From a virus: a stretch of DNA of 64,000 nt. Position numbers and translations under genes: made by a program. Positions 1 through 64,000 of this stretch are shown here, one piece after another. Each line of letters opens with the position of its first letter. Positions within the stretch are counted from its first letter, which is position 1. The stretch covers positions 1-64,000 of the IMG/VR virus record IMGVR_UViG_3300042504_002519. One strand, written 5' to 3'. The notes under the pieces are model-generated. The model saw only the letters and a program-made list of their open reading frames with translations. It did no database searches and was not told the DNA's origin.

Positions 1-1020
1 CTGCTTAAAGGCTTGAAGGCTGAGCAGCACCAGACGCTGGAAGCATTTATGGCCATGGCTAGCGCCCCAAAAGCGCTGCCCCCTCTGGAGACGGAGGGGG
101 AAAGCCCAGCAAAGGCCAAAAGTCAGCCCAGCCCACCACCGTCACCACCACCGCCAAGCCAGCCAGCGACGCCAGCGCCAGCACCGGAGCCAGTGGTGGA
201 GGGGTGGAAGCCGGTGCCGCTGGCCACTAGCCTGCCCCAGTACCTGGCCAGCCAGATCCATATCCTCTTGTCCGCTACGACTGGATCCGGTAAGACCCAC
301 CTGCTCCAGTGCCTTTGCGCCATCCTGGCTAACCGGGGCGATGAGCTGGTGATCTGTGATCCCAAGGGTAGCCGCTGGGGACAGTTGACCCCAGTTGTCG
401 CCCGAATGGATTCTGGCGTTGATTACGTCATGGTCATCCGGGACTTGGAAGCTGAGCTAAGGCGACGCTCTAAGCTCAACCAGGAGGGCCGCCCGGTGGG
501 CAACCATGTCTGGGTGGTATTCGACGAATGGACATTGCTCAAAGGTAGGTGTAGCACTATGGAGGGCTCTGTCAGGGCTGCCATGGAACAACGTCTGCTT
601 AGCCTGATCACCGCTGGGCGGGAACTGAATATGCACCTGCTTATGGTCAACCAGTCCCACTTGCTAGGCGACCTCAGCCTATCCGGCAACAAGAATACCT
701 TCAGCAGCGGCATACGGGATAACCTATGCACCGTGGGGCTAGGCTGCAAGTCTACCAAGGACAACCATGGCAAGCCCATGGAAGGGAACAGCAAGAGCAT
801 CGACAACATGCTCCAGGATCCTGCCTTAATCCGATCCCCCGCCGACCGGCAGGCCGCCCAGGGCTACCACAGCCAGATCCGCAGCCAGCCCGGAGTGAAC
901 CGGACCTACGCTATCTATGCCAATAGCCTGAGGATCGGCGTCGTACCTGATCTGCCTATCCCGCCGATCCAGCGCTTGACGCCGTTCTACCGGCCCAAGC
1001 CAGGCCAGGAGACCGCCTAG
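1..1020 (+). CDS. FtsK/TraG-like P-loop DNA translocase ATPase (5' partial)
   Basis: The reading frame is open to the left edge, so the N-terminus may be missing; the first possible start inside the window is TTG at 13. After a Pro/Ala-rich linker (about residues 35-65) comes a RecA-like ATPase core with Walker A ATTGSGKTHLLQ (about residue 90) and Walker B VWVVFDEW (about residue 166), the pattern of FtsK/HerA/TraG DNA pumps. It could move phage or plasmid DNA, or act in partitioning; no relaxase or conjugation gene is adjacent. The fold is confident from the two motifs, the exact role is not. Two CRISPR-type hairpins follow the stop codon directly. Confidence 0.7.
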   Translation: MLKGLKAEQHQTLEAFMAMASAPKALPPLETEGESPAKAKSQPSPPPSPPPPSQPATPAPAPEPVVEGWKPVPLATSLPQYLASQIHILLSATTGSGKTHLLQCLCAILANRGDELVICDPKGSRWGQLTPVVARMDSGVDYVMVIRDLEAELRRRSKLNQEGRPVGNHVWVVFDEWTLLKGRCSTMEGSVRAAMEQRLLSLITAGRELNMHLLMVNQSHLLGDLSLSGNKNTFSSGIRDNLCTVGLGCKSTKDNHGKPMEGNSKSIDNMLQDPALIRSPADRQAAQGYHSQIRSQPGVNRTYAIYANSLRIGVVPDLPIPPIQRLTPFYRPKPGQETA

Positions 1021-1026
1021 CAGGTT

Positions 1027-1102
1027 CCCCGCTGCGGTGGGGGTGTGTCGTGGGGGTGTGTCGCTGGACTGCTGCAGGCGGTGCGGATCCCACTGTGGTG
1101 GG
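1027..1102 (+). repeat. Two CRISPR-type hairpin repeats
   Basis: Stems CCCCGC/GTGGGG (1027-1042) and CCCAC/GTGGG (1089-1102) match the hairpin of the CRISPR arrays elsewhere in the window. Between them a TGGGGGTGTGTCG unit occurs twice (1038-1063). They lie between the ATPase stop codon and the early promoter, the same arrangement as the hairpins after cas5e. Confidence 0.7.
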
Positions 1103-1103
1103 A

Positions 1104-1171
1104 GTGTGCCAGAGGTTGTGCCAGTAATTTACTGGGGGTGTATTGACATGCCGATATGGCGGGGGTATATT
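1104..1171 (+). promoter_or_regulatory. Early promoter module with GTGCCA direct repeats
   Basis: TTGACA at 1143-1148 and TATATT at 1166-1171 are separated by 17 nt, a near-consensus sigma-70 promoter. Upstream are two GTGCCA copies 12 nt apart and TAATTTAC. The same module occurs at 7420-7488 and, on the minus strand, at 12201-12272. Confidence 0.8.
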
Positions 1172-1204
1172 GGAATTGTTGAACCACTTATCGAGGACAA
1201 TCCA

Positions 1205-1492
1205 ATGCTTTACAGTCAACAGGTTGATTTCCCGCTCGCCATCTCTGGTCATGCTCCCGCCCACAATACTCAAGCCGATTACCTGATCGGCAAGTATGTG
1301 GCAAGCGTCCGATCCTCTGGCGGAGTGTTCACGGGCTTTGTCGGGGACACAATGGAAGAGGTTCAAGCTGCTTTTGATCGCGAGCTCTGCGACTGGTGCC
1401 ATGACAATGGTCGTCGGGTGATGCAACCGCATATGGTGCGGAAGCATGTCTACAGCCCTCTTGGTGAAAAATTTGAGCCTTTGCCTGCTTGA
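1205..1492 (+). CDS. Small early protein of unknown function (95 aa)
   Basis: The ATG at 1205 is chosen because it lies just downstream of the early promoter and after the sequence GAACCACTTATCGAGGAC, the recurring leader with a GAGGA ribosome site; upstream in-frame codons precede the promoter. The product is soluble with no recognised domain. A CDWCHD segment near residue 60 holds two cysteines and a histidine that could bind metal, but nothing more supports this. It forms a single-gene transcription unit ending at the terminator near 1546. Confidence 0.7.
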   Translation: MLYSQQVDFPLAISGHAPAHNTQADYLIGKYVASVRSSGGVFTGFVGDTMEEVQAAFDRELCDWCHDNGRRVMQPHMVRKHVYSPLGEKFEPLPA

Positions 1493-1522
1493 TCAGGCAA
1501 GCAATCGATTCCCTACGCCCCT

Positions 1523-1546
1523 AGCCCTCGATGGGGGCTTTGTTTT
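1523..1546 (+). terminator. Rho-independent terminator
   Basis: AGCCC/GGGCT stem followed by a T-rich tract (TTTGTTTT), 30 nt after the stop codon of the 95-aa ORF. Confidence 0.6.
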
Positions 1547-1547
1547 G

Positions 1548-1683
1548 GCGCTAGGCTACGAACGCTAGGCCCCTAGCGCCATGGAGCTTTTGGGGGGTTC
1601 ATACCTCTGCAATGGATAGGGTATGACGTTGCAACCCCTTGCAAAGTATGACTATGGGCATACTTTTGATAGCGCTTAAAGGT
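1548..1683 (+). promoter_or_regulatory. Operator-like inverted repeats upstream of the RHH gene
   Basis: A 9-bp inverted repeat GGCGCTAGG/CCTAGCGCC spans 1548-1581. It is followed by several GTATGAC/CATAC boxes (about 1599-1690), among them two copies of GTATGACTATGG. This looks like the binding region of the autoregulatory ribbon-helix-helix protein it precedes. Confidence 0.5.
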
Positions 1684-2055
1684 ATGACTATGGCAACCAC
1701 TACCAACCTTCTAACCATTTCCATCCACGAGGACGAGGATCCCACCGTGGCCATGAACGAAAACTGGGGATCGTCCTACTTTCTGTCTAAGACCAAGCCA
1801 AAGACGCCAGAAGTCCTGGCCCGACTAGCTGGCAAGATCAACCAGCAGGTGGTGCAGGACGGCAAGCGCCGACGGCTATCGTTTTGGGTAGTGCGCAAGC
1901 CACCCCGCCAGCAAGGCGACCAGCCCAAGGCCAAGGTAGCCATTACCCTGGACGCTGACCTACTGGCCCTGGTGGATGCCCGGGCTGAGGCGGATCGCTC
2001 CTACCGCAGCACCGTAATTGAAGCGGCTTTGAGGGAGTATTTGGATCCAAAATAG
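1684..2055 (+). CDS. Ribbon-helix-helix (CopG/Arc-like) DNA-binding protein
   Basis: The C-terminal 45 residues have the ribbon-helix-helix pattern: a beta strand KAKVAITLDADLLALVD followed by helices ending in STVIEAALREYL. The N-terminal 75 residues are not recognised. Alternative ATGs lie at 1684 and 1690; 1684 follows AAAGG. Such proteins act as plasmid copy-number, partition or phage repressors that bind operator repeats, and GTATGAC repeats cover its own start region, so autoregulation is likely. It is a single gene, followed after 150 nt by array A, which is transcribed toward it. Confidence 0.75.
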   Translation: MTMATTTNLLTISIHEDEDPTVAMNENWGSSYFLSKTKPKTPEVLARLAGKINQQVVQDGKRRRLSFWVVRKPPRQQGDQPKAKVAITLDADLLALVDARAEADRSYRSTVIEAALREYLDPK

Positions 2056-2209
2056 GCTAAAAAATGGCATGGGGGAATTAATGCCTATTATCTTTTGAGG
2101 GTAAGAGGCGGTGAAACCCTTGCTAGGCAAGGGCTAGAGAAAAGTTGCGGATACAATTTCCTTGGAGGAAAGCGGATACATAGGCTTACTTAAGTAGTAC
2201 AACTGGACT

Positions 2210-2877
2210 CCCACGCTAGTGGGGATACTTGGCGACGTAGGATCCACCCCCACGAATGTGTGGGTCAAGGGCTGTCAGGATCTACCCCCACCGCAGTGGG
2301 GAACGCTAGCTGAGCCAGGGTGAAAAACTCCCACGATGGCGGGTAAGTTCCTGGACGGACTCCCACGGAGTGGGTTGATTTGTGTAGAGACAGACTCCCA
2401 CGGGGTGGGATAAGCGGGAACTATCGGAAAAACTCCCACCGAAGTGGGGAAGAAATACCTGAGCTAGGGCGACAGACTCCCACAATGGTGGGGCTAGTAG
2501 GCCCGGGCAATGGCAGACAGACTCCCACGGGGGTGGGGTGCATGAGTTAACCGCAAATTGACAGACCCCCACTTCGGTGGGGTGCGGGAACTGTCCCTGA
2601 TCGACAGACCCCCACCGGGGTGGGGCTAGCTGGCCTGAGGAAAGGGACAAACCCCCACCGAAATGGGGAGGTGGTTGCCAGGGCCTAGCCCATGTGCCTG
2701 CGGGCGTCGTAAGATCCACTCCCACCGAGTGGGGAGGTGTTTGCGAGAGCCGGGTACTAAGCCGGTAGCTAGGCCTTCTCACGAAAAACCCCCACCCTGG
2801 TGGGATGTGCTTTGCGAGAGCTAGTAAGCCACCAATTCTGCCCAGATCTTCACTAGAAGCACCCCCACCGAAGTGGG
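2210..2877 (-). CRISPR. CRISPR array A, type I-E-like, 15 hairpin repeats
   Basis: Fifteen hairpins (core CCCAC-N3/4-GTGGG) start at 2210, 2248, 2287, 2330, 2362, 2397, 2435, 2479, 2524, 2568, 2611, 2654, 2721, 2791 and 2864. Transcription is leftward from the leader at its right end. The three leader-proximal intervals are 67-73 nt, with full repeats that begin CTCGCAAA and end GTTTTTCG. The twelve distal intervals are only 32-45 nt, with reduced repeats followed by GTCTGTC-like handles. Leader-proximal spacers are about 32-34 nt, the type I-E length. Confidence 0.9.
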
Positions 2878-2935
2878 ATCCACTTACCACCAAGTTGTCA
2901 ATGTCCTGGCAGCAGTATAGCACATTGCTGGCCAG
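2878..2935 (-). promoter_or_regulatory. Leader of array A
   Basis: Read leftward it contains TGCTATACT (extended -10 like) and then TTGACAACTTGGTGGTAAGTG just before the first repeat. This matches the leaders of arrays B, C and D. Confidence 0.8.
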
Positions 2936-2947
2936 AGCCGCACAAGC

Positions 2948-2973
2948 AAAACCCCAGCCATGGGGCCGGGGTC
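2948..2973 (-). terminator. Rho-independent terminator
   Basis: On the minus strand CCCCGGCCCCATGGCTGGGG is followed by TTTT. It ends the 69-aa ORF unit just before the array A leader begins. Confidence 0.65.
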
Positions 2974-2998
2974 TGCGGGGGTGGTGGGTGGAGGGAAG

Positions 2999-3208
2999 TT
3001 ATATTGCCCAGACGTACCACCCTTTTCCGTCACACCAGTTGGTACCGTGACCAACTAACGTTTTTTTATTGTCAAATATTTCGCAATCAAGGGAACCCAA
3101 TTCCCCACGGACGACGGCAGTACCCTCAAAATTTGAGGGTAGGGGCTTAAGACCCCTGAGGGTTCCAGCAATATGGAGTTCCCGGTTCTGAGTGCTAGTG
3201 ATTTTCAT
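2999..3208 (-). CDS. Small protein of unknown function, intact copy (69 aa)
   Basis: It begins with MKITSTQNRELHIAG and ends with CDGKGWYVWAI; no family is recognised. The leader carries ACCACTTACAGAGAGGAC, the recurring start-codon motif, and a TTGACA-N17-TATATT promoter lies at 3244-3272. An exact duplicate at 33541 is frameshifted after DNKK by loss of one A. The coding sequence holds a near-perfect palindrome (TACCCTCAAA/TTTGAGGGTA) that could fold in RNA. It sits between cas8e and array A on the same strand, so a role in CRISPR control or inhibition is possible, but only by position. Confidence 0.65.
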   Translation of the reverse strand: MKITSTQNRELHIAGTLRGLKPLPSNFEGTAVVRGELGSLDCEIFDNKKTLVGHGTNWCDGKGWYVWAI

Positions 3209-3243
3209 AGCTTTGTCCTCTCTGTAAGTGGTTCAACAATTTC

Positions 3244-3272
3244 AATATACAGGGGGTGTATCGACTTGTCAA
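3244..3272 (-). promoter_or_regulatory. Early promoter for the 69-aa ORF
   Basis: On the minus strand TTGACA (3272-3267) and TATATT (3249-3244) are separated by 17 nt. It belongs to the recurring early promoter family of this element but has no GTGCCA repeats upstream. Confidence 0.75.
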
Positions 3273-3290
3273 CACCCCCGGCCAAACAAA

Positions 3291-4109
3291 CTACCCCGCC
3301 ACAACCCATTCCTTCCACGCCAGCGGGCTAGCCTGGTTCAGGATCATGCCCGATACCCTGACAGGCCCCGTCAGATCGAACTCGGCTAGGCCTTTGGTTA
3401 GATGGCGCAGGCTGGCCCGGCCAAGGGACCATGGATCGACCAGGGTGCATTTCACCCCAGCAGCCACCACGATCCCGTCAGGGAACGCCTGGAGTCGCCG
3501 CCATGGCCACATGAGGTATTGCACCAGATCGGGGTTGTCAGCGTCCAGCGTCTCGGCGTAGTCGATGGGGCGCTTCCACCAGGGCACCCAGGACGATGCC
3601 GGCGCCGCATTGAGTTCCAGGAAGTCCGCTAGGGTATCGCCCCACTTCCAGGCCACCAGCTGGCCCATGTGGCTGGGCTTAGGCCCGCTGATCGGCAGGC
3701 CTTTTACCTGGGCCTTGAGCCCGGGCCTATCGCAGAAGTAGGCGGTGACTAGCGCCTTGATCAGGTCGGCCTCGGTTGGGCTGGCCAGGAAGTTGCGGGG
3801 CACCAGGGCAGGGCCGGAACCATCCATCAGGTCCATGATCGCCTGCGGGCTACGGATGGAGGCCTCAGGCAGGCCTGTTACCTGCAGGAATCCTGGCTCG
3901 CCCCAGTTGTTCCACAGCGGCATATCGCCTGGCAATGGCTGGTTTTTCATAGTGACGCTGGCCATAGCCAGCAGCAGGCGTAGGAACGCCTGGCGGGTGA
4001 GGTGGCCTTCGCTGATGTCGGTGTAGGCTTCAGGGCTGGCCAGTAGGTCGGCCAGGCTGGCGGTGCCCTGGGGGGTGGCAATGCAGGGGTAAGTAAAGAT
4101 GTCGGCCAT
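3291..4109 (-). CDS. cas8e: Truncated Cas8e (Cse1/CasA) large subunit of type I-E Cascade
   Basis: This 272-aa protein aligns by eye with the N-terminal domain of Cse1. In order it has SLADLLASPEAYTDIS, the helix LTRQAFLRLLLAMAS, GEPGFLQVTG (matching the HPFMQ region), ISGPKPSHMGQLVAWKWGDT followed by LADFLELN (the Gly-rich loop and LLxN helix), and LVQYLMWPWRRL. In Cascade this subunit recognises the PAM and the R-loop start. Cse1 is usually about 500 aa; the missing part is the C-terminal four-helix bundle that contacts Cas11 and recruits Cas3, neither of which is encoded here. The start at 4109 follows GGAGAACC; the longer frame would run into the divergent nuclease gene. Confidence 0.82.
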   Translation of the reverse strand: MADIFTYPCIATPQGTASLADLLASPEAYTDISEGHLTRQAFLRLLLAMASVTMKNQPLPGDMPLWNNWGEPGFLQVTGLPEASIRSPQAIMDLMDGSGPALVPRNFLASPTEADLIKALVTAYFCDRPGLKAQVKGLPISGPKPSHMGQLVAWKWGDTLADFLELNAAPASSWVPWWKRPIDYAETLDADNPDLVQYLMWPWRRLQAFPDGIVVAAGVKCTLVDPWSLGRASLRHLTKGLAEFDLTGPVRVSGMILNQASPLAWKEWVVAG

Positions 4110-4178
4110 GTGGTTCTCCAGATAACGAAAAAGTGTTACTATCCAATTGTAAGCCATTAGTTGGGTTGCGAGCCGCAG

Positions 4179-4823
4179 ATGAATTTCCCACATGATGTTG
4201 TCAGAGATGCCTGGGCCGTCCGCCATGGTGGCCGCACCGAGGTGTCCGTAGGCCAGGACCGCATTGATATCGTTGTTGATGGCGACCAGTACGACACGCT
4301 GGTGGAGGTAAAGCCTGCCCACCAGGTGCGGGAGGCCATCGGCCAGGCCAATAGCTACCAGAGACGCTGGACTCGGCCCAGCAAAAAGCACTTGCTGCTA
4401 TTTCATGAGACTGGCCTACCGGCTAAGTCTACGGTGGAGCGCCTACGGACCCACCAAGCCTCCGGTGAGTTGTCCAGCTTCACATGGGAGATAGTGCCAG
4501 CGGTGCCCCGGCCTAGCTACCACATTGCTGGGGTGCCGATCAGCTTTGAGCGGGCTAAGGCAGATATTTGCGGCCATGTGGCCCGCATCAAGCGCAGTTT
4601 CCAGGATGGCCCTATTGCCGCCAACGATAGGGCTTTCCTGCACTACCTAATTGTCGGCGGCCAACGCCAGGCCCAGGGCGCCCAGCTAGCCTGGGGCGAC
4701 AAGGGTATTGAGCTGCAGGTAGTGCGGTTCGACAACAACGTGTTTGGCTTGTCTGCCCGATCCGCTGCGGTGGACTGGCTCAGACAGGCTAACTACAAAG
4801 CTGTTTACGGAGGATCACGATAA
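4179..4823 (+). CDS. PD-(D/E)XK-like nuclease, first gene of the cas6e-cas7e-cas5e operon
   Basis: About 214 aa. Residues 15-70 fit a restriction-endonuclease fold: an N-terminal helix, TEVSVGQDRIDIVVDG supplying the Asp, then TLVEVKPA supplying the E-x-K pair, then REAIGQANSYQ with the Gln/Tyr helix typical of PD-(D/E)XK enzymes. It lacks the Fe-S cysteines of Cas4 and shows no HD or helicase motif, so it is not Cas3. The C-terminal 90 residues are unrecognised. Its stop overlaps the cas6e start (TAATG), so the genes are co-transcribed. It occupies the place of cas3/cas11 and may be a DNA-cleaving effector, which is inference. TTG at 4161 is an alternative start. Confidence 0.62.
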   Translation: MNFPHDVVRDAWAVRHGGRTEVSVGQDRIDIVVDGDQYDTLVEVKPAHQVREAIGQANSYQRRWTRPSKKHLLLFHETGLPAKSTVERLRTHQASGELSSFTWEIVPAVPRPSYHIAGVPISFERAKADICGHVARIKRSFQDGPIAANDRAFLHYLIVGGQRQAQGAQLAWGDKGIELQVVRFDNNVFGLSARSAAVDWLRQANYKAVYGGSR

Positions 4824-5506
4824 TGCTGTATTTGTCACGTTTTGCCCGGCCAGATGGCCATGGTAGCCTGCACCGCTATGTGATGGCGGGTTTTCCGGAT
4901 GATCTGGGCCCAGACCCCCGCAAGCAAGCTGGGGTGTTGTTTCGGGTTCAAGTCAATCGGGAGCCGGATTTTTTCGCTGCTGAAAATGACAATGAGTTGA
5001 TTGATAAGCGCGAATGCGCTGAAGGCGGATCCATTCTGGTGCAGTCAACCATGAAGCCGAAATGGCCAAAAAGCTATGAAGCTGAAGTGAAGCTGGAATT
5101 TAAGCCTAGCCTGCTAAAGGCGGAAAAGCGCTACCGGTTTCGTTTTGGTCTAAATTCCGTTGCCCAAAGTAACCGAGATGGCCGGTGCCGGCGTTATCCG
5201 GTGCCTGTTAGCCAATGGCTGGCGGCCAGGGAAGAAATGCTGGGCGCTACTTTTGACATTCGCAAAGTGGAGTCCATGGTTCTTTACGACCATGTAAGGC
5301 GAGAGCATTACACTCGTTCATTCCCCATTCATGTGTCGGTGATCGACGGATATTTACGTGTCACTGATCCCATCAAGCTGGCTCAGGCCATCCGCGAGGG
5401 CATTGGCCGGGAGAAGGCCTACGGCTGCGGGCTGCTGTCCTTGCTGCCGGTGGTGGCGGTGACTCCCGCGCCGTCGCCTGCCCTGGTGGGTGTGGCTCAA
5501 ACCTGA
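4823..5506 (+). CDS. cas6e: Cas6e (Cse3/CasE) CRISPR RNA endonuclease
   Basis: 227 aa, the usual length for Cas6e, with a strong ribosome site GGAGGA at 4808-4813. The N-terminal SLHRYVMAGFPDD (catalytic-His region of the first RRM) and the C-terminal Gly-rich signature REGIGREKAYGCGLLSLLPV are diagnostic for the Cse3 family. Cas6e cuts CRISPR transcripts at the base of the repeat hairpin and stays on the 3' end of the crRNA. Its likely substrate hairpin, CCCCAC-N4-GTGGGG, is abundant in this element and occurs twice in its own mRNA just after the stop codon, which suggests autoregulated cleavage. Confidence 0.9.
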   Translation: MLYLSRFARPDGHGSLHRYVMAGFPDDLGPDPRKQAGVLFRVQVNREPDFFAAENDNELIDKRECAEGGSILVQSTMKPKWPKSYEAEVKLEFKPSLLKAEKRYRFRFGLNSVAQSNRDGRCRRYPVPVSQWLAAREEMLGATFDIRKVESMVLYDHVRREHYTRSFPIHVSVIDGYLRVTDPIKLAQAIREGIGREKAYGCGLLSLLPVVAVTPAPSPALVGVAQT

Positions 5507-5513
5507 GCAGTGG

Positions 5514-5566
5514 CCCCACTCCGGTGGGCGTGGATCGACAACCAAAAAGGCCCCACAGGCGTGGGG
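5514..5566 (+). repeat. Two CRISPR hairpins inside the cas operon, between cas6e and cas7e
   Basis: CCCCACTCCGGTGGG (5514-5528) and CCCCACAGGCGTGGGG (5551-5566) have the array stem and a 37-nt interval, the same short spacing as the distal ends of the arrays. Both lie in the expected polycistronic mRNA, 37 nt or more before the cas7e start. Confidence 0.85.
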
Positions 5567-5602
5567 GTGGCCACCAGGCCCAGTCCTTAAGGGAGGAACC
5601 TT

Positions 5603-6838
5603 ATGTTTATCGAACTGCACCTGATCCATGCCTTGCCGCCCAGCAATGCCAACCGGGACAAGTCCGGGGCACCCAAAAAGATCCAATACGGTGGTAGCTG
5701 GCGGGCCCGGCTCTCCAGCCAGTCCCAGAAGCGGGCCGCCCGGCAGCACTACGAGCAATGGATGGCGGTTGACCGCAAGGCCTTAGCCTTTCGCAGCCGT
5801 CGCCATGACGTTGCCCTGGCTACCCGCCTAGCTTTCGGCGATGACGATGACAACCTGATGGTGGCCCGGTTCCTGCTGGGCTTATTCAACCTCAAGAACG
5901 ACAACCTGATCCCGGCCATGCTGGAGGAGCCCAGCAACTTGCTGTTCCTCTCAGAGCATGAGCTAGACACCATCGCCGCCATTGCCGCCGACTACCCGAT
6001 CTTGTTGCAGGACATGCTGGAGCGGGCCCAGCGTTATCGGGCAGCGTTGGATCCAAAGCCCAAGAAAGCGCCTGAGGCTGAGCATCCATCCGCCAGGGAT
6101 CTGCAAGGTATCCGCAAGGCCCTAGCCCAGCTAGGTCAGCAAGTGCCCGGTAGCGTGGCCCTGTTTGGCCGGATGATGGCCAGCCTGACTGAGGCCAGCG
6201 TCGATGGCTGCACCCAGGTGGCGGATGCCATCTCGGTTAATTCCTTTGGTATCACCAATGTCAAGGGCATGGGCCAAGTGATTGGCGAGCCAGACTTTTT
6301 CACCGCCGAGGATGATGTCGCTCCGATGGATGAAGAGGCTAAGGCTGGGGCGGGCCACCTGGGGGAGCTGCCTATCGTCTCGCCTGTGTACTACCGCTAT
6401 GCCAACCTCAATGTCACTGAACTAGCCTGCTTGGTTGGTGACCCTGGGCTGGCCCAACAGTTTGCCCGGGGATTCTTGACGGCATTCTGCGCTACCCTGC
6501 CCACCGGCTATATCCGCAGCCATGCCCACCTAACCCTGCCTGACTATGTGCAGATTAGCTGTACTGCTGCTCAGCCTTACACCTTGGCACCGGCATTCCA
6601 TGTGTCAATCAATAGCTGCACCACCGACGACGACTTCCTAGCCCAGGGTATCCCGCACCAGGCCGCTGATGCGCTGCGCCAGTACCAGGACCGGCTAAAC
6701 GTCATCTACGGCGACAAGTCGCTGTACAAAGCTGAAGTGACTACCCAGCCAGGCTGGTTCGGCCAGCCCCTGGACGGGGCCATTGATGGGGCCCTGCAAG
6801 TAGCCATGGGTGCTGGCAAGGAGGTGGCCTATGCCTAG
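5603..6838 (+). CDS. cas7e: Cas7e (Cse4/CasC) Cascade backbone subunit
   Basis: 411 aa with the Cas7e N-terminus (FIELHLIHALPPSNANRD, then SWRARLSSQSQKRAAR), the SSQSxKRAxR signature of the Cse4 family. Further family-like blocks are DAISVNSFGITN and LPIVSPVYYRYANLNV. In Cascade several copies polymerise along the crRNA spacer. The gene follows two repeat hairpins and has GGGAGGAACC as ribosome site. Unlike cas8e and cas5e it is full length (family about 350-400 aa, slightly long here), so a filament can still be built; its length would follow spacer length. Confidence 0.93.
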   Translation: MFIELHLIHALPPSNANRDKSGAPKKIQYGGSWRARLSSQSQKRAARQHYEQWMAVDRKALAFRSRRHDVALATRLAFGDDDDNLMVARFLLGLFNLKNDNLIPAMLEEPSNLLFLSEHELDTIAAIAADYPILLQDMLERAQRYRAALDPKPKKAPEAEHPSARDLQGIRKALAQLGQQVPGSVALFGRMMASLTEASVDGCTQVADAISVNSFGITNVKGMGQVIGEPDFFTAEDDVAPMDEEAKAGAGHLGELPIVSPVYYRYANLNVTELACLVGDPGLAQQFARGFLTAFCATLPTGYIRSHAHLTLPDYVQISCTAAQPYTLAPAFHVSINSCTTDDDFLAQGIPHQAADALRQYQDRLNVIYGDKSLYKAEVTTQPGWFGQPLDGAIDGALQVAMGAGKEVAYA

Positions 6839-7277
6839 GCTAGTCCTGAAGCTAGCAGGCCCCATGGCTGCCTATGGCACCGGGCCACGGCTGCAGCAAC
6901 GACTGACGGAGGATGCCCCAACTGAGTCGGCGATCCGCGGCATGTTGTGTGCTGCCCTGGGGATACGTCGAGGCCAGTCAGCGCCGGAACTGGACGGGCT
7001 GCAGGTGGAGATAGGCGAGACAAGCCATGGCGGAGTGTTGGAGGACTTCCACACCATCCGCGATGCTATCACCTATGACGGGGCCCCAGGCCGCAATGCC
7101 ATCACCACCCGGCACTACCTGAGCGACTTCAGTTCCACCGTTACCCTGCGGGGTGACTTGCAGCAGATCCGCACCATTGCCAAGGCGCTGGCCCGGCCCA
7201 AGTTCCAGCTATACCTGGGACGCCGTAACTGTGTCCCAACTGGCCCGATCTGGGCTGTTGCCCGGGAGGAAGTTTAG
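6831..7277 (+). CDS. cas5e: Truncated Cas5e (CasD)
   Basis: 148 aa. It starts within the end of cas7e (8-nt overlap) behind a strong AAGGAGGTG. Family hallmarks are LKLAGPMAAYGTGP, TESAIRGMLCAALGIRR, LEDFHTIRDA and the final YLGRRNCVPTGPIWAV. Cas5e caps the crRNA 5' handle. The usual length is about 220-240 aa; here the protein ends just after the LGRRxC block, so roughly 70 C-terminal residues are absent. The truncation parallels that of cas8e and looks like streamlining rather than decay, since both frames are clean. Confidence 0.88.
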   Translation: MPRLVLKLAGPMAAYGTGPRLQQRLTEDAPTESAIRGMLCAALGIRRGQSAPELDGLQVEIGETSHGGVLEDFHTIRDAITYDGAPGRNAITTRHYLSDFSSTVTLRGDLQQIRTIAKALARPKFQLYLGRRNCVPTGPIWAVAREEV

Positions 7278-7283
7278 CCGGTT

Positions 7284-7415
7284 CCCCACACTGGTGGGAG
7301 TAGTTCGTGTACTGCTTTAGCTCCCCACTGCGGTGGAGGTGGATCCAATATTTATAACAGGCCCCACCAGCGTGGGAGTGGATCCTATGTCAGTATCCCC
7401 TACTTCCCACCTGGT
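7284..7415 (+). repeat. Four CRISPR-type hairpins downstream of cas5e
   Basis: Stems CCCAC/GTGGG start at 7285, 7324, 7363 and 7406, intervals 39, 39 and 43 nt, with GT-N3-TC-like handles. No leader is present, so they would be transcribed by read-through from the cas operon. The last one runs into the GTGCCA promoter module. Confidence 0.8.
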
Positions 7416-7419
7416 GGGA

Positions 7420-7488
7420 GTGTGCCAGAAGTTGTGCCACTAATATACCCCTAGCATATTGACAGGCCCGATATACCCCGGCTATATT
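7420..7488 (+). promoter_or_regulatory. Early promoter module
   Basis: TTGACA (7459-7464), 18-nt spacer, TATATT (7483-7488). Two GTGCCA copies and TAATATAC lie upstream, as at 1104-1171. It drives the two small genes at 7543 and 8075. Confidence 0.8.
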
Positions 7489-7542
7489 GGTGACATGCCG
7501 CACCGCTACAGCGGCCATCCACACTACACAAGGATTAACGCT

Positions 7543-8010
7543 ATGAACACCGCCACTATCACCGCCACCCGCCACAATGGTTCTTTCGTCGCCTCCGCCT
7601 GGGAGTGCTGGTACGGAGCCTCTGACCGGGCCTGCCAAGCCACCGCCTGGGCCTGGGGCCTGTATACCGAAGCATTCTTTTCTGAAGCCGCCATGGCTCG
7701 TTACCGCTGGGCTGGCCAGATGATTGCCTGCCTGGGCCTGCTGGCCTACCTGGCTGGCAAGCTGATCCGCTTGTGGCTACAGCCCAGGGTTGATGCCTGG
7801 GTAGATAGCTGCCAAGCCCCTGAGCCCGTCCAGGAGGCCCCAGAGCCAGCCCCGGCACCGGTAGCTAGCCCAGTGCCCCAACCCCAACCCGAGGCCACCC
7901 CGCTGGCCGCCCTGGGTATCCGGGAGTTGCGCAAGCTGGGCACTGCTCGGGGCGTCAAGGGTGCAGCTCGGATGAAAAAGACTGAGCTACTGGCCAGCCT
8001 AGCGGCCTAG
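7543..8010 (+). CDS. Membrane protein with C-terminal SAP/Rho-N-like domain
   Basis: 155 aa; the start at 7543 follows AAGGATTAACGCT and is preferred over upstream codons inside the promoter. A hydrophobic segment (MIACLGLLAYLAGKLI, about residues 60-75) is followed by a Pro/Ala/Glu-rich linker. The C-terminal 32 residues (LGIRELRKLGTARGVKGAAR then MKKTELLASL) fit the helix-extended-loop of SAP or Rho N-terminal domains, which bind nucleic acids. It may tether DNA or RNA to the membrane. It lies directly downstream of the cas operon but has its own promoter. Confidence 0.6.
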   Translation: MNTATITATRHNGSFVASAWECWYGASDRACQATAWAWGLYTEAFFSEAAMARYRWAGQMIACLGLLAYLAGKLIRLWLQPRVDAWVDSCQAPEPVQEAPEPAPAPVASPVPQPQPEATPLAALGIRELRKLGTARGVKGAARMKKTELLASLAA

Positions 8011-8074
8011 ACCACTGCCGCTACCCCACAGCGTAGCGAGGGGACCAACCACTTACACCGAAAGGATCAACGCC

Positions 8075-8305
8075 ATGAACCAGTACCAACAGAAACAGCG
8101 ACAGTTTTATGTTGCCGCCACCCGCATGGGCCATGTCCAGACCGCCCTAGACGCCCTTTGGCGGGCTGCTAGCGAGGCCAGCCTGCTGGCTCCCGACGAG
8201 GTTAACTACCAGCACTTCACCACCGCCCGCATCCTGGCCTTGCTAGATGGGCTTGGCTGGGAGCAGTGTAGAGACGCCTGGCTGGATTCTGGCCTGGGGA
8301 TTTAG
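8075..8305 (+). CDS. Small helical protein of unknown function (76 aa)
   Basis: The start follows CACTTACACCGAAAGGATCAA, a version of the recurring leader with an AAAGGA ribosome site. The product is predicted mostly helical (HVQTALDALWRAASEAS, TTARILALLDGLGWEQC). No family recognised. It is second in a two-gene unit with the SAP-like protein and ends before a clear terminator. Confidence 0.65.
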   Translation: MNQYQQKQRQFYVAATRMGHVQTALDALWRAASEASLLAPDEVNYQHFTTARILALLDGLGWEQCRDAWLDSGLGI

Positions 8306-8325
8306 CCCCTAGCCTGCCTGCCACC

Positions 8326-8351
8326 CCTGGCCCTCGCCGGGGGTTTTGTCT
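8326..8351 (+). terminator. Rho-independent terminator
   Basis: CCCCTGGC/GCCGGGGG stem (one G-T pair), loop CCTC, then TTTTGTCTT. It insulates the small early genes from the array B leader about 30 nt on. Confidence 0.7.
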
Positions 8352-8378
8352 TGGTTGCGCCATTTGGCTAGAGTTGTG

Positions 8379-8429
8379 TGCTATAGTGGTGGCAGGAACC
8401 TTGACAACTTGGTGGTAGGTGACGGTGGA
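8379..8429 (+). promoter_or_regulatory. Leader of array B
   Basis: TGCTATAGT (extended -10 form, 8379-8387), then CAGGAACC and TTGACAACTTGGTGGTAGGTG leading into the first repeat. It is nearly identical to the leaders of arrays C and D. Confidence 0.82.
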
Positions 8430-8838
8430 CCCACTTCGGTGGGGGTTTCTCCTTCGCTCCCCCCACGGTGGCCACTATTCGGCCTAAGCAAAACACACCC
8501 CACTTCGGTGGGGGTTTCTCGCTTAGTGGCATTGCCCATCTTTAGCGCTGGCCTCGCAAAGCACACCCCACTCCGGTGGGGGTTGATCTACGGCCATCGA
8601 CAACGATCAGGCCATGCCTATCTCGCAAAGCAGGCCCCACCTCGGTGGGGGTTTCTCGGTCTGTGGCGTGTCGTGGTGGATGGTCTGCCTAACGTGACTC
8701 GCAAACACCTCCCCACTCCGGTGGGGGTTATTCGTGGGCCTACCTCTCCATCGTAAACGGCGGTTTCGCCATCCCCACTTCGGTGGGCGTTCTTCCAGCC
8801 CGTACCTCTCCTATACCCCACCCCTGTGGGAGTTTTCG
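8430..8838 (+). CRISPR. CRISPR array B, 7 repeats
   Basis: Hairpin cores start near 8430, 8498, 8566, 8635, 8711, 8773 and 8816, giving intervals of about 69, 68, 69, 76, 62 and 43 nt. The full repeat is about 37 nt: CTCGCAAA, then CACACCCC or CACCTCCCC, loop TTCG or TCCG, GTGGGG, GTTTCTCG. Spacers 2 and 3 are exactly 32 nt. The terminal interval collapses to 43 nt as in the other arrays. The last 8 nt of the repeat (GTTTCTCG) would be the crRNA 5' handle after Cas6e cleavage. Confidence 0.92.
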
Positions 8839-8872
8839 CCCTGGCCTAGCCGGGCTTGTGCGTTTTAGGCGC

Positions 8873-9760
8873 TTAAATATCCACGTAGTCCGAGCTGAAC
8901 ACCCCATTAAAATGCGCGTAGCGATCCATTGTGAACGACGGCTTCGCGTGTCCTAATTGCTGTGCAATGCTCCACCAGTCTGAGCCATGGGCGGCTGCGG
9001 TGACAGCATGGGCATGGCGCAGCCAGTGGGGGCTAGCCTGGGGCTTGCCGATCCTGGCCATGGCCACCTTCACCCATTGCCACGCGATAGGGTAGGGTAC
9101 CGGGAATATTTCGTCCTGGTCCAGCGCATCCTCTGGCCGGGCCTGAACCAGCGCGTCGTAGACCGCCTTAGAGCAGCCGATCTCTCGGGCCTTGTCGCCC
9201 TTGCCGTGGTGGATAGCCAGGAACACCCGCTGGCCGCGTAGGTGCAAGTCACACCACCGCACCGCTAGCGCCTCGCTGGCCCGAACGCCAGTAGCAAATA
9301 GGAAGCGCAGGAATAGCTTAGCCTCCAGGCTGGGTTCCTTGGCAATGGCCCGACGCATCTCGCCCTCGGTTAGGATCCGTTCCGCCATGACTGGCCGGGG
9401 CTTGCCTAGCCGGTAGACGGCGTGGGGGACATTAAATTGCAGGTAACGAATGGAGCTGCCGAACTTCCACAGCGACTTGATAGCCGCCTTGTGCAGGTTG
9501 CAGGTAGCATCGCTCCAGCGCTTCGGGAACGTGGCCTCGTAGTCGATTAGCATGGCCGCTGTGACCATGGCTAGCTGGTGGCAGTCGTGGTGGGCTAGCC
9601 AAGCCCGTAGCCGGGTGATCGCTCGACGGTAGGCTTTCTGGGTGCCAGCACTTCGGGAACGACTGATCCACATCTCGATCAGGTGGTCGTCGCTACTGGC
9701 CTGCTGCAGGGCAAGGCTAGCAGTCTGGGAGGGCTGGGAGGTGACGGTAATAGTATCCAT
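8873..9760 (-). CDS. Tyrosine recombinase (phage integrase family)
   Basis: 295 aa from the ATG at 9760. It has the N-terminal SAM-like core-binding domain (SAGTQKAYRRAITRLRAWL) and the C-terminal catalytic domain: ATGVRASEALAVRW (Arg I), a beta-strand Lys in HHGKGDKAREI, SPHWLRHAHAV (HxxR), QLGHAKPS, and the nucleophile in MDRYAHF. All catalytic positions are present. It would integrate, excise or resolve the element. It overlaps or abuts the upstream nuclease gene (stop at 9765), so the two are probably co-transcribed. Two further recombinases lie at 32333 and 45016. Confidence 0.88.
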   Translation of the reverse strand: MDTITVTSQPSQTASLALQQASSDDHLIEMWISRSRSAGTQKAYRRAITRLRAWLAHHDCHQLAMVTAAMLIDYEATFPKRWSDATCNLHKAAIKSLWKFGSSIRYLQFNVPHAVYRLGKPRPVMAERILTEGEMRRAIAKEPSLEAKLFLRFLFATGVRASEALAVRWCDLHLRGQRVFLAIHHGKGDKAREIGCSKAVYDALVQARPEDALDQDEIFPVPYPIAWQWVKVAMARIGKPQASPHWLRHAHAVTAAAHGSDWWSIAQQLGHAKPSFTMDRYAHFNGVFSSDYVDI

Positions 9761-9764
9761 GGCT

Positions 9765-10457
9765 TCAGGGTGCCCAGTACCCTTGTTCCCCATGCTCGAA
9801 ACGAGCACTTCTAGCGGCGGTGAAAGCCTGGAGCAGTGGGCCAGCAAGAGGATCTATGTCGATATTGACTGAGGCAGAATCTACTATGTCTGATCCCGCA
9901 TGGCTTTTTAAGTCATACACTCCCGGCCAACATTCGTGACATAGCCAAAAATTTTCGTTTTCAAGCATTCCAATCATCCACCCTCTATGCCGCCAAGTAG
10001 GATAAACACTTTCTTCTTTGCAGTTAAATTGTGGAGGAGTATGCAGAAAAGCGCTTATATCATACTTGACGCGATCTGGGTTTAATCTGTATCCATTCAG
10101 CCTGTAAACGCAATTCTCATCTTCGGTGAAGTCTATCCAGGGCTGGCTCTGGATAAGCAATACCTTTTGACGGGAAACTTCTGCTAGTCTATTGCAAAGA
10201 ACCCACGCAGAATCGCCATTCTGCTTTGATTCGCCATTGCTATTAAACGTCGGGGACGCGACTAGCTTGGGCTTTATTTCTACCCATGCCTGCCAATCCT
10301 CGATCCAAAAGTCTGGAAGATACCAGTCCCCATCAAGGTTGAACCCTTCGGGCTCATAGGTCCAGTTCAGCCCCAGGGCATCAAAAAACACAGCCCACCG
10401 AGCCTCTAGCCTGGAGCGGAACCGGTAGCCACGGAACTCGGTTGTTATTGCTTGCAT
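9765..10457 (-). CDS. PD-(D/E)XK-type phage endonuclease
   Basis: 230 aa. The N-terminal 65 residues match a common phage nuclease type: YRFRSRLEARWAVFFDALGL (helix with catalytic Glu), WTYEPEGFNL, then YLPDFWIEDWQAWVEIKP, giving PD and E-I-K catalytic residues. The rest, with several Trp and Cys (LCHECWPGVYDL), is unrecognised. Proteins like this are scattered in phages and plasmids and may act in replication, recombination or host DNA breakdown. It is the first gene of a leftward pair with the integrase. Confidence 0.7.
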   Translation of the reverse strand: MQAITTEFRGYRFRSRLEARWAVFFDALGLNWTYEPEGFNLDGDWYLPDFWIEDWQAWVEIKPKLVASPTFNSNGESKQNGDSAWVLCNRLAEVSRQKVLLIQSQPWIDFTEDENCVYRLNGYRLNPDRVKYDISAFLHTPPQFNCKEESVYPTWRHRGWMIGMLENENFWLCHECWPGVYDLKSHAGSDIVDSASVNIDIDPLAGPLLQAFTAARSARFEHGEQGYWAP

Positions 10458-10539
10458 AGCTTTATGGTTCTCCGTTGTGCAGTCTTGTATCCGGGCGGAC
10501 CGCCCATGGTGATCGCACCACCACAGGCTTGCTACTGGC

Positions 10540-10932
10540 CTAGAGGCCTTTTTCCTGAGCGACCTGGATGGCCCGGGCCTTGAGCATGGCTATCAAGGAC
10601 AGGCTAGTGGTGGCTACCTCGTTGGGGTCGATGCCATCCAGCACCGCCGTTAGGTAGGGTGCTCCCAAGCGTAGGCCAACGGCGATCTGGGGGCTGTCCT
10701 GGGCCATATCTTGCAACAGGCTGATCAGGTATCCCTTGAGCATCCGTCCCTTGAGGCCCAGGCCATCGAATTTGGCAGAGGCCACATCCACTAGGCTGTT
10801 GACCGCACCGCTGACGCCTGCCGCTGTGCGACTGCTGGCGATGGCGCCCCGCACCCCCTCAGTCAGGGTGGCCTTAAATTCATCGGTACTAACGGCGGTC
10901 TTTAGCAGACCAACCAGGAAAGTTTTGAACAT
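10540..10932 (-). CDS. Helical protein of unknown function (130 aa)
   Basis: No family recognised. It begins MFKTFLVGLLKTAVSTDEFK and is predicted almost wholly helical, with amphipathic Ala/Leu-rich segments (GLGLKGRMLKGYLISLLQDM). There is no clear membrane segment or coiled coil. The start follows TTTCCAAGGGATCC. It is a monocistronic leftward gene, divergent from the sigma-factor gene 150 nt away, so the two could share a control region. Confidence 0.6.
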   Translation of the reverse strand: MFKTFLVGLLKTAVSTDEFKATLTEGVRGAIASSRTAAGVSGAVNSLVDVASAKFDGLGLKGRMLKGYLISLLQDMAQDSPQIAVGLRLGAPYLTAVLDGIDPNEVATTSLSLIAMLKARAIQVAQEKGL

Positions 10933-11026
10933 TTGGATCCCTTGGAAAGCAACAATTGGAAAGCAACTCTGAAACCCAACTTACAGCCGGGTGCTACCAT
11001 GCTAGCATGGCCATACTGGATCCGAC

Positions 11027-11053
11027 TTGACAAGTTAGCCAGTATAGTATAGG
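11027..11053 (+). promoter_or_regulatory. Promoter candidate for the sigma-factor gene
   Basis: TTGACA at 11027-11032 and TATAGG at 11048-11053, spacer 15 nt; an overlapping TATAGT lies at 11043. The spacing is short, so the exact -10 is uncertain. A different sequence family from the TATATT early promoters. Confidence 0.45.
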
Positions 11054-11085
11054 GGAACACTGACTATATCGGCTGGTGGGGTGGC

Positions 11086-11676
11086 ATGAGCCGGGAAATA
11101 CGGATCCAAACACAGGAACTATTTGCGCGGCTTAGAACCCAACTAAAAGCCGCCGACTATAGGCGTACCCGTGACACCCTGATCCTGATCAACCTGGGCC
11201 TGGTGGAGAAGATCGCTGGCCGCTATGCCCAGGACGGTGTGGAAGTATTCGATGATTTGGTGCAGGTCGGGGTGATCGGCTTGATCAAGGCGGTGGATCG
11301 CTACAACCCAGCTAAGGGAACTGCCTTTAGCAGCTATGCTGTGCCCTATATCCGGGGTGAGATATTGCACCATCGCCGGGACCGGGCCGGGGCACTCAAG
11401 ATACCTCGTAGCTGGTCGGATCAATTTACCCTGCTGCGCCAGCTCTACGATGAACGGGCCAGCCATGCCGCCATGGCCAGCGCTACCCGGATCCCGATAG
11501 ACCAGATCCCGCAGGCCCTCAATGCCTTGCTACGGCCAGACTGCCTAAGCCTGGATGCACCGCTAGCGGCTGGCTTAACCGACTGCTGGGAGCTACCCGA
11601 TAGCAGGCCACCACCAGAGCCAGACTGGGAACCAGAACCAGTGTACGAGGTGAGCTGCTGGGGGCTGGCACAATAA
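11086..11676 (+). CDS. Phage-encoded sigma-70 family factor with regions 2-3, lacking region 4
   Basis: 196 aa. Region 2 is clear: LILINLGLVEKIAGRYA, then DDLVQVGVIGLIKAVDRYNP, then TAFSSYAVPYIRGEILHHRRD, covering core binding and -10 recognition. Region 3-like sequence follows (LKIPRSWSDQ, a short helix, and CLSLDAPL). The protein then ends in a Pro/Glu-rich tail (DSRPPPEPDWEPEPVYE) with no region 4 helix-turn-helix. It resembles group 3 sigma factors but could not contact a normal -35 box. It likely redirects host RNA polymerase to phage promoters; the TGGGCANNCT elements upstream of late genes are candidate targets. Confidence 0.85.
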   Translation: MSREIRIQTQELFARLRTQLKAADYRRTRDTLILINLGLVEKIAGRYAQDGVEVFDDLVQVGVIGLIKAVDRYNPAKGTAFSSYAVPYIRGEILHHRRDRAGALKIPRSWSDQFTLLRQLYDERASHAAMASATRIPIDQIPQALNALLRPDCLSLDAPLAAGLTDCWELPDSRPPPEPDWEPEPVYEVSCWGLAQ

Positions 11677-11696
11677 AAAACCCGCCAGGTGGCGGG
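11674..11696 (-). terminator. Rho-independent terminator (leftward)
   Basis: CCCGCC/GGCGGG stem with an AGGT loop; read leftward it is followed by a TTTTTT run. It ends the leftward unit 11722-12171 and overlaps the 3' end of the sigma gene. Confidence 0.8.
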
Positions 11697-11721
11697 GTGG
11701 ATCCGGGTAGTCCCGGGGTGA

Positions 11722-11928
11722 CTAGAAGTCGCTAGAAGTTAGGTAATCGTCCTTAATCAGTGGCGCGATTGCGGCCTCTGCCGCCGCCTCGGTGGGGTAA
11801 GTGATCCATAAGTTGGCGTCCCGCTCGCCGAAAAGTGTCTGACAGTCCTCCCATTCGCCGGTTGTTGGCGATACACCAAAAACTCGATAACCGTTGTCTC
11901 GGGGGAACACGCTATAGCGAACAATCAC
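11722..11928 (-). CDS. Small protein of unknown function (68 aa)
   Basis: Compact, probably alpha/beta: MIVRYSVFPRDNGYRVFGVS, then ATY-like segment WITYPTEAAAEAAIAPLI. No family recognised. The leader has AAGGAGTAACC before the ATG. It is the second gene of a two-gene leftward unit that starts at the promoter near 12201-12230 and ends at the terminator at 11674. Confidence 0.65.
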   Translation of the reverse strand: MIVRYSVFPRDNGYRVFGVSPTTGEWEDCQTLFGERDANLWITYPTEAAAEAAIAPLIKDDYLTSSDF

Positions 11929-12009
11929 GGTGGTTACTCCTTAAGTAGGGTGGGTAGGTGCCCTGGGTGGCAGTCCCCAGGGCGGGGTGGTGGGGTAAAT
12001 GGCCAGGGC

Positions 12010-12171
12010 CTAGAGGTCGGCCAGGGTAATGTCCTGGACGGGCTGGGCCTGGATGCTGTCCCAGGCCTCGGGGCCGAAGCCAAAGACTGCCAGGCTGGCC
12101 TGGAGCATGGCCTCGCTGGCCTCCAAGCTGGCCAGGGTAAGGGTGGTGGGGGTGGTGGTGAAGGTGGACAT
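12010..12171 (-). CDS. Small Thr/Leu/Ala-rich protein (53 aa)
   Basis: Two longer frames overlap this locus, but this frame starts directly after the early promoter and reads as a balanced protein: MSTFTTTPTTLTLASLEASE then EAMLQASLAVFGFGPEAW and a stop at 12010. The overlapping frames are Pro/His/Arg-rich and look spurious. No family recognised. Placement behind a strong promoter, 29 nt from its -10, supports expression. Confidence 0.5.
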   Translation of the reverse strand: MSTFTTTPTTLTLASLEASEAMLQASLAVFGFGPEAWDSIQAQPVQDITLADL

Positions 12172-12200
12172 GGGATGTAGTGGTGGTTGACAACAATTTC

Positions 12201-12272
12201 AATATACAGGGGGTATATAGGGCTTGTCAATATACCTCAGGTAAATTAGTGGCACAACTACTGGCACAGGCA
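12201..12272 (-). promoter_or_regulatory. Early promoter module (leftward)
   Basis: Read leftward: two GTGCCA copies (about 12270 to 12250), TAATTTACC, TTGACA (12230-12225), 18-nt spacer, TATATT (12206-12201). Same composite as at 1104 and 7420. Confidence 0.8.
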
Positions 12273-12317
12273 AAGAATTGATCGGAATGATCAATAACTC
12301 GATCAATAACTGGCAGT

Positions 12318-12342
12318 AAAAAAACCCCAGCTCATGCCGGGG
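12318..12342 (-). terminator. Rho-independent terminator (leftward)
   Basis: CCCC-GC/GC-GGGG stem; read leftward it is followed by TTTTTTT. It lies about 60 nt after the last gene of the ssb/dnaN/helicase unit. Confidence 0.75.
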
Positions 12343-12371
12343 TAGTTCGTCCTTAAACGTGCCCGAAGGCA

Positions 12372-12388
12372 CCCCCACGGTGGTGGGG
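12372..12388. repeat. Solitary CRISPR-type hairpin
   Basis: CCCCCACGGTGGTGGGG, one copy, just after the stop codon of the 63-aa ORF and next to a TAGCTAGCTAGCTAG tract. Another case of the hairpin lying at a gene 3' end. Confidence 0.55.
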
Positions 12389-12399
12389 TAGCTAGCTAG

Positions 12400-12591
12400 C
12401 TAGAACGGCGGCCCAATACAGTCCAGGTCGTCGGGATCGTCCATGTTCAGGCTGAACAGTCCGCCAGCTTCGTTTGGCTGCACCATAACTGTGCTGCCTA
12501 CTACAGTCTTGACGGTAGCTGCTACCCAGGGCTGGCTCTTGGCTGGGCGGAACATTACGGAGTAGCCGGGGCGTAGGGATAGTCTGCTCAT
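12400..12591 (-). CDS. Small beta-rich protein co-transcribed with ssb (63 aa)
   Basis: MSRLSLRPGYSVMFRPAKSQ, then ATVKTVVGSTVMVQ and an acidic end (NMDDPDDLDCIGPPF). The pattern of strands suggests a small SH3- or KOW-like barrel, which is only a guess. Start overlaps the ssb stop (TAATG), so it is translationally coupled to ssb and could modulate SSB or the replisome. The acidic hydrophobic-ended tail is reminiscent of SSB tails. Confidence 0.65.
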   Translation of the reverse strand: MSRLSLRPGYSVMFRPAKSQPWVAATVKTVVGSTVMVQPNEAGGLFSLNMDDPDDLDCIGPPF

Positions 12592-13016
12592 TAGAATGGA
12601 ATGTCCTCGTAGGTGGGCTGGCTGGGCTGATCAGGCTGGTCCTGGGGGCGCTCGGTTGATACGGCTGCAGTCGGGGAGTTCCTGACGACTTTGGCCATCT
12701 TCCAGGCCTTGACGATCAGCTTGGAGCGTCGCTTGCCGGTTTCCCGGTCTTGCCAGCTTTCCTCGTCGATCTGGCCTTCGGTGATGGCTACCCGGTCACC
12801 CTTGAGCAGGTTGTCGCCTGCCCATTCAGCGGCACGGCCAAAGCACTTGACGGTGATCCAGGCGGAACGGGCCTCGCCATTCTGGTCTTTGCCGGCGTAG
12901 ACAGCGATCCGCATCTCGCAGATCTTGCCTCCGGTGCTGGTAAACCGTAGTTCGGGGTCGGCGCCAAGGTTGCCGACACATTGGACTGAGTTGTAGGCGT
13001 AGGGTTCTGCAGGCAT
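12591..13016 (-). CDS. ssb: Single-stranded DNA-binding protein
   Basis: 141 aa OB-fold protein: NSVQCVGNLGADPELRFTST, then CEMRIAVYAGKD, WITVKCFGRAAEWAGDNLLK and GDRVAITEGQIDEESW, all standard SSB blocks. It ends with a short linker and the acidic hydrophobic tip YEDIPF, the tail that recruits replication partners. The start follows the leader CACTTACAGAGGAGACAAG. It lies between dnaN and the 63-aa gene in a leftward replication unit. Confidence 0.93.
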   Translation of the reverse strand: MPAEPYAYNSVQCVGNLGADPELRFTSTGGKICEMRIAVYAGKDQNGEARSAWITVKCFGRAAEWAGDNLLKGDRVAITEGQIDEESWQDRETGKRRSKLIVKAWKMAKVVRNSPTAAVSTERPQDQPDQPSQPTYEDIPF

Positions 13017-13044
13017 GGTCTTGTCTCCTCTGTAAGTGTGTGGT

Positions 13045-14178
13045 CTATGCTTGTTCCCTGATCTGTACTGGCATCACCAGGTACACTTGGCCGCTGCCGG
13101 GGGCGGTGATCGTGGCTGGGCTGGTGGGGGTATTGGTGTGCAGGATCACCTGTTCACTGCCAAAGGCCCGCAAGCCATCCAGCAGGTAGTCGCCGTTGAA
13201 CGCCATGGGATTCTTGGCTTTGCCTAGCACATCCTCGCCCTGGCCATCGCTAGCCTCGCAGCCAACCAGCTCCCGTCCGCTACTGCCCTCCACGTCAGCC
13301 TCCAGCACTAGCTGGCCCTGGTCATCCCAGCGGTGCCTGATGATGCTGTTTTTCTGGCTGGCCACCACCATGATCCGGCTTAAGGCCTCGATCCAGGCCT
13401 GCCGGTTGATCAGGGTCTCCACCGCAAAGGCCTGGGGGATAAGCCGGCGATACTCTGGATACTGGCCCTCCAGCAGCCGGGTGGTAAATACCAGATCGCC
13501 CAGGTCAAAAGTGGCAATGATATTGTCCAGCGTTATCGTTACCATGCCTTCAGCCTTGGCCAGGTGCTTCCCCAGGGCCTCCAGGCCTTTGCTAGGCAAT
13601 GTGACAGGGGTAAAGGCTTCAACGCCCTCCTGGGCCACGGGAAACACGCTGAGGCGATGGCCATCGGTGGAAGCAACTTCCAGGCCATCGGCAGCGGGCT
13701 GCAGGTGAATGCCACAAAGGATCTGCTTACTCTCGTCATCGCTAGCGGTGACTAGCGTGGACTCTAGGGCCCTGGCCAAGGTGCTAGCCTCCAGGGTAAG
13801 CTGCTGGCCTTCTGCCCGTTCAATGAGTGGGTAGTCCTCCCCGGGCTGGCCGGATAGGCTGTAGCTGCCGCCTAGGGTGTTGATGGTGGCCTGGCTGGTT
13901 TCTGGATCCCAGTTAAGCGCTAGGTTTCCCTGCATCCGGCCCACCATATCGGTGAGTAGCTTGGCAGGTAGCAGGATCTCGCCCTGCACGGCAATGCTGG
14001 CGCTGGCCTTGGCGGTAATGGTCACCGCCCCCAGATCACTGCCCGTCACCGCCAGGGTGTCTCCCTCAGCTTTGAGTAGCAGGTTTGTCAGTACAGGGTT
14101 GCTGGGTCTGCTGGGTACCGCCCGGTTGGGCAGACCCAGGACAGCGGCTAGGTCTTTGGCGTCAATTGTCAGTTGCAT
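13045..14178 (-). CDS. dnaN: DNA polymerase III beta subunit (sliding clamp)
   Basis: 377 aa with the three-domain clamp architecture: an N-terminal MQLTIDAKDLAAVLG, VEGEILLPAKLLTDMVGRM-like block (VQGEILLPAKLLTDMVGRM), QPGEDYPLIE, a second domain ASDDESKQILCGIHL and DGHRLSVFPV, and the C-terminal NGDYLLDGLRAFGS ending in LVMPVQIRE. The normal bacterial length is about 365-380. A phage-borne beta clamp suggests the element assembles its own replisome around host polymerase. The gene overlaps the upstream methyltransferase gene by 17 nt. Confidence 0.93.
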   Translation of the reverse strand: MQLTIDAKDLAAVLGLPNRAVPSRPSNPVLTNLLLKAEGDTLAVTGSDLGAVTITAKASASIAVQGEILLPAKLLTDMVGRMQGNLALNWDPETSQATINTLGGSYSLSGQPGEDYPLIERAEGQQLTLEASTLARALESTLVTASDDESKQILCGIHLQPAADGLEVASTDGHRLSVFPVAQEGVEAFTPVTLPSKGLEALGKHLAKAEGMVTITLDNIIATFDLGDLVFTTRLLEGQYPEYRRLIPQAFAVETLINRQAWIEALSRIMVVASQKNSIIRHRWDDQGQLVLEADVEGSSGRELVGCEASDGQGEDVLGKAKNPMAFNGDYLLDGLRAFGSEQVILHTNTPTSPATITAPGSGQVYLVMPVQIREQA

Positions 14179-14758
14179 CTGTATTTCTCCAGTTAGTACA
14201 AAATTCGATATCTGTTCCCAAGTTGCCGCCGAAGCGGTGCCAGATGAACCAGGCCGTTGTCACCGAGTCACTGCCGCTGGTGTCCGCCCGGAACCGTGGC
14301 CGGGGGTTAAAGACGATCAGCTTGGCCGGTGGGTGTTCTGCCAGCCAGCGGGCCCGGTTGTCGCAGGGCTCCAGGTAACTGAGCCTCAGTAACATGGCCA
14401 TGCCTACCCGGCAGTTGTCGTAGGCCAGGGGCAGGATCGCCGGGGCCTGGCTGTAGGGTGGGTTGCTGATCACCCAGTCGTAGCGGGCCATGCGGGCCCA
14501 GGCGCCAGGATCGGCGGCATCCATGGTGAGTGCAGCGGGCTTGGTTTCGTCAATGTCGGCGGTATCCACCAGACGAAACAGGCCAGACTCCTTCAGTACA
14601 TCGCTGATCGCCCCCTCGCCATTGCAGGGTTCCAGGACGGTGGCCTTGTTGCGCCAGGGGACAAAGCGATGGCTATTCAGCAGTGCCCAGGTGAGCAGGC
14701 TGGGGGTGGGGTAAAAGTCGAGGGGCTGGCGGGCAAGGTGCTCAGTTTGAGTGTTCAT
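14162..14758 (-). CDS. N6-adenine-type DNA methyltransferase (phage type)
   Basis: 198 aa from the ATG at 14758, behind CACTTACAAAGAGAGCC. Motif X/I region: DFYPTPSLLTWALLNSHRF and VLEPCNGEGAISDVLKE; catalytic motif IV is WVISNPPYSQA. This order (SAM-binding first, NPPY second) is of the gamma/alpha group of adenine methyltransferases. No target recognition domain is obvious at this length, so it may be non-specific or pair with a partner. It modifies phage DNA, perhaps against host restriction. The C-terminal part overlaps the start of dnaN. Confidence 0.85.
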   Translation of the reverse strand: MNTQTEHLARQPLDFYPTPSLLTWALLNSHRFVPWRNKATVLEPCNGEGAISDVLKESGLFRLVDTADIDETKPAALTMDAADPGAWARMARYDWVISNPPYSQAPAILPLAYDNCRVGMAMLLRLSYLEPCDNRARWLAEHPPAKLIVFNPRPRFRADTSGSDSVTTAWFIWHRFGGNLGTDIEFCTNWRNTDATDN

Positions 14759-14811
14759 GGCTCTCTTTGTAAGTGGGTGGTGTTTTGTCAGTGGCTTAGA
14801 GTTGGGTTCTA

Positions 14812-15738
14812 TTAAGCCACGTCGAAGAGGCTTTGCTGCGCCACGTCCTCGCACTGAGCAAGGTTCTTGGTGGATGCCCGGTAATAGCTTTCTTTCAGCT
14901 CGATGCCCACATAACGCCGTCCCATCTTTAGTGCCACATGGCCGCTGCTGCCAATGCCGTTGAAGGGATCTAGGACGGTATCGCATGGGTTGGTCCATAG
15001 CTGGATGGCCCGCTCGATAACCTGCAGCTGCAGCGGGCAGATGTGCCGCTCATCGTTATTGTCTCGAGCGCTTTGGTACTGGAGTGTGTCAGATGGGTTG
15101 ATGTCTGCCCACACAGGGCTAGCGTATTGCTGCCAGATGTTTACCGAGTCCCTATCTTTTTGGCCGGTACGGGCAGGAGGATTGTCGCCCACATAGTCTA
15201 CCAGCGGCCCATCAACGGGCTCAGGGTTGTCGCCTGGCTTGCGCATCACCACAAGGTAATCAGGGATGCCCTGGCGGCTAAGGGCGCTGTCTTTCTTAAG
15301 TTGCTTGTGCAGCAGCCCGAGCGCCTTAGTCCGTTGCATTGCCATTACAGGGTCCTTCCAGATGACAACCTCAGAGTGGTAGATAAACCCCTCTGACTGG
15401 AAGGACCGGATGAGATCACCACGGAAGTCCCTGATCCCGATGTAGCCATCCCTGGCTTTGCTGGTGGGTAGGTTCATGCAGTGGAACGCCACTAGTCGCC
15501 CTGGCATCAAGGTGCGGTATAGCTCTTTAATCAAGAACTGGAAATGCTCAGCGAAGTCTTGATCATCTTTGCAGTTGCCCATATCCCGATCTGAGTTGGA
15601 GTAGGTATACAAACTGGCGAATGGCGGGCTAAACACTGAGAAATGGATCGAGTTGTCGGGGATGCCTTTGGCGACTTCAACGCAGTCACCGTGGTAAAGC
15701 ATGTAGTTGGTGCCTTGTTGCTGGTTTAGAATTTTCAT
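14812..15738 (-). CDS. Beta-class DNA methyltransferase (N4-cytosine/N6-adenine)
   Basis: 308 aa; the ATG at 15738 follows AGGAGAACC. Catalytic motif IV is FSVFSPPFASLYTY (SPPF/Y form, frequent in N4-cytosine enzymes) and comes before the SAM motif DPFNGIGSSGHVALKMGRRY, the beta-class order of PF01555. An internal segment (IYHSEVVIWKDPVMAMQRTK) is typical of this family. Target sequence is not readable from sequence. It directly follows the helicase gene, a frequent phage pairing. Because GGATCC is over-represented, that is one target worth testing. Confidence 0.9.
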   Translation of the reverse strand: MKILNQQQGTNYMLYHGDCVEVAKGIPDNSIHFSVFSPPFASLYTYSNSDRDMGNCKDDQDFAEHFQFLIKELYRTLMPGRLVAFHCMNLPTSKARDGYIGIRDFRGDLIRSFQSEGFIYHSEVVIWKDPVMAMQRTKALGLLHKQLKKDSALSRQGIPDYLVVMRKPGDNPEPVDGPLVDYVGDNPPARTGQKDRDSVNIWQQYASPVWADINPSDTLQYQSARDNNDERHICPLQLQVIERAIQLWTNPCDTVLDPFNGIGSSGHVALKMGRRYVGIELKESYYRASTKNLAQCEDVAQQSLFDVA

Positions 15739-15746
15739 GGGTTCTC

Positions 15747-17144
15747 CTAGGCGCATTGTGGGTACTTCAGCCAGTCTGGAATGAACATATCTACGGATGG
15801 CTGATAGCCCGTAGATGTTCGAGTAGTCCTGCCCAATAGCCGCATTGATTCATCCCTCATCAGTGCGGCCATGGCGTCTGCCATTTGTCGTGCTGCGTCA
15901 TCCTTACGCCGAATGTTAGCGATGACGGCCCCTTCCCTTTGCTCGTAAACAATGTGAACATTGACCGAGTTATTCTGGCCAAATCGCCAGCATCGCCTAA
16001 CGGCTTGGTAGTAGGCCTCATAGCTGTGGGACATGCCCACAAAAATAATATTGCTGCAATTCTGCCAGTTCATCCCAAAGCCAGCAATTGACGGCTTGGT
16101 GACCAGGGATTTGATGGTGCCAGACTGGAACCCGATCATCGAGATGGTCTTATGGTCGTCGCTGTCGGATCCCTTGATTTCTACAGCCCCAGGGATCATC
16201 TTGCTGAGCATTTCAGATTCATCGTTCAGGTCGCACCATATCAACCACTGATCGTCTGGTGCTTGCTGGACTATCTCTAGGGCCTTGGCGCATCTATCCT
16301 CTAGCGACTCGCGCCGGATGTGCCGCTGGTCGCTCAGCGTATCTGCTGAATGCCAAAACAACAGCCCTTCGGGGGGCTGAATGTTAGACTCGACAGGATG
16401 ATCGTGGATCACCAAGTCAGGCAGGTTAAAGCCATCATCGGCAAAGTCAAGATCCGATGGCTTGCGAATCATCACAGCCCAACTGCAGACCCACCGCCAA
16501 AAGTCATCAACGGCATGGCCCTTGATCCGCCAGTCCGATGTTCTACCGCCGTCATGGGTGAAGAACATGGCTAGCATTTCTTCTCGTGTCATGGCCCCTA
16601 CAAACTCAGCATGGTTGCCAAGCTCCATGTAGTCATTGGGGGCAGGAGTCGCCGAACAGGCCAGCTTAAACGGAGTGCTGGCAAATGACTCAATGATCTG
16701 AGTTCGGTATTTGCCGGTGTAGCTCTTGAGGATTGAGCTTTCATCCAGCACGATGCCAGAAAACGAGTCAGCATCGAACCGATCAAGCTTTTGATAGTTG
16801 GTGATGTTGATGCCATTGGTGACATCATCCTGGGACTGACACTGAGTCACTTCTATGTCAAATTTTGCACCTTCTCTAACTGTCTGCGTAGAGACAGCCA
16901 GCGGGGCCAGGACCAGGACAGGTGCCCCAGTGTGCTTGTGAACCTGATCGGCCCAGGCCAACTGCTGCAGGGTTTTGCCTAGGCCACAGTCAGCCCAGAT
17001 GCAAAACCGGCCCTGGATAAGGGCTCGATGGACAATTGCTCGCTGATACGGAAAGAGATGGCGGTTTAGCCCGCCAGGGTCACAGTCGATGCCGTTGGCA
17101 TCGATCCATTTCCGCTTGTTGTTGATAAAGTCGTGGTAGCTCAT
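15747..17144 (-). CDS. SNF2-type DEAD/DEAH-box helicase
   Basis: 465 aa. Motif I is ADCGLGKTLQQLAWA, motif II VLDESSIL, motif III LACSATPAPNDY, and the C-terminal RecA domain has GFGMNWQNCSNIIF and the Arg-finger motif VI AVRRCWRFGQ. This is the phage SNF2/Swi2-like helicase family often found beside a DNA methyltransferase, as here. Likely roles are DNA replication/repair or remodelling; no nuclease domain is visible. Its leader carries the recurring CCACTTACAAAGAG before the start. Confidence 0.9.
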   Translation of the reverse strand: MSYHDFINNKRKWIDANGIDCDPGGLNRHLFPYQRAIVHRALIQGRFCIWADCGLGKTLQQLAWADQVHKHTGAPVLVLAPLAVSTQTVREGAKFDIEVTQCQSQDDVTNGINITNYQKLDRFDADSFSGIVLDESSILKSYTGKYRTQIIESFASTPFKLACSATPAPNDYMELGNHAEFVGAMTREEMLAMFFTHDGGRTSDWRIKGHAVDDFWRWVCSWAVMIRKPSDLDFADDGFNLPDLVIHDHPVESNIQPPEGLLFWHSADTLSDQRHIRRESLEDRCAKALEIVQQAPDDQWLIWCDLNDESEMLSKMIPGAVEIKGSDSDDHKTISMIGFQSGTIKSLVTKPSIAGFGMNWQNCSNIIFVGMSHSYEAYYQAVRRCWRFGQNNSVNVHIVYEQREGAVIANIRRKDDAARQMADAMAALMRDESMRLLGRTTRTSTGYQPSVDMFIPDWLKYPQCA

Positions 17145-17240
17145 GGCTCTTTGTAAGTGGTTGGCGGCTTATGGTTGGGTTCCAATAGACAGCTTATCCC
17201 CAGAGTGACACCCTGTCAATATACTGGGAGTAGATCGGGC
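17145..17240 (-). promoter_or_regulatory. Leader and promoter candidate of the helicase-methyltransferase-dnaN-ssb unit
   Basis: Read leftward: GTATATTGACA (about 17226-17216), AACCCAACC, then CCAACCACTTACAAAGAG before the ATG. GTATATTGACA is shared with the early promoter family, but I cannot place a good -10 for its TTGACA. The AACCCAACT...CCACTTACAAAG arrangement recurs before the genes at 14758, 17980 and 18644. Confidence 0.5.
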
Positions 17241-17281
17241 AGGGATGCTACGCTATGATCAATTGGCTTAGAGTTGGGTTC

Positions 17282-17980
17282 CTATTCAAAAACCCGTTTT
17301 ACTTTCCTGGCTGCGTCGCCGCAGGCTTCTTGGCATTGGTCATTACCCCATCGATTTTCTTCGTTGATCGACTTCCTGGCTACCGCTTCAGCTAGGCTGA
17401 TGGCCGCTAGCTCCACATCATCGAGCCCGTCCCTGGTATGCACCACGCCCTGGGCTTGCCGGATCTGCTTGGCCGGGGCACCCAGGATCGGCACGTTGAT
17501 AGCGTCAGTACATTTGGCATAGCCAATGCCTTCAACACCGTGTTCCTTGAGGGTATCGGTGAAGTGTCGGCGGTTCAGCTTGCCGTCTAGCCTAGCCTTG
17601 ATCCAGTTGTCGGATCGGCCCTGGCGCTTGTACTTGCTGACGGCATGGGTCAGGGCCTTGTCGGGATCGGCAAGAATGCCAGCGGCCCAGGCCCGGAACT
17701 CCGCACCACGCTGGCCAGGGCATAGCATCAGGATCTGGTAGATGCCCTCTTCAGTGGCTACCGGGGTGTCTCGCTGCCCTCGGCCTGGGAATTTGAAGTT
17801 AACGCAGAAACCGTTAACCTCAGAGTGCTTGTCCTGTATGCGTTTTAGGGTTTCTCGTGTGTGGCTTTTATCAGCCACCCCGAACGCCACCAGTACATCG
17901 TAAACACTGAACCGTCGATCTTCAGTACTGCGGATGGTGGATCCGCTGCAATCGAACTCAAAGACTGTTAAGTTGTTCAT
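17282..17980 (-). CDS. Bro-N domain protein (phage antirepressor-like)
   Basis: 232 aa. The N-terminal 110 residues match the BRO-N fold: FEFDCSGSTIRSTEDRRFSV, YDVLVAFGVADKSH, FPGRGQRDTPVATEEG and IYQILMLCPGQRGAEFRAWA. Bro-N proteins bind DNA and often act as antirepressors. The C-terminal half (KALTHAVSKYKRQGRSDNW, then HFTDTLKEHGVEGIGYAKCT) is helical and unrecognised. It shares its N-terminal domain with the next gene upstream (18048-18644), so the two are paralogues with different C-terminal domains. Confidence 0.78.
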   Translation of the reverse strand: MNNLTVFEFDCSGSTIRSTEDRRFSVYDVLVAFGVADKSHTRETLKRIQDKHSEVNGFCVNFKFPGRGQRDTPVATEEGIYQILMLCPGQRGAEFRAWAAGILADPDKALTHAVSKYKRQGRSDNWIKARLDGKLNRRHFTDTLKEHGVEGIGYAKCTDAINVPILGAPAKQIRQAQGVVHTRDGLDDVELAAISLAEAVARKSINEENRWGNDQCQEACGDAARKVKRVFE

Positions 17981-18047
17981 GGCTTTCCTTGTAAGCAAAT
18001 GGTTTCTCGCTTAGAGCTGGGTTCTTAGTCTTGCAGGACCAGTCCTA

Positions 18048-18644
18048 CTAGATCAGGTCGCGGATCTGCCGTATCACGGATCCAATGTTGAAGTCTGCTT
18101 GGTACGGATCGAACCGAACAAAGGAGCAAGCTAACGCCGACTTGATAGCCTTTTGCCTTTGATGCTCTTTGCGGCTGTCGTAAGCTGTATGCCCGTTTTC
18201 GTCGCATTCGACAGCGATCCTGGCTTCAGCAAGATAGAGATCGATACGGTAGCCAGCGCAGTAGAACTGGCGAATTGGGTTTTGGTCGGAGAAAGCTTCC
18301 GCAATGACTTTGATGGTTTGGACTTCAGCCCGGGGGTAAAATTTATCGCTTGTGATTTCTGCCTGCCAAGGAGCCGCTTTGCACATTTCAAGGATTCTGC
18401 GAATTGTGGCCTCATCTGCTACCGGAGTAGGCCGTTGCCCGCGCCCAGGAAATTGGTGACGTAAAACTGTGGCGGCGAGTTCGGGATGCTTGTCAATCAG
18501 GCGTTTATAGATGTTGCAGGCGTTAGCTGATTTATCGACCACCCCGAACGTTACCAGTACGTCGTAAACGCTGAACCGTCGATCCTTGGTGCTGCGAATG
18601 GTTGATTTGTTGTAGTCATCCCCAAAAATTGTTAGGTCGTCCAT
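18048..18644 (-). CDS. Bro-N protein fused to DUF559/Vsr-like endonuclease domain
   Basis: 198 aa. The N-terminus (KSTIRSTKDRRFSVYDVLVT then FGVVDKS and FPGRGQRPTPVADEATIRRI) is a BRO-N domain paralogous to the neighbour. From about residue 125 comes a PD-(D/E)XK-like half: QFYCAGYRIDLYLAEARIAV, ECDENGHTAYDSRKEHQRQK, then ALACSFVRFDPY. This matches the DUF559/very-short-patch-repair fold (D, E-x-D/H, Q). The combination suggests a DNA-binding nuclease controlled by, or addressed through, the Bro-N domain. Confidence 0.75.
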   Translation of the reverse strand: MDDLTIFGDDYNKSTIRSTKDRRFSVYDVLVTFGVVDKSANACNIYKRLIDKHPELAATVLRHQFPGRGQRPTPVADEATIRRILEMCKAAPWQAEITSDKFYPRAEVQTIKVIAEAFSDQNPIRQFYCAGYRIDLYLAEARIAVECDENGHTAYDSRKEHQRQKAIKSALACSFVRFDPYQADFNIGSVIRQIRDLI

Positions 18645-18744
18645 GGCTCTCTTTGTAAGTGGTTGGCGTGTGGTTGATAGCCAGCGGCTTTTAGTTGGGT
18701 TTTAAGGCAAAAACACAAACTTTTAGCCCTGGCCAGTGGAAGGC

Positions 18745-18951
18745 TTAGCGGGAATTGCGCCAGGCCCGCTCGACTTTGGTCAGCGTGGCCAAGTCTGTTT
18801 TGAGCACTGTGACTAACTTTGCCATATCTGCTGGTGTCATTCTGGGAACAGACAGTCCTTGCTCCCATTTTTGGACAGTGGACACGCTAACACCTAATTG
18901 TTGTGCTAGCTCCTCCTGGGTTAGTCCGGAGGCGACTCGTAATGTTTTCAT
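18745..18951 (-). CDS. XRE-family helix-turn-helix repressor
   Basis: 68 aa from the ATG at 18951, which follows CCGGAGATAAAC. The helix-turn-helix is complete: LRVASGLTQEELAQQLGVSV then STVQKWEQGLSVPRM, the Cro/CI type. The small size and position between divergent units suggest a Cro-like switch regulator. Palindromic sequences at 18968-19050 upstream are likely operators. Confidence 0.85.
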   Translation of the reverse strand: MKTLRVASGLTQEELAQQLGVSVSTVQKWEQGLSVPRMTPADMAKLVTVLKTDLATLTKVERAWRNSR

Positions 18952-18967
18952 GTTTATCTCCGGTAGA

Positions 18968-19102
18968 GTCATCCCTATTATCACCTAGATCCTAGGAATA
19001 GACTAACACGATCCCTTATAGGGAACGGCGAAACTCATAAGGGAAACCTATCAAGAGGATACTAGGAACTACTTGACAGATACCAAGCCCAGGCCCTACT
19101 AT
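18968..19102 (+). promoter_or_regulatory. Divergent control region: operator-like palindromes and rightward promoter
   Basis: Candidate operators TCCCTATTATCACC, GATCCTAGGAATAG, TCCCTTATAGGGA and CATAAGGGAA share a CCCTTATAGG-like core. A rightward promoter TTGACA (19073-19078), 18-nt spacer, TACTAT (19097-19102) precedes the secreted-protein gene. Confidence 0.6.
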
Positions 19103-19226
19103 TGAAATATCGACAGCAACCCACAGCCGCTAGCTAATAGCCGGGTTCTGTCAGTCCAGAGAAAAGGGGTCCGTCGCGCCAACGACTCGCCCCTTCGTTA
19201 AATCCACTTACAAAGGATCTTCCCTA

Positions 19227-19556
19227 ATGATACGCCAAATTTCCGTAACCGTCCTGGCCGCTTCCCTTTCCTTGCTTGCCCTGCCCACCATGCCCTCCGC
19301 GACTGCTGTGGCCCTGCGTGGCGACGGCTATTGCCCACCCGAGCAATACAGCTCGGACCCCGACTGTGTCCCTCGCGGATGGCGGGGCACTGGCCGGATC
19401 GGTGACGCTGACGAAGCCTCCAGCCGGGACCGGTTCCCCGAATGCATGAACGGCGTGTGCCGCAACCGTCAGGCCAGCCTGGTAGCCACGTCCGAGGCTG
19501 ACAAGCGCAACCAGTTCCCTGGCGGTCGTCCACGTCAGCCTGAGCACCTAGGCTAG
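19227..19556 (+). CDS. Small secreted protein (109 aa)
   Basis: A clear signal peptide: MIRQ, hydrophobic core ISVTVLAASLSLLALP, and a likely cleavage after PSATA (about residue 26). The mature part is polar with four cysteines (YCPPEQYSSDPDC, then ECMNGVCRNRQ) that could form disulphides. No family recognised. Start follows CCACTTACAAAGGATCTTCCC. First gene of a rightward early cluster; a secreted phage early protein is unusual and might modify the host envelope. Confidence 0.65.
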   Translation: MIRQISVTVLAASLSLLALPTMPSATAVALRGDGYCPPEQYSSDPDCVPRGWRGTGRIGDADEASSRDRFPECMNGVCRNRQASLVATSEADKRNQFPGGRPRQPEHLG

Positions 19557-19625
19557 ATCCCTGGGGGCTGGCCCTTGCTGGCCCCAACCTGTTCCGCCAA
19601 CCATCCACACCACTTACAGAGAACC

Positions 19626-19919
19626 ATGGAATACACCAGCACTATCGAACGCTACGAGCCTACAGCACTGGATCTAGTCCAGGAGTCGCCGGTGAGCGAC
19701 GATCCCCAAGTCAAGCTGTACTCTGCCCAAGTTGTTTATCCCTCTGGGGAATGGCTAAACCTAGACAATATCCGGGTTATTGCTGGCCCTGGGGAGGCCT
19801 TCCTGGCTGCTGAGCTGGCTGGGATTTTTGCCGACCAGATCCAGGGTGCCAAGGTCAACACCGTCTGGTGCCCCGCCGACGTCCGGGACCAGGTGTTTGC
19901 TGACGACGACGAGTTTTAG
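19626..19919 (+). CDS. Protein of unknown function (97 aa)
   Basis: Start at 19626 follows CACCACTTACAGAGAACC, the recurring leader. Acidic (DQVFADDDEF at the end), mixed alpha/beta with VVYPSGEWLNLDNIRVIAGP. No family recognised. Second gene of the rightward early cluster between the secreted protein and a 158-aa protein. Confidence 0.65.
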   Translation: MEYTSTIERYEPTALDLVQESPVSDDPQVKLYSAQVVYPSGEWLNLDNIRVIAGPGEAFLAAELAGIFADQIQGAKVNTVWCPADVRDQVFADDDEF

Positions 19920-19967
19920 TCCACCACGATGGGGTCTTCGGGCCCCTTAGTCTTTAGGAGAACCACC

Positions 19968-20444
19968 ATGGCCGCAACCCTGTTAACCGCCACCGTCGAG
20001 ACCATTGGCAAGCCTAAGACCAGCAAGTACGAAGGCAAGCCCGACTACAGGCCCGTAGCCTTCAAGCTGCCGGATGGCAGTGAGGTATGGCGCAACTACA
20101 ACGTTGGATCGCCTGAACTAGCTTGGCTGCAACGTGGCCAGGCTTACCAAGTAGTCGTTGACGGCGATACTGTGACTCCGGTACAGCCGGAGCAAGCCAC
20201 TAGCCAGCCACAGGCCCAGCCTAGTCAGCCTGCTACTAGCTACCAGCCATCGCCCAGGCTAGACCAGATGGCCAAGGAAGAGAAGGCTGAAATTATCAGC
20301 TACATCACCTCCCTGGCTGGCCTCTACGCCTACGCCTACCAACAGGCCCAGGCTACGTTGACGCCCCATGGTGCACCCCTGGAGGCGATCCAGGCGGCTG
20401 CATCCACCACATTCATCCAGGCCGCAAAGCGCTTTCAACTGTGA
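19968..20444 (+). CDS. Protein of unknown function with N-terminal beta barrel-like region (158 aa)
   Basis: Ribosome site TAGGAGAACC before the ATG at 19968. The N-terminal 70 residues alternate strands (LLTATVETIGKPKTSKYEGK, then AFKLPDGSEVWRNYN), followed by a Gln/Pro-rich linker and a C-terminal Ala-rich helix pair (EIISYITSLAGLYAYAYQQA). The layout, an OB-like domain plus a helix region, is seen in phage ssDNA-binding or single-strand annealing accessory proteins, but I do not recognise a specific family. Confidence 0.6.
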   Translation: MAATLLTATVETIGKPKTSKYEGKPDYRPVAFKLPDGSEVWRNYNVGSPELAWLQRGQAYQVVVDGDTVTPVQPEQATSQPQAQPSQPATSYQPSPRLDQMAKEEKAEIISYITSLAGLYAYAYQQAQATLTPHGAPLEAIQAAASTTFIQAAKRFQL

Positions 20445-20626
20445 GCGCCACCATCGCCCGGCTGCGCCCCTGCCTGGCCGGGCGGCTATCCATTTTTCTG
20501 CATACACGGGCCCAGTACTTACGCCAGATCATTGCTAGGCACCCTGAGGATGGGGCTGCACAGCACGAACTGGAGCTAGTGCTAGCCCAGATCCGATACC
20601 TACCCTTTATTGAGGAACGACCATGA
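20441..20626 (+). CDS. Small Arg/Leu-rich protein (61 aa)
   Basis: GTG start at 20441 overlapping the preceding stop. Helical and basic (RLRPCLAGRLSIFLHTRAQY). No family recognised. It overlaps the next gene by 4 nt (ATGA), so the four small genes from here are translationally chained. Confidence 0.55.
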   Translation: MSATIARLRPCLAGRLSIFLHTRAQYLRQIIARHPEDGAAQHELELVLAQIRYLPFIEERP

Positions 20627-20960
20627 ACTTACCCGCTGACCCTACCCGCACCGAGATCTTGGCCTACCTGCTGGCCTACTCAGCCTACTGGCGGGGTGAA
20701 CTAGAGAGCGCTATGGATGCGGCCAATGTGCCGTCGAGCAGCATTAACGCCATCCAGGGCGACTTATCTGCCGCCCTGTTTGCTGAAACGACCATGAACT
20801 TACCCGCTGACCCTACCCGCTCCGAGGTGCTGGCCTACCTGCTGGCCTACTCAGCCTACTGGCGGGGTGAACTAGAGAGCGCTATGGATGCGGCCAATGT
20901 GCCGTCGAGCAGCATTAACGCCATCCAGGGCGACTTATCTGCCGCCCTGTTTGCTGAAAT
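20623..20960 (+). repeat. 171-bp tandem duplication
   Basis: Unit 1 is 20623-20793, unit 2 starts at 20794. They differ in only a few bases (ACCGAGATCT against TCCGAGGTGC) and at the extreme 3' end. Confidence 0.92.
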
Positions 20961-21003
20961 GGCCAGAGTAAACCAAGCCCGTATGGAGGATGACGGCCTA
21001 TGA
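20623..21003 (+). CDS. Protein made of two near-identical 57-aa repeats (126 aa)
   Basis: Residues 1-57 and 58-114 are the same sequence apart from TEI/SEV: each begins MNLPADPTR and contains LAYLLAYSAYWRGELESAMD then ANVPSSSINAIQGDLSAALF. Each copy is a helical unit. The duplication is visible in DNA as a 171-bp tandem repeat with very few differences, so it is recent. The second copy keeps its own in-frame ATG and a GACC ribosome-site context, so a half-length product may also be made. Function unknown. Confidence 0.65.
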   Translation: MNLPADPTRTEILAYLLAYSAYWRGELESAMDAANVPSSSINAIQGDLSAALFAETTMNLPADPTRSEVLAYLLAYSAYWRGELESAMDAANVPSSSINAIQGDLSAALFAEMARVNQARMEDDGL

Positions 21004-21161
21004 AACGACGTAAACCCCTGGCCGACAACGTAGCTGCTGAGCTACGCCGAGAACTACGGCAGCAGCAGGCACAGCAAGGCCAGCAAGGCCAGGAACCCCA
21101 GCAAAGCCAGCAACAGGGCTGGCAGGAACAGATACAGCAACAACTAGACGAGGTGTACTAA
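21000..21161 (+). CDS. Small Gln-rich protein (53 aa)
   Basis: Basic N-terminus MKRRKPLADNVAAELRRELR followed by a Gln-rich tail (QQQAQQGQQGQEPQQSQQQG). It overlaps the stop codon before it (ATGA) and the ATG after it (TAATG). Low-complexity, likely coiled or disordered. No family recognised; kept because of the tight coupling on both sides. Confidence 0.5.
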   Translation: MKRRKPLADNVAAELRRELRQQQAQQGQQGQEPQQSQQQGWQEQIQQQLDEVY

Positions 21162-21349
21162 TGGCAACTTATGTTTTTACCTGGGAGAAGGCCTATGCTA
21201 GCGGAGTGCTAGAGGGCAGCTCGACTGTCCAGATCACCAGTGGGGATATTCGCATGGGCATCACCGCTGCTCAATTGCAGATAGCCCAGCTTCACTCAGT
21301 CTCACCTAATGAAGTCCACATCCGCGATATCCAACGGGTTAGGCTCTAG
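21161..21349 (+). CDS. Small protein of unknown function (62 aa)
   Basis: ATG overlaps the previous stop (TAATG). Begins MATYVFTWEKAYASGVLEGS and has a helix ITAAQLQIAQLHSV. No family recognised. Last gene of the rightward early cluster, followed by a strong terminator 27 nt on. Confidence 0.6.
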   Translation: MATYVFTWEKAYASGVLEGSSTVQITSGDIRMGITAAQLQIAQLHSVSPNEVHIRDIQRVRL

Positions 21350-21375
21350 CTAGCGAAGCTTTTTTGCTGCCATCT

Positions 21376-21402
21376 AAACCCCGGCTATAAGCTGGGGTTT
21401 TT
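21376..21402 (+). terminator. Rho-independent terminator
   Basis: AAACCCCGGCT/GCTGGGGTTT stem, ATAA loop, TTTTT tail. Ends the early cluster 19227-21349. Confidence 0.85.
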
Positions 21403-21441
21403 GCTTTGGGCACTATTTAAGTAAGTGCTGGTTGTAACAAA

Positions 21442-22302
21442 ATGTTGACCACGCGACGGCTATCAGATGAAGTCCTCGAAATCCGGATCCGCTACACCGG
21501 GGAGGAAACCTATCACTTTTTGTTGGCCAGCGACATTCACCTGGATAACCCAAAGTGTGATCGCAAGTTATTCTTTTCTCACCTCGACAAAATGAAGGCT
21601 CTCGGTGGTAGGGCCTTATTTTTTGGTGATGTGCTATGCCTGATGCAGGGCAAGCGCGACAAGCGGGGCAGCAAGGCCAGCATTCGCCCCGAGCACCAGG
21701 GCGCCAACTACTTTGACTTGGTATTCAAGGAGTCCGCTGACATTCTGGCACCCTACGGCCAGGAGATCCTAATGATGGGCAACGGCAACCATGAGACAGC
21801 CATCATCAACCACCAGGAGATAGATCCCCTGGCTAATGTGGTACAGCAGCTGCGGGGCCGCCACGGGGCCATCACCGAGCACATGGGCTATCAGGGCTGG
21901 ATCCGGTTTGTGTTTTACAAAGAACGGGGCCGAGGCGTCGAGGCTGTTCGGCGGTGCAACCTGTTCTTTCACCACGGGGCCTGGGGTGGTATTGTCACCA
22001 AGGGCACCATGGGCGGTGGCCGGTATGCCAGCATTGCACCGGACGCGGATATTATCGTCAATGGCCACAATCACGAGCGCAGCATCGTTTCTCACCCTTG
22101 CTACCGGTTGATCGAAACCGGCAAGGTGCGGGTGACGCCCCGATACCACGTGCAGTCTGGCACCTACAAGGAGGAGTTCGCTGGTAGCAACGGCTGGGCG
22201 GTGGAGCGGATCGTCATGCCGAAATCTCTAGGCGGCGTCTGGCTGAGGCTGACTCCCACTAAGTCCGCTGGCGTTGTGGTTTCACTGGAACCGGCTAGCT
22301 GA
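21442..22302 (+). CDS. Calcineurin-like metallophosphoesterase
   Basis: 286 aa with the metallophosphoesterase motifs in order: FLLASDIHLDNP (D-x-H), LFFGDVLCLMQ (GD), MMGNGNHET (GNHE), LFFHHGAWGG (H) and IIVNGHNHERS (GHxH). Such enzymes in phages hydrolyse phosphodiesters or nucleotides. Right after the last motif comes RSIVSHPCYRLIETG, the peptide whose homologues are encoded by two spacers of the array immediately downstream (22383-22414 and 22529-22560). It sits alone between a terminator and array C and has no obvious promoter of the early family. Confidence 0.9.
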   Translation: MLTTRRLSDEVLEIRIRYTGEETYHFLLASDIHLDNPKCDRKLFFSHLDKMKALGGRALFFGDVLCLMQGKRDKRGSKASIRPEHQGANYFDLVFKESADILAPYGQEILMMGNGNHETAIINHQEIDPLANVVQQLRGRHGAITEHMGYQGWIRFVFYKERGRGVEAVRRCNLFFHHGAWGGIVTKGTMGGGRYASIAPDADIIVNGHNHERSIVSHPCYRLIETGKVRVTPRYHVQSGTYKEEFAGSNGWAVERIVMPKSLGGVWLRLTPTKSAGVVVSLEPAS

Positions 22303-22315
22303 AATCGGTTAACTG

Positions 22316-22361
22316 TGCTATAGTAAAGGACAGGAACCTTGAAAATTTGGTGGTAAGTCGA
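22316..22361 (+). promoter_or_regulatory. Leader of array C
   Basis: TGCTATAGT at 22316-22324, then CAGGAACC, TTGAAAATTTGGTGGTAAGT and the first repeat. Same order and near-identical sequence as leaders A, B and D. Confidence 0.82.
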
Positions 22362-22856
22362 CCCACTTTGGTGGGAGTTTTTCAAGGTCTATCGTCAGTC
22401 ACCCCTGCTACCGGCTATACTGGCCTGGATCCCACTTCGGTGGGGGTTTTTCGCACTCAGTCGGTAGCCACTCGCGGCCAGCGCCAAAGCCTACCCCACC
22501 CCAGTGGGGGTTTATCTGGGAGTTTTTCGCCACCCCTGCTACCGGATGATCGAAACCACGCTGGCCTGGATCCCACCCTGGTGGGCGTTTTTCGCTCGAT
22601 AAGGGATCCCCATTTTGGTGGGGGTGTATCCGAAGACTGGCAACGATATGGCCCCACTTCGGTGGGAGTGGTTCTTTCCCCGTGGTTAGCCCCGCGCTGG
22701 TGGGGGTGGCTCTCGCTTTGTGCCCGCCCCACCCTGGTGGGAGTTCGTCCCAACTCTGGTTGTACCCCATCCTGGTGGGGGTTTATCTTGACTATGGCGA
22801 CTCCCCACTGCTGTGGGAGTGTGTCAATCTGCAGTTCGCCCCCCACTCTGGTGGGA
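22362..22856 (+). CRISPR. CRISPR array C, 11 repeats
   Basis: Hairpin cores start at 22362, 22431, 22495, 22572, 22608, 22653, 22691, 22728, 22766, 22804 and 22842. Intervals are 69, 64 and 77 nt next to the leader, then 36, 45, 38, 37, 38, 38 and 38. The 5' part of two proximal repeats reads CTGGCCTGGATCCCAC. Proximal spacers 1 and 3 encode peptides matching the upstream metallophosphoesterase; spacer 2 (starting about 22453) is 32 nt with no match seen here. Distal units carry a reduced repeat followed by GT-N3-TC handles. Confidence 0.92.
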
Positions 22857-22915
22857 GTAAAACCCAATTGTAAGCAAATTGCGGTAGACTGGATTTGTTA
22901 GATGCACCACTCCGA

Positions 22916-22939
22916 CCCCGGCCACGGCTGGGGTTTTTT
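22916..22939 (+). terminator. Rho-independent terminator
   Basis: CCCCGGCC/GGCTGGGG-type stem followed by TTTTTTG. It closes the array C transcript just before the small terminase gene. Confidence 0.75.
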
Positions 22940-22945
22940 GTTGCC

Positions 22946-22955
22946 TGGGCATTCT
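22946..22955 (+). promoter_or_regulatory. Late element TGGGCATTCT upstream of terS
   Basis: TGGGCANNCT family; 6 nt before the ATG at 22962. Confidence 0.55.
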
Positions 22956-22961
22956 GGATCC

Positions 22962-23585
22962 ATGGCAACCAAGAAACCCACACCAAAGCTACGATCCAAG
23001 CATGCGCCCAAGCCAGCACCTGGTGCTAGGCGGGGCAACCGGCAGGTGGTAAAAACGTCCGGCCAGCCTGCTACGCCAGCCTGCAAGGAGCGGGCTTTTG
23101 AGCTGTACTGCGAGCTGGGGCCTCAATGGGCTGAAATATCCAGGCGACTGAAGGGCGAAGGCTTTAACCGCTGTGGCAATACCACGATCAGCGGCTGGGC
23201 CAAAGCAGGCGACTGGCACGCCAGAAAGCTGGCTTTGTCGGAGTCACCAGGCGAAGCGGCAAAGGTGCCCCACAAGGCCAAAGTAGCACCGCCCCCACCG
23301 CCTGCTACGGACATAGGCAGCTACCGCACCAAAAAGACCAACCTGGAGCACGTCAGGACGGCGATTGAGCAGGTGGTGCAGTCGATCTGCGACGCACGGG
23401 CCACCAGCGACCTGCGGGCCATTGGCAGCTTGGCTACGGCGTTGGTAAAGCTGATTGAGTTGGAAGGCAAATTGAGCCCCGCCACGGCATCCGAGCTAGC
23501 AGCCAGGGCCGTAGATCTGGGCCTGGATCCAGAGCAATTTATGGCCGCATTGGCGGAGCAATGGCGGATCGCCAAGGCTGGCTAG
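22962..23585 (+). CDS. Phage terminase small subunit-like protein
   Basis: 207 aa. A basic disordered N-terminus (KKPTPKLRSKHAPKPAPGAR) precedes a helix-turn-helix region ERAFELYCELGPQWAEISRR, then CGNTTISGWAKAGDWHARK, the pattern of small terminases/DUF1804-type proteins that bind the packaging site. A Pro-rich linker and a long helical C-terminal region follow (LEHVRTAIEQVVQSICDARA). The ATG at 22962 is preferred because it follows a terminator and late element. Unusually, the large terminase gene is 11 kb away. Confidence 0.65.
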   Translation: MATKKPTPKLRSKHAPKPAPGARRGNRQVVKTSGQPATPACKERAFELYCELGPQWAEISRRLKGEGFNRCGNTTISGWAKAGDWHARKLALSESPGEAAKVPHKAKVAPPPPPATDIGSYRTKKTNLEHVRTAIEQVVQSICDARATSDLRAIGSLATALVKLIELEGKLSPATASELAARAVDLGLDPEQFMAALAEQWRIAKAG

Positions 23586-23587
23586 AA

Positions 23588-24212
23588 CCCCCACCGTGGT
23601 GGGGATAGCCTAGCAAGTGAACAACGCCCACAGGGGTGGGGATGGTTTGACGAGGGAGAGACGCCCACGGAGGTGGGGCTGCGTCTTGCAGGCAGGATCA
23701 ACGCCCACCAAAGTGGGGCTGGCTGCAAGGACGAGAGACCCCCACGGTGGTGGGATGTGATGCAGTTCTAGGAAGTACTCCCACCGAAGTGGGGAGGTGT
23801 TTGCGAGGGAGCTATCCACCGCCGCTAGGGTTTCCTTAGCGAGAAACCCCCACCGAAGTGGGGAGGTGTTTGCGAGTTGCCTAGCAGCTCCCCCAGGTTG
23901 GCCTGCTCGAGGAACCCCCACCGAAGTGGGGTGTGCTTGCGAGATGGCTAGGGTGATGGCACCCGACCTAGTAAGGCCAGAGAAACCCCCACCGGAGTGG
24001 GGTGTGCTTTGCGAGGGCCCAGCTGGATACCGTGGCATCGGAGCTATCCACCGAGAAACCCCCACCGGAGTGGGGTGTGCTTTGCGAGGACCGCCAAGCA
24101 ACTTTAAGCAGGTGAAACAAAATGAGGAGAAACCCCCACCGAAGTGGGGAGGTGGTTGCGAGACACGGCGCTGGCCGATAGCCAAAACCACGAAAAACCC
24201 CCACCGGAGTAG
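23588..24212 (-). CRISPR. CRISPR array D, 12 repeats
   Basis: Hairpins start near 23588, 23628, 23663, 23703, 23739, 23778, 23848, 23916, 23986, 24058, 24133 and 24199. The leader is at the right end. The six leader-proximal intervals are 66-75 nt with full ~37-nt repeats (CTCGCAAACACC, TCCCCAC, TTCG, GTGGGGG, TTTCTCG in transcript sense); the five distal intervals are 35-40 nt. Spacers near the leader are about 28-38 nt. The array starts 2 nt after the terS stop codon and is antisense to terS transcription. Confidence 0.92.
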
Positions 24213-24266
24213 GATCCACCGTCACTTACCACCAAGTTGTCAAGGTTCCTACCTACCACTATAGCA
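24213..24266 (-). promoter_or_regulatory. Leader of array D
   Basis: Read leftward: TGCTATAGT (24266-24258), AGGAACC, TTGACAACTTGGTGGTAAGTG, then the first repeat. Matches leaders A-C. Confidence 0.82.
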
Positions 24267-24280
24267 CGGATCCACCAGCC

Positions 24281-24290
24281 TGGGCACCCT
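24281..24290 (+). promoter_or_regulatory. Late element TGGGCACCCT
   Basis: TGGGCACCCT followed by ATAAAAAATTC, 26 nt before the ATG at 24317. Confidence 0.6.
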
Positions 24291-24316
24291 ATAAAAAATT
24301 CTCTGAGGGATCCACC

Positions 24317-24469
24317 ATGAGCGAGGACATCAAAGCCCAGGTCCGGGCCATTGCCCATGAAATTGCCCGCCGCGAGGTCTTTGAACACGAGCTCCGCTTC
24401 ACTTTGTCCGGTGCCCTGCTGGGCGCTGTCGCGATGCTAGCCTGGCTGGTAGCCACGGGGCGGTTCTGA
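24317..24469 (+). CDS. Small single-span membrane protein (50 aa)
   Basis: Charged amphipathic N-terminus (MSEDIKAQVRAIAHEIARRE) and one membrane segment FTLSGALLGAVAMLAWLVAT at the C-terminus. Follows a late element and overlaps the next gene (TGATGG). Size and topology fit a small holin or holin-accessory protein, which is a guess. Confidence 0.6.
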   Translation: MSEDIKAQVRAIAHEIARREVFEHELRFTLSGALLGAVAMLAWLVATGRF

Positions 24470-24735
24470 TGGACCTCCAGGCCATGCTGGATGAGCTAGA
24501 CCGGCTAGGGGCCATCCTGGACGAGCTGGCCGGGGACAAGCCACAGCCACCCGGCTGGCCGCTGGGGGCGGATGAGGTTGACTATGGCCATGACATTCTG
24601 ATCCGCCTGGACCGGGAAGAACCCTGCCGGATATGCCAGCAGTTGGCCAACTGGGGATCGCTGTTATTGGGTGAGTATGTCTGCGGCCAGGGCTGCTACG
24701 ATACCTTGATCTCCCCGTCCTGGGATCCTGCATAG
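24469..24735 (+). CDS. Small protein with CxxC zinc-binding pattern (88 aa)
   Basis: An N-terminal helix (MDLQAMLDELDRLGAILDEL) is followed by EEPCRICQQLANWG and YVCGQGCYDTL, two Cys pairs that would make a small zinc-binding unit. No family recognised. It is coupled to the preceding membrane-protein gene and its 3' end overlaps the convergent tail-fibre block by 40 nt. Confidence 0.6.
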   Translation: MDLQAMLDELDRLGAILDELAGDKPQPPGWPLGADEVDYGHDILIRLDREEPCRICQQLANWGSLLLGEYVCGQGCYDTLISPSWDPA

Positions 24736-25130
24736 CCTTCCTTGGCCAGCAGGAACCGCCCATCATAGCCATCCCCCACAAAAGCCCGCACAGCTTCGTA
24801 ACCGACTGGCTGGATATACCAGACATAGGCAAAGTTCTTGGCCTCAGCGGTGCCTAGCAGGGTAGCTAGCTGGGCCGCTGTCACCTGAAGCAGGCCAGCT
24901 TGGCTGCTAGCGGTATTGGTGCTGCGGGTGATGCCAGATCCTATCGACAGGCTAAGGGCTGGCGTGGTGCTGATCGGCTTGAATTTCTTATCCAACTCAA
25001 AGAATCGCACCGATATGCTGGCGTTGACATAGTTGGTGACGGTATCGGCACTGGGGCGGGTAAACTGCCAGCTAAGCCCGGCTAGGCCAGCTCCTGCCAG
25101 CACCGTCTTTCCATTGAGTGCATCAGTCAC
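24696..25130 (-). CDS. Tail-fibre cassette protein (144 aa)
   Basis: GTG start at 25130, overlapping the preceding stop by 8 nt (GTGACTGA). Predicted all-beta (TVLAGAGLAGLSWQFTRPSA, then ASISVRFFELDKKFKPI, TTPALSLSIG). Contains ANFAYVWYIQPV-like late strands. No family recognised; by position the distal gene of the leftward fibre/adhesin operon. Confidence 0.55.
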   Translation of the reverse strand: MTDALNGKTVLAGAGLAGLSWQFTRPSADTVTNYVNASISVRFFELDKKFKPISTTPALSLSIGSGITRSTNTASSQAGLLQVTAAQLATLLGTAEAKNFAYVWYIQPVGYEAVRAFVGDGYDGRFLLAKEGYAGSQDGEIKVS

Positions 25131-25404
25131 AATCGCAGTCCTCCAAGGTAAGTGTGGGCGCAATGGATCCAATATTCAGCCCTGCCATGATCGCCGCTAC
25201 CGCTAGGGCTGGGGCCAGGGTGGCTAGGTCCAGGCTAGGGGCTAGGCTGGCCAGCGATAGGCTAGGGTGCTGGGCCAGTAGATGCAGGGCAGGGGCGAGG
25301 CTATCCAGGTGGATGCAGGGGATGCACTGCACGATCAGCAGGGCGATTCCAGGGTGCAGCCCGAGGGGATAGAGGGTGCCGGTTAAGCCGAGTGGGTAGA
25401 GCAT
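25123..25404 (-). CDS. Repetitive hydrophobic protein (93 aa)
   Basis: Built of degenerate LAPxL/YPLGL repeats (LYPLGLTGTLYPLGLHPG, then LAPALHLLAQHPSLSL and ATLAPALAVAAIMAG). It is hydrophobic with possible membrane character. The repeats resemble a small solenoid. Function unknown; coupled by overlap to the following gene of the tail-fibre block. Confidence 0.5.
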   Translation of the reverse strand: MLYPLGLTGTLYPLGLHPGIALLIVQCIPCIHLDSLAPALHLLAQHPSLSLASLAPSLDLATLAPALAVAAIMAGLNIGSIAPTLTLEDCDCD

Positions 25405-25467
25405 GGGGCTAGCTCCCTACCTTTTTGCTGGCGTCGGGAATATGGTTCATGGCTGAGGACAAGGGAT

Positions 25468-26268
25468 TTAGACATTAGGGGCAAAGTTTTTGTAAGGGTG
25501 ATCGTTTGGAAGAGAGCCTGTTAAACCGTATTTATGGGCGAAATAGCCTTCAACAAGCTGACGATTCGTCGTATCCCAAGCTTGACTGGATATAAGAACT
25601 TCGCCAATTTTTCCGTTGTAATTCAAGCTTGAATCTGAATAGTTACCAAGAATCCAGTTAATCCCGCCAGTGGGTGTGGCAGCTAGGCTACCTGTAAAAG
25701 AGGTTATTAAGCTCCCCGATAAGTAAGCATCTCCAGTACTCTCAGAGGTTTTTATTAAAATAAAAAAAGTGGTTGTTCCAGCAACGGCGAAATTAGTATT
25801 CTCTGCATAGGTCCTAAAATTACCAGAGTTGTCACCCCAATATAATCCTGCATTGGACGAAGATGAGTTAAGTTCAACCAGATGGCTCCAAGGCCCTGCT
25901 GGTTGATGAATTATTACGGGTGAATTGCTGACAACATCTGGTTTGATCACAAATGCTTTGCTGTAGGTGTTATCAAACTGTAAAAGCGTAGTCGAGTTAG
26001 AAATAGTCAGACTATCGTTAGTTCCATCAAAATCAATAGCTGGGTTGCCATTGATTTCTGAGGCTAGATAACCCGGCCTGAGGCTTTCTGTAGATTGCGT
26101 AGCATGGCGATCATTGCCACTTTTGTCCCGCCACTCAGATACAGAATCGCTCACCAAGGTCAGAGTGCTAGCATCATCTGCCTCTAGCCACAGCTCGTTA
26201 TTGCTTAGCTGCGCTGGCGTCCATAGGTTAGTCGCCACATAGCTAGTTCGGCGTCGATGAATACTCAT
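25468..26268 (-). CDS. Receptor-binding protein with LamG/concanavalin-A-like domain
   Basis: 266 aa from the ATG at 26268 (ATGA overlap with the gene before). From about residue 15 it has a LamG-type jelly roll: QLSNNELWLEADDASTL, VSEWRDKSGNDRHATQ, NPAIDFDGTNDSLTI, and a late KIGEVLISSQAWDTTNRQLV followed by GYFAHKYGL. This pattern occurs in phage and bacterial carbohydrate-binding adhesins. The gene is visibly more AT-rich than its neighbours, which suggests a separate acquisition of host-range determinant. Likely the tip protein that binds a cell-surface glycan. Confidence 0.8.
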   Translation of the reverse strand: MSIHRRRTSYVATNLWTPAQLSNNELWLEADDASTLTLVSDSVSEWRDKSGNDRHATQSTESLRPGYLASEINGNPAIDFDGTNDSLTISNSTTLLQFDNTYSKAFVIKPDVVSNSPVIIHQPAGPWSHLVELNSSSSNAGLYWGDNSGNFRTYAENTNFAVAGTTTFFILIKTSESTGDAYLSGSLITSFTGSLAATPTGGINWILGNYSDSSLNYNGKIGEVLISSQAWDTTNRQLVEGYFAHKYGLTGSLPNDHPYKNFAPNV

Positions 26269-26702
26269 AGGCCAGTCGCCACCCATTCGTCGGTGTCTCG
26301 CTTACGGAGTGATGCTTCTTTGTGCTGAGCCAGGGTTGTAGATGCATTGCGCAAGGTGACGCCGCTGCCAGCAATAGTTACCGCCCCGGCACCTAGGTTG
26401 TAGACGTAGATTACAGATCCTACAGGAAAGGCGATACTGGCATTGGTGGGAACGGTCAACGTTCTGGCTGAAGCGCTATTGAATGCCACAACCCGACCCA
26501 GATCAGCTAAGGCCAGGGTATAGTCAGCGGTCTGGGCGGTGCCCTCTCGCAACAAGATCGGAGCAAACTCCACCATTTCGGTGGTGCCCTTGACATAGAG
26601 CCGTCCGGCTGTCGGATCAAAGGCGGGTTCAGCCGCATCCCAATTAGCAGCAGTCGGCACCCCGCTGCCTTGGCGTAACAAGATTTTGTACTTGCGCGGC
26701 AT
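26265..26702 (-). CDS. Tail-fibre domain protein (145 aa)
   Basis: N-terminus MPRKYKILLRQGSGVPTAAN with FDPTAGRLYVKGTTEMVEFA, a motif found at starts of phage fibre proteins, then a beta-rich half TLTVPTNASIAFPVGSVIYV, NLGAGAVTIAGSGVTL. That second half resembles the capping region of tail-spike beta helices. Start overlaps the previous stop by one base. Confidence 0.6.
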   Translation of the reverse strand: MPRKYKILLRQGSGVPTAANWDAAEPAFDPTAGRLYVKGTTEMVEFAPILLREGTAQTADYTLALADLGRVVAFNSASARTLTVPTNASIAFPVGSVIYVYNLGAGAVTIAGSGVTLRNASTTLAQHKEASLRKRDTDEWVATGL

Positions 26703-27880
26703 TAGAATGTCCCTCCATCAATGATTGTGGCCCAGGAGATTGTATCGGTAGCGGCATCATAGGCTAGGATGCCATCAACACTGCCACCGCCATCTAGAGC
26801 GCTGATCGTGTCTACCGTATTGGCAACCAGGACAGCACCCTTGGGGATAGTAGTCAAGCCAGTGCCGCCATAAATAGCAGGAATGACTGAGCCATTCCAT
26901 ATACCAGTGGTGATGGTGCCAACGCTGGTCAGGCTGGAAGCCGTGACGCCAGAGCCCAGGGCGCTAGAGCTAAGGACGGATGTACCATTGATGTAAAACG
27001 CTTTGCCAGTCAGTAGGTTTAGATGTTCACTACTGGTCCAGGCGTCGGTTGCATCCACCCAGTTGAAGGTTTTGTCAGTGGTGCCCTTAAGGGTGATCCC
27101 GCCGCCATCTGCACCGGCATCCGTGGGAGAGGCCACATCACCCAGGACAAAGTTTTTATCGTCAATGGTGACGGTCGTGCTGTTGATCGTGGTGGTGGTG
27201 CCATTGACGGTTAGATCGCCTGTGACGGTGACATTGCTGCCAAAGGTGACGGGCTGGGTCGCCTGGGCCATCTGGTCTAATCGACTGGTCCGCACCTGGG
27301 TGTCGAAGTCGCTGATCTTAGCCGCTGTCAATGCAGGAATATCCTCCGCTACCAATGCCCTAAATGTGGGTGCTGCATTGGCCCCGGTCGTAGGTCCAGC
27401 AAACACTTGGTTGGCGGCTTGAGTAGCTAGGGCCGCCGTTAGGGTGCCGCTGGCCGTAACAGGCGATCCGGTGACGGTGAACAAGTTGGGAAGTGATAGT
27501 CCTACACTGGTGACGCTACCACCCCCGGCAGCAGACACCACCGATTTGACGTAGGCTGTAGTGGCCAGTCGGGTAGAGTCATCGCTCGACGCCTGGGTGA
27601 CGCCTGTAGCACTGTTAGTGCCGGTGCCAGAGAAAACACAGGGTCCAGAAAAGGTTTTCGTGCCAGTGACGGTCTGAGTTGTTCCCAGGGTGGTGTAGGC
27701 ACCAGGGCCAGCAATGGCGTCAATCTGGCTAGCGGTCCCGTTTTCGCCGCCAGTACCTTTACCATAGTACAGAGTATTGTCAGCCTCGTTATAGGCTAGC
27801 TCAGCGTTGGCTAAGACAAGACCCTGAACCCCAAGAGCACCCGTAGAGGCGCGTCGTTTAATTCGGATGATATTAGACAT
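26702..27880 (-). CDS. Tail-fibre protein (392 aa)
   Basis: N-terminal block NIIRIKRRASTGALGVQGLV, LANAELAYNEADNTLYYGKG is the standard phage fibre start; the rest is Thr/Gly/Ser-rich repeats with TVTGTKTFSG, DDSTRLATTAYVKSVVSA, and WNGSVIPAIYGGTGLTT, all fibre-shaft motifs. The protein probably trimerises into a shaft. It lies in a chain of overlapping leftward genes and carries no predicted enzymatic site. Confidence 0.8.
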   Translation of the reverse strand: MSNIIRIKRRASTGALGVQGLVLANAELAYNEADNTLYYGKGTGGENGTASQIDAIAGPGAYTTLGTTQTVTGTKTFSGPCVFSGTGTNSATGVTQASSDDSTRLATTAYVKSVVSAAGGGSVTSVGLSLPNLFTVTGSPVTASGTLTAALATQAANQVFAGPTTGANAAPTFRALVAEDIPALTAAKISDFDTQVRTSRLDQMAQATQPVTFGSNVTVTGDLTVNGTTTTINSTTVTIDDKNFVLGDVASPTDAGADGGGITLKGTTDKTFNWVDATDAWTSSEHLNLLTGKAFYINGTSVLSSSALGSGVTASSLTSVGTITTGIWNGSVIPAIYGGTGLTTIPKGAVLVANTVDTISALDGGGSVDGILAYDAATDTISWATIIDGGTF

Positions 27881-28131
27881 TAAAAATTACCTCCATCGGT
27901 AAGAGTGGCTTTGGTCGTTTGGTCAGTGATAGTCAATTGTCCATTACCCCAAATCGGCACCGATCCATTGACAGGATTGGTGGTGGTGATGACTAGGTTG
28001 GGCGGCAGCCCCAGAGCCGTTTTAAGCTGCGCCAGGGTGGCATAACCTAGACTGCTGCCGATGCTGGTGCCATCGGTAACAAGGGCATGGGTGGGGATAG
28101 CGACCTGTTGGCGTAGGGGTTTGTTACTCAT
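27880..28131 (-). CDS. Small tail-fibre cassette protein (83 aa)
   Basis: The C-terminal half (NPVNGSVPIWGNGQLTITDQ, then KATLTDGGNF) is like the C-terminus of the neighbouring 392-aa fibre protein, which also ends DGGTF. The start at 28131 follows GGAGCTAGCC. Likely a fibre subunit or adaptor. Confidence 0.55.
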   Translation of the reverse strand: MSNKPLRQQVAIPTHALVTDGTSIGSSLGYATLAQLKTALGLPPNLVITTTNPVNGSVPIWGNGQLTITDQTTKATLTDGGNF

Positions 28132-28133
28132 GG

Positions 28134-28523
28134 CTAGCTCCAATAGACAAGGCCGCTGAGGCCAACGACAGGGATCGCTGGATTAGCTTCACCCACCGGC
28201 ACCCGATCAACAGCCGTCTGGGCAGAAATAGCAGGGTCGCCATCAGCGTCAAGCAGGTTGAACTCTTGCAGTAAAGTGCCATCCCGGTTGTATTGATAGG
28301 CTTTGCTTTGGCCGTAGTTGATTTGAAATCGCCCTGTAGTGAAAGCTTGGATCAACGACAGGCTAGTGGCTAGGCTAGCCCCAGTACTGCCTGAGTCGAG
28401 ATGATCGCTGATGAGCACATCCCAGACAGCACCCGCAATAGATGCGATACTCTCGGGAGTGAGGCCCCCTTCAGTTGGCCCGAAAAAGCCATCAGTGGCT
28501 AGTCGCAAGGGATCTAGGCTCAT
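28134..28523 (-). CDS. Tail-fibre cassette protein (129 aa)
   Basis: Contains TPESIASIAGAVWDVLISDH and FQINYGQSKAYQYNRDGTLL, segments seen in fibre-linked phage proteins; a similar SIAxAVW-type helix occurs in the next gene (SAAVWAYVTRTL). Overlaps that gene by 4 nt. No specific function assigned. Confidence 0.55.
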   Translation of the reverse strand: MSLDPLRLATDGFFGPTEGGLTPESIASIAGAVWDVLISDHLDSGSTGASLATSLSLIQAFTTGRFQINYGQSKAYQYNRDGTLLQEFNLLDADGDPAISAQTAVDRVPVGEANPAIPVVGLSGLVYWS

Positions 28524-29044
28524 GGCTGCCTCGTGCTAGTGACGGTATTGCCGTCGTTTGTTTCGGCATGGACAATTTGAATGCCACCCTGGCCCAAGGT
28601 TTCGGTTACAGCCCCGGTCGTTAGGTTGCGAGTTCTGGTAACAGGGTTGGTAGTATCAAGCTGTGCCTTCCGCCATAGCTCGTTGAGCCTGGTGTTTTGC
28701 TCAGTGGTGAGGCCTGAGGCTGTGGTTAAAGTCCGGGTGACATAGGCCCAAACAGCAGCGCTAATCTCTGCTTCTGTCGGCAGTAGCTGAATAGCTGCCA
28801 GAATGGCGGCATCATCCGGCTTACTGCTAACCACATCAATTCCCAACAACCTTGCTCCAGCATTGGCAAACCAGCGTACCTCGCCGCCTGTATCCGGCAG
28901 CTCCACTGCAGCCCGCCAAATGCCATCGCCCAAGTGGGTGCCATTGGTCAGGTTGCCTAGGGTAGTGCCATCAAATAGGCGATATTGAATGCCCGCTGTG
29001 TAACGGGAACCCAGGCTAGCGATGCTGGTGATAGTTTGGGGCAT
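28520..29044 (-). CDS. Tail-fibre cassette protein (174 aa)
   Basis: N-terminal beta domain (YTAGIQYRLFDGTTLG, GIWRAAVELPDTGGEVRWFA) followed by EAEISAAVWAYVTRTLTTAS and LNELWRKAQLDTTNPVTRTR. The latter segments are shared by fibre-associated proteins of other phages. The 30281-30715 gene has a related N-terminal beta domain (YLIRAVDGTTIATAF, GGTLEWYLNNAGA), so they are probably paralogues. Confidence 0.6.
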   Translation of the reverse strand: MPQTITSIASLGSRYTAGIQYRLFDGTTLGNLTNGTHLGDGIWRAAVELPDTGGEVRWFANAGARLLGIDVVSSKPDDAAILAAIQLLPTEAEISAAVWAYVTRTLTTASGLTTEQNTRLNELWRKAQLDTTNPVTRTRNLTTGAVTETLGQGGIQIVHAETNDGNTVTSTRQP

Positions 29045-29343
29045 TAGGCGACTCCTATGGCAGTAATAGCGCCATCGGTGCGGGTAATGGTCTTGGTACG
29101 CACTACCGCAGGGCTGCGGGTGTAGTCAGTTTCGGTGATGCTGGTAATAGCGCCATTGGTGCGGGTGATGGCTTTGCGGTACAGCTCCGCCCCGCCATTG
29201 CTGACGTAGATGCTAATTTGCGTGATAGCGCCATTGGTGCGGGTGATGGTTTTGTAAAACGGTTCAGGCCGCAAGGAGACCAGCGGCAAAATGTTGGTGG
29301 TTTCCAGGTTGCCCGAACTGCCGAGCTGGACTGCCTTAGTCAT
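29044..29343 (-). CDS. Fibre-cassette protein with ITRTxGAIT repeats (99 aa)
   Basis: Three repeats KTITRTNGAITQI, KAITRTNGAITSI and KTITRTDGAITAI are spaced 28-30 residues. Each would form a beta hairpin, suggesting a short fibrous element. The start overlaps the stop of the downstream neighbour by one base. No family recognised. Confidence 0.6.
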   Translation of the reverse strand: MTKAVQLGSSGNLETTNILPLVSLRPEPFYKTITRTNGAITQISIYVSNGGAELYRKAITRTNGAITSITETDYTRSPAVVRTKTITRTDGAITAIGVA

Positions 29344-29347
29344 GGCG

Positions 29348-29869
29348 TTATACCACTGTCAGCGTGATTGGTGGATCATTCTCAAAGACAATTGACGTAG
29401 GTGCGATTGCATTGCCAAGCCGCTGCAAGATAACGTTCGCGCCAGGGGTAGCAGGGGCGGTAGACGAAAATCCACCCGCAGCAGTAGCACTCAAGAACAC
29501 TGGGCCAACGGTGGCACCGGTGACAGCGGTATTGCGCCCAGATAGGTACACCGTGGCATTAGCAGGAGAAGTCACCCCCGTCAGTACATAGCCAATGGCA
29601 GGGCGATTGTTGCTTGCATCCGCCTTGCGGGCTTTGACAGTACCAGTGTCGTCAAAAACGTTTACAAAGTCGCCAGCGGTTAGATTTTCGCTGGTTGGCA
29701 GAAGCACTGTTTGAAGCTCAACACCAGGTGGCAGAAAGGTGGTATCTAGCAGACCCGAGCTATTGGTAGCGATCAGCTTGTTGGCATCGCCTGCCCCAGC
29801 ACTGCTGCTAGGTGCCTCAGTCAAGGTAGGGGTGCCGCTTACAACGGTTAAAAACTTTTTCGTCGTCAT
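29348..29869 (-). CDS. Tail-fibre or capsid-decoration-type protein (173 aa)
   Basis: Begins KKFLTVVSGTPTLTEAPSSS, then NKLIATNSSGLLDTTFLPPG, TAGDFVNVFDDTGTVKARKA, NRPAIGYVLTGV. The pattern (FVN-xxDxxGxxxxRKAdas...pAxGyV) is widespread in phage decoration/fibre proteins. Predicted beta-rich. Position within the fibre operon favours a fibre role. Confidence 0.6.
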   Translation of the reverse strand: MTTKKFLTVVSGTPTLTEAPSSSAGAGDANKLIATNSSGLLDTTFLPPGVELQTVLLPTSENLTAGDFVNVFDDTGTVKARKADASNNRPAIGYVLTGVTSPANATVYLSGRNTAVTGATVGPVFLSATAAGGFSSTAPATPGANVILQRLGNAIAPTSIVFENDPPITLTVV

Positions 29870-29873
29870 GGGG

Positions 29874-30272
29874 TTAGGCTCCTAAGAATATGGGAGAAGG
29901 TGGTTGAAGGTTAATCGTCGTAGCTGAGACTGGCTGGGCCAGCACTAGCAAAAAGCCCGTGGTGGGTGGCGACTGGGTAAGCTGGCCATTGGTGCCCAGG
30001 TAAATGGGGCTGCCACGGGTCCAGTTCCACACAGCATCGCTAATTTCCCCTAGCCGGTAGGCTACGCCTTCAGCCCCTTGGCTGATCGCATAGGGCAAGA
30101 TGCCAGCAACTCGGTAGGCATGGCTGGAGGTGCTGCTGTCTGCATAGGCAAACTGGCCTGCATTGTCGAGGATTACCGCCCTGATGGCCGATAGGTTGAT
30201 GCTGGCGGTGGCAGTGGTGACCGCATCGCCAAGATCGGGGAGTAGTGAAACTGGCAGGTAGACAACGCCCAT
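29874..30272 (-). CDS. Tail-fibre cassette protein (132 aa)
   Basis: Beta-rich with ASINLSAIRAVILDNAGQFA, HAYRVAGILPYAISQGAEGV and WNWTRGSPIYLGTNGQLTQS. Similar segments (IYLG..G.LTQ.PP..G) occur in phage fibre-linked proteins next to decoration-like genes, as here. No enzymatic motif seen. Confidence 0.55.
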   Translation of the reverse strand: MGVVYLPVSLLPDLGDAVTTATASINLSAIRAVILDNAGQFAYADSSTSSHAYRVAGILPYAISQGAEGVAYRLGEISDAVWNWTRGSPIYLGTNGQLTQSPPTTGFLLVLAQPVSATTINLQPPSPIFLGA

Positions 30273-30280
30273 AGCTCCTC

Positions 30281-30715
30281 CTATAGCACCAATGCGGTAA
30301 TGTCGTCAGCCTTGGCGTTGAGTGTATCCACACTCGCCTGGCTAGCCTTGGTGTCCACGCTGGCCTGAGTCGCTAGGCCCGATAGCTGCGTGTCCATATT
30401 GGCGCTAGCCAGCCCCAGGGCGGCGCGGATACCTGCGGCCTGGTCTGCTTGGTTGGGCGCGGGTTCAATCGCTACGGCACTCAGGAACGCCCCTGCCGCT
30501 CCTGCATTGTTCAAATACCATTCCAGCGTCCCGCCATCGTCAGGGGCGCTTATACCGCCATTCACCCGGTAATAGCCAGTAGCAGAAACCTCCGCTACCC
30601 CTGTGGTGGTAAAGGCTGTGGCAATGGTCGTGCCATCGACCGCACGGATAAGATAACCAACGCTTTGGCTAGCTCGAGTGGGGGCGACAAGGGCGGCGGG
30701 GATGACTTGGGTCAT
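30281..30715 (-). CDS. Tail-fibre cassette protein (144 aa)
   Basis: N-terminal beta sandwich-like domain (QSVGYLIRAVDGTTIATAFT, GYYRVNGGISAPDDGGTLEW) and a C-terminal heptad region (ANMDTQLSGLATQASVDTKA, SQASVDTLNAKADD) that should form a trimeric coiled coil. Paralogous in layout to the 28520-29044 protein. Overlaps its upstream neighbour by 4 nt. Confidence 0.6.
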   Translation of the reverse strand: MTQVIPAALVAPTRASQSVGYLIRAVDGTTIATAFTTTGVAEVSATGYYRVNGGISAPDDGGTLEWYLNNAGAAGAFLSAVAIEPAPNQADQAAGIRAALGLASANMDTQLSGLATQASVDTKASQASVDTLNAKADDITALVL

Positions 30716-31014
30716 GGCTCATTCTCTGGCCATTGGGGCATTGGGTGGTGAACTTTAATCGCTTCCAGCAAGGCACAAAAAGCCGTAAAGGGTTGTGTCT
30801 GAAATCGCTCGGCAAGTTCAGCAAAACCAGGAAATGCCAGGGCAGCTTGATCGGCGGCGTCTAGAGAAGGATAGTTACGTTCAAATCCTTGCTGTAACGG
30901 GCCAACAATGGGCGGCTCACCCTCAAAGGTGGCTACTCGACGCCAGTAGCTTTGCATAGAGATAGCGCCTGAGGGAATGGCAATGTCAGCCTGAAATCTC
31001 GAAAGTTGTTCCAT
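30712..31014 (-). CDS. Small protein in fibre cassette (100 aa)
   Basis: Not beta-repetitive like its neighbours: FQADIAIPSGAISMQSYWRR, FERNYPSLDAADQAALAFPG, FAELAERFQTQPFTAFCALL. It could be a fibre-assembly chaperone, suggested only by size, composition and position between two fibre genes. Confidence 0.5.
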   Translation of the reverse strand: MEQLSRFQADIAIPSGAISMQSYWRRVATFEGEPPIVGPLQQGFERNYPSLDAADQAALAFPGFAELAERFQTQPFTAFCALLEAIKVHHPMPQWPENEP

Positions 31015-31016
31015 AG

Positions 31017-31844
31017 TTAAGTTTTCACTTTAATAACGTTGCCGTCTCGCCATAGGTCACCGACGGCTATTGAGGCGTCTGAAGTAGGCAAATTAGCAAA
31101 ATTTATCTTTGAGCCCCCCACGTTTAGGTTTTGAGCAATACCTACCCCACCGGCTACGGTCATAGCTCCTGTAGTTGTCGAAGTACTTGAAGTGGTAGCG
31201 TAGTTAATGAAAGTTGCCGCCGTCATCCTGTAAACGAGAGATGTTGAATCCCTGCTAAGAGGGATTAAATACCAATCTGCTGCCATTGCTACACGGTTAT
31301 TAGGATCCCCTGGAGCTGCTGTAGTCAAGGCAGTAAAGATCAAAGATGCTCCCCCTCCGCTCCACTCCTCAAATCCCCTAGGGCGTGCAGCAAAAACAAA
31401 TATCCAATCATCAGCTAGCACCCCGGAAGGATTTGAGATGCTTCCTCTCGCCCTTCTCCCCTCAAATCCAGTATGCGAGAAATAAAAGTCGCTGTTGTAT
31501 ACCTCAGCCAGAAAACTGTTAAGGGGTCTATTACTTTGAGAAAAAAACGGCAATTCAGAGTTTAGAACAGAAATTGCAGTTGTCTGGGGATTTGCAGGGG
31601 AAACAGCGACCGACCCCAATCCGCTTAAATTGCCCCCAGTAATGGCTACCGCATTAGCATTTTGAGCCGACATAGTCCCCAGGGTAGGCGCACCGCTCAG
31701 ACTGGAATAGGGAAGTAGGGATATTACCCACTTCCCTAGAGAGCTATTCCAGATTAACGGGTAGCCATTCTGGCCAACCTCAGGGTTCACCGATACGTCG
31801 GTCAGTTCCTTGAGTTGCGAGGGGGACAGATACGCTGTAGGCAC
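31017..31844 (-). CDS. Tail-fibre protein, first gene of the leftward fibre operon (275 aa)
   Basis: Begins LSPSQLKELTDVSVNPEVG with NGYPLIWNSSLGKWV, a fibre shaft start. The C-terminal TTSSTSTTTGAMTVAGGVGI followed by AQNLNVGGSKINF is a widely shared phage fibre signature. The middle (FYFSHTGFEGRRARGSI, then DWIFVFAARPRGFEEW) may be a receptor-binding insert and is AT-richer than the flanks. No clear promoter of either family is visible upstream. Confidence 0.75.
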   Translation of the reverse strand: MPTAYLSPSQLKELTDVSVNPEVGQNGYPLIWNSSLGKWVISLLPYSSLSGAPTLGTMSAQNANAVAITGGNLSGLGSVAVSPANPQTTAISVLNSELPFFSQSNRPLNSFLAEVYNSDFYFSHTGFEGRRARGSISNPSGVLADDWIFVFAARPRGFEEWSGGGASLIFTALTTAAPGDPNNRVAMAADWYLIPLSRDSTSLVYRMTAATFINYATTSSTSTTTGAMTVAGGVGIAQNLNVGGSKINFANLPTSDASIAVGDLWRDGNVIKVKT

Positions 31845-32292
31845 TACTCCAGCCCTCCATTTAGTCCAAATTTAGTCCATCCGTAACTACCCAAACTCAC
31901 AACCCCCACTACACAGGGGTTCTGTGGCGTTGAATAGTTGCGGGGAGAGCAGCTAGTACCCATGTTCGTATCTATGGCCCTACTTTTCCTGTTCACTCCT
32001 CCATAGTGTGCCCAATGTGCCAGTTGCGATGTGCCAGTTAGGTTATCGCAAGAATGGATCCACTTTGCCGTAACTTGTGCCAGTTGACTGTGCCAACCAA
32101 CCTATGTGCCAGTTGAGCAAGCCAAGCTAAGCCGGTTTTCGTTCTCACCATTCCCAATGTGAGACACTGTAACGAGGTTTCAAGGGTTTCAGCCTGTCTC
32201 ACGCTGTCTTACGGGCTCAAAGCCACTACCAGCGGCTAGGATGGCGTAAATTCGTTATTTTTACCTTATAAAATACAAATTAGTTAAGGTAG
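31845..32292 (+). promoter_or_regulatory. 450-nt intergenic region with iteron-like GTGCCAGTT repeats
   Basis: No ORF is supported here. GTGCCAGTT starts at 32017, 32031, 32077 and 32106, with GTGCCAACC at 32090 and an inverted copy at 32302-32310. An AT-rich stretch follows at 32240-32290. Other elements are a TTTAGTCCA direct repeat (31859-31879) and a CCCC-CACTACACA-GGGG hairpin. Iterons next to an AT-rich stretch suggest a replication origin or a regulator cluster; the same GTGCCA core appears in the early promoters. Confidence 0.55.
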
Positions 32293-32332
32293 AATGGTTT
32301 TGAACTGGCACACTTACAAAGGACGATCACCC

Positions 32333-32875
32333 ATGGCGGGACAAGCCAAAGTATTAACCCAAGATGAGATAGACACACTCCTATACCATTGCTCCAGTCC
32401 TCGGGACCGGGCCTTGATCGGGTGCATGTTATTTTGTGGCCTGCGAGTAGCCGAAGCGGTGGCCCTCAGTCCGAGTGATATAAAAGGAGGGATGCTTGTA
32501 CTACCCAAAGCGAAGACCAAGGGCAAGCTAGCCAGCCGGTCCATTCCGGTGCATCCTAGCCTAATGCTGTTGCTGCAACAATACGGTCCACCCCAGGGCG
32601 AGTACCTATTCCCTGGCCGTCATGGCCGGGGCCACCTGCACCCCGCCAGCGCCAGCCAGGTGATCCAAGACTGCCTTACCCTAGCAGGCCTCTGCGGGCT
32701 GGGCATCACCACCCATAGCTTCAGGCGCACCGCCCTGACCAAGTTGAGCAATGCCGGCGTCCCCCTGCGGGTGATCCAACAGATCAGCGGCCACAAGAGC
32801 CTAGCCAGCCTGCAGTTGTACCTGCAAGTCACACCAGACCAGGTGGAATCGGCGGTGCTGGCAGCGTTTAGTTGA
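32333..32875 (+). CDS. Minimal tyrosine recombinase (catalytic domain only)
   Basis: 180 aa; ATG at 32333 follows ACACTTACAAAGGACGATC. Catalytic set is complete: MLFCGLRVAEAVAL (Arg I), Lys in PKAKTKGKLASRSIPV, TTHSFRRTALTKL (HxxR), QISGHKSLASLQLYL (H and Tyr). It lacks the N-terminal core-binding domain of normal integrases, like some small resolvases/XerH-type and plasmid recombinases. It might resolve multimers or invert a segment; it lies 0.7 kb from one copy of the 295-bp inverted repeat. Confidence 0.85.
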   Translation: MAGQAKVLTQDEIDTLLYHCSSPRDRALIGCMLFCGLRVAEAVALSPSDIKGGMLVLPKAKTKGKLASRSIPVHPSLMLLLQQYGPPQGEYLFPGRHGRGHLHPASASQVIQDCLTLAGLCGLGITTHSFRRTALTKLSNAGVPLRVIQQISGHKSLASLQLYLQVTPDQVESAVLAAFS

Positions 32876-32877
32876 CT

Positions 32878-32930
32878 CCCACCATTGTGGGGCCTGCATC
32901 CCCTGGCCGAACCACTCCCACGCATGTGGG
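32878..32930 (+). repeat. Two CRISPR-type hairpins after the recombinase gene
   Basis: CCCACCATTGTGGGG (from 32878) and CCCACGCATGTGGG (from 32917), interval 39 nt, immediately at the recombinase stop codon. Same short period as the distal array units and the cas operon hairpins. Confidence 0.75.
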
Positions 32931-32961
32931 CACTCTGAGGCTAGAACTTGGGGGCTGCATT

Positions 32962-33129
32962 ATGCGGATCGAACTTACCTGGCTGCTGTATGCCGCCATA
33001 TTCCTGCAGGGTGCCTTATTTGCCTGGCTGTGGCAGCGCACCCGCATCATTATCCTAGAGCGGCGCTATAACCGAGTATACCGCACCTGCCTAAGACAGC
33101 GATGGGAACTACTCGACAAGCATCGCTGA
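32962..33129 (+). CDS. Small membrane protein (55 aa)
   Basis: One membrane segment (LTWLLYAAIFLQGALFAWLW) followed by an Arg-rich cytoplasmic helix (IIILERRYNRVYRTCLRQRW). It overlaps the next small ORF by 28 nt. Arrangement resembles small phage spanin-like or holin-like accessory proteins; function not assigned. Confidence 0.5.
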   Translation: MRIELTWLLYAAIFLQGALFAWLWQRTRIIILERRYNRVYRTCLRQRWELLDKHR

Positions 33130-33245
33130 TCCGTCGCCAGCTAGCTGAGGCGGTGTCCCTGCTAGAACAGCACTGGCCAGCCCTGACGGCACAGCAGGCC
33201 CAGGCGCTACAGCGCATTTTGGCGAAGCTGGGGCCACTACCGTGA
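33102..33245 (+). CDS. Small helical protein (47 aa)
   Basis: ATG at 33102 inside the end of the previous ORF. MGTTRQASLIRRQLAEAVSL followed by LTAQQAQALQRILAKLG, two amphipathic helices. The locus is also covered by the 3' part of a leftward RHH gene, so only one of them may be real to its full length. Confidence 0.35.
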   Translation: MGTTRQASLIRRQLAEAVSLLEQHWPALTAQQAQALQRILAKLGPLP

Positions 33246-33417
33246 GCAGGCGTAGCCCGATCTGTTGCACCACCTCGGAGCGGCTCAGGCCGAGTTCCTT
33301 GGCAACCTGATCCAGGCCTTCCCAGGCCTCGTCAGTCATGCCTAGGCTTCTTTCTTTTTTACGGTGGCCCCAGAAGGCCTTGCGGGGGCGTAGGTTGGGG
33401 TAGATGATGTCTGGCAT
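33109..33417 (-). CDS. Ribbon-helix-helix regulator (CopG-like)
   Basis: 102 aa; start after GGAGAACCCCT. Residues 20-60 form the RHH unit: KKERSLGMTDEAWEGLDQVA then KELGLSRSEVVQQIGLRLL. The last 40 residues are low complexity Ala/Pro and overlap opposite-strand ORFs. Divergent from the early promoter at 33477, it may repress the adjacent unit. Confidence 0.65.
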   Translation of the reverse strand: MPDIIYPNLRPRKAFWGHRKKERSLGMTDEAWEGLDQVAKELGLSRSEVVQQIGLRLLTVVAPASPKCAVAPGPAVPSGLASAVLAGTPPQLAGDGSAMLVE

Positions 33418-33476
33418 AGGGGTTCTCCAATTTACCCCTACTATACAGCATGGCCAGCGGAAAGGCTAGGGGTATA

Positions 33477-33505
33477 TTGACAAGCCGATATGGTGGGGGT
33501 ATAGT
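33477..33505 (+). promoter_or_regulatory. Early promoter in front of inverted repeat copy 2
   Basis: TTGACA (33477-33482), 17-nt spacer, TATAGT (33500-33505). Family sequence AGCCGATATGGTGGGGG between the boxes almost matches that at 1149-1165. Confidence 0.78.
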
Positions 33506-33506
33506 G

Positions 33507-33800
33507 GAATTGTTGAACCACTTACAGAGAGGACAAAGCTATGAAAATCACTAGCACTCAGAACCGGGAACTCCATATTGCTGGAACCCTCAGGGGTCTT
33601 AAGCCCCTACCCTCAAATTTTGAGGGTACTGCCGTCGTCCGTGGGGAATTGGGTTCCCTTGATTGCGAAATATTTGACAATAAAAAACGTTAGTTGGTCA
33701 CGGTACCAACTGGTGTGACGGAAAAGGGTGGTACGTCTGGGCAATATAACTTCCCTCCACCCACCACCCCCGCAGACCCCGGCCCCATGGCTGGGGTTTT
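33507..33800. repeat. 294-bp inverted repeat, copy 2
   Basis: Inverted copy of 2948-3242, about 30.3 kb apart. Identical by eye except for one A lost from the A-run at about 33682-33687. Confidence 0.92.
33541..33693 (+). pseudogene. Frameshifted copy of the 69-aa ORF (50 aa product)
   Basis: Identical to the gene at 2999-3208 up to CEIFDNKK; the A7 run of that copy is A6 here, so translation ends one codon later instead of running on to WYVWAI. Promoter and leader are intact, so a shortened protein is probably made. Slippage on the A-run could restore the frame. Confidence 0.8.
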
Positions 33801-33801
33801 T
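33774..33801 (+). terminator. Rho-independent terminator
   Basis: CCCCGGCCCCATGGCTGGGG followed by TTTTTG. It separates this unit from the convergent FHA-protein gene. Confidence 0.75.
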
Positions 33802-33807
33802 GTTTGC

Positions 33808-34380
33808 CTATAGCTTCCACACCCACAGCAGCAAGGCCGCTAGCCCGCCACTGGTGACCAGCATGATCCATTGCACAAATAGGCCTTGCTTTGTCCACCA
33901 GGCCCAGACGGCCTCCACCCATTCCGCCCACCATGGCCGGGCACCCCGGGGCGCATCGCCGGTTATTTCAGTGTGGTGGTCATGGCCATGGTCCTGCTTG
34001 ACTGGCTCAGTCATTAGCTTTGTCCCGCTAGTGTCGTCATCATCGTGGGATACCCGGTAGATCAGCCCGCCTAGCCAGAGCACATCATGCTCCATCAGGT
34101 CTAGCCATAGGCCAGGCTTTAGGGCCCTGCTATTGATATAGGTGCCATTGGTGCTAAATCCATCCTTCAGCTCCCACAGCCACACCCGTTCCCCCGCCTG
34201 GGTAACATCGGTGGCCCGTAGTTCGGCGTGTCGCTTCGAGAGTCGTGAGTCTATAATGTGAATATCGCATTGTGGATCCCGGCCAATACTCCACAGTCCA
34301 GCGGGGGGCGGCCAGGAACCATCCAGCACCCAGTAGGGGTGTTGGCCATCGACTGGGTGTAGGCAAAGTTTGCGGGTCAT
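33808..34380 (-). CDS. FHA-domain membrane protein
   Basis: 190 aa from the ATG at 34380, directly downstream of a late element. FHA fold with its phosphothreonine-binding residues: GLWSIGRDPQCDIHIID (G-R), SRLSKRHAEL (S, H) and DGFSTNGTYINSR (N). A linker with HDHHTEITGDAPRG leads to a C-terminal membrane helix (LFVQWIMLVTSGGLAALLLW). It would bind phosphothreonine peptides at the membrane, which suggests contact with host Ser/Thr-kinase signalling; no kinase is encoded nearby. Confidence 0.85.
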   Translation of the reverse strand: MTRKLCLHPVDGQHPYWVLDGSWPPPAGLWSIGRDPQCDIHIIDSRLSKRHAELRATDVTQAGERVWLWELKDGFSTNGTYINSRALKPGLWLDLMEHDVLWLGGLIYRVSHDDDDTSGTKLMTEPVKQDHGHDHHTEITGDAPRGARPWWAEWVEAVWAWWTKQGLFVQWIMLVTSGGLAALLLWVWKL

Positions 34381-34386
34381 GGCTAT

Positions 34387-34396
34387 AGAATGCCCA
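34387..34396 (-). promoter_or_regulatory. Late element TGGGCATTCT upstream of the FHA gene
   Basis: Leftward TGGGCATTCT followed by ATAGCC, 6 nt before the start at 34380. Confidence 0.55.
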
Positions 34397-34440
34397 GCCC
34401 ACCCAGCCTGGGGAATGCTGAGAATGTTGTCAGTCCCTAC

Positions 34441-34458
34441 CCGGCCTAGGCCGGGTTT
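34441..34458 (+). terminator. Terminator-like palindrome before terL
   Basis: CCGGCCTAGGCCGG with TTTCC after it, just before the ATG at 34466. The T-tract is short, so function is uncertain; it may instead be an operator. Confidence 0.4.
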
Positions 34459-34465
34459 CCTGCCA

Positions 34466-35794
34466 ATGGCCACCCTCGGCGCACTAGAGCTAAGAGCAGA
34501 ATGGAAGAAATGGTTAGTCGCTAGCTATGCTGCGGTGCCGACCGACTCGGTGGACCTCGACAAGCTAGCCAGGAACCTGCTGCCCTGGGCCCAGCCATTG
34601 CTAGAGCCACGCCGGTATAAATGCCTATGGGGTGGCCGTGGCTCGGGTAAGTCCACCGCTGCGGCTGATGCGTTGCTGATCGAAGGGGCCCGGCGTAAGT
34701 GTCGGGTGCTATGCGCTAGGGAATTTCAGAATAGCTTGGCTGAGTCGGTGCATCAGCTATTGTGTGATCGCATCGAGGCGCTTGGCTTGCAGGACTGTTA
34801 CCGCATCCTAGATAGCGAGATCCGGGGCCCCCGGGGTACTCAATTTTTCTTTAAGGGCCTACGCCATAATGTGCGATCCCTCAAGTCCATTGCAGGTATT
34901 ACCCATGTCTGGGTGGAGGAGGCCCAGACCATCAGCCAGGAGTCTTGGGACATCCTAACGCCAACGGTACGGGCTTCGGGCTCTGAGATCTGGGTAACCT
35001 TCAACCCAGAGCAGGAGTCAGATACTATCTACCAACGCTTTGTCGTCAATGCTGAGGCCAGCGACTATGTTTGTCGGGTGAACTGGGACCAGAACCCTTA
35101 CTTCACCCCAGAGCTAGAGGATGAGCGCCAGCGGATGCTGCGCACCGACCCAGACCGTTATGACAACATATGGGAAGGCAACCCGATCCGGTTCAGCAAG
35201 GCCCAGGTATTCCATGGCAAGTGGGTGGTGGATGAATTTGAGCCTGGCGATGACTGGCAGGGGCCACACTTTGGCGCTGACTGGGGGTTTGGGCCAGATC
35301 CAACAGCGGCGATCAAGTGTTGGATCCATGAACGCCAGCTTTATATTGAACGCGAAAGCTATGCCTATGACCTGGCGCTGGATGAAATTGCTACCATCTG
35401 GAAGGTTGACGTTCCAGGCATTGCTACCTATCCAGTGCGGGCTGACAACTCCAGACCGGAGACCATCAAGCATGTCCGGGGCAAGGGCATCGCTGGCCTG
35501 ATAGCGGCTGACAAATGGCCCAATAGCATCAAAGACGGCATCGAATACCTACGCAGCTTCGACAAGATCATCATTCACCCACGCTGCAAAAACCTTAAAT
35601 TTGAGGCGATGAACTATAAGCGCAAGGTGGACCCCCATACCCAGGATGTACTACCCATCATCATTGACAAGCACCAGCACCTATGGGACTCATTGCGCTA
35701 TGCTTTGGATCCATTAATCCAGAACCGATCCACGCCGTTTGAGTACCGCACCGCCAAGTCGAAGCGGGTGGCCAGCCCCAAGCTAGGGTACTAG
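34466..35794 (+). CDS. terL: Phage terminase large subunit (PBSX-type)
   Basis: 442 aa. ATPase motor: Walker A CLWGGRGSGKSTAAADA, Walker B ITHVWVEEAQT and the coupling motif WVTFNPEQESD. Nuclease domain: GADWGFGPDPTAAIKCW (first Asp), VRADNSRPETI (second Asp) and DKHQHLWDSLRYALDP (third Asp). This is the PBSX/Terminase_3 family and drives DNA packaging. The ATG at 34466 gives the conserved N-terminus; the upstream extension is antisense to the FHA gene. It is followed by the portal gene after a late element. Confidence 0.93.
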   Translation: MATLGALELRAEWKKWLVASYAAVPTDSVDLDKLARNLLPWAQPLLEPRRYKCLWGGRGSGKSTAAADALLIEGARRKCRVLCAREFQNSLAESVHQLLCDRIEALGLQDCYRILDSEIRGPRGTQFFFKGLRHNVRSLKSIAGITHVWVEEAQTISQESWDILTPTVRASGSEIWVTFNPEQESDTIYQRFVVNAEASDYVCRVNWDQNPYFTPELEDERQRMLRTDPDRYDNIWEGNPIRFSKAQVFHGKWVVDEFEPGDDWQGPHFGADWGFGPDPTAAIKCWIHERQLYIERESYAYDLALDEIATIWKVDVPGIATYPVRADNSRPETIKHVRGKGIAGLIAADKWPNSIKDGIEYLRSFDKIIIHPRCKNLKFEAMNYKRKVDPHTQDVLPIIIDKHQHLWDSLRYALDPLIQNRSTPFEYRTAKSKRVASPKLGY

Positions 35795-35803
35795 GGCACC
35801 CTA
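35794..35803 (+). promoter_or_regulatory. Late element (GGGCACCCTA) upstream of the portal gene
   Basis: TAGGGCACCCTAGGGATAGC, a T-to-A variant of the TGGGCANNCT family, 22 nt before the ATG at 35826. Confidence 0.5.
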
Positions 35804-35825
35804 GGGATAGCACTATGGAACCACC

Positions 35826-37532
35826 ATGGCCCTTCGCAAAAACTATCTAACCTCCAACCTGGTCCGGTTCGTTGATGATCCGTACCTATTCGCCTATGGC
35901 CGGTCCAATATTCTGGATCCAGGTGAGTTTGACGATGTTATCAGAGATGAGTCGAGCCGGGCCTACCAGGCGGCCAATCGGTTCTACTACGAGCTTAAGA
36001 TCTACGAAGAACTAGAGCGCGATGCCCATGTATTTGCTGTCCTTGAGTCCAGAAAGCTGGATGTGGTGCAACGGGAATGGATGATCGAACCTGCTAGCCA
36101 GAGCGCCAAGGACAAGCGCAATGCCCAGATGGTAGAGGCCATGCTGCGCAACCTGGCCACCACCACGCCAGATGCAGAGAAGGACCAGGCGATCATCAGC
36201 ACTGGCACTGGCTTTGACCAGGCCTGCCATGGCTTGCTCGATAGCCTGATGTATGGCGTCTCAATGGCTGAAATTATGTGGGATGGGGGCAAGGAGATCT
36301 ACCCCCAAGACCTGCGCACCCGGCACCCGCGACGCTTTGGCTTCACCCTGACCGAAGACGGCTGGGTGCCACGCCTACGCACCCGCACCAATATGGCCAT
36401 TGGTGAACCGATCCCGCCTCGTAAGTTTATCTTTCACCACCACCAGCTGCACTATGGCCCCTATGGTAGGGGGCTAGGCCATCGCCTATTCTGGCCAGTA
36501 TTTTTTAAGCGCCAGGACATCAAATTCTGGCTAGTCTTTGTCGAAAAGTTTGCCTCGCCCACCACCATCGCTAAGTTCCCGGTTGGGGCCAGTGATGCTG
36601 AAAAAGATGCGGTGATGACTGCCATCCAGAGCATTGCCTCAGAGACCGGCGTTGGCTTGCCCGAAGGCTATGAGCTGGACCTGCTAGAGGCCTCTCGCAG
36701 TAGTTCCGCCGATAGCTATGAAAAGCTTGCCAATTGGTGTGATGCGCAGATTAGCAAGGCCGTACTAGGCCAGACAGGCACCACCGACCAATCGACGGGG
36801 GGCGGCAGCCGGGCCAGGGATGAGGTGGCCGCTAGCGTTAGCCTGAAGCGCACCAAGGCCGATGCCGACCTACTGGCCGGGGCGATCACCAATAGCTTGA
36901 TCAAGTGGATTATTCGCCTTAATGCCGGGCCTGATGCAGCGGTGCCCCGGCTATGGTGGAAGTTCCCCGAGCTGGAGGTACAGGAAGACCTCAATGCCAG
37001 GGTGCAGCGGGATAGGACGCTCTACGATATGGGTTTTGTGGTCACCCGCGACTATGTGATCAAGACCTATGGCGTCGAACTGCAGGACGAAAAGCCAGAA
37101 GGCCCTACCGCTGAATCCCAGCTAGATGCCTTGTTCGGTGGTGGTGAGGCGCCAGCCCCGACTGAGCCTACGCCAGCCCCAGAGGCAGAAGCACCCCCAA
37201 CGCCAGAGCAGGCCCAGCAGGTGGAAGAGGCCAGCCAGGAGGCGACTGACGAAGAGGCGCCAGAGGACTTAGCTGAACCCGACGATAGGCGCGACTCATC
37301 CGATGACTATGCCGATCAAGCCATCGTCGAAATGCAGCCCATCCTAGCCGACTGGAGTCGGTTGATCAATGAAGCGGTGGATCAGTCCAATAGCTTCGAG
37401 GAGTTAGAGCAACGCTTACTACAACTGCAGGCGGATACTAGCCAGTTTGCCGAGATCCTGGGGGCTAGCATGGCCGCTGCTGAGGCCGCTGGCCGGTACG
37501 AGGTGATCGAAGAGGGTGAGCGGGATGTCTAA
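35826..37532 (+). CDS. Portal protein, DUF935 (Mu gp29-like)
   Basis: 568 aa. DUF935 hallmarks include HVFAVLESRKLDVVQREWMI, DSLMYGVSMAEIMWDGGKEI, KFIFHHHQLHYGPYGRGLGH and NWCDAQISKAVLGQTGTTDQ. The protein forms the 12-fold DNA entry ring. A Pro/Glu-rich insert (about residues 440-490) precedes a C-terminal helical region that matches the extra domain seen in some Mu-like portals. It overlaps the following gpF-like gene by 8 nt, a typical head-operon coupling. Confidence 0.92.
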   Translation: MALRKNYLTSNLVRFVDDPYLFAYGRSNILDPGEFDDVIRDESSRAYQAANRFYYELKIYEELERDAHVFAVLESRKLDVVQREWMIEPASQSAKDKRNAQMVEAMLRNLATTTPDAEKDQAIISTGTGFDQACHGLLDSLMYGVSMAEIMWDGGKEIYPQDLRTRHPRRFGFTLTEDGWVPRLRTRTNMAIGEPIPPRKFIFHHHQLHYGPYGRGLGHRLFWPVFFKRQDIKFWLVFVEKFASPTTIAKFPVGASDAEKDAVMTAIQSIASETGVGLPEGYELDLLEASRSSSADSYEKLANWCDAQISKAVLGQTGTTDQSTGGGSRARDEVAASVSLKRTKADADLLAGAITNSLIKWIIRLNAGPDAAVPRLWWKFPELEVQEDLNARVQRDRTLYDMGFVVTRDYVIKTYGVELQDEKPEGPTAESQLDALFGGGEAPAPTEPTPAPEAEAPPTPEQAQQVEEASQEATDEEAPEDLAEPDDRRDSSDDYADQAIVEMQPILADWSRLINEAVDQSNSFEELEQRLLQLQADTSQFAEILGASMAAAEAAGRYEVIEEGERDV

Positions 37533-38304
37533 ACCGACCTATCGACGGCTACCCTTTCGCAAGGCCCTGGACTGGCTGAAAGCCAAGCTACCGATCCCGA
37601 CAGAGCGATGGGATACGCTGGTCGATGGTGCCCAGGACTGGGCTTTTACCATCGCCGGGGTGACCCATGGTCAGCTATTGCAGGAAGCACTGGACCTGGT
37701 AACCAAGGCGGTAGACGATGGGCAGCTATACCGCGACTTTAAGCAACAATTTGCAGAAACCTTTGTCAAGCGTGGCTTTAGCCCACTCAATGACTGGCGG
37801 ATGCGCCTGATCTTGCTGCAAAATATGCGCAATGCCTATGGGGCGGGGCGCTACCAGCAGCAGCATGACCCCGAAACGGTCCTACGCCGTCCTTACCTGG
37901 TCTACCGCCATGATGACCCTATCACCCCCAGGCCGCACCATGTCGCGCTAGATGGCTTTGTAGCCAGAGCAGATGATCCGATCTGGAATACGTTGCACCC
38001 GCCCAATGGGTTCGGCTGTCGGTGCCGCACCTTTAGCCTAAATGAACGTCAGCTACGCCAGGAAGGGATAAGCCTATCGGATCCATTGCCGACCATGACT
38101 GTCAAGGACAAGCGTACTGGCCAGCAGTTCACCGCCCCAGTCGTCAAGGTAGGCGATAGGACGGTGCCAGTGATTGAGCCTGGGTTTAACTTTGCCCCAG
38201 GTAGCACCCAGGACCGGGCCAGGGCCATCCAAGACACCGTCAGCCGGATGCACCCAGGGCTAAGGGAACGAGTGATGGGGATGATCAGGCGGAGGGATGG
38301 TTAG
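37525..38304 (+). CDS. Mu gpF-like minor head / head morphogenesis protein
   Basis: 259 aa from the ATG at 37525 within the portal 3' end. Contains the phage Mu F/SPP1 gp7 signature: RMRLILLQNMRNAYGAGRYQ, PYLVYRHDDPITPRPHHVAL and PPNGFGCRCRTFSLNERQL. This last Cys-x-Cys Zn-like block is diagnostic. It is carried into the capsid and assists assembly or DNA ejection. Its 3' end meets the convergent Cys-motif gene. Confidence 0.92.
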   Translation: MSKPTYRRLPFRKALDWLKAKLPIPTERWDTLVDGAQDWAFTIAGVTHGQLLQEALDLVTKAVDDGQLYRDFKQQFAETFVKRGFSPLNDWRMRLILLQNMRNAYGAGRYQQQHDPETVLRRPYLVYRHDDPITPRPHHVALDGFVARADDPIWNTLHPPNGFGCRCRTFSLNERQLRQEGISLSDPLPTMTVKDKRTGQQFTAPVVKVGDRTVPVIEPGFNFAPGSTQDRARAIQDTVSRMHPGLRERVMGMIRRRDG

Positions 38305-39557
38305 TAGCTATCTCTGAGGCTATCGAAGTTAGGCTCTCGCCCTTGCTGAATAGACTTGAGGTTGTCATCGAAGGTCCGCAGTTGAGCGATCTTGCGGATC
38401 CGTTCTTGGTTGCGGCTATCAGCAGAGCGACGCTCCCCTTCGACCATATTCTTTCTCATGTAGGAGATGGTCTCACGGGCAGACTTGACGGAGGGATACT
38501 CAAACCCGTCAGAATCGGTAAATGTATCGTCGTCTTTCTTACCCTTCATGCGATTCAGATCCGCATCATAGTCTCTGATCATCTTCTTGGCTTCACTGTT
38601 TATGCCTCGCTCAGGCCCAAGCTCTTTCAGCCCCCTTTGGATCCGATCCCGCTCTTGCCGTAGCTGGCTTACAGTTACATTGCGCCCTTCATAGATGAAC
38701 TTAGCTGGACCTCGCTGTAATGACGCGATTTCAGCCTCTTTCCGCTTGATTTCAGCTTGATCGTCTTTATAGAGCTGCTTCGCGTCTCGATCCATCCTCT
38801 TTTGCAAGGATTGATAGTGAGCAATGGCTTCCTTGGGTGAGTCCCATTTCTCCTGCGGGCTAATCAGGTCTGATACGGGCCGATCCGCTGGACCGCCCTT
38901 GATCCGAGCGATGTAATCGTCCATCCTGGCCTTTTCCTGGGCATACTCCTTAGCAGAGGTATCTGTCCTCGACAGGATGCCGTCGATCTCGCTAGTGAGC
39001 TGGCTAACCCGTTTCTTAGCGATTTCACCCGCTCCAGCTTTAAGCTTCTTCAGGTCAGCGGGATCTGCCTTGCTCAGTGCATCGGCAGCTTTTTTCTGGC
39101 TAGGGTTGAGCTTGCCACCGCCTACTATGCAATTCCGCCCCTTAGCGATGCAGCTACCGCCACAAAGCTTTCCTTTGGTGCAATTCTTGGTCTTTCCACT
39201 ACCCTTGGATCCACCTTTGCCCCTAGCAAAGTCCACCGCATACCATACCCGCTCAGACATTGACGCCGCTTGTCTGTTGGGGTCTTCGTTGTAGCTAATT
39301 TCGCCATTGCGGTAGGTGGCAATATAGGCCTCGGGTGGCTGCGCACCAGTGACACCAGTAAAGCGAATGGTCCACCCATTGGCCGGGGTGCCAATGTCGA
39401 TGTCATCGATGCTGGTCATCCGTTGCTCGCCTTCATCGAAGAAGCTACGCACCAATAACATAGCCGCTTGTACCGTCTTCCTCGCCCCATCAGGCTTACG
39501 TTCCGCAAAGTCTGCAACAAAGTGCGGATAACCTTGCATGTCGTAGATGATAGGCAT
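38301..39557 (-). CDS. Cys-motif family protein A with coiled-coil C-terminus
   Basis: About 418 aa using the ATG at 39557 (IIYDMQGYPHFVADF), 27 nt downstream of a late element; a longer frame starts within the element itself. N-terminal beta domain, then the four-Cys motif CTKGKLCGGSCIAKGRNC (C-x5-C-x3-C-x6-C) shared with the proteins at 39789 and 56389. The C-terminal 250 residues are Lys/Glu-rich coiled coil (AEIKRKEAEIASLQRGPAKF). It sits backwards between gpF and gpG in the head operon, like a moron. A 60-bp piece of its 3' part is duplicated at 39725-39784. Confidence 0.7.
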   Translation of the reverse strand: MPIIYDMQGYPHFVADFAERKPDGARKTVQAAMLLVRSFFDEGEQRMTSIDDIDIGTPANGWTIRFTGVTGAQPPEAYIATYRNGEISYNEDPNRQAASMSERVWYAVDFARGKGGSKGSGKTKNCTKGKLCGGSCIAKGRNCIVGGGKLNPSQKKAADALSKADPADLKKLKAGAGEIAKKRVSQLTSEIDGILSRTDTSAKEYAQEKARMDDYIARIKGGPADRPVSDLISPQEKWDSPKEAIAHYQSLQKRMDRDAKQLYKDDQAEIKRKEAEIASLQRGPAKFIYEGRNVTVSQLRQERDRIQRGLKELGPERGINSEAKKMIRDYDADLNRMKGKKDDDTFTDSDGFEYPSVKSARETISYMRKNMVEGERRSADSRNQERIRKIAQLRTFDDNLKSIQQGREPNFDSLRDSY

Positions 39558-39584
39558 GGCAGCGAATAGAATGGCGTCGCTTTT

Positions 39585-39594
39585 AGTGTGCCCA
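39585..39594 (-). promoter_or_regulatory. Late element TGGGCACACT for Cys-motif gene A
   Basis: Leftward TGGGCACACT followed by AAAAGCGAC, 27 nt before the start at 39557. Confidence 0.62.
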
Positions 39595-39599
39595 GCCAT

Positions 39600-39722
39600 G
39601 GATCCATCACCCTGGGCAACCTAGATCCAGCGCTATGGATCCATGATGAGTCAGTTTCAGGTCAGTGCCGATGATAGCCAGGTCCAGGCGATGCTGGCCC
39701 GGGCGGCGCGTCGGCTAAACAA
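39600..39722 (+). repeat. Duplicate of the gpG 5' region
   Basis: Matches 40641-40768 (late element, leader and first 25 codons of the gpG-like gene) with about 10 percent differences. Marks one edge of a duplicated segment. Confidence 0.88.
39613..39622 (+). promoter_or_regulatory. Late element TGGGCAACCT before the gpG fragment
   Basis: TGGGCAACCTAGATCC, paralogous to the one at 40659; it now drives only the truncated gpG copy. Confidence 0.5.
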
Positions 39723-39858
39723 AACGACGCTCCCCTTCGACCATGTTCTTTCTCATGTAGGAGATGGTCTCACGGGCAGACTTGCAGGCTATAGGTTGAA
39801 GAACACTTTAGTCCTGTGTACCGATCCATCTGGTGAAACCCGAATCGCGGTAGCGTAG
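39646..39858 (+). pseudogene. Truncated copy of the gpG-like gene
   Basis: The first 25 residues (MSQFQVSADDSQVQAMLARA, ARRLN) equal the gpG homologue at 40692. The frame then runs into antisense sequence of the neighbouring Cys-motif genes and stops at 39858. The fusion is a by-product of recombination. Confidence 0.8.
39725..39784 (-). repeat. Orphan C-terminal fragment of Cys-motif gene A
   Basis: Sixty bp, one mismatch, identical to 38428-38487. On the minus strand it encodes SARETISYMRKNMVEGERR and lies just after the stop of gene B. It is the remnant of a displaced gene 3' end. Confidence 0.9.
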
Positions 39859-40607
39859 AGCCCTCTATCCCCCCTTTTGGTCTTAGCGCTGTTTCTGGCC
39901 AAGTCCATTATCTTGGCTCTGTCCTGACTTGACGCTACTCTGTAGATAGATGTCATCAGGTCAGGATTCTCAAATATAAAGTGATCATTGCCATCCTTCT
40001 TTGCATACTGGTGGGCCGCTTTTAGCGCAAGACCCTGGAAGTATGGATCTTTTTTGTATGCGGCAATATCGCCAGGTTTAGATGTGGCGGTGATCGACAG
40101 CTTTTCTTCATCCTCTGTGTCAGTCGGCTTTAGCCCCCGACTAGACTGAGGTTTAGAGCTTTTCCCTTTTGCAGGTGCACCCCCCGAGCTAACCCCCTCT
40201 TGCTTGGCCACCCATTCTGAAGCTGTTTTGAACTGCCCCTGCAATGGGTTGCGACAGTTGCGGTTCTGACTGATGCAGGTATAGCCACAGGCATAGCCTT
40301 TCTTGCAAGCCTTCACCTGTTTGGTATTGCCAGCCAGCTTTAGCCTAGCAAAGTCCAAGGCATCCTCCATGAAGTCTGCCCCATCTTCATCAGGCAGGTC
40401 ACCAGGGTTGACTGGCGCATAGTCGATCAACCCTGGCTTAATGGTGTATCTGAATGGTACACCATTACCCAGGAAAGTACCTCGGGCCTCTCCACCGGTA
40501 ACGGTGACACTCTCCACAGATAGACTACCTCGAGTGAAGGTTGATCGGATGATCAGCTGAACAATAGCCTTAATCTGCTCTGGTGTCGGGTTCTTGGGTA
40601 GCTTCAT
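39789..40607 (-). CDS. Cys-motif family protein B
   Basis: 272 aa; leader with a late element 23 nt upstream. N-terminal 65 residues (KLPKNPTPEQIKAIVQLIIR, TGGEARGTFLGNG) are homologous to the 79-aa protein at 51478. Next is ACKKGYACGYTCISQNRNC, the shared four-Cys motif, then a linker and a distinct C-terminal domain (AAYKKDPYFQGLALKAAHQY, TSIYRVASSQDRAKIMDLAR, ending HRTKVFFNL) unlike gene A. Conserved front end with variable C-terminus is the layout of polymorphic effectors. It is inserted backwards in the head operon between the gpG fragment and gpG. Confidence 0.7.
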   Translation of the reverse strand: MKLPKNPTPEQIKAIVQLIIRSTFTRGSLSVESVTVTGGEARGTFLGNGVPFRYTIKPGLIDYAPVNPGDLPDEDGADFMEDALDFARLKLAGNTKQVKACKKGYACGYTCISQNRNCRNPLQGQFKTASEWVAKQEGVSSGGAPAKGKSSKPQSSRGLKPTDTEDEEKLSITATSKPGDIAAYKKDPYFQGLALKAAHQYAKKDGNDHFIFENPDLMTSIYRVASSQDRAKIMDLARNSAKTKRGDRGLYATAIRVSPDGSVHRTKVFFNL

Positions 40608-40630
40608 GGGGGTTCTTTAGCGCTATCCCT

Positions 40631-40640
40631 AGTGTGCCCA
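40631..40640 (-). promoter_or_regulatory. Late element TGGGCACACT for Cys-motif gene B
   Basis: Leftward TGGGCACACT followed by AGGGATAGCGCT, 23 nt before the start at 40607. Confidence 0.62.
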
Positions 40641-40658
40641 CCCATGGATCCATCACCC

Positions 40659-40668
40659 TGGGCACCCT
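40659..40668 (+). promoter_or_regulatory. Late element TGGGCACCCT upstream of gpG
   Basis: TGGGCACCCTGGATCCAGC, 23 nt before the ATG at 40692. Divergent from the element at 40631, 18 nt away. Confidence 0.6.
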
Positions 40669-40691
40669 GGATCCAGCATGACGGATCCACC

Positions 40692-41198
40692 ATGAGTCAG
40701 TTTCAGGTTAGTGCCGATGACAGCCAGGTGCAGGCGATGCTGGCCCGAGCGGCGCGTCGGCTAAACAACATGAGGCCCTTGTATGACGACATTGGGGCCT
40801 ACATGGAGCGGGATACAGACCAACGCTTCCAGCGACAACAGGCCCCGGATGGTACGCCATGGCGTGACCTATCGCCTAATACCTGGGCGGCCAAGCGTAA
40901 CCGCAAAATATTGAACGAGACTGGCCAGATGCGTGACTCGCTGGCCTATGAAGCGACTGGCACTGAGGTGATCATCGGCTTTGCTGACAAGAAAGCCCGC
41001 TGGCATCAGTTCGGCACCCGGCCCTATACCATTGTTCCTAAAAATGCCAGGATGCTGGCCTTCATGACCGCTGGCGGCCCTGCCTTCGCTAGGCAGGTAA
41101 ACCATCCAGGCATTCCAGCTAGGCCAATGCTAGGCATCAGCCGGGCCAATGTGGAGGAAATTGGCAGCATCGTCGGCGATCACATTGGCAAGCCATAG
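40692..41198 (+). CDS. Phage virion morphogenesis protein (Mu gpG/P2 gpS family)
   Basis: 168 aa. Family pattern: MRPLYDDIGAYMERDTDQRF, APDGTPWRDLSPNTWAAKRN, KILNETGQMRDSLAYEATGT, RWHQFGTRPYTIVPKNARML and IPARPMLGISRANVEEIGSI. These proteins act in tail completion or head-tail joining. The 5' end is duplicated upstream at 39600-39722. It is followed by a late element and the protease/scaffold gene. Confidence 0.9.
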   Translation: MSQFQVSADDSQVQAMLARAARRLNNMRPLYDDIGAYMERDTDQRFQRQQAPDGTPWRDLSPNTWAAKRNRKILNETGQMRDSLAYEATGTEVIIGFADKKARWHQFGTRPYTIVPKNARMLAFMTAGGPAFARQVNHPGIPARPMLGISRANVEEIGSIVGDHIGKP

Positions 41199-41211
41199 CT
41201 GGATCCATGGC

Positions 41212-41221
41212 TGGGCACACT
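41212..41221 (+). promoter_or_regulatory. Late element TGGGCACACT upstream of the protease gene
   Basis: TGGGCACACTTAAGACAG, 25 nt before the ATG at 41247. Confidence 0.62.
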
Positions 41222-41246
41222 TAAGACAGTTACCCAACCCTCAGCC

Positions 41247-42629
41247 ATGGTAGAAATTGAAATCCTTCGCAAGGGCCAGGCGGTCAGCTCCAACGGCACC
41301 GAAGTAGACCTGAACGATGAACTATTGGATCAGGTGGTCGAGTCCTACAACCCGACCAACTTCAAGGCACCCCTGATCGTCTCCCACAATACTGGCGGCC
41401 AGGACGATGCTAGCCTGGCCGAGTCGGAGCTAGCCTATGGCTTTCCGGTGGCCCTAAAGCGAGTTGGGGACCGGGTACGAGCTGTCTTTGATAAGGTATC
41501 GCCTCAATTTGTGCAATGGAACCGGGATGGACGGCTGCTAGGCATTTCCCCCAGCCTGTACCCACCCACCGCCCCAGCTAACCCTACCCCTGGCCGCTGG
41601 AGCCTACGCCACATTGCTGGCCTAGGTGCTTCACCGCCTGCCATCAAGGGCCTATCGCCGCTGGCCCTGTCTGAACTGACCGATGACCTCGACAATTGGG
41701 TACTCGACTTGAACGAATTTAGCCAGCCCGCTGATGATGCCGTCTCGGTCGCCTTCGACCTAGGCGAAAACAGCCTAGAAAGTGCAGCCACCACCATCAT
41801 GGAGCTGGCCAGCCAGATGCAGTCGGACCCAGAGGAAGGCTACATCCCTGATAGCCCTGAAGGTGAGGCGGTGCAGCTGATCCTCAGCGTTGCCCAGCAG
41901 ATGAAGGGCAGCGTCCCTGATGTCGCCGAAGACTATGACACCATCGTAGCGGCGGCTAGGACTGTCCTCGACGTAGCAGCCAAGGTGGCAGGCTATGGCG
42001 AAGTAGAAGAGCCTGAGGACGAGGACGACTACGAGTCCGAAGACTATGAATATGGCGGTCGGTGCAAAAAGTATCCAGGCTGTGGCTGCGTCGATGGCTG
42101 CGCGATGAAGAAAAATATGCAGTTCATGATGGCCAAGGTGCATGGATCCAAGATGAATTTTGGGGCTGGGCACAATAAGAACAAAGCCTATTACAACTAC
42201 GAAGAACCCCTACCGATCTCTGAAGGTGACACCATGTCTGATGCTGAACGCGACGAATTAGAGCTGCTTCGGGCCGAGCGAGAAGCCCTACAGCAAGAAG
42301 TTAGGGCCGCCCGGATCGAGTCTCTGGTCTCGTTCTGTGAAGCCTACCGGGACCGGTTCACTCCGGCCATGACTAGCCCCGTCTCGGTGGACTTCGGCGA
42401 AGAGTCCCACGAAATGGACGCGGTGGACTTCATGGCCAGCCTGAATGGCGCCCAACTGGCCTGGTTCAAAGAAATGGTTAAGTCCATGCCGCCCCAGGTG
42501 GACTTCGAGGAAATTGCCACTGATGACAAAGATCCGGGCTATGGCGATGATCTGTCCTTCGAGGAACAGTTACAGTCCGCCCGCCAAGCTCTGCAAAAAT
42601 CGTTTAACACTGCCGGGGGGCTCGAATAA
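41247..42629 (+). CDS. Mu gpI-like prohead protease with nested scaffold
   Basis: 460 aa. The N-terminal 150 residues match Mu gpI: ILRKGQAVSSNGTEVDLNDE, APLIVSHNTGGQDDASLAES, ELAYGFPVALKRVGDRVRAV, WSLRHIAGLGASPPAIKGL. The middle is acidic and carries an unusual Cys patch (RCKKYPGCGCVDGCAM). The C-terminal part from MSDAERDELELLRAEREALQ is a coiled-coil scaffold; an ATG at 42234 after GAAGGTGACACC would make it as a separate nested product, as in Mu gpZ. It overlaps the next gene by one base. Confidence 0.85.
   Translation: MVEIEILRKGQAVSSNGTEVDLNDELLDQVVESYNPTNFKAPLIVSHNTGGQDDASLAESELAYGFPVALKRVGDRVRAVFDKVSPQFVQWNRDGRLLGISPSLYPPTAPANPTPGRWSLRHIAGLGASPPAIKGLSPLALSELTDDLDNWVLDLNEFSQPADDAVSVAFDLGENSLESAATTIMELASQMQSDPEEGYIPDSPEGEAVQLILSVAQQMKGSVPDVAEDYDTIVAAARTVLDVAAKVAGYGEVEEPEDEDDYESEDYEYGGRCKKYPGCGCVDGCAMKKNMQFMMAKVHGSKMNFGAGHNKNKAYYNYEEPLPISEGDTMSDAERDELELLRAEREALQQEVRAARIESLVSFCEAYRDRFTPAMTSPVSVDFGEESHEMDAVDFMASLNGAQLAWFKEMVKSMPPQVDFEEIATDDKDPGYGDDLSFEEQLQSARQALQKSFNTAGGLE
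42234..42629 (+). CDS. Nested scaffold protein (internal start)
   Basis: In-frame internal ATG preceded by GAAGGTG. The 131-aa product is the coiled-coil/acidic C-terminal part of the protease gene, the classical Mu Z-like scaffold arrangement. Confidence 0.6.
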   Translation: MSDAERDELELLRAEREALQQEVRAARIESLVSFCEAYRDRFTPAMTSPVSVDFGEESHEMDAVDFMASLNGAQLAWFKEMVKSMPPQVDFEEIATDDKDPGYGDDLSFEEQLQSARQALQKSFNTAGGLE

Positions 42630-43174
42630 TGCCGATTCTCAACTATGCCAACATCACTGATGGCGATCTAATCTACGAAGGGCAGATCGTCTATACCGAG
42701 GATACGATCATCCGTACCGGCTACAACGCCGAAGCAAGTGCCATCATTCCCTTTGGCCGAGCTGTTGCCAAGGGTGCAGCTACCACCGGGGCCAGCAGCG
42801 ACCGGATCGACCTGGTCAACCTGGTCGATGGCAACTCTATCATCGTCGGCATCGCCGTTTCGACTGACGCCATTCAAAAGGTAACCGGCACCCCCGGCAC
42901 CGATGAGGCGGTCTCTGTCGTCTCTGGCGTGATGGGCTGGCCCGTTGACTATCCTGTGTCCTACCTGGTGCGGGGTGTCATCGGCGTCAGGGTAAGTGAT
43001 ACCGATACCGTCAAGCCTGGCGACGCTGTCTATGCCGTCCATACCGCCTCCAGCGGTGTGCTGGTGGGCACCTTCCGCAGTGACAGCACCAACGCCATCC
43101 AAATTACCAACGCTCGTTGGCTAGGCTATGGCGGTCAGAATGACATCGTTCCTCTCTCTATTAACTTGGCCTAG
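42629..43174 (+). CDS. Capsid decoration/cement protein
   Basis: 181 aa, beta-rich, between the scaffold and the major capsid genes where Mu-like phages put DUF2190-type or structural cement proteins. Motifs: AEASAIIPFGRAVAKGAATT, NSIIVGIAVSTDAIQKVTG, YLVRGVIGVRVSDTDTVKPG and DAVYAVHTASSGVLVG. The start overlaps the previous stop (TAATG). Confidence 0.75.
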   Translation: MPILNYANITDGDLIYEGQIVYTEDTIIRTGYNAEASAIIPFGRAVAKGAATTGASSDRIDLVNLVDGNSIIVGIAVSTDAIQKVTGTPGTDEAVSVVSGVMGWPVDYPVSYLVRGVIGVRVSDTDTVKPGDAVYAVHTASSGVLVGTFRSDSTNAIQITNARWLGYGGQNDIVPLSINLA

Positions 43175-43185
43175 GAGGTTTTTCA

Positions 43186-44130
43186 ATGGCAACTGGCGGA
43201 ACTCAGCTATATCGCTATCTTCAACAACGCTTGCCTGACATGATCACCAAGCGTTATGAGGATCTTCCTTATGATGCGGGGCTGCGGGTTGCCTCTGATG
43301 TAAACCTGCAAGCTGGTGCGCAAGAGATCGTAGCCGAAGTGCTCGACAAGGTGGGCGATGCCCAGGTTGTTGGCGATGGCACCTTCGACTTTCCTATCGT
43401 TGACCTCAACCTAAGCGAAGATCGCTATAAGGTGCTGATGGTCGGATCTGCTATGTCCTGGACGTTCCAACAAGAACGGGCCATGACCTTTGCAGGCAAC
43501 CTGACCCAGATGAATGCCCAGCGGGAGTCAACCGTTACCCGTTCTATTGCAGAGCGTCGTAACAAGATTGCCGCCTATGGCGAATCTCGGCTAGGCATTA
43601 CTGGCTTTTTGAATAATGCGTCGGTCACCCTGGTTAATAGCACCTTCGACTTCCACAACGCCAATACCACCCCTGACGATATGTACCAGTTCTTCCTAAC
43701 CCAGGTGGAACTGTTTGATACCGGCAGCAACAACGTCATGACGCCCACCCATGCCACCGTTAGTACTAAGCTGTACTACCGGCTATCAAAACGGCTTGGT
43801 GACACCCAGGTGACGGTCAAGGACTTCATCGAGCAGATGCTATCCAGCGAAGGAACCCCCTTCAAGATCCATAAGGACAAATGGAGCAATAGCAGCCTGC
43901 TGGAGGTCAATGGCGTTCAGGCCGGTGGTGTCAATAAGGATCGGATCACGCTGTTCACCATCAGCCGGGATATGGCTAGCCGTATGGTTGAGCCAACCGC
44001 GATGATGCCCATGGACTATGTGAGCGTCAAGAATGGGCGGAAAGTATTTCCGTTCTACTCCTGCGTGACACCAGTGATGTTCCATCAGATCCCTGGCTTC
44101 CGCTATATCGACGTTCCTAAGGCTGTTTAG
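43186..44130 (+). CDS. Major capsid protein (DUF2184/encapsulin-like family)
   Basis: 314 aa, behind AGGAGGTTTTTC, the strongest ribosome site in the window, consistent with the most abundant virion protein. HK97-fold capsid features: a helical N-arm, DAQVVGDGTFDFPIVDLNL, AMSWTFQQERAMTFAGNL, RRNKIAAYGESRLGITGFLN and PMDYVSVKNGRKVFPFYS followed by DVPK at the end. Length and the RNK/GxxxxGITGFLN block fit the DUF2184 capsid group. Confidence 0.88.
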   Translation: MATGGTQLYRYLQQRLPDMITKRYEDLPYDAGLRVASDVNLQAGAQEIVAEVLDKVGDAQVVGDGTFDFPIVDLNLSEDRYKVLMVGSAMSWTFQQERAMTFAGNLTQMNAQRESTVTRSIAERRNKIAAYGESRLGITGFLNNASVTLVNSTFDFHNANTTPDDMYQFFLTQVELFDTGSNNVMTPTHATVSTKLYYRLSKRLGDTQVTVKDFIEQMLSSEGTPFKIHKDKWSNSSLLEVNGVQAGGVNKDRITLFTISRDMASRMVEPTAMMPMDYVSVKNGRKVFPFYSCVTPVMFHQIPGFRYIDVPKAV

Positions 44131-44149
44131 ATAATTCCTGGTGACTGAC

Positions 44150-44545
44150 ATGACAACCTGCGTTGTTTACAAACCAACGGCTTGTTTTCCGCCCAAGGGT
44201 GTAGCGAGTGAAGTATTCTTTGACTCGCTATGCCTAAAGGCTGGGGCCAAAAACTACCTAACTGACGATGAACTAGAACGGCTGATCAGCCATGACGACT
44301 ACCCTCGCTATGAAGCATGGGGAGCCATCGAGGTGATCCAGCCAGAGCAGGAAGCGCCAGAGCTAGCCCCGGCCCCAGGCAAGCCTACCTACCCGGCTAA
44401 CTTGTCTGGCATCTCGGTAGAAAAGGCAGAAGACATTGTCAATGGCTGTGATGATGTGGTTGTCCTGCGGGCCTGGTTTGACGCCGAAACCCGCAAAACG
44501 TTGCGTGAAATCCTGACCCGTCGAATCGAGGAGATTCTTGAATAA
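44150..44545 (+). CDS. Head-region protein, likely head completion or stabilisation (131 aa)
   Basis: Starts MTTCVVYKPTACFPPKGVAS and has NYLTDDELERLISHDDYPRY; a Pro-rich linker then VEKAEDIVNGCDDVVVLRAW with FDAETRKTLREILTRRIEEI. The last helix pair is like short SAP/HeH-type domains common in head-completion proteins. Overlaps the next gene by one base. Placement directly after the capsid gene supports a head role. Confidence 0.6.
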   Translation: MTTCVVYKPTACFPPKGVASEVFFDSLCLKAGAKNYLTDDELERLISHDDYPRYEAWGAIEVIQPEQEAPELAPAPGKPTYPANLSGISVEKAEDIVNGCDDVVVLRAWFDAETRKTLREILTRRIEEILE

Positions 44546-44961
44546 TGGCCCAACAGCGTATCGTCGCCAGCCTAGAGCAGGCGTACTTTGAAGTAGACCT
44601 ATCGCTTGCCACCAATGCCCTCTGCGTTGATCAAGCATTCTTTATTGCCCAGCTACCTTGTAAGGTAGTGGGAATCAGCTATATCCATGCCACGGCTGGC
44701 ACCGATGAAGGTGCAGTCAATGTGCAGGTAACCAAAGATACGGGCACTGATGCCCCTGGTGCTGGCACCAACCTACTGACCAATAACACCAATGCTGGGT
44801 TTAACTGCAAAGGCACTATCAATGTGCTGCAGACCGGCGCTTTAGTCACCGCCGAAGCAACCCGCACCCTGGCCGCTGGTGAGCGGCTATCGGTAGACTT
44901 TGCTGGCACCCTGACGGCCCTGGCTGGCGTCACCCTGTCGGTACGGCTGCAGTACGTCTGA
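44545..44961 (+). CDS. Beta-rich structural protein (138 aa)
   Basis: VDLSLATNALCVDQAFFIAQ, VVGISYIHATAGTDEGAVNV, RTLAAGERLSVDFAGTLTAL and VTLSVRLQYV predict a beta sandwich. This type is common at the end of phage head modules as head fibre or decoration protein. The rightward head operon ends here with a strong terminator. Confidence 0.65.
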   Translation: MAQQRIVASLEQAYFEVDLSLATNALCVDQAFFIAQLPCKVVGISYIHATAGTDEGAVNVQVTKDTGTDAPGAGTNLLTNNTNAGFNCKGTINVLQTGALVTAEATRTLAAGERLSVDFAGTLTALAGVTLSVRLQYV

Positions 44962-44989
44962 TAAGTTTCTCCTCTGTGGTTCTCCCTCG

Positions 44990-45014
44990 CCCCCGGCATT
45001 GCTGGGGGTTTTTT
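44990..45014 (+). terminator. Rho-independent terminator of the head operon
   Basis: CCCCCGGC/GCTGGGGG-type stem, ATT loop, TTTTTT tail. It lies directly against the 3' end of the convergent recombinase gene. Confidence 0.9.
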
Positions 45015-45015
45015 C

Positions 45016-46323
45016 TTACCGGTTAAAGCGCACTTCTACCACCTCATTGCCTTGAATGATCACCCGATCTACCAGCTCAGCATAGAGCTGTCGGCGCTCG
45101 GGCGCTTCCAAGGCGCTCCAGTCCATCGTGGCTGCATCAATGGCCTGTTGCTGTAGCCGCTGGCTGCTGGCTAGCACCTGACCCTGGCTGCTACGCCTGG
45201 CCAAGATCTCTGCCTCGATAGCGGCCATCTCTTCAGCAATGGCGGAGCGGTGCGCTAGGGGCCTCAGGGCGGCTAATTCTTGCTCTAGGGCAGCAATGGT
45301 AGGGTCAAAGGCTGTGTCGGACTCCAGGCCATAGGCGATGGCCTCAGCATGGTCGATCAATGCCTCCTGGATAGCGGCTTCGATCATGTCCTGGCGACAA
45401 GCGCGGGTATGGGGGCAATCGCGCTCAGGAAAGTCGGTCCTAACAGCACAGGTGAAATACCGATGGCTGCGCCCAACAAAGGTACGGCAACGGGTGCCAC
45501 AGACACAGGAAACAATCGGCGGCACCGGGTACACCCGCCCCTGGTTGTTGCCACGTAGCTGACGGTTTAAGCCAATCAGGTAGTCGATGCGCTGATACTC
45601 TTCCTCGCTGATCAATGCTTGGTGGGTGTTATAGCGCCATTCGCCTGTCCTAGCGTAGTGCAAGTGGCCACGCAGCGCAGCGCTACGCAGCCAGGCCCGC
45701 CATCCGCCTCGGGTCTTATAAAGCCCATGGCGTTCTCCCATGTGGTTCAGTAGCTTGGTCAAATTGCCATGCTCTAGGTAGAACTCTATCGCTTCTCTGG
45801 CCTTCGCCCAGTCTGGCCCGGGCTCATAGCGGCTACCGTCTGGGGATCGTTGGTAGCCAAAGGGCGCCGGGCCACCCATCGGCCTACCCTGGCGCCGCAT
45901 TTGCACCGTAGCCCGCTGTAGGCGCTCTGATAGCTCTACTGAGTAGTAGTGGGCCATCAACGACTTTACGCCGGTCGTAAGCAGTCCTGACGCGGTCTGG
46001 AGCGTAATCTCCTGGCCGGTGGTTAGTTCCTTGACGATGGCGCCAGCGGCCTCTAGCTGGGCAAGGCTTTCCATCGCCCAGACGGTATCTCTTGCCCAAC
46101 GGGTCCATTCCACCACCCAGACGGTTACCTGGTGCCGTTGCTGGCGTAGTTCTAAGGCCCTGTCCACCATGCGTAGGAACTCGGGCCGGTCCCGACGGCG
46201 CCCTGACACATTCTCAGTAAATAGCTCGTCAAACTCGAGCTGCTGCTGGAATTGTTGGATCTGCAGTGTCAGGCTTTGCTCTTCTGTCGATACCCGCCCG
46301 TAGCACAGTTGATAATGCGCCAT
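45016..46323 (-). CDS. Large serine recombinase (XisF-like)
   Basis: 435 aa. Resolvase catalytic domain: YGRVSTEEQSLTLQIQQFQQ (the catalytic Ser in RVST), DRPEFLRMVDRAL, WVVEWTRWARDTVW, and the E-helix GVKSLMAHYYSVELSERLQR. The Recombinase domain follows (GRPMGGPAPFGYQRSPDGS, KARGGWRAWLRS-like). A Zn-ribbon domain has IVSCVCGTRC, FTCAVRTDFPERDCPHTRAC. A coiled-coil region and a short tail end it. It resembles the excisionase of cyanobacterial developmental elements (XisF) and would integrate or excise the phage. It interrupts the structural genes between head and tail modules. Confidence 0.9.
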   Translation of the reverse strand: MAHYQLCYGRVSTEEQSLTLQIQQFQQQLEFDELFTENVSGRRRDRPEFLRMVDRALELRQQRHQVTVWVVEWTRWARDTVWAMESLAQLEAAGAIVKELTTGQEITLQTASGLLTTGVKSLMAHYYSVELSERLQRATVQMRRQGRPMGGPAPFGYQRSPDGSRYEPGPDWAKAREAIEFYLEHGNLTKLLNHMGERHGLYKTRGGWRAWLRSAALRGHLHYARTGEWRYNTHQALISEEEYQRIDYLIGLNRQLRGNNQGRVYPVPPIVSCVCGTRCRTFVGRSHRYFTCAVRTDFPERDCPHTRACRQDMIEAAIQEALIDHAEAIAYGLESDTAFDPTIAALEQELAALRPLAHRSAIAEEMAAIEAEILARRSSQGQVLASSQRLQQQAIDAATMDWSALEAPERRQLYAELVDRVIIQGNEVVEVRFNR

Positions 46324-46448
46324 AGCAACAACCCTCCTAGCCCTAGCGTACTACGCTGGCCTCGAGCGACTGTGCCATAGCAAGAGCCTTGAGGAAGTCT
46401 TACCATGGCGCTACCGGGCATCCTAAGGCCAGTGATGGAGCTAGGCAG

Positions 46449-46721
46449 ATGGTTGAATGGCATGGCGAACGGTTCGATGACTACAACACGCCAAAACGTA
46501 CACCCAACCATCCTACCCATAGCCATGCTGTACTGGTCCGCCATGATGGCGTGATCCGGCTAGTGCGCTTTGGGGCCCAGGGCGCTAAGGGTTCACCCAA
46601 GAAAAAGGGCGAGTCAGCGGCATGGAAGGCCCGTCGCCTAGCCTGGTATGCCAGGCATCGCCAGAACATTGCCAGAGGCCCGCTGTCGCCTGCCTGGTGG
46701 GCCGCTAAGGTGAAATGGTAG
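46449..46721 (+). CDS. Conserved small phage protein (90 aa)
   Basis: ATG at 46449 gives MVEWHGERFDDYNTPKRTPN, then HPTHSHAVLVRHDGVIRLVR, FGAQGAKGSPKKKGESAAWK and ARHRQNIARGPLSPAWWAAK. This set of blocks (YNxPKRTPxHPxKSH, IRFGxQGxxGSPKxxGES, ARHxxNIxxGxxSPAxWA) recurs in many marine and cyanobacterial phages as a protein of unknown function. Basic, probably binds DNA. Divergent from the serine recombinase. Confidence 0.75.
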   Translation: MVEWHGERFDDYNTPKRTPNHPTHSHAVLVRHDGVIRLVRFGAQGAKGSPKKKGESAAWKARRLAWYARHRQNIARGPLSPAWWAAKVKW

Positions 46722-47214
46722 CCGCTATGGTGCCATCTTCGCTAACCACCAGGGGGATGTCATTATCAATGGCTAGCTGGTTCAGGTCGTCGATCTGCTC
46801 TTCGCTCAAGCTATAGGCCTGGTGGTTCCATAGCGCTATCAAGGGCTCAGGATCACCCATGGCGCCACCATTGCGCAAAGTTTGCAGTCGGCCTACCAGG
46901 GCGGGGAATAGTGGGTTAGTGGCCAGGATAGCTAGGATGTCGATGTCAGCCACCAGGCTATCGGCCATAGCGCCCCAGTTGGGCATCACCGGCGGGGGTG
47001 GGGGCGGGGGTGGCTCCTGCCAGGTGTTGGTAGCGCTGTCCCAGTAGGCCGTATCGCTGGGGCGTTCCGGCTTTAGCTGGACGGCAGTGCCGTCGTAGTA
47101 AAGATCATCGCGGTTAGCGTCGGGTCCTTCGACTAAGGTGCAGCCAGTTGGGGGTGTGACAGACGCATCATTGCTAGTGCCAGCGATCTCATTGCCAGCG
47201 ATCCAATAGTACAT
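46705..47214 (-). CDS. Tail-fibre end or fibre-assembly protein (169 aa)
   Basis: N-terminus MYYWIAGNEIAGTSNDASVT, GCTLVEGPDANRDDLYYDGT is beta-like. A Pro-8 tract (EPPPPPPPPV) separates it from a helical C-terminus: DSLVADIDILAILATNPLFP, LIALWNHQAYSLSEEQIDDL. Layout is like phage fibre-assembly chaperones (Caudo_TAP type). It follows the large fibre gene directly (2-nt gap). Confidence 0.6.
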   Translation of the reverse strand: MYYWIAGNEIAGTSNDASVTPPTGCTLVEGPDANRDDLYYDGTAVQLKPERPSDTAYWDSATNTWQEPPPPPPPPVMPNWGAMADSLVADIDILAILATNPLFPALVGRLQTLRNGGAMGDPEPLIALWNHQAYSLSEEQIDDLNQLAIDNDIPLVVSEDGTIAATISP

Positions 47215-47216
47215 AG

Positions 47217-48593
47217 TTAAGCCACCGGTTTGATAGTACGGGTCACGATCTGGCCACTCTCCGCTGCATCGAATGGCGTCCTAGCGTTGCCACCCCGGCC
47301 AGCAAAAGACGCGCCGCTGGAGCCTGGGTACGGATCAGCGCCGCCTACAGTCGCCCCATTGGATCCTGCGCTTCCATTGACGGTGCCTGGCGTGATAGTT
47401 GGCGCAATGAAAACGGCCCATCCGCCGCCCCCGGCCCTGCCCCCTAGTACACCCGCCGTCACGCTAGCACCACGCTGGCCAGCCGCCCCATCCCCGCCCC
47501 TGACATTGATGACGCCTGCATTGGAGATAGAAATTAATGAGGATAGGTGGACGATGCCGCCACTGCCGCCAGCGCCAGGCCCGATGCGAAGCCAGGCATT
47601 GTTAATGGTTCCTATTGCCGCATTGCCCCCATTGGCATTGATAATGCCAGCAGCGCCGATGGCGATGGGTCCAGACGCCTCGATAAACAACCCAGCCCCG
47701 CCAGCCCCGCCAGCCCCGCCGGTAATAGTAACGCTTTGTGAAGTGCCTTGAAGGTTGAAGTTAGGCCCACCGCCAGAGCTGCCATAGGGCTGAGCCTCCC
47801 ACGAATAAACCTGGCCTCGATTGGCGCCGATTCCTAGCCCTGTCAAGTCATCTCGGTAACCATCGCCGCTGCCAAGAAAGCCTCCTTCGCCATTATTAGG
47901 GCCACCCCTGAGAAATACAGATCCGGTGAGCGTTCCATTGATAGTCACCGCACCTGAGCAATAGATGCGGGTTAGGCCACTACTTAGGGTAACAGTGTGG
48001 CCACTATTGACGGTGAAGCTACTAAAGTAGTACACCTCTCGATCTAAGGTAATATTGGTCAACCCGCTTGGGTTAGTGCCAGACACCACACCAGTGGCAA
48101 AGCTACCATCGCCACCATTGCCGCCGATTAGTTTAATCGACTCCTGAATAGGCTTTACCTCGAATCGTGGCCTCCGGTCGATTACGGCACTAACGACCGT
48201 CGATGTGGTCACCACGCTGGCCAGGACGACACCTATCAATGGCACACTGGTACTAGCCGCAACAGCGCCACTATCATTGACAAATACCCAGTTGGTTGTA
48301 CTAGCTGTGAGGCCAACGCTGCCCGCCGCAATGGCTTGCCGTGCGCCAGTCGCTAGCGTAACGACGCCAGCGGCATAGTCGGCATTGAGGCCAGTGCCAG
48401 CCGTCACCTTCAACTCATCCCTAAAAGCCTGCCACTCTGGCAATATCTGGCCAGCGGTGGTACTGAGGTCGGCATTGGTGATCTTAGCGATCTCGCCATC
48501 ATCGTCAGGCGTATCGACAAAAACCGGGTTGTTGATGGCATTTAGGAAGGCAGAGGTAACAACCGTCCCATTTGCAAAAGTAGTCTTAGCCAT
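47217..48593 (-). CDS. Tail-fibre protein, Gly-rich (458 aa)
   Basis: Starts TTFANGTVVTSAFLNAINNP, a fibre N-terminal block, followed by a beta region and a C-terminal half rich in Gly (GGAGGAGGAGLFIEASGPIA, GPGAGGSGGIVHLSSLISIS, GGDGAAGQRGASVTAG). The Gly-rich part resembles the polyglycine-II sandwich tips of T4-like adhesins. It would trimerise and bind the host surface. Followed by a probable chaperone gene. Confidence 0.82.
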   Translation of the reverse strand: MAKTTFANGTVVTSAFLNAINNPVFVDTPDDDGEIAKITNADLSTTAGQILPEWQAFRDELKVTAGTGLNADYAAGVVTLATGARQAIAAGSVGLTASTTNWVFVNDSGAVAASTSVPLIGVVLASVVTTSTVVSAVIDRRPRFEVKPIQESIKLIGGNGGDGSFATGVVSGTNPSGLTNITLDREVYYFSSFTVNSGHTVTLSSGLTRIYCSGAVTINGTLTGSVFLRGGPNNGEGGFLGSGDGYRDDLTGLGIGANRGQVYSWEAQPYGSSGGGPNFNLQGTSQSVTITGGAGGAGGAGLFIEASGPIAIGAAGIINANGGNAAIGTINNAWLRIGPGAGGSGGIVHLSSLISISNAGVINVRGGDGAAGQRGASVTAGVLGGRAGGGGWAVFIAPTITPGTVNGSAGSNGATVGGADPYPGSSGASFAGRGGNARTPFDAAESGQIVTRTIKPVA

Positions 48594-48601
48594 AGTTCTC
48601 C

Positions 48602-49285
48602 TTAGGCGATACGTTGCCAGAATGTTGCATCAGTCGGCAGGTTGCCTGCGCTCGGGTTAGCGTTGATATAGACATAGCTGCGACTATCGACGGTATAAAA
48701 GACCGCGTCATTGTATTGATAGGTGGTGCCAGCCGCCCAGTTACCTTGCCAGACTGGCCCGCCCCGCAATGCAGCGGCATAGGTGCTATCACTGGCCAGC
48801 AAGGCCGCCACCCTGCGTACTGCTGTATCTAGTACATCGGTTGTTAGGCCAGTCGGCACCAATTCACTCCAGTTGACGGTATTGACATTGGGCACGATGG
48901 CCCGAAAGTCGCTGATCGTCTCCTCGGTGATCGTCGAATTGCGGGTTAGCTCCTCCGAGTCGCTGCTATGCAACTCGCCGGTGTAATATTTGTTGTCGGT
49001 GTGCAGATGAACCGGCCCATCATAGGGTTCGCCGTTCAAGAAGAAATAGTTGAATGTCGTTGTCTCAGTAAATAGCTCAAAGCGATAGGTAGTATTACTG
49101 GTGGCTGACTCTGGAATGGTGATGCTAAGCGCCCCGCTGGTGATGGTGAAGGTTTTGGGCTGCTCAGTATAGGTGGTATGGGGGTTGGTGCTAGTCACGT
49201 TGATCGGGCTATCGAGGGTCACCCGTAGCTTAGCGGTGAGGGTATCACCGCCAGAATTGCGCAAAGTAGCCTGGATGATCGTCAT
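48602..49285 (-). CDS. Tail-fibre/spike protein with C-terminal carbohydrate-binding repeat (227 aa)
   Basis: N-terminal beta sandwich (MTIIQATLRNSGGDTLTAKL) with FELFTETTTFNYFFLNGEP. The C-terminal 50 residues PVWQGNWAAGTTYQYNDAVF, then YINANPSAGNLPTDATFW match a CBM5/12-like carbohydrate-binding fold (W-x-G-x-Y-x-xGDxV). It likely sits between baseplate and fibre. The late element lies 2 nt before its start codon. Confidence 0.72.
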   Translation of the reverse strand: MTIIQATLRNSGGDTLTAKLRVTLDSPINVTSTNPHTTYTEQPKTFTITSGALSITIPESATSNTTYRFELFTETTTFNYFFLNGEPYDGPVHLHTDNKYYTGELHSSDSEELTRNSTITEETISDFRAIVPNVNTVNWSELVPTGLTTDVLDTAVRRVAALLASDSTYAAALRGGPVWQGNWAAGTTYQYNDAVFYTVDSRSYVYINANPSAGNLPTDATFWQRIA

Positions 49286-49286
49286 G

Positions 49287-49300
49287 CCTATAGGGTGCCC
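49287..49300 (-). promoter_or_regulatory. Late element (GGGCACCCTATAGG)
   Basis: Leftward variant TAGGGCACCCTATAGGC, ending 1-2 nt before the ATG at 49285, so any transcript from it would be nearly leaderless. Confidence 0.45.
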
Positions 49301-49905
49301 TAGCTAAAAATTGGCGTGTCAAAGACCGGATCCCCGGCAACCGAAAAGCCTGCGTAGAATTGTTGGTAGCAAACCTGGCTGGTGACATAGACCGGGCTAT
49401 AAAGCTGGTTCAGCCGTTCTAATAATGCCCACTGGGATCCATTGCGGGCATAGATTAGCTTCACCCTTAGGAAATATTCAAACCCGCTATCACTGCCTAG
49501 GGTATCGCCAGCGGCGCTATAGCCAGCCAGGAAGTCGCCTAGAACATAAACCCGCATCTCTAGCCCAAATAGGGCGATGATCCACTCTAGCAAGGCCCTG
49601 GAGCCCTTCTCCGGCCACACTCGGCTAAAGGCTTCAGTGATCAACGTGCGCTTCACCGATACTGGCCACTCCGTATCCCAGTAGGCGCCGGTATAGCCCG
49701 ATAGCTGGGCTAGCCAGTCCAGGTTAGCCGCATTAGCCGTGGCTGGGTTCAGGTGGGTGGCGTAAAAGTTCTGTGCCAGCCCTCGGCTATTGGCTAGCAG
49801 TTCATCCCAGGGCAACGTCAGCCAGTCGGCAGCATCATTGCCTTGGTACTGCTGCGACTCCTCTGGCAGTCGTCCATAGATCGGTCGGTTAGTCGCCCAG
49901 CCCAT
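49300..49905 (-). CDS. Tail protein I (P2 gpI-like baseplate protein)
   Basis: 201 aa. ESQQYQGNDAADWLTLPWDE, NPATANAANLDWLAQLSGYT, WPVSVKRTLITEAFSRVWPE, KGSRALLEWIIALFGLEMRV follow the P2 I/TIGR01634 pattern. It links the baseplate wedge to the fibres. Start overlaps the gpJ stop by one base; order gp25-gpJ-gpI equals that of P2. Confidence 0.82.
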   Translation of the reverse strand: MGWATNRPIYGRLPEESQQYQGNDAADWLTLPWDELLANSRGLAQNFYATHLNPATANAANLDWLAQLSGYTGAYWDTEWPVSVKRTLITEAFSRVWPEKGSRALLEWIIALFGLEMRVYVLGDFLAGYSAAGDTLGSDSGFEYFLRVKLIYARNGSQWALLERLNQLYSPVYVTSQVCYQQFYAGFSVAGDPVFDTPIFS

Positions 49906-51080
49906 TAGTCCGGATCCCCCTGGCCGTAGCTATAGCTGAACAGGTTAGCGCCATCGACTAGCTCCACCACCAGGTCAATTAGGCTGCCAGCTGAATACCG
50001 ATAGGGTAAAGCTAGGTTAGTGGCTAGCTGGCTTTGGCCCACAATGCCCATAATCACTGACTGCACCGATTCCACGCCAGACAACCGCACCAGGTATTCA
50101 AGTTCCTTCACCAGGATGGTTTCTCCTAGCTCCAGGTTGCCAGGCGTTAGGTAGGCATCAAGCCTGGCATGAATGTCATCCGCTAGCGTCTCTGGGTTTT
50201 GGCCGCTGGGCAGCTTCGCTACCACCCGTACCGTCACATCCTGCACATCCACATTCGACGCATAGACCGCAATGGTGACATGGCTCTTGGCGGCTAGTGC
50301 GGCTTGGACGTCGGCCAGCTGGGCGGTACTGAGCAGTTCACCGCCAGGGTTCAAGCAAAATACATGAACACTTCCAGCCCTGGTGGTTACTTTGTCAGCG
50401 GCCAGGTTGCCGATGGCCTTGGCGACCGATCCATTACCCAGTAGGGCCCGGGTTTCTTCCTGGTAGTCGTCCGCACTGACCAGGCCACGCCGACGAATTG
50501 CGGCAAAGGCCCGAGCCTTGGTTTGGTCCACCGTCTCGCCATCGGTGCCACCGGTTGCCGCTTCAGTATTGGTGACAGAACCAAGGAATGATAGGGGCTG
50601 GCTAAGCCGGGTGATCGTATAGGCGCCCACATTGTAAGTACTACCCACCGCTGTCGCTGTTGCCGCCACGGTGCCTGCGATGTTGCCAGGGCTGATCACC
50701 AAGCTGGCGTTGGTGGTAAAGGAAAGGCCTCCGGTAGTCGATACTTCATAGCCCGCTGGCACCGTATAGCTGGTGCTAAGGACAGCGGTCAGGGTAAAGG
50801 TAAGGGTAACCGAGGCGCTGGTGCCTAGGATCTGCTGGATGCCTGCAATTTGTAGGTAGGCAATAGCCATCGCCTCTGGCAATTGGTTCAGGTAGTACAA
50901 TAGCTCAGCGCCAGCAAAGGCCTGCCCTTCGATCAAGGCCCGGGCTGGCGAACTAGGCGCAAAGCTATTGATCGCCCCACCACTAGCCACAAATACTCGA
51001 TCCAAGGCATACTCGACTAGCGTCGCCTCCGTCCTTGGATCCAGGCTAGGGATGACCAGGGGTGTTATCTGTGTTGCCAT
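49905..51080 (-). CDS. Baseplate J-like protein (wedge)
   Basis: 391 aa. Matches baseplate J/gp47: LVEYALDRVFVASGGAINSF, SSPARALIEGQAFAGAELLY, YLNQLPEAMAIAYLQIAGIQ and GGTDGETVDQTKARAFAAIR with RRGLVSADDYQEETRALLG. This forms the wedge arm of the contractile baseplate. It sits between gp25 and gpI in a leftward operon with one-base overlaps. Confidence 0.92.
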   Translation of the reverse strand: MATQITPLVIPSLDPRTEATLVEYALDRVFVASGGAINSFAPSSPARALIEGQAFAGAELLYYLNQLPEAMAIAYLQIAGIQQILGTSASVTLTFTLTAVLSTSYTVPAGYEVSTTGGLSFTTNASLVISPGNIAGTVAATATAVGSTYNVGAYTITRLSQPLSFLGSVTNTEAATGGTDGETVDQTKARAFAAIRRRGLVSADDYQEETRALLGNGSVAKAIGNLAADKVTTRAGSVHVFCLNPGGELLSTAQLADVQAALAAKSHVTIAVYASNVDVQDVTVRVVAKLPSGQNPETLADDIHARLDAYLTPGNLELGETILVKELEYLVRLSGVESVQSVIMGIVGQSQLATNLALPYRYSAGSLIDLVVELVDGANLFSYSYGQGDPD

Positions 51081-51430
51081 TAGATCACCAGTCGATATTG
51101 GATAGCAGGCTGGGGCAGGCTAGCTAGCTGCCAGTTGATCGTCAGCAGGTAGCTGCCATCTTCATTAACCTGGCCCAGCACCTCGAAGGTAGCGTCTGTG
51201 ATCTGTAGCTCCAGCGCTTGCCGGATCCGCTCCGCCACTACGCTAGGGTTAGGATGGGCCTCAAAGGCAAGGTTGCTGGTGCCATACTGGGGGCGCATGA
51301 TACGCTCAAATGGCCTGGTTTCCAACACAGACAAGATGCTGTCTCGCACCAGATCAGCATCAGTCGCCGTCGCTAGGCCACCATCAACGATCCGTAACGG
51401 GTAGGCAAGGTCTCTGAGGATTGCAGTCAT
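51080..51430 (-). CDS. gpW/gp25-like baseplate wedge protein
   Basis: 116 aa from the ATG at 51430. GPW_gp25 pattern: VRDSILSVLETRPFERIMRP with QYGTSNLAFE, ERIRQALELQITDATFEV. It starts the wedge and initiates sheath assembly. The late element lies 4 nt upstream of the start codon. Confidence 0.88.
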   Translation of the reverse strand: MTAILRDLAYPLRIVDGGLATATDADLVRDSILSVLETRPFERIMRPQYGTSNLAFEAHPNPSVVAERIRQALELQITDATFEVLGQVNEDGSYLLTINWQLASLPQPAIQYRLVI

Positions 51431-51433
51431 GGT

Positions 51434-51457
51434 TATAGTGTGCCCTGGGCATCCTGG
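51434..51457. promoter_or_regulatory. Back-to-back late elements
   Basis: Leftward GGGCACACTATAACC (51445-51434) serves the gp25 gene; rightward TGGGCATCCTGGATCC (from 51446) serves the 79-aa gene at 51478. The two abut without a gap. Confidence 0.6.
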
Positions 51458-51477
51458 ATCCAGCATTATGGTGACCC

Positions 51478-51717
51478 ATGCTTATCCCCATCGGCCAGCC
51501 CATCGACTTTCGCGCCAAACTACCCGCCAATCCGACCCGGGCCCAGCTGCGCAGCGTCGCCCAGATGATCATTGCCGCCAACTTTCCTGGCCCTGTGCAG
51601 GTGGAGGGTGTTCAGGTGTCTGGCGGCAAGGCTTCTGGTGAATTTATGGGCGATGGAGAGCGCTACAGCTACGAAATTACCGATGGAGCCCTCACCTACG
51701 ACCCTATTGACCGCTAG
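51478..51717 (+). CDS. Stand-alone N-terminal domain of the Cys-motif family (79 aa)
   Basis: KLPANPTRAQLRSVAQMIIA, EGVQVSGGKASGEFMGDGER and YSYEITDGALTYDPID align with the first 65 residues of protein B (39789), including TGG-x-A-x-G-x-F-x-G and DYAPV/TYDPI. It ends where the Cys motif would begin. It lies backwards within the leftward baseplate operon, with its own late element. It may be a decayed member of the family or the binding partner of the longer proteins. Confidence 0.65.
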   Translation: MLIPIGQPIDFRAKLPANPTRAQLRSVAQMIIAANFPGPVQVEGVQVSGGKASGEFMGDGERYSYEITDGALTYDPIDR

Positions 51718-52351
51718 AGACCAGCGGATGGCCAGCGCTATCGACTGCGCCGACGACAGCTACCTCTTTGCTGCCGATCTTTACCTTACCGGTGCAGGTG
51801 AGGGTGATATTGCCGCTAGCGTCGATGACGATCTTGCCGCCATCCCCTTCAATGGTTAGCACCTGGGCGCTGACGATGGTGATGTCATCCCCGGCCTCCA
51901 CCTCGATAGCCTCGCCAGCTGTCACCGTCCACCCGGCTCCCACATTCCAGACGATGCCCTTGTCTACCTCCAGGGTGCTATCACCAGGGATGCGCCGCCA
52001 GTCATCATTCAATGGATCCGCCTTGGCGTAGGGTGGGTTCACCGAATTAACCATGACGCCGTCATAGACTGGATCATGGGGGTTGCCATCAAAGTTTTGC
52101 AGCGTCAAGGCCATGCCTACCCTGGGGACGGGTGGATCCCAGTATGGACAGGGTAGAGAGCGCATGGCATAGTCATGGCTGGTGAGGGCCGCCTTATCGG
52201 CGGTGGTGGTCCGCACCCGACGCAAGGCCAGCGGGTCATCAACGTCAGTCGTCGTCGCAAACAGGGCGGAGTCTTTGCGGCCCTCCAGGTCACCGGCTAA
52301 CGAGTGCAGCTTATCCAGCCCGGCCAGGGCGGCTAATAATGGGCTATCCAT
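51704..52351 (-). CDS. Baseplate spike protein gpV
   Basis: 215 aa. An OB-like N-terminal region (CPYWDPPVPRVGMALTLQNF), then VDKGIVWNVGAGWTVTAGEA, EVEAGDDITIVSAQVLTIEG, DGGKIVIDASGNITLTCTGK, the repetitive beta-helix typical of gpV/gp5 C-terminal spikes, and the C-terminal VGAVDSAGHPLVSSGQ. It punctures the outer membrane. It overlaps the hub gene by one base. Confidence 0.85.
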   Translation of the reverse strand: MDSPLLAALAGLDKLHSLAGDLEGRKDSALFATTTDVDDPLALRRVRTTTADKAALTSHDYAMRSLPCPYWDPPVPRVGMALTLQNFDGNPHDPVYDGVMVNSVNPPYAKADPLNDDWRRIPGDSTLEVDKGIVWNVGAGWTVTAGEAIEVEAGDDITIVSAQVLTIEGDGGKIVIDASGNITLTCTGKVKIGSKEVAVVGAVDSAGHPLVSSGQ

Positions 52352-54699
52352 CAGTATTTCATCCCAGAACGCTTACTACCACCAATGCCCGTATAAACTA
52401 CCCCTAGCTCAGAGGGTGGCACGACCTTGCCGCCAGGGGGGATGCCGCCACTTCTAAATTCAAAGTGCAGGTGAGCCCCAAACGAACGCCCCGTATTGCC
52501 AACGGTGCCGGTTGTCGAGCCTTGCTTAACGGTCTGTCCTTCTCTGACGTAGGTGAGGGTCAGGTGGGCCACCAGGGAATAAATGCCGCCCCCATGGCGG
52601 ATGACGATGTAGTTTCCCCACCCACCACCACAACTTTGATTGCCAACCCGGCATCCACGGACCACCCGGACAACAACACCATCAGCAGGGGCGATGACCG
52701 GGGTATTGGTTGGCGCAGCGATGTCGATGCCATTATGGTTGCGGCCAGCCCAGGCCCGGTAACCAATGCCTTCGCCAAAGGTACCACTGCGGATCGGGCA
52801 GATGAACCCACCCGGCTTTAGGTCCGCCTGACTGGCGGTGCCATCCTCCATCAGGGCAGTGCCATCCATGCCACCCCCGATGCCACCAGCGCCGCCTGCT
52901 GTCGCCTGGGGTGGGCGTTGCCGTTGGGGGCTATACAGTTCAACGTCTGTCGTAAATGGGCTGCCTACCTGCCAGCTATGGCTGACCGATCCGACTCGCC
53001 ATTCCCTCGCAAAGACAGTCGGCACGATCTCGCTGTCAATGGACACGATAGAACCTGGGGCTAGGATCAACGACTCCGGGCTAGTGAATAGGCTGGCCCG
53101 CGACTCATAGCCCTTCACCCGTCTGCTTTCGTCCTTGATCACCTCCGCCTCCGCCCGGCCGTCCGCCAGGTCGATAGCGCCTACCTTCTGGGTGGGTAGG
53201 CCCGTCTCGGTGCCATCCAGGACGGTGCCAGTCACCGGGGGCTTAGCCGCACCGGTCACCGCTGACTCAGGGGGCTTACTGGCGGTACTGGTGGCCGTAG
53301 AGTCTTCCTTGGTGATCGCCTCCGGTTGGCCCGTATCCCGGTTTAGGGTCGTCTTTTGCTCAGCGGCATTGACCGCTGGGGTGCTGGCTGGGGCATTGCT
53401 ATTGACCGGCATATCTTTGGTGGCCCTATCGCCAAAGGCTAGCCCGCCTGGCTTCAGATAGTCCTTGGTGATCACAAAGCCAGTAAAGTTGGGCCGTAAT
53501 GGGGTCAGCTTAAGGGTACTGCCACGGTCAGTCACCCGATAGCCAATGGCCTGGGCTTCCCTTAGCAATAGTTCATAGTCGGTGATGCCGGTCTGGTCCA
53601 GGTGCTGGTAGGTGGGCCCGTTGCCTTCCATCTCCAAGGTTAGGCCATAGCGCTGACATACCTTAGTGGCCAGATCCCTTAGTGTCAGGTTGCTATAGGC
53701 TGTATTCAGCTTGCGTCGGGTCATCAGCCAGCGGATCGACTGGCCTTCAAATACTGTCTGATCAACACCACGCCCGGTCGTACTGGTGCCAGTGTGGATG
53801 AAGTGATACTCCACCGTCTGGGATGGGCTGAAGCCCAGGCTAACGATGATCTCCTGGCCTTTCTGGCTAACCTCGGCGGCAGCCTCCTGGGCCTTATCCT
53901 GTACTGGCGTTGTACTGGTCGCCGTTGCGGCGCTGCTGGCCGCCGGGGCCTGGGTGGGAGCGGCTGAGCCACCGCCTCGATACTTGGCTAGGGCCTTCTC
54001 CCATACCTCTCGCATTTTGGACAAGCTTTTCTCCGGCTGGTCATAGCCTGCCCCTGGAAAGCTAGCCCATTCCTGCCTGCACTTGGTGACCGCTGCATCA
54101 AAGCGCCCGGCCCGTACATCCTGAAGGGCCCCCCGACCACGGATCAGCTTAATAGCACCCCGGTCCTGGCTGGCTGGAGTAAAGTCCGGCATATTCAGGC
54201 CATCCCAGGTCTTTTTTAGAAACTGATACCGGCCAGCAGCGTCAGAGCATAGGGTGCGGCTAGCGTTGCAATTGATCTGGGCTGGGTGGCGCTCGAAGCC
54301 ATCAAATAGCTTGCCGGTGAACATGGTGCGGTAGCCATTGGGGCCACTGGTGCCCTCCGCCCAGGCGATTACATCCAAAAATGCTTTTTCTTCTGCCGTC
54401 AGCTCCCCCGCCGTCACCGATGACTCACCCCCACTGGCCACGGTGCCCCCAGGGGTAGCAGGCGTCTGTTGTGGGTCTTCGAGTAGGTCGCTAGGTACTT
54501 CGATGCCACCAGCGGTAAAGCTCATCTCAAAGAAGGCAGCGGCTATCTTGAGGCCTGGATCGCTTACCTCGAAGCGACAATTGCTAGCCCGCTTGTCTTC
54601 GCCCAGGCTAATGGCTACATAGCGCAGCTTGCCATCACCTGTCTGGAATAGGCGATCACCGATCTTTACTTTGGCAAAGGGGGCAAGCAGTCGAACCAT
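52351..54699 (-). CDS. Tail hub/late control gpD fused to lambda-type endolysin and M23 peptidase
   Basis: 782 aa. Residues 1-75: gpD-like hub N-terminus. About 105-245: a transglycosylase of the lambda R/GH104 type inserted into the hub (AFLDVIAWAEGTSGPNGYRT, SDAAGRYQFLKKTWDGLNM, EWASFPGAGYDQP). About 280-600: gpD core continues (EGQSIRWLMTRRKLNTAYS, LTLRDLATKVCQRYGLTLEM). About 660-760: M23/LytM peptidase with Zn ligands in GRNHNGIDIAAP and GAHLHFEF. One tail-tip protein thus carries a glycan-cutting and a peptide-cutting domain, suited to breach peptidoglycan during injection. A late element precedes it. Confidence 0.9.
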   Translation of the reverse strand: MVRLLAPFAKVKIGDRLFQTGDGKLRYVAISLGEDKRASNCRFEVSDPGLKIAAAFFEMSFTAGGIEVPSDLLEDPQQTPATPGGTVASGGESSVTAGELTAEEKAFLDVIAWAEGTSGPNGYRTMFTGKLFDGFERHPAQINCNASRTLCSDAAGRYQFLKKTWDGLNMPDFTPASQDRGAIKLIRGRGALQDVRAGRFDAAVTKCRQEWASFPGAGYDQPEKSLSKMREVWEKALAKYRGGGSAAPTQAPAASSAATATSTTPVQDKAQEAAAEVSQKGQEIIVSLGFSPSQTVEYHFIHTGTSTTGRGVDQTVFEGQSIRWLMTRRKLNTAYSNLTLRDLATKVCQRYGLTLEMEGNGPTYQHLDQTGITDYELLLREAQAIGYRVTDRGSTLKLTPLRPNFTGFVITKDYLKPGGLAFGDRATKDMPVNSNAPASTPAVNAAEQKTTLNRDTGQPEAITKEDSTATSTASKPPESAVTGAAKPPVTGTVLDGTETGLPTQKVGAIDLADGRAEAEVIKDESRRVKGYESRASLFTSPESLILAPGSIVSIDSEIVPTVFAREWRVGSVSHSWQVGSPFTTDVELYSPQRQRPPQATAGGAGGIGGGMDGTALMEDGTASQADLKPGGFICPIRSGTFGEGIGYRAWAGRNHNGIDIAAPTNTPVIAPADGVVVRVVRGCRVGNQSCGGGWGNYIVIRHGGGIYSLVAHLTLTYVREGQTVKQGSTTGTVGNTGRSFGAHLHFEFRSGGIPPGGKVVPPSELGVVYTGIGGSKRSGMKY

Positions 54700-54716
54700 G
54701 GCAGGCTAGCGTTTCC

Positions 54717-54728
54717 TTTAGGTTGCCC
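54717..54728 (-). promoter_or_regulatory. Late element TGGGCAACCT upstream of the hub gene
   Basis: Leftward TGGGCAACCTAAAGG, 17 nt before the start at 54699. Confidence 0.55.
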
Positions 54729-54729
54729 A

Positions 54730-55176
54730 TCACACCTTCCTGGCCTCCTGCAGGCTATCAGTCCCCTGGGTGGGGCTTTTATCCAGCAGCCAGTCTACCA
54801 GCTGGGCCCGGCCCGACTCGATGGCCTGGACGCCTTGATCTAGTAGCTGGTTCAGGGGCCCTTCGATGTCGCCCACGATGCCATTAATGTCTGCCGCCTG
54901 GCGGATCACTTCAGGGATGTAGCTTTGCAGCTGGGCGGTAGCGCTGGCGATGGTGGCACTGACGCCAGTGCGGATCGACTGTAGGGCCGGTTCCAGCGTA
55001 GTGGCTAGCTCCTCCTGGCTGGGCACTAGCAAGGCCAACTGGGGCGATAGGGTCGCCAATGGGTTGAGGCCACCATTCTGATCGGCAATGTCCCTAAACC
55101 GAGACGGATCCCCTAGCACCCGACTGGCAAAGCTAGCCAAGTCCTCGCCTGGCAATGGCTCGATCAATGCTGGCAT
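54730..55176 (-). CDS. LysM-like baseplate protein (148 aa)
   Basis: The N-terminal 50 residues (LPGEDLASFASRVLGDPSRF then RDIADQNGGLNPLATLSPQL with LALLVPS) follow the LysM pattern as in phage tail protein X; the rest is a long amphipathic helix (ALQSIRTGVSATIASATAQL). It likely sits between hub and tube. Overlaps the preceding small gene by 13 nt. Confidence 0.65.
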   Translation of the reverse strand: MPALIEPLPGEDLASFASRVLGDPSRFRDIADQNGGLNPLATLSPQLALLVPSQEELATTLEPALQSIRTGVSATIASATAQLQSYIPEVIRQAADINGIVGDIEGPLNQLLDQGVQAIESGRAQLVDWLLDKSPTQGTDSLQEARKV

Positions 55177-55346
55177 GACTTGCCCCGCCTGCGCTCTGGA
55201 TCCCAGATGATCGTACAGTCCTTGAGTGCGTAGTTATACCACGCGCCATCCGGGCCATGGATGATCAGCCGCTGTCCCTGGATCTGGGCAAGGCCCCGTA
55301 CAGCCGTGCCATCGGTCTTGGTGACAATTGCCTGTCTTGGTACCAT
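55164..55346 (-). CDS. Small beta-rich protein (60 aa)
   Basis: QAIVTKTDGTAVRGLAQIQG, QRLIIHGPDGAWYNYALKDC then TIIWDPERRRGKSCQH. Looks like an SH3-like barrel; no family recognised. Between the LysM-like gene and the M15 peptidase gene in the tail operon. Confidence 0.55.
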   Translation of the reverse strand: MVPRQAIVTKTDGTAVRGLAQIQGQRLIIHGPDGAWYNYALKDCTIIWDPERRRGKSCQH

Positions 55347-56099
55347 TTAGTTCACCCCTGGATAGGTCCATCGAGCCCGGTAGCCCCGGCCATCAATATG
55401 CACAAACCCCTGGCCCCGGGCTAGCCCGCCTCGACTAGCCCACCATGGATCCAAACGATTATACACATTCACCAACGATACACCAGGGATGTGAAAGTCC
55501 ACGGCATCGCCAACCATATGCCGACTCTGGCTGGCACCGCCTATCCTGCGGTTAGTCACCGGATCCCGATACCAGGAGTTAACCACGACTGGTGCGCCGC
55601 CGAATAGGCCACGAACATTCTGCATCACCTCAGCGATCTTGATAATTTTGTAGACCACATCCGGGTTAGCAGGTTGCCGGTAGCTGCCAGCGCTATCGAC
55701 ATGGAGCGCTTCACCCCAGGTAAAGCTCTGGCTTTTTAGGCCAATTGAGTCGGTGCTGTAGTAGTTGCCATTGAACCCTGGCAGGACGATGCCATAGCCT
55801 TTGGCGGTATCGCTGGGGGTATCCTTGGGGTCATTATCCACGCCATGGCCCTGGGGATCCATGCAATGCTGGGCGTAGACCCACCAGGTATTTTTGCGGG
55901 ATGGGTGCAGGGTGGCCAGGTTGAAGCCTGTGGCATCGACGGTGAAGCAAATGTGGCCATGCTCATGGCGATAGGCAAGGATCGGTAGCACCGTACCCCG
56001 GATTACCTTGGCTACATCCTCAATGGGAAAGCTGGCCGCTGGCTCATGGCTAGGCTTCAGGTAGGTATCGACGGTAATGGTGATGGTGGGGCGTTCCAT
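55347..56099 (-). CDS. M15-type D-Ala-D-Ala carboxypeptidase (endolysin candidate)
   Basis: 250 aa. The C-terminal M15 domain carries its metal ligands: SRHMVGDAVDFHIPG (H-x6-D) and QGFVHIDGRGYRARW (HxD), with NSWYRDPVTNRRIGGASQ before them. An N-terminal domain (residues 1-120, CMDPQGHGVDNDPKD) is unrecognised and could bind the wall. It would cleave peptidoglycan cross-links for lysis or entry. A short membrane protein gene overlaps its start, a lysis-cassette arrangement. Confidence 0.82.
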   Translation of the reverse strand: MERPTITITVDTYLKPSHEPAASFPIEDVAKVIRGTVLPILAYRHEHGHICFTVDATGFNLATLHPSRKNTWWVYAQHCMDPQGHGVDNDPKDTPSDTAKGYGIVLPGFNGNYYSTDSIGLKSQSFTWGEALHVDSAGSYRQPANPDVVYKIIKIAEVMQNVRGLFGGAPVVVNSWYRDPVTNRRIGGASQSRHMVGDAVDFHIPGVSLVNVYNRLDPWWASRGGLARGQGFVHIDGRGYRARWTYPGVN

Positions 56100-56212
56100 A
56101 GCATCTCCTGGGTGATATAGCCTCGTCGGCCACTACCAGAACGCCTGCGGCCTGCATCCTGGATCCAAACGGCAGCAATGACGATAGTTAGTAGCAGGGC
56201 GATAGTACGCAT
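56057..56212 (-). CDS. Small membrane protein, holin-like candidate (51 aa)
   Basis: MRTIALLLTIVIAAVWIQDA gives one membrane segment or uncleaved signal anchor, then a basic stretch (GRRRSGSGRRGYI). It overlaps the M15 peptidase start by 43 nt in another frame and follows a late element. Size, position and topology suggest a pinholin or release factor, not proven. Confidence 0.45.
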   Translation of the reverse strand: MRTIALLLTIVIAAVWIQDAGRRRSGSGRRGYITQEMLWNAPPSPLPSIPT

Positions 56213-56236
56213 GGCTGGACCGGGCTAGCTAGCTAT

Positions 56237-56246
56237 AGGGTGCCCA
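56237..56246 (-). promoter_or_regulatory. Late element TGGGCACCCT upstream of the lysis pair
   Basis: Leftward TGGGCACCCTATAGC, 24 nt before the ATG at 56212. Confidence 0.58.
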
Positions 56247-56321
56247 GCCGGTTGACAGCCACTAGCCTACGGTTTATAGTTGGGTTGTGCCCTGCACACG
56301 AACTCCTAACTCTCTGCCCTC

Positions 56322-56350
56322 AGCACCTTGGGAAAATGCTGGGGGTTTTT
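56322..56350 (+). terminator. Rho-independent terminator
   Basis: CAGCA/TGCTG stem extended by C-G pairs, followed by TTTTTT. Rightward, just before the next late element; it insulates the Cys-motif/HExxH unit. Confidence 0.55.
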
Positions 56351-56357
56351 TATTGAC

Positions 56358-56367
56358 TGGGCACCCT
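56358..56367 (+). promoter_or_regulatory. Late element TGGGCACCCT for Cys-motif gene C
   Basis: TGGGCACCCTAGGG, 21 nt before the ATG at 56389. Confidence 0.6.
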
Positions 56368-56388
56368 AGGGTTAGCGCTAGGCAGCCT

Positions 56389-57447
56389 ATGCTAATCAAA
56401 ATTGACAACCCTATCCTTGGCTTCATAGACTTTAAGTCGGCCAAAGGTGGCAGCAAAAAGTGCGTTAAGGGCAAAGTGTGTGGCCTCACCTGCATCGCTA
56501 AAAGCCGGGTGTGTCGGATCGAGCTGAAAGGGGCCAATAAGGCAGCCAGCAAATGGCTGGTCAGCCAAAATACTTCGACAGATGACGGCCCACCAACAAT
56601 GAAAGGCCGCATCGAACGAGGCATCGAGCTATATCGGGAAGAGTTGAAGGCGATTGATCTGGCCATGGCTGAACAACAATCAGCCCGGGCCAACGCATGG
56701 GTTCTATACGATCAGGCAGTAGCAGAAATTAAAGCCTTTCGGGCGCAGAACCCGGATCTGCCGATCCCGCGACCACTCCTCAGCAGCCTAGCCAATGCGT
56801 CGAAAGAACAACAACGGCTTGATCGTATTGCCAACAACTCTGAAGTGGACAAAGCCTTCGGTGCATTGCGAGGCAAGATGCTCGCCAACGGTGATATTGC
56901 CGCGGCGACAGATAAGGTTGGCCGCATATCAATAGATGCTGACCTTCCCGCCGTCAAGATCAGCAACCAAAGCGTGGAGGATGAGCTCAAGGATCTGCAT
57001 AGAATTAGCAGCAACCGTGTCGAGCGACTAAACAAAGTATGGCAGGATCCAGACCGCGAACGGGCCTACGCCGACGATGAAGGCATTATCAATGTAGGCA
57101 AGGTAGACGATCTAGTTAATCCTCGAGCACTATGGCATGAGTTCGGCCATCACATAGAGTTTGAGGATGACAACGTCAAGGCGGCGGCTAACGACTTCAT
57201 TCAGCAACGCCGAGATGGGTCTCCGCCGCAGAGGCTAAACGAGCTAGCTCCAGGATCGAACTACAACGACGACGAAATGGCCTATCCTGGCCGATTCATC
57301 GATCCTTATATGGGCAAGGTGTATGATGATGGAGGCACCGAGGTGATTTCCATGGGGCTCGAAGGATTCCGATCCGTTGAAGCCATGCGGAAGCTATACA
57401 GAGACGATCCAGAACTCTTTACCTTCATGCTGGGAGTGTTGTCATGA
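56389..57447 (+). CDS. Cys-motif family protein C with HExxH metallopeptidase-like C-terminus
   Basis: 352 aa. Early in the protein is KCVKGKVCGLTCIAKSRVC, the four-Cys motif shared with proteins A and B, followed by NKAASKWLVSQ as in protein B (TASEWVAKQ). A coiled-coil middle leads to a C-terminal domain with ALWHEFGHHIEFEDDN, an HExxH zinc-protease signature, and downstream MAYPGRFIDPYMG, GTEVISMGLEGF, where the Glu in TEVIS could be the third ligand. An overlapping 95-aa acidic gene follows. It lies backwards in the tail operon. A toxin or ejected effector is a reasonable guess. Confidence 0.75.
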   Translation: MLIKIDNPILGFIDFKSAKGGSKKCVKGKVCGLTCIAKSRVCRIELKGANKAASKWLVSQNTSTDDGPPTMKGRIERGIELYREELKAIDLAMAEQQSARANAWVLYDQAVAEIKAFRAQNPDLPIPRPLLSSLANASKEQQRLDRIANNSEVDKAFGALRGKMLANGDIAAATDKVGRISIDADLPAVKISNQSVEDELKDLHRISSNRVERLNKVWQDPDRERAYADDEGIINVGKVDDLVNPRALWHEFGHHIEFEDDNVKAAANDFIQQRRDGSPPQRLNELAPGSNYNDDEMAYPGRFIDPYMGKVYDDGGTEVISMGLEGFRSVEAMRKLYRDDPELFTFMLGVLS

Positions 57448-57731
57448 ACTGGCGCTATCGACTCGACATTTACGATGTAGTAGTTTCGCTGGAAGCTGTT
57501 AGCCCCAACACGCCTGCTCTAGTCGCCTACGAGGGGGACGCGGATGGCATCGATGTCGTCAAATGGAACCTGAGCAATGCCTATGGGGCCTTTGGCCATA
57601 GCTTTGACCCCGAGTCAACCACCGCCACCGACCTCGACTATGCCCTATTCAGCACATTTCCCGGCGATGTCACCCGACTGACGGCTGCACCATCCTATGA
57701 TCCAGGCATCCCCCAGGGTGCCGTCACCTAG
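57444..57731 (+). CDS. Small acidic protein coupled to the HExxH gene (95 aa)
   Basis: Overlaps the previous gene by 4 nt (ATGA), so it is coupled. MNWRYRLDIYDVVVSLEAVS, YEGDADGIDVVKWNLSNAYG, strongly acidic. No family recognised. Its position and charge fit an immunity or chaperone partner for protein C; inference only. Confidence 0.55.
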   Translation: MNWRYRLDIYDVVVSLEAVSPNTPALVAYEGDADGIDVVKWNLSNAYGAFGHSFDPESTTATDLDYALFSTFPGDVTRLTAAPSYDPGIPQGAVT

Positions 57732-58543
57732 CGCTTCGGAATATTCGTTATACCTGGCGTCCTGAAGGCTTGCCCATCCCAGCGGCCAACGATACCCACC
57801 AGGTTGCGGGTCCCATCGTACATCCGCACATCACCTGAGTCTGGATCCGTCGATAGGAAGTACTGGCCAGACTGGATCAAGGCCGTCACCCTCGGGATAT
57901 AGAGCCCCGACTGGGCCTGGAGGTGTGCCTTACCCCTGGCACTACCCTCAGCCCGTTGTCGCTCCGTCAGGGGCAGCCTAGGCCGTCCATCGGTGTTAGG
58001 GGTAGGCGTAGCTGTCGTTGCCTGCTGACCCCGGTCTATGGCGCTGCTAGGCACCTCTAGCAGCTCGATGTCAACCTGCACCCTAGCCGACTGGCCACCC
58101 GCCAGCCAGCCCACCTCGGTCACCGATAGGCTAGTCAGCACACAGGGCGCTAGGACCACCCGCTGAGCCATCACCAGCGACAAGACAGGTGGGTTATAGG
58201 TTTGCTCGCTCAGCTTCGCCTCAGTCAGCGCAGAGAGGCCATCCACCAGGGGCTGGACTGTCTTACCCAGCCACCATGCATCGAGCAACACCCCAGGCAG
58301 GCGTAGGCTACGGCCAGAGGTGTACTGGTACTGCTGGATCGGGGTCTTGGTGGCATAGGTAGCCCCTTCGGCATAGGTGGCCCGGCGCTCCCAGGTGATC
58401 TGGGTTGGGTTATAAAGAAAGTTCCATAGCCTAGCGGTCTGGGCATTGGCGGCGCTGGCATATTCGAGTAGGAAGCATTCCACCTGAGTGCCATGGGTAT
58501 GTTCGCCCCCTGGCAGCCCGTCCATTACATTTTGGTTCCACAT
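57728..58543 (-). CDS. Baseplate/tube-initiation protein
   Basis: 271 aa. FLYNPTQITWERRATYAEGA, IQQYQYTSGRSLRLPGVLLD, QPLVDGLSALTEA resembles the N-terminal domain of phage and contractile-injection-system hub-cap proteins that precede the tape measure gene. The C-terminal 100 residues are an Arg/Thr-rich linker and a LysM-like or beta segment (YIPRVTALIQSGQYFLSTDP). Follows the tape measure gene by 8 nt. Confidence 0.65.
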   Translation of the reverse strand: MWNQNVMDGLPGGEHTHGTQVECFLLEYASAANAQTARLWNFLYNPTQITWERRATYAEGATYATKTPIQQYQYTSGRSLRLPGVLLDAWWLGKTVQPLVDGLSALTEAKLSEQTYNPPVLSLVMAQRVVLAPCVLTSLSVTEVGWLAGGQSARVQVDIELLEVPSSAIDRGQQATTATPTPNTDGRPRLPLTERQRAEGSARGKAHLQAQSGLYIPRVTALIQSGQYFLSTDPDSGDVRMYDGTRNLVGIVGRWDGQAFRTPGITNIPKR

Positions 58544-58551
58544 AGCGCCCC

Positions 58552-60792
58552 CTAGGCCAGGCTAGCCTGCTGATGTTCACTTAGCCAGATCTCGAAATAT
58601 CGCAGCACGTCCATGGCATGGGCTTCGGCAGTGCCAGCACCCAGGTTAATGGTGGGGTTAAAGTTGTAGTTGGTCTGGCCGCCACCGCCCATCGCTGCGC
58701 CTGCAGCAAATACCCTGGCCTGGTCTGGGCGCAGGATAAATTCACTGCTATTGGCGATAACTGGCTTAGCGCCTGGCGGAGCGCTGGCCTGCTCCTGGCC
58801 GATAGCACCCAGCAAGCCACCAAAGGCAACCGGCAACTGCCCCCCGGCCCGGCTAATAGAGGCAAAAGCTTCCGCCCCTGGAAGGTTACTAGCCGTAGAA
58901 CCCACCGTTGAGGTGGCGGGCTGGGCATCGCCACCCATGCCAGGGATCATATTCAGGACTTTATTTTTGATGGCAGTAAACAACTTGCTAATCGCGTCAG
59001 TGACGGTTGTGTGAGCGTTAACCAAGAAGTTTTCAACCCGGGTAATAACACCCATCAGCCCGTTGGCTAGGCCATCACGAATCTTTTGGAACCATTCGAT
59101 AGCCGTAGCAGAGACCGTATCCCAGTTCTTGGCGATCAAGAAAGCCAGAGCCGCAATGCCAGCGGCAACCGCCAGGATAACCAACAATGGCAAACCGATC
59201 AAGGCACCCAGGACCGCCGAGATCAGTCCGGCAAAGGCCATCGTCAATGCGCTGATCAATGCACCGACTAGGACAGTGCTGGCCCAGACGGTAAAGATGG
59301 CTAGCCCTATGAGCAAGACAGCTTTCCAGTCCAGGTTAGATAGGGCTGCACCAATGCCAGACAAAATGACCATGGCCATACGGCCCACCGCCACCAGCAA
59401 AGCACCCAGATCAACTTTTTCTAGGAACCGCCCAATCTGATTGATAAGTGCTGCCAAGATACGCCCCACCTGGCCACCTAGACCGCTCATGTCCAGCCCG
59501 GCCAGGGCGGTGGTGAGGCCATTGAAAATGCTGGCCAGTAGTTCACCGATAGGGGCCTGTTCCAGGAAATTAGCCGCGCCAGACAATAGCCGACCCAGGC
59601 CACCGGTAGCATCGGCCAAAATGTTCCCTAGAAATCCAGCCACATTCTCGCGGATAGTCCCCAAGTTGCTGAGTACCACATCCCGTAGGTTAGCCCCATT
59701 CTCGATCAAGGCTGCAAAGTTAAATACAAAGTCACTAACCGCCTGGATGCCGGTATTGATGCGGTTAAAGGCACCCTGCAAGGCCTTCATCGGGTCCATG
59801 GTGTTGAGCCCCAGCACCGTCCCGAGGGCAGCAATAGGCCCCTTGGTGCCAAATAGGCCCTCCTCCCCGATCAATGACTTGATTACCTCGTTGTAGGCAC
59901 TGAAGGCGCTCTGGGTGCCCTTCATCTGGTCGTCCAGGTCACGCATTACCCCAAAGATGCCGCCACTAGGGTCAAACAACACTGACTTAAAGCCCTGGAT
60001 CAAGCCATCAACCGACTCGCCAGCCTGTTTCTTGAAGTCTTCGGTGATAAATTTCTTGCCAACTTCCTCGATCAGCTTCACCCGGGCTTTGACATCCAGA
60101 TCTCGCAGCGTGGCAACACCTAATTCCTGCAGGCGCTTTTCAATTTCGTTGAGAATAACCGGGTTCTGCTCGAAGAATGCGATAGTGCGCAGCTCCCCCG
60201 TTCCAGCCCCGCTCAGCGCCTTGGTCAGCCCCAGCGATGTATTGCCGATCATTTTGGTGCTAGCTGCTGTTAATGCACCATACGATTCGGAAATACTTGC
60301 CACCGTATTTTCAAAGCCTTGTAGGTCCACTTCGCCATCAACGCCCTTGAAGGCCTCCAGCACATTGTCCTGGATGGTCGTTGCCAGGTTCTTATACTCC
60401 TGGGTGGCTCCAGGCAGAGTGGCGGCTGACTTAGCCAGGCGATTGTTAAGGTTTTCGATGACCGATACAGCCTCTTCATAGCTTTTGCCGGTCAGGCTGG
60501 CAAAGGTGGTGGCAGCATTGATCTGCTCTAGCTGTAGCTGATTGGCCTGGTTGATCGCCCCGGTGATGCTCTGGGCCGCCTCCTGGGCCTTGCCAATGGC
60601 AAAGTTAAAGCCCTGGGTCAGCAAGTTAGCCTTAAAGACTGCCCCAGTCAATGACTCGCTGACGCCCCTATTAACCTGCTGGCTGACGCCATCGAAGGTG
60701 CCACGGATCTGCTGACCAAGGCGCTTGATCGGCCCACTGGCAAAGTCCTGGGCGCTGATCTTGATAAACAGGTTGGATATCAGCCCTTGCAT
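58552..60792 (-). CDS. Tail tape measure protein
   Basis: 746 aa; ATG at 60792 overlaps the stop of the frameshifted chaperone (TGATG). Long helical protein: N-terminal GPIKRLGQQIRGTFDGVSQQ, several Ala/Leu-rich hydrophobic segments about residues 475-565 (VLLIGLAIFTVWASTVLVGA, LPLLVILAVAAGIAALAFLI) as in other tape measures, and C-terminal NYNFNPTINLGAGTAEAHAM. Its length sets tail length; roughly 110 nm if 0.15 nm per residue, by the usual rule. Confidence 0.9.
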   Translation of the reverse strand: MQGLISNLFIKISAQDFASGPIKRLGQQIRGTFDGVSQQVNRGVSESLTGAVFKANLLTQGFNFAIGKAQEAAQSITGAINQANQLQLEQINAATTFASLTGKSYEEAVSVIENLNNRLAKSAATLPGATQEYKNLATTIQDNVLEAFKGVDGEVDLQGFENTVASISESYGALTAASTKMIGNTSLGLTKALSGAGTGELRTIAFFEQNPVILNEIEKRLQELGVATLRDLDVKARVKLIEEVGKKFITEDFKKQAGESVDGLIQGFKSVLFDPSGGIFGVMRDLDDQMKGTQSAFSAYNEVIKSLIGEEGLFGTKGPIAALGTVLGLNTMDPMKALQGAFNRINTGIQAVSDFVFNFAALIENGANLRDVVLSNLGTIRENVAGFLGNILADATGGLGRLLSGAANFLEQAPIGELLASIFNGLTTALAGLDMSGLGGQVGRILAALINQIGRFLEKVDLGALLVAVGRMAMVILSGIGAALSNLDWKAVLLIGLAIFTVWASTVLVGALISALTMAFAGLISAVLGALIGLPLLVILAVAAGIAALAFLIAKNWDTVSATAIEWFQKIRDGLANGLMGVITRVENFLVNAHTTVTDAISKLFTAIKNKVLNMIPGMGGDAQPATSTVGSTASNLPGAEAFASISRAGGQLPVAFGGLLGAIGQEQASAPPGAKPVIANSSEFILRPDQARVFAAGAAMGGGGQTNYNFNPTINLGAGTAEAHAMDVLRYFEIWLSEHQQASLA

Positions 60793-61252
60793 CACCTACG
60801 CCTCATGGATCGGTTCTCCGCCTCAACTGCTGCATTGTGGATGGCGATAGCCCGATACAGCCGCAGGATAGGCATTTCCTCATACATTGGCAGGCTGGCA
60901 AAGCTACGGCCACTCAGGTGGTAGACCGTCTCTAGGAATCGGTCGTCGTCGTAGTCGAGGACGCTTGCAAAAAAGGGGCCATCGCCTCTGATATCAAGGC
61001 AAAGTCGCCAATGCTTAGCTCTTCTAGCTGCACCAGGTTGATGTCACTTTGCTCGCCATAGCGAATGCAACAGCGGGCGGCCAGGCGTAGGGCTAGCTCC
61101 ACCTCATCGTCGAGGGGTATGTTCTCCTGCCGCATGGTGCGCCGGATGCCACGGATGTCGCCCACCGTTGGCCCACGGAACCCGATCACCTTGCCATTAG
61201 ATAGCGTTACCTGTCCGGCCCCGTCGTCGTCAGTCAGTCGTTGTAGTTTCAT
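60792..61252 (-). CDS. Tail assembly chaperone, -1 frameshift product
   Basis: Translation starts at 61252, shifts -1 on T-TTT-TTG (60974-60968) and goes on to the stop at 60792, giving about 153 aa. The extension reads ASVLDYDDDRFLETVYHLSG, RSFASLPMYEEMPILRLYRA, IAIHNAAVEAENRS. Same organisation and slippery sequence as P2 E/E+E'. The extension has no start codon of its own that fits. Confidence 0.82.
60932..61252 (-). CDS. Tail assembly chaperone, short (zero-frame) product
   Basis: 106 aa, ending in ASSTTTTTDS. Pattern of phage tail assembly proteins (Mu gp41/P2 gpE type): GQVTLSNGKVIGFRGPTVGD, IRGIRRTMRQENIPLDDEVE, LALRLAARCCIRYGEQSDIN. Overlaps the tube gene by one base. The short and long forms wrap the tape measure during tail assembly. 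Confidence 0.82.
   Translation of the reverse strand: MKLQRLTDDDGAGQVTLSNGKVIGFRGPTVGDIRGIRRTMRQENIPLDDEVELALRLAARCCIRYGEQSDINLVQLEELSIGDFALISEAMAPFLQASSTTTTTDS
60968..60974 (-). other. Programm ribosomal -1 frameshift site (T-TTT-TTG)
   Basis: Zero-frame codons CCT TTT TTG; a -1 slip re-pairs both tRNAs and enters the open extension frame. Seven-base heptamer identical to that of P2 gene E. Confidence 0.8.
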
Positions 61253-61701
61253 CAGCCACGGCTCCAGTCATTGGCCCGACCAGCCAGGGTAAGCATGGAT
61301 ACGTCCTGGCTTTTCTTATCCGACTCGATCAAGGTGAACCGGGTCGGCATGAAGCCATAGACAATAAAGGGAGCGCCAATGCTAACTGGATCTGGGGCGT
61401 ACTCAACCGGCTGGATGGTCAGCGTATAGCCACGGGCATTAACGTCGTTGCCGCGCCGTAGCCTAAAATTTTTCCACAGGGTAATGATTTCGTCATCCGT
61501 CTCGGGCTCATAGGCCTTGGTCAGCCCGATCTCGGCAATAGAGCGGGGCCCTAGGAGCGGGTAGATGCGATTGCTGAAACCATCGGAATATTCCGAAGTC
61601 TGGGTACTGTCATCAATACCCGAAAATGTCTCAAAATAACAGGTCAAGTCCTGCATTGTTACCAAGAACTGGTTCTTGGCAATAGGATTAATTCGTGGCA
61701 T
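61252..61701 (-). CDS. Tail tube protein
   Basis: 149 aa. NQFLVTMQDLTCYFETFSGI, FSNRIYPLLGPRSIAEIGLT, YTLTIQPVEYAPD and MPTRFTLIESDKKSQDVSML fit the T4 gp19/contractile-tail tube family. Usual length and usual place directly after the sheath gene. Late element 27 nt upstream. Confidence 0.85.
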   Translation of the reverse strand: MPRINPIAKNQFLVTMQDLTCYFETFSGIDDSTQTSEYSDGFSNRIYPLLGPRSIAEIGLTKAYEPETDDEIITLWKNFRLRRGNDVNARGYTLTIQPVEYAPDPVSIGAPFIVYGFMPTRFTLIESDKKSQDVSMLTLAGRANDWSRG

Positions 61702-61727
61702 GGCAGTACGTCAGGGTTACTGCTCTT

Positions 61728-61737
61728 AGTGTGCCCA
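61728..61737 (-). promoter_or_regulatory. Late element TGGGCACACT for the tail tube gene
   Basis: Leftward TGGGCACACTAAGAGC, 26 nt before the start at 61701. Confidence 0.62.
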
Positions 61738-61740
61738 GGC

Positions 61741-63234
61741 CTAGCTAGTCCGTTCTACGACCTGATCAATCGCCACCCGAATGACGCCAACGAAGATGCG
61801 CTCAGCGGTCGGGCTAGGGGCCACATAGCTATCAATGCGGATGATGCCATCCTCCAGGTCCAGGGCTGGGTTATTGGTCCGGTCGCAAATGTTTAGAAAG
61901 GCATCAGCAGGCGTTGCGCCAAAGAAAGCACCGCCACTCCAGAACCGATAGGCCACCAGGTCAGCGGTCTCTTTGATGCGGTTGAACAATACGCCCTGGC
62001 CGTCGATCACCGAGAATAGGATCTTGCCATTGGTCAGCGCTGTGTATAGCGTCCGGGCATAGACATTGAGGATGACCCGGGTATTGATAAACCGATAGTA
62101 GGGGCTAACGCTACGGGTTCTAGCCCCATAGACAACGATGCCAAGGCCCTTCAGGTTTTTCACCACATTGATCTGGTTGGCATTGAGGTCAGCGTGTTCG
62201 CTACGGCTTAGTTTGACCAGCACATCCGCCACCCCCCGCAGGGGGAACTGGGGGCCTGCTGGAGGTTGGTTGAAGCCTTGGCTAGCATAACGGCGCAGGG
62301 CAACGGTAGCAGCAGCCAGGGCAGGGCTGATGTCGTCATTGTCGGTATCCTTTAGCCAAGGGCAATAGTAGGCTAGATGGCCCCGGTCGCTGGCATAGAG
62401 CATCCCTTCGGTCTTAAATTCAGCCTTGGTATCATTGCTGCTGGGCGGGCCACTATCAGCAAGGGCCATCCAGTCATAGTTTTCGCTGGCCGCTTTGGCC
62501 TCTAAGGTATTGGCGATCTGGGTGCGCTCAAACTGTCGGGTGAGGCTATAGAATGCCTCCGGGCATACCAGGAAGCCTTGCTCATCATCTTCGTCAAAGC
62601 TATTTTCGATGGCGTAGATGTAGTCCCAATAGTTAGCTGTCGCCGGTGCCGCCACAGCCGCCACCGTCAGGTTAGCGGTTGTTGCTACAGCGGTAAAGGC
62701 CGTAGCGGTGGGGTTCTTTTGACGAATGTAGAACTGGCTATTGGCAAAGACGCTGGCCCCGGCATCGTTGATCTCGTATTCAGCCTCGACGGCGGTATTG
62801 ATAGCGGTGGTGCCATTGATGGCGGTCACCAGGCCGGTGATGATGGTGGTCGCGGTCGGGGCGGGGCTAGCGGGGGCGGTGTAGGTAACCGCAGTGCCAT
62901 TGATGGTGACGGTGAACGCCCCAGCGGTAGTATTGGTGATGGTGACGGTAGTGACAGGGGCGATGGCCGCCTTGACGTAGTAGAACTGCCCATTGGGCAC
63001 ATTGCGAAAGAAAAAGGCAAGGTTATTTAGGTTGACGGCACTCGAGCTGGTAAAGACATTCTCGAAGTCGTCAACACTGATCACCTGGGTGGGAGTATTG
63101 GCGGTGCCACCGGTGGCGGTGCCAACATAGTAGACCCGGTTGAAGGGGGCGATAGTCGCTGGAATAGGCCCCTCAGCGTTTTCGTAGACGTAGACGCCTG
63201 GAGCGGTTTGGGTAGCAGCGTTGAGGGCAACCAT
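61741..63234 (-). CDS. Tail sheath protein
   Basis: About 497 aa from the ATG at 63234 (MVALNAATQTAPGVYVYENA), which lies 24 nt downstream of a late element; a longer frame starts inside the element. Sheath motifs: PFNRVYYVGTATGGTANTPT, QGFLVCPEAFYSLTRQFERT, GPQFPLRGVADVLVKLSRSE, LKGLGIVVYGARTRS, YRFINTRVILNVYARTLYTA. A beta insert (VTTVTITNTTAGAFTVTING) is a surface-exposed domain. Contraction drives injection. Confidence 0.93.
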   Translation of the reverse strand: MVALNAATQTAPGVYVYENAEGPIPATIAPFNRVYYVGTATGGTANTPTQVISVDDFENVFTSSSAVNLNNLAFFFRNVPNGQFYYVKAAIAPVTTVTITNTTAGAFTVTINGTAVTYTAPASPAPTATTIITGLVTAINGTTAINTAVEAEYEINDAGASVFANSQFYIRQKNPTATAFTAVATTANLTVAAVAAPATANYWDYIYAIENSFDEDDEQGFLVCPEAFYSLTRQFERTQIANTLEAKAASENYDWMALADSGPPSSNDTKAEFKTEGMLYASDRGHLAYYCPWLKDTDNDDISPALAAATVALRRYASQGFNQPPAGPQFPLRGVADVLVKLSRSEHADLNANQINVVKNLKGLGIVVYGARTRSVSPYYRFINTRVILNVYARTLYTALTNGKILFSVIDGQGVLFNRIKETADLVAYRFWSGGAFFGATPADAFLNICDRTNNPALDLEDGIIRIDSYVAPSPTAERIFVGVIRVAIDQVVERTS

Positions 63235-63258
63235 AGCAGCTTGGGATAGACTGCTTTT

Positions 63259-63268
63259 AGTGTGCCCA
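63259..63268 (-). promoter_or_regulatory. Late element TGGGCACACT for the sheath gene
   Basis: Leftward TGGGCACACTAAAAGCAG, followed 24 nt later by the ATG at 63234. Confidence 0.62.
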
Positions 63269-63282
63269 GCCATGGATCCAGG

Positions 63283-63915
63283 CTAGGGAACCGGATAGTC
63301 TAGCTCCTGGTCAAGGACGTTATCATCCAGGTCGCCTGCCTTGGCCCGACGCAGGCCCACCTTGATTTCTTCCAGCGGGAATGGCTGGCCGGGGACCGGT
63401 ATCGATGGATCCACCAGGCCAACATCGGCCAGGTGCTGCACGATGTCGGAGTAGACCAGCACTGACAGACTCCAGGTTTGGTTGTAGGTGTAGATACCCT
63501 CAGATAGGCCGGTGAAGGACTCTGATACCAGCGCCATGGGTTCAAAGTTGACGATGCGGTTAAGCCCCTCCAGCTCGCCAGTATAGGCCGGGCTATAGCC
63601 ACTCAGGGCCAGCCAGCAACGGTCTAGCACCAAGTAGACGCCGCTATGGGTGGATAGGTTAATAAATTCTGCCTGCAGGCCCCATTCGATGGTCATCCGC
63701 TGGCTGAAGTCGCGGCGGATGGAGTCAATGATCTCGGGTGGGTCAAAGCGCCGTCGTTGCATCGAAAAAAATATCTGGCTGCGATAGGGCGCCAGCTCAA
63801 ATTCGACCGGGGAGGCCGGAAATGCTTGCACATCGACGCCAATAGGTTCCATCGCCAGCCGTAGCCGGTGGATGATGCCTGACTCCAGGGTATGCAGCAA
63901 CGAGGTAAGGGGCAT
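63283..63915 (-). CDS. Tail terminator-like protein (Mu gp37-type)
   Basis: 210 aa. LLHTLESGIIHRLRLAMEPI, PYRSQIFFSMQRRRFDPPEI, NQTWSLSVLVYSDIVQHL and PFPLEEIKVGLRRAKAGDLD. Location before the sheath gene and size fit the Mu gp37 (terminator) family. Overlaps the partial upstream gene (TAATG). Confidence 0.6.
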   Translation of the reverse strand: MPLTSLLHTLESGIIHRLRLAMEPIGVDVQAFPASPVEFELAPYRSQIFFSMQRRRFDPPEIIDSIRRDFSQRMTIEWGLQAEFINLSTHSGVYLVLDRCWLALSGYSPAYTGELEGLNRIVNFEPMALVSESFTGLSEGIYTYNQTWSLSVLVYSDIVQHLADVGLVDPSIPVPGQPFPLEEIKVGLRRAKAGDLDDNVLDQELDYPVP

Positions 63916-63998
63916 TAGAAGCTTTTCATCCCGTCATAGGTAAAGACCCGACCGGTGCCGTTGACCACAAAGGGTCGGTTGCCACGGCCCTCGGTCAT
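63915..63998 (-). CDS. C-terminal end of an unidentified tail/head gene (partial or 27 aa)
   Basis: Frame MTEGRGNRPFVVNGTGRVFT, then YDGMKSF. ATG at 63998 is only 2 nt from the window end, so I cannot say if this is a complete mini-ORF or the end of a larger gene. Confidence 0.4.
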   Translation of the reverse strand: MTEGRGNRPFVVNGTGRVFTYDGMKSF

Positions 63999-64000
63999 TG

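Follow-up and report, generated by a model that had tools for sequence, protein, structure and literature searches.

The phage examined here carries four leader-headed repeat arrays together with Cascade genes of its own, and two segments of one of them, array C, encode peptides of a metallophosphoesterase (MPE) whose resident gene adjoins that array. We consider it probable that these two segments are CRISPR spacers belonging to a phage-encoded, reduced type I-E system which is used for exclusion between phages. The window analyzed (64,000 nt) is a portion of the 77,534-base virus record IMGVR_UViG_3300042504_002519, and its features are collected in Table 1. The phage records compared are metagenomic and of unconfirmed completeness, and gene absences were read from three of them.

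Table 1. Arrays, spacers and genes located in the window.
Feature	Position	Strand	Basis or remark
Two-hairpin cluster, imperfect mini-array	1028..1102	+	Hairpin scan
Array A	2210..2923	-	Leader about 2878-2923
Truncated Cas8e/Cse1-like protein, 272 aa	3291..4109	-	hhalign against 82 Cse1 sequences: probability 95.8, E 8e-9, 202 columns
PD-(D/E)XK-like protein, 214 aa, candidate effector nuclease	4179..4823	+	Motif D30, E43-V-K45, Q56xxxY60
Cas6e	4823..5506	+	Pfam PF08798 E 1e-26; PADLOC Cas6e 5e-28
Leaderless mini-array between cas6e and cas7e	5515..5567	+	Hairpin clusters with handle
Cas7e	5603..6838	+	Pfam PF09344 E 2e-66; NCBIfam TIGR01869 above cut-off
Cas5e	6810..7277	+	NCBIfam TIGR01868 above cut-off; PADLOC 1e-40
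Leaderless mini-array after cas5e	7285..7418	+	Hairpin clusters with handle
Array B	8377..8830	+	Leader 8377-8429
Resident MPE (DNA repair exonuclease family)	21442..22302	+	phrog_7339 E 3.8e-16; 237 viral relatives
Array C leader (TGTGCTATAGT ... GGAACCTTGAAAATTTGGTGGTAAGT)	22315..22361	+	Kept before arrays A, B and D and in sister phages
Array C	22362..22855	+	11 hairpin repeats; first units long, distal units ~38 nt
Spacer C1 (unit 1)	22384..22419	+	Encodes RSIVSHPCYRL of an MPE homologue
Spacer C3 (unit 3)	22529..22560	+	Encodes HPCYRMIETT of an MPE homologue
Small gene between arrays C and D	22902..23585	+	Terminase-small-subunit-like by inspection only; matched by two sister-phage spacers
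Array D	23588..24267	-	Leader 24214-24267
Leaderless mini-array	32878..32930	-	Hairpin clusters with handle

Array anatomy and conservation

The unit common to the arrays consists of CCCAC, a loop of 3-5, GTGGG and then an 8-nt handle, NGTNNNTC. In the long units the repeat extends to ~36 nt (e.g. CTCGCAAAGCACACCCCACTCCGGTGGGGGTTTCTC) and the spacers measure about 29-41 nt, while distal units leave only about 15-22 nt from the handle to the next hairpin. The leaders of all four arrays bear TGTGCTATA-like and TTGAMAAYTTGGTGGTARGT elements. As is expected of CRISPR arrays, we find leaders, unique spacers, turnover at the leader end and matches to foreign elements. The turnover is apparent from the units common to sister phages, which include 9 of 67 long, mostly leader-proximal units and 37 of 64 short ones, a distribution anticipated if the arrays change at the leader end. 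The distal short units common to the arrays of G001, G002 and G010 give the impression of an old core that each array has conserved.

Conservation is also evident at the level of the RNA. Among hairpins with a single substitution, 24 of 26 keep the stem through a G-U wobble, where ~1 in 6 would be expected, and selection therefore acts on the RNA. Comparison with Rfam gave no match at the gathering threshold. The repeats within an array are not near-identical; the core hairpin and handle pattern is kept while the loop, the 5' half and the handle vary, and the first repeat departs from the others in its 5' half. Both features are a misfit to simple CRISPR adaptation by duplication of a leader repeat.

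Spacers C1 and C3 and the resident metallophosphoesterase

The initial annotation had proposed that C1 and C3 read in frame as the conserved peptide of the adjacent MPE, and the translations bear this out. The reading part of unit 1 (22385-22417, AGGTCTATCGTCAGTCACCCCTGCTACCGGCTA) yields RSIVSHPCYRL, identical at 11/11 residues to the resident protein, whose corresponding site is 22078-22110 (the 22079-22111 given earlier was one base off). Unit 3 reads HPCYRMIETT, as had been stated, and the 15-mer reported to be common to both spacers, CACCCCTGCTACCGG, is found at 22400-22414 and again at 22531-22545. The codon differences claimed for C1 are likewise real, amounting to 6/11 codons and 11/33 nt relative to the resident gene, every one of them synonymous; random sets of 11 substitutions preserved the peptide in 0 of 1,000,000 trials. 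Since all 11 differences are synonymous, the divergence arose in a working gene before capture, and the source of C1 is, as judged from its codons, a functional foreign MPE homologue. On the same grounds we ruled out C1 as a decayed copy of the resident gene. The 27-nt core of unit 3 has one mismatch to the sister-phage genes of G001 and G002 (26/27 nt) and two to the resident gene. As the C1 differences are all synonymous and the nearest matches are in sister or other MPE-bearing phages, we agree with the annotation that the two spacers derive from homologous genes of other phages; both also mismatch the resident gene as it had predicted (C1 at 11/33 positions, C3 at about 7/32).

To assess the significance of these matches, the spacers and 1,200 dinucleotide shuffles of them were compared with 13 related phage genomes whose arrays had been masked. 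The unit 3 match was equalled by 0/1,200 shuffles at the nucleotide level, and that of unit 1 by 1/1,200 at the nucleotide level and 0/1,200 at the peptide level. When 60 distinct long spacers from six related phages were examined in this way, four were clear of nearly all shuffles, none of them an exact match, and most of the 60 had no match in the related phage genomes compared. Two of the four are C1 and C3, and the other two match the next gene: a 27-nt spacer of array D in G002 (3 mismatches, 23459-23485) and a 34-nt spacer of array B in G011 (7 mismatches, 23184-23217). This small gene gave no match to PHROG profiles. A spacer common to G002 and G010 resembling an XRE-type repressor was set aside, such a resemblance being as frequent as expected by chance among 60 spacers.

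The two spacer targets are neighbours on the genome, and in three of the four significant cases the matched gene adjoins the array carrying the spacer. This clustering may reflect acquisition near a packaging site or local capture by recombination, and the proximity of these three matches to their own arrays means that recombinational capture of nearby sequence must be weighed. A database search with unit 1, as the annotation had recommended, did recover MPE homologues, with 5 mismatches, but no exact match; the exact protospacer sought for unit 3 was absent from IMG/VR in a degenerate peptide-pattern search, and a degenerate-pattern search with the two sister-phage spacers found no exact target phage. 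No tested spacer thus had an exact protospacer, and the flanks available for defining a PAM are those of four diverged targets only.

Cas genes and a candidate nuclease

Cas7e and Cas5e are recognized above curated NCBIfam cut-offs, and Cas6e lies above its Pfam cut-off and 0.7 bits below that of NCBIfam. The Cas8e-like protein is more remote, its homology being visible only by profile-profile comparison (Pfam Cse1 gives no match); the score obtained with a smaller profile was unmatched by 200 column shuffles. It covers roughly the N-terminal half of Cse1, with the C-terminal half missing. The gene directly upstream of cas6e, with which it has base 4823 in common, encodes a candidate PD-(D/E)XK nuclease, an assignment based on its motif, which is invariant across three phages, and on weak profile matches (the Pfam SfsA RE domain at E 3e-4 in all 3 sister proteins, just below the curated cut-off). 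All five genes are under purifying selection, with dN/dS of 0.04-0.19 between sister phages (0.14-0.19 for the Cas8e-like gene). The Cas8e-like and PD-(D/E)XK-like proteins were also modelled with AlphaFold, at a mean pLDDT of about 35, and these models were set aside.

Profiles of Cas1, Cas2 and the Cas3 HD domain gave no match in the three phages, while the controls matched. The same was true of Cse2 (Cas11) by Pfam, although extreme divergence could hide one; a Cse2 concealed in the nuclease-like protein or in three nearby small proteins was considered, and none of the four matched Cse2 profiles. Given that Cas1, Cas2, Cas3 and Cse2 were not detected, the phage genome alone explains neither acquisition nor cutting.

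Relatives of this Cas7e with >80% identity were found on only three other virus contigs, and the best cellular matches found are only about 33-35% identical. Relatives of the PD-(D/E)XK-like protein were found neither in the GTDB set, searched with narrow peptide patterns, nor on plasmids. Two further virus contigs, L223 and L224, which may be host sequence, carry distant Cas7e, Cse1 and Cse2 genes in canonical order.

Leaderless mini-arrays

Perfect hairpins outside the four arrays sit in small clusters, where a shuffled genome averages 0.6 such hairpins, and further leaderless clusters lie beyond the window in the same record (67750-67915 and 75950-76024). In all 17 clusters with at least two perfect hairpins, drawn from three phages, the handle follows each perfect hairpin save the last. 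As read from the sequence, this layout would give one crRNA fewer than there are hairpins (n-1), each with a short guide of about 15-17 nt (~16). The possibility that the short guides are self-targeting was explored and rejected, as their matches to the own genome are not above those of shuffles in three phages.

Discussion

In the mechanism that we favor, the arrays would be transcribed from their own leaders, and cleavage of every repeat by the phage Cas6e, at the 3' base of the CCCAC-loop-GTGGG hairpin, would release crRNAs in which the guide is preceded by the 8-nt 5' handle and followed by a hairpin at the 3' end. On these crRNAs a surveillance complex would presumably form from Cas5e, Cas7e and the short Cas8e, and spacers from the MPE and neighbouring small gene of relatives would aim it at co-infecting or superinfecting relatives, the resident gene being spared through its mismatches. 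Without Cas3, the target might be cleaved by the PD-(D/E)XK protein whose gene lies next to cas6e, or it might merely be bound and silenced. Spacers would probably be gained via the Cas1-Cas2 of the host or by recombination between phages. The initial annotation had arrived at phage-phage warfare or superinfection exclusion from the two spacers; an aim at related phages is upheld by the two sister-phage spacers that match the small gene adjoining the MPE, though that reading missed the phage's own Cascade proteins, the four arrays and the leaderless mini-arrays. We also entertain, tentatively and with more doubt than confidence, a fuller version in which the phage's type I-E derivative has a stand-alone PD-(D/E)XK nuclease in place of Cas3 and uses guides of two kinds. 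Full-length spacers of the leader-headed arrays would be directed against rival phages, and ~16-nt guides, located in old array units and in leaderless intergenic mini-arrays, would serve for regulation or as decoys.

It could be argued that the MPE-like and small-gene-like units are not products of CRISPR adaptation but fragments captured beside the arrays from co-infecting relatives by recombination, the arrays themselves having spread by recombination at their hairpins. The origin of three of the four significant matches in an adjoining gene (array C by the MPE, array D of G002 by the small gene), the non-identity of repeats within an array and the failure to find Cas1 or Cas2 on the phage are all in keeping with this idea. 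However, array B of G011 matches the small gene, which in G000 lies ~14 kb from array B, the matched stretches occupy the spacer position between the handle and the following repeat, and acquisition near a packaging site would yield an equal concentration of targets; on balance we regard such capture as unlikely. A still less probable proposal is that the hairpin arrays are decoys, RNA anti-CRISPRs that mimic the type I-E repeats of the host and sequester its Cas6e and Cas7e, such that the spacers are irrelevant. Phages do put solitary repeat units to such use (PMC10651486), and the short-guide units and leaderless clusters leave little room for a full guide, but a decoy would not account for Cas5e, Cas6e, Cas7e and Cas8e genes of the phage's own under purifying selection, nor for multi-unit arrays with leaders whose guides are homologous to other phages.

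The alternative that we take most seriously, while not preferring it, accepts the complex and holds that it binds without cutting and silences its target genes in the manner of type IV-A, the PD-(D/E)XK protein being unrelated to interference. Transcriptional repression of targets is the type IV-A mode (PMC12669027, PMC11656645), and a missing Cas3 and a Cas8e that lacks its C-terminal half would accord with it, yet the nuclease-like gene stands directly before cas6e, with its D/ExK motif intact in three phages. That the hairpins are ordinary intergenic repeats or terminators, with spacer matches due to coincidence, is scarcely credible. T runs do follow some hairpins and most of the dispersed clusters occupy spaces between long ORFs; nevertheless, this would leave unexplained the leaders, the handle, the polarity and the nearby cas6e-cas7e-cas5e genes, as well as the omission of the handle at the last hairpin only in 17/17 leaderless clusters and spacer matches that beat those of shuffles.

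Considered as a reduced type I-E system, the phage set shares with canonical type I-E its Cas7e, Cas5e, Cas6e and Cas8e-like subunit and a hairpin repeat with an 8-nt 5' handle. It differs in that Cas3, Cse2, Cas1 and Cas2 were not detected, in its variable spacer lengths, in a Cas8e of about half length encoded on the opposite strand, and in the placement of cas6e before cas7e and cas5e. Type I-E derivatives with another nuclease beside or instead of Cas3 are known in I-E2, where an HNH domain is fused to Cas5, and I-E3, where PD-(D/E)xK is fused to Cas11 (PMC12669027, PMC10910872); the phage PD-(D/E)XK-like protein is, in contrast, separate, with no HNH and no detectable Cas11 part. Precedents exist both for phage CRISPR systems that lack adaptation genes and for viral mini-arrays aimed at related viruses (PMC7162821, PMC6858448, PMC11656645). 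Virus-borne mini-CRISPR arrays hold 1-2 spacers and have no cas genes (PMC6858448); they resemble the present arrays in their leaders, their spacers against close viral relatives and superinfection exclusion (putative in the present case), but this phage has four arrays and its own Cascade genes. Huge phages and ICP1 likewise encode Cas proteins, often without adaptation genes, and carry spacers against other phages or elements, although in huge phages the example is an I-C variant whose Cas3 is replaced by a helicase, and ICP1 has a complete I-F system (PMC7162821, PMC6452262). One type IV-A system is able to rely on the I-E adaptation of its host (PMC11656645), which provides a precedent for a phage array without Cas1-Cas2. 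Cyanophage N-1 also bears a CRISPR array (PMC4916379). RNA anti-CRISPRs share phage-encoded repeat-like hairpins, but theirs are solitary and come with no effector of their own (PMC10651486). Within the open-access literature, the present arrangement equals none of the compared systems in full.

If our reading is correct, an ordinary-sized phage would possess a compact Cascade, directed by the virus against relatives of its own, that lacks adaptation genes and has a candidate new nuclease as partner. The system has so far been seen only in a few metagenomic phages forming a small clade, with no close cellular relative among those searched, and its small protein set is suited to laboratory reconstitution. 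Furthermore, natural short-guide units kept across phages would directly test what truncated crRNAs do.

Host and other features of the record

The host is likely a cyanobacterium, as the tail sheath protein is nearest to that of a Leptolyngbya phage, followed by those of other cyanophages and some Streptomyces phages. A tyrosine integrase gene at 8873-9847 suggests a temperate lifestyle, in which a phage would profit from excluding its relatives. Searches with the phage DNA and of PDB sequences found no close relative. The HIP1 palindrome GCGATCGC, sought as a clue to the host, is absent from the present phage and is in excess in the MPE-sharing phages G003-G007, in place of two other palindromes that are over-represented in the whole record and likewise in G001 and G010, namely TGGATCCA (28 copies against ~1.1 expected) and CTGGCCAG (26 against ~1.9). 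Elsewhere, an FtsK/TraD-like ATPase at 13-1020, upstream of the cas region, is kept in sister phages and is longer in G010, and a small protein after cas5e (7459-8010), with a Rho_N-like C-terminus, is kept next to array B. Positions 20603-20944 hold a 171-nt tandem duplication whose copies are 94% identical.
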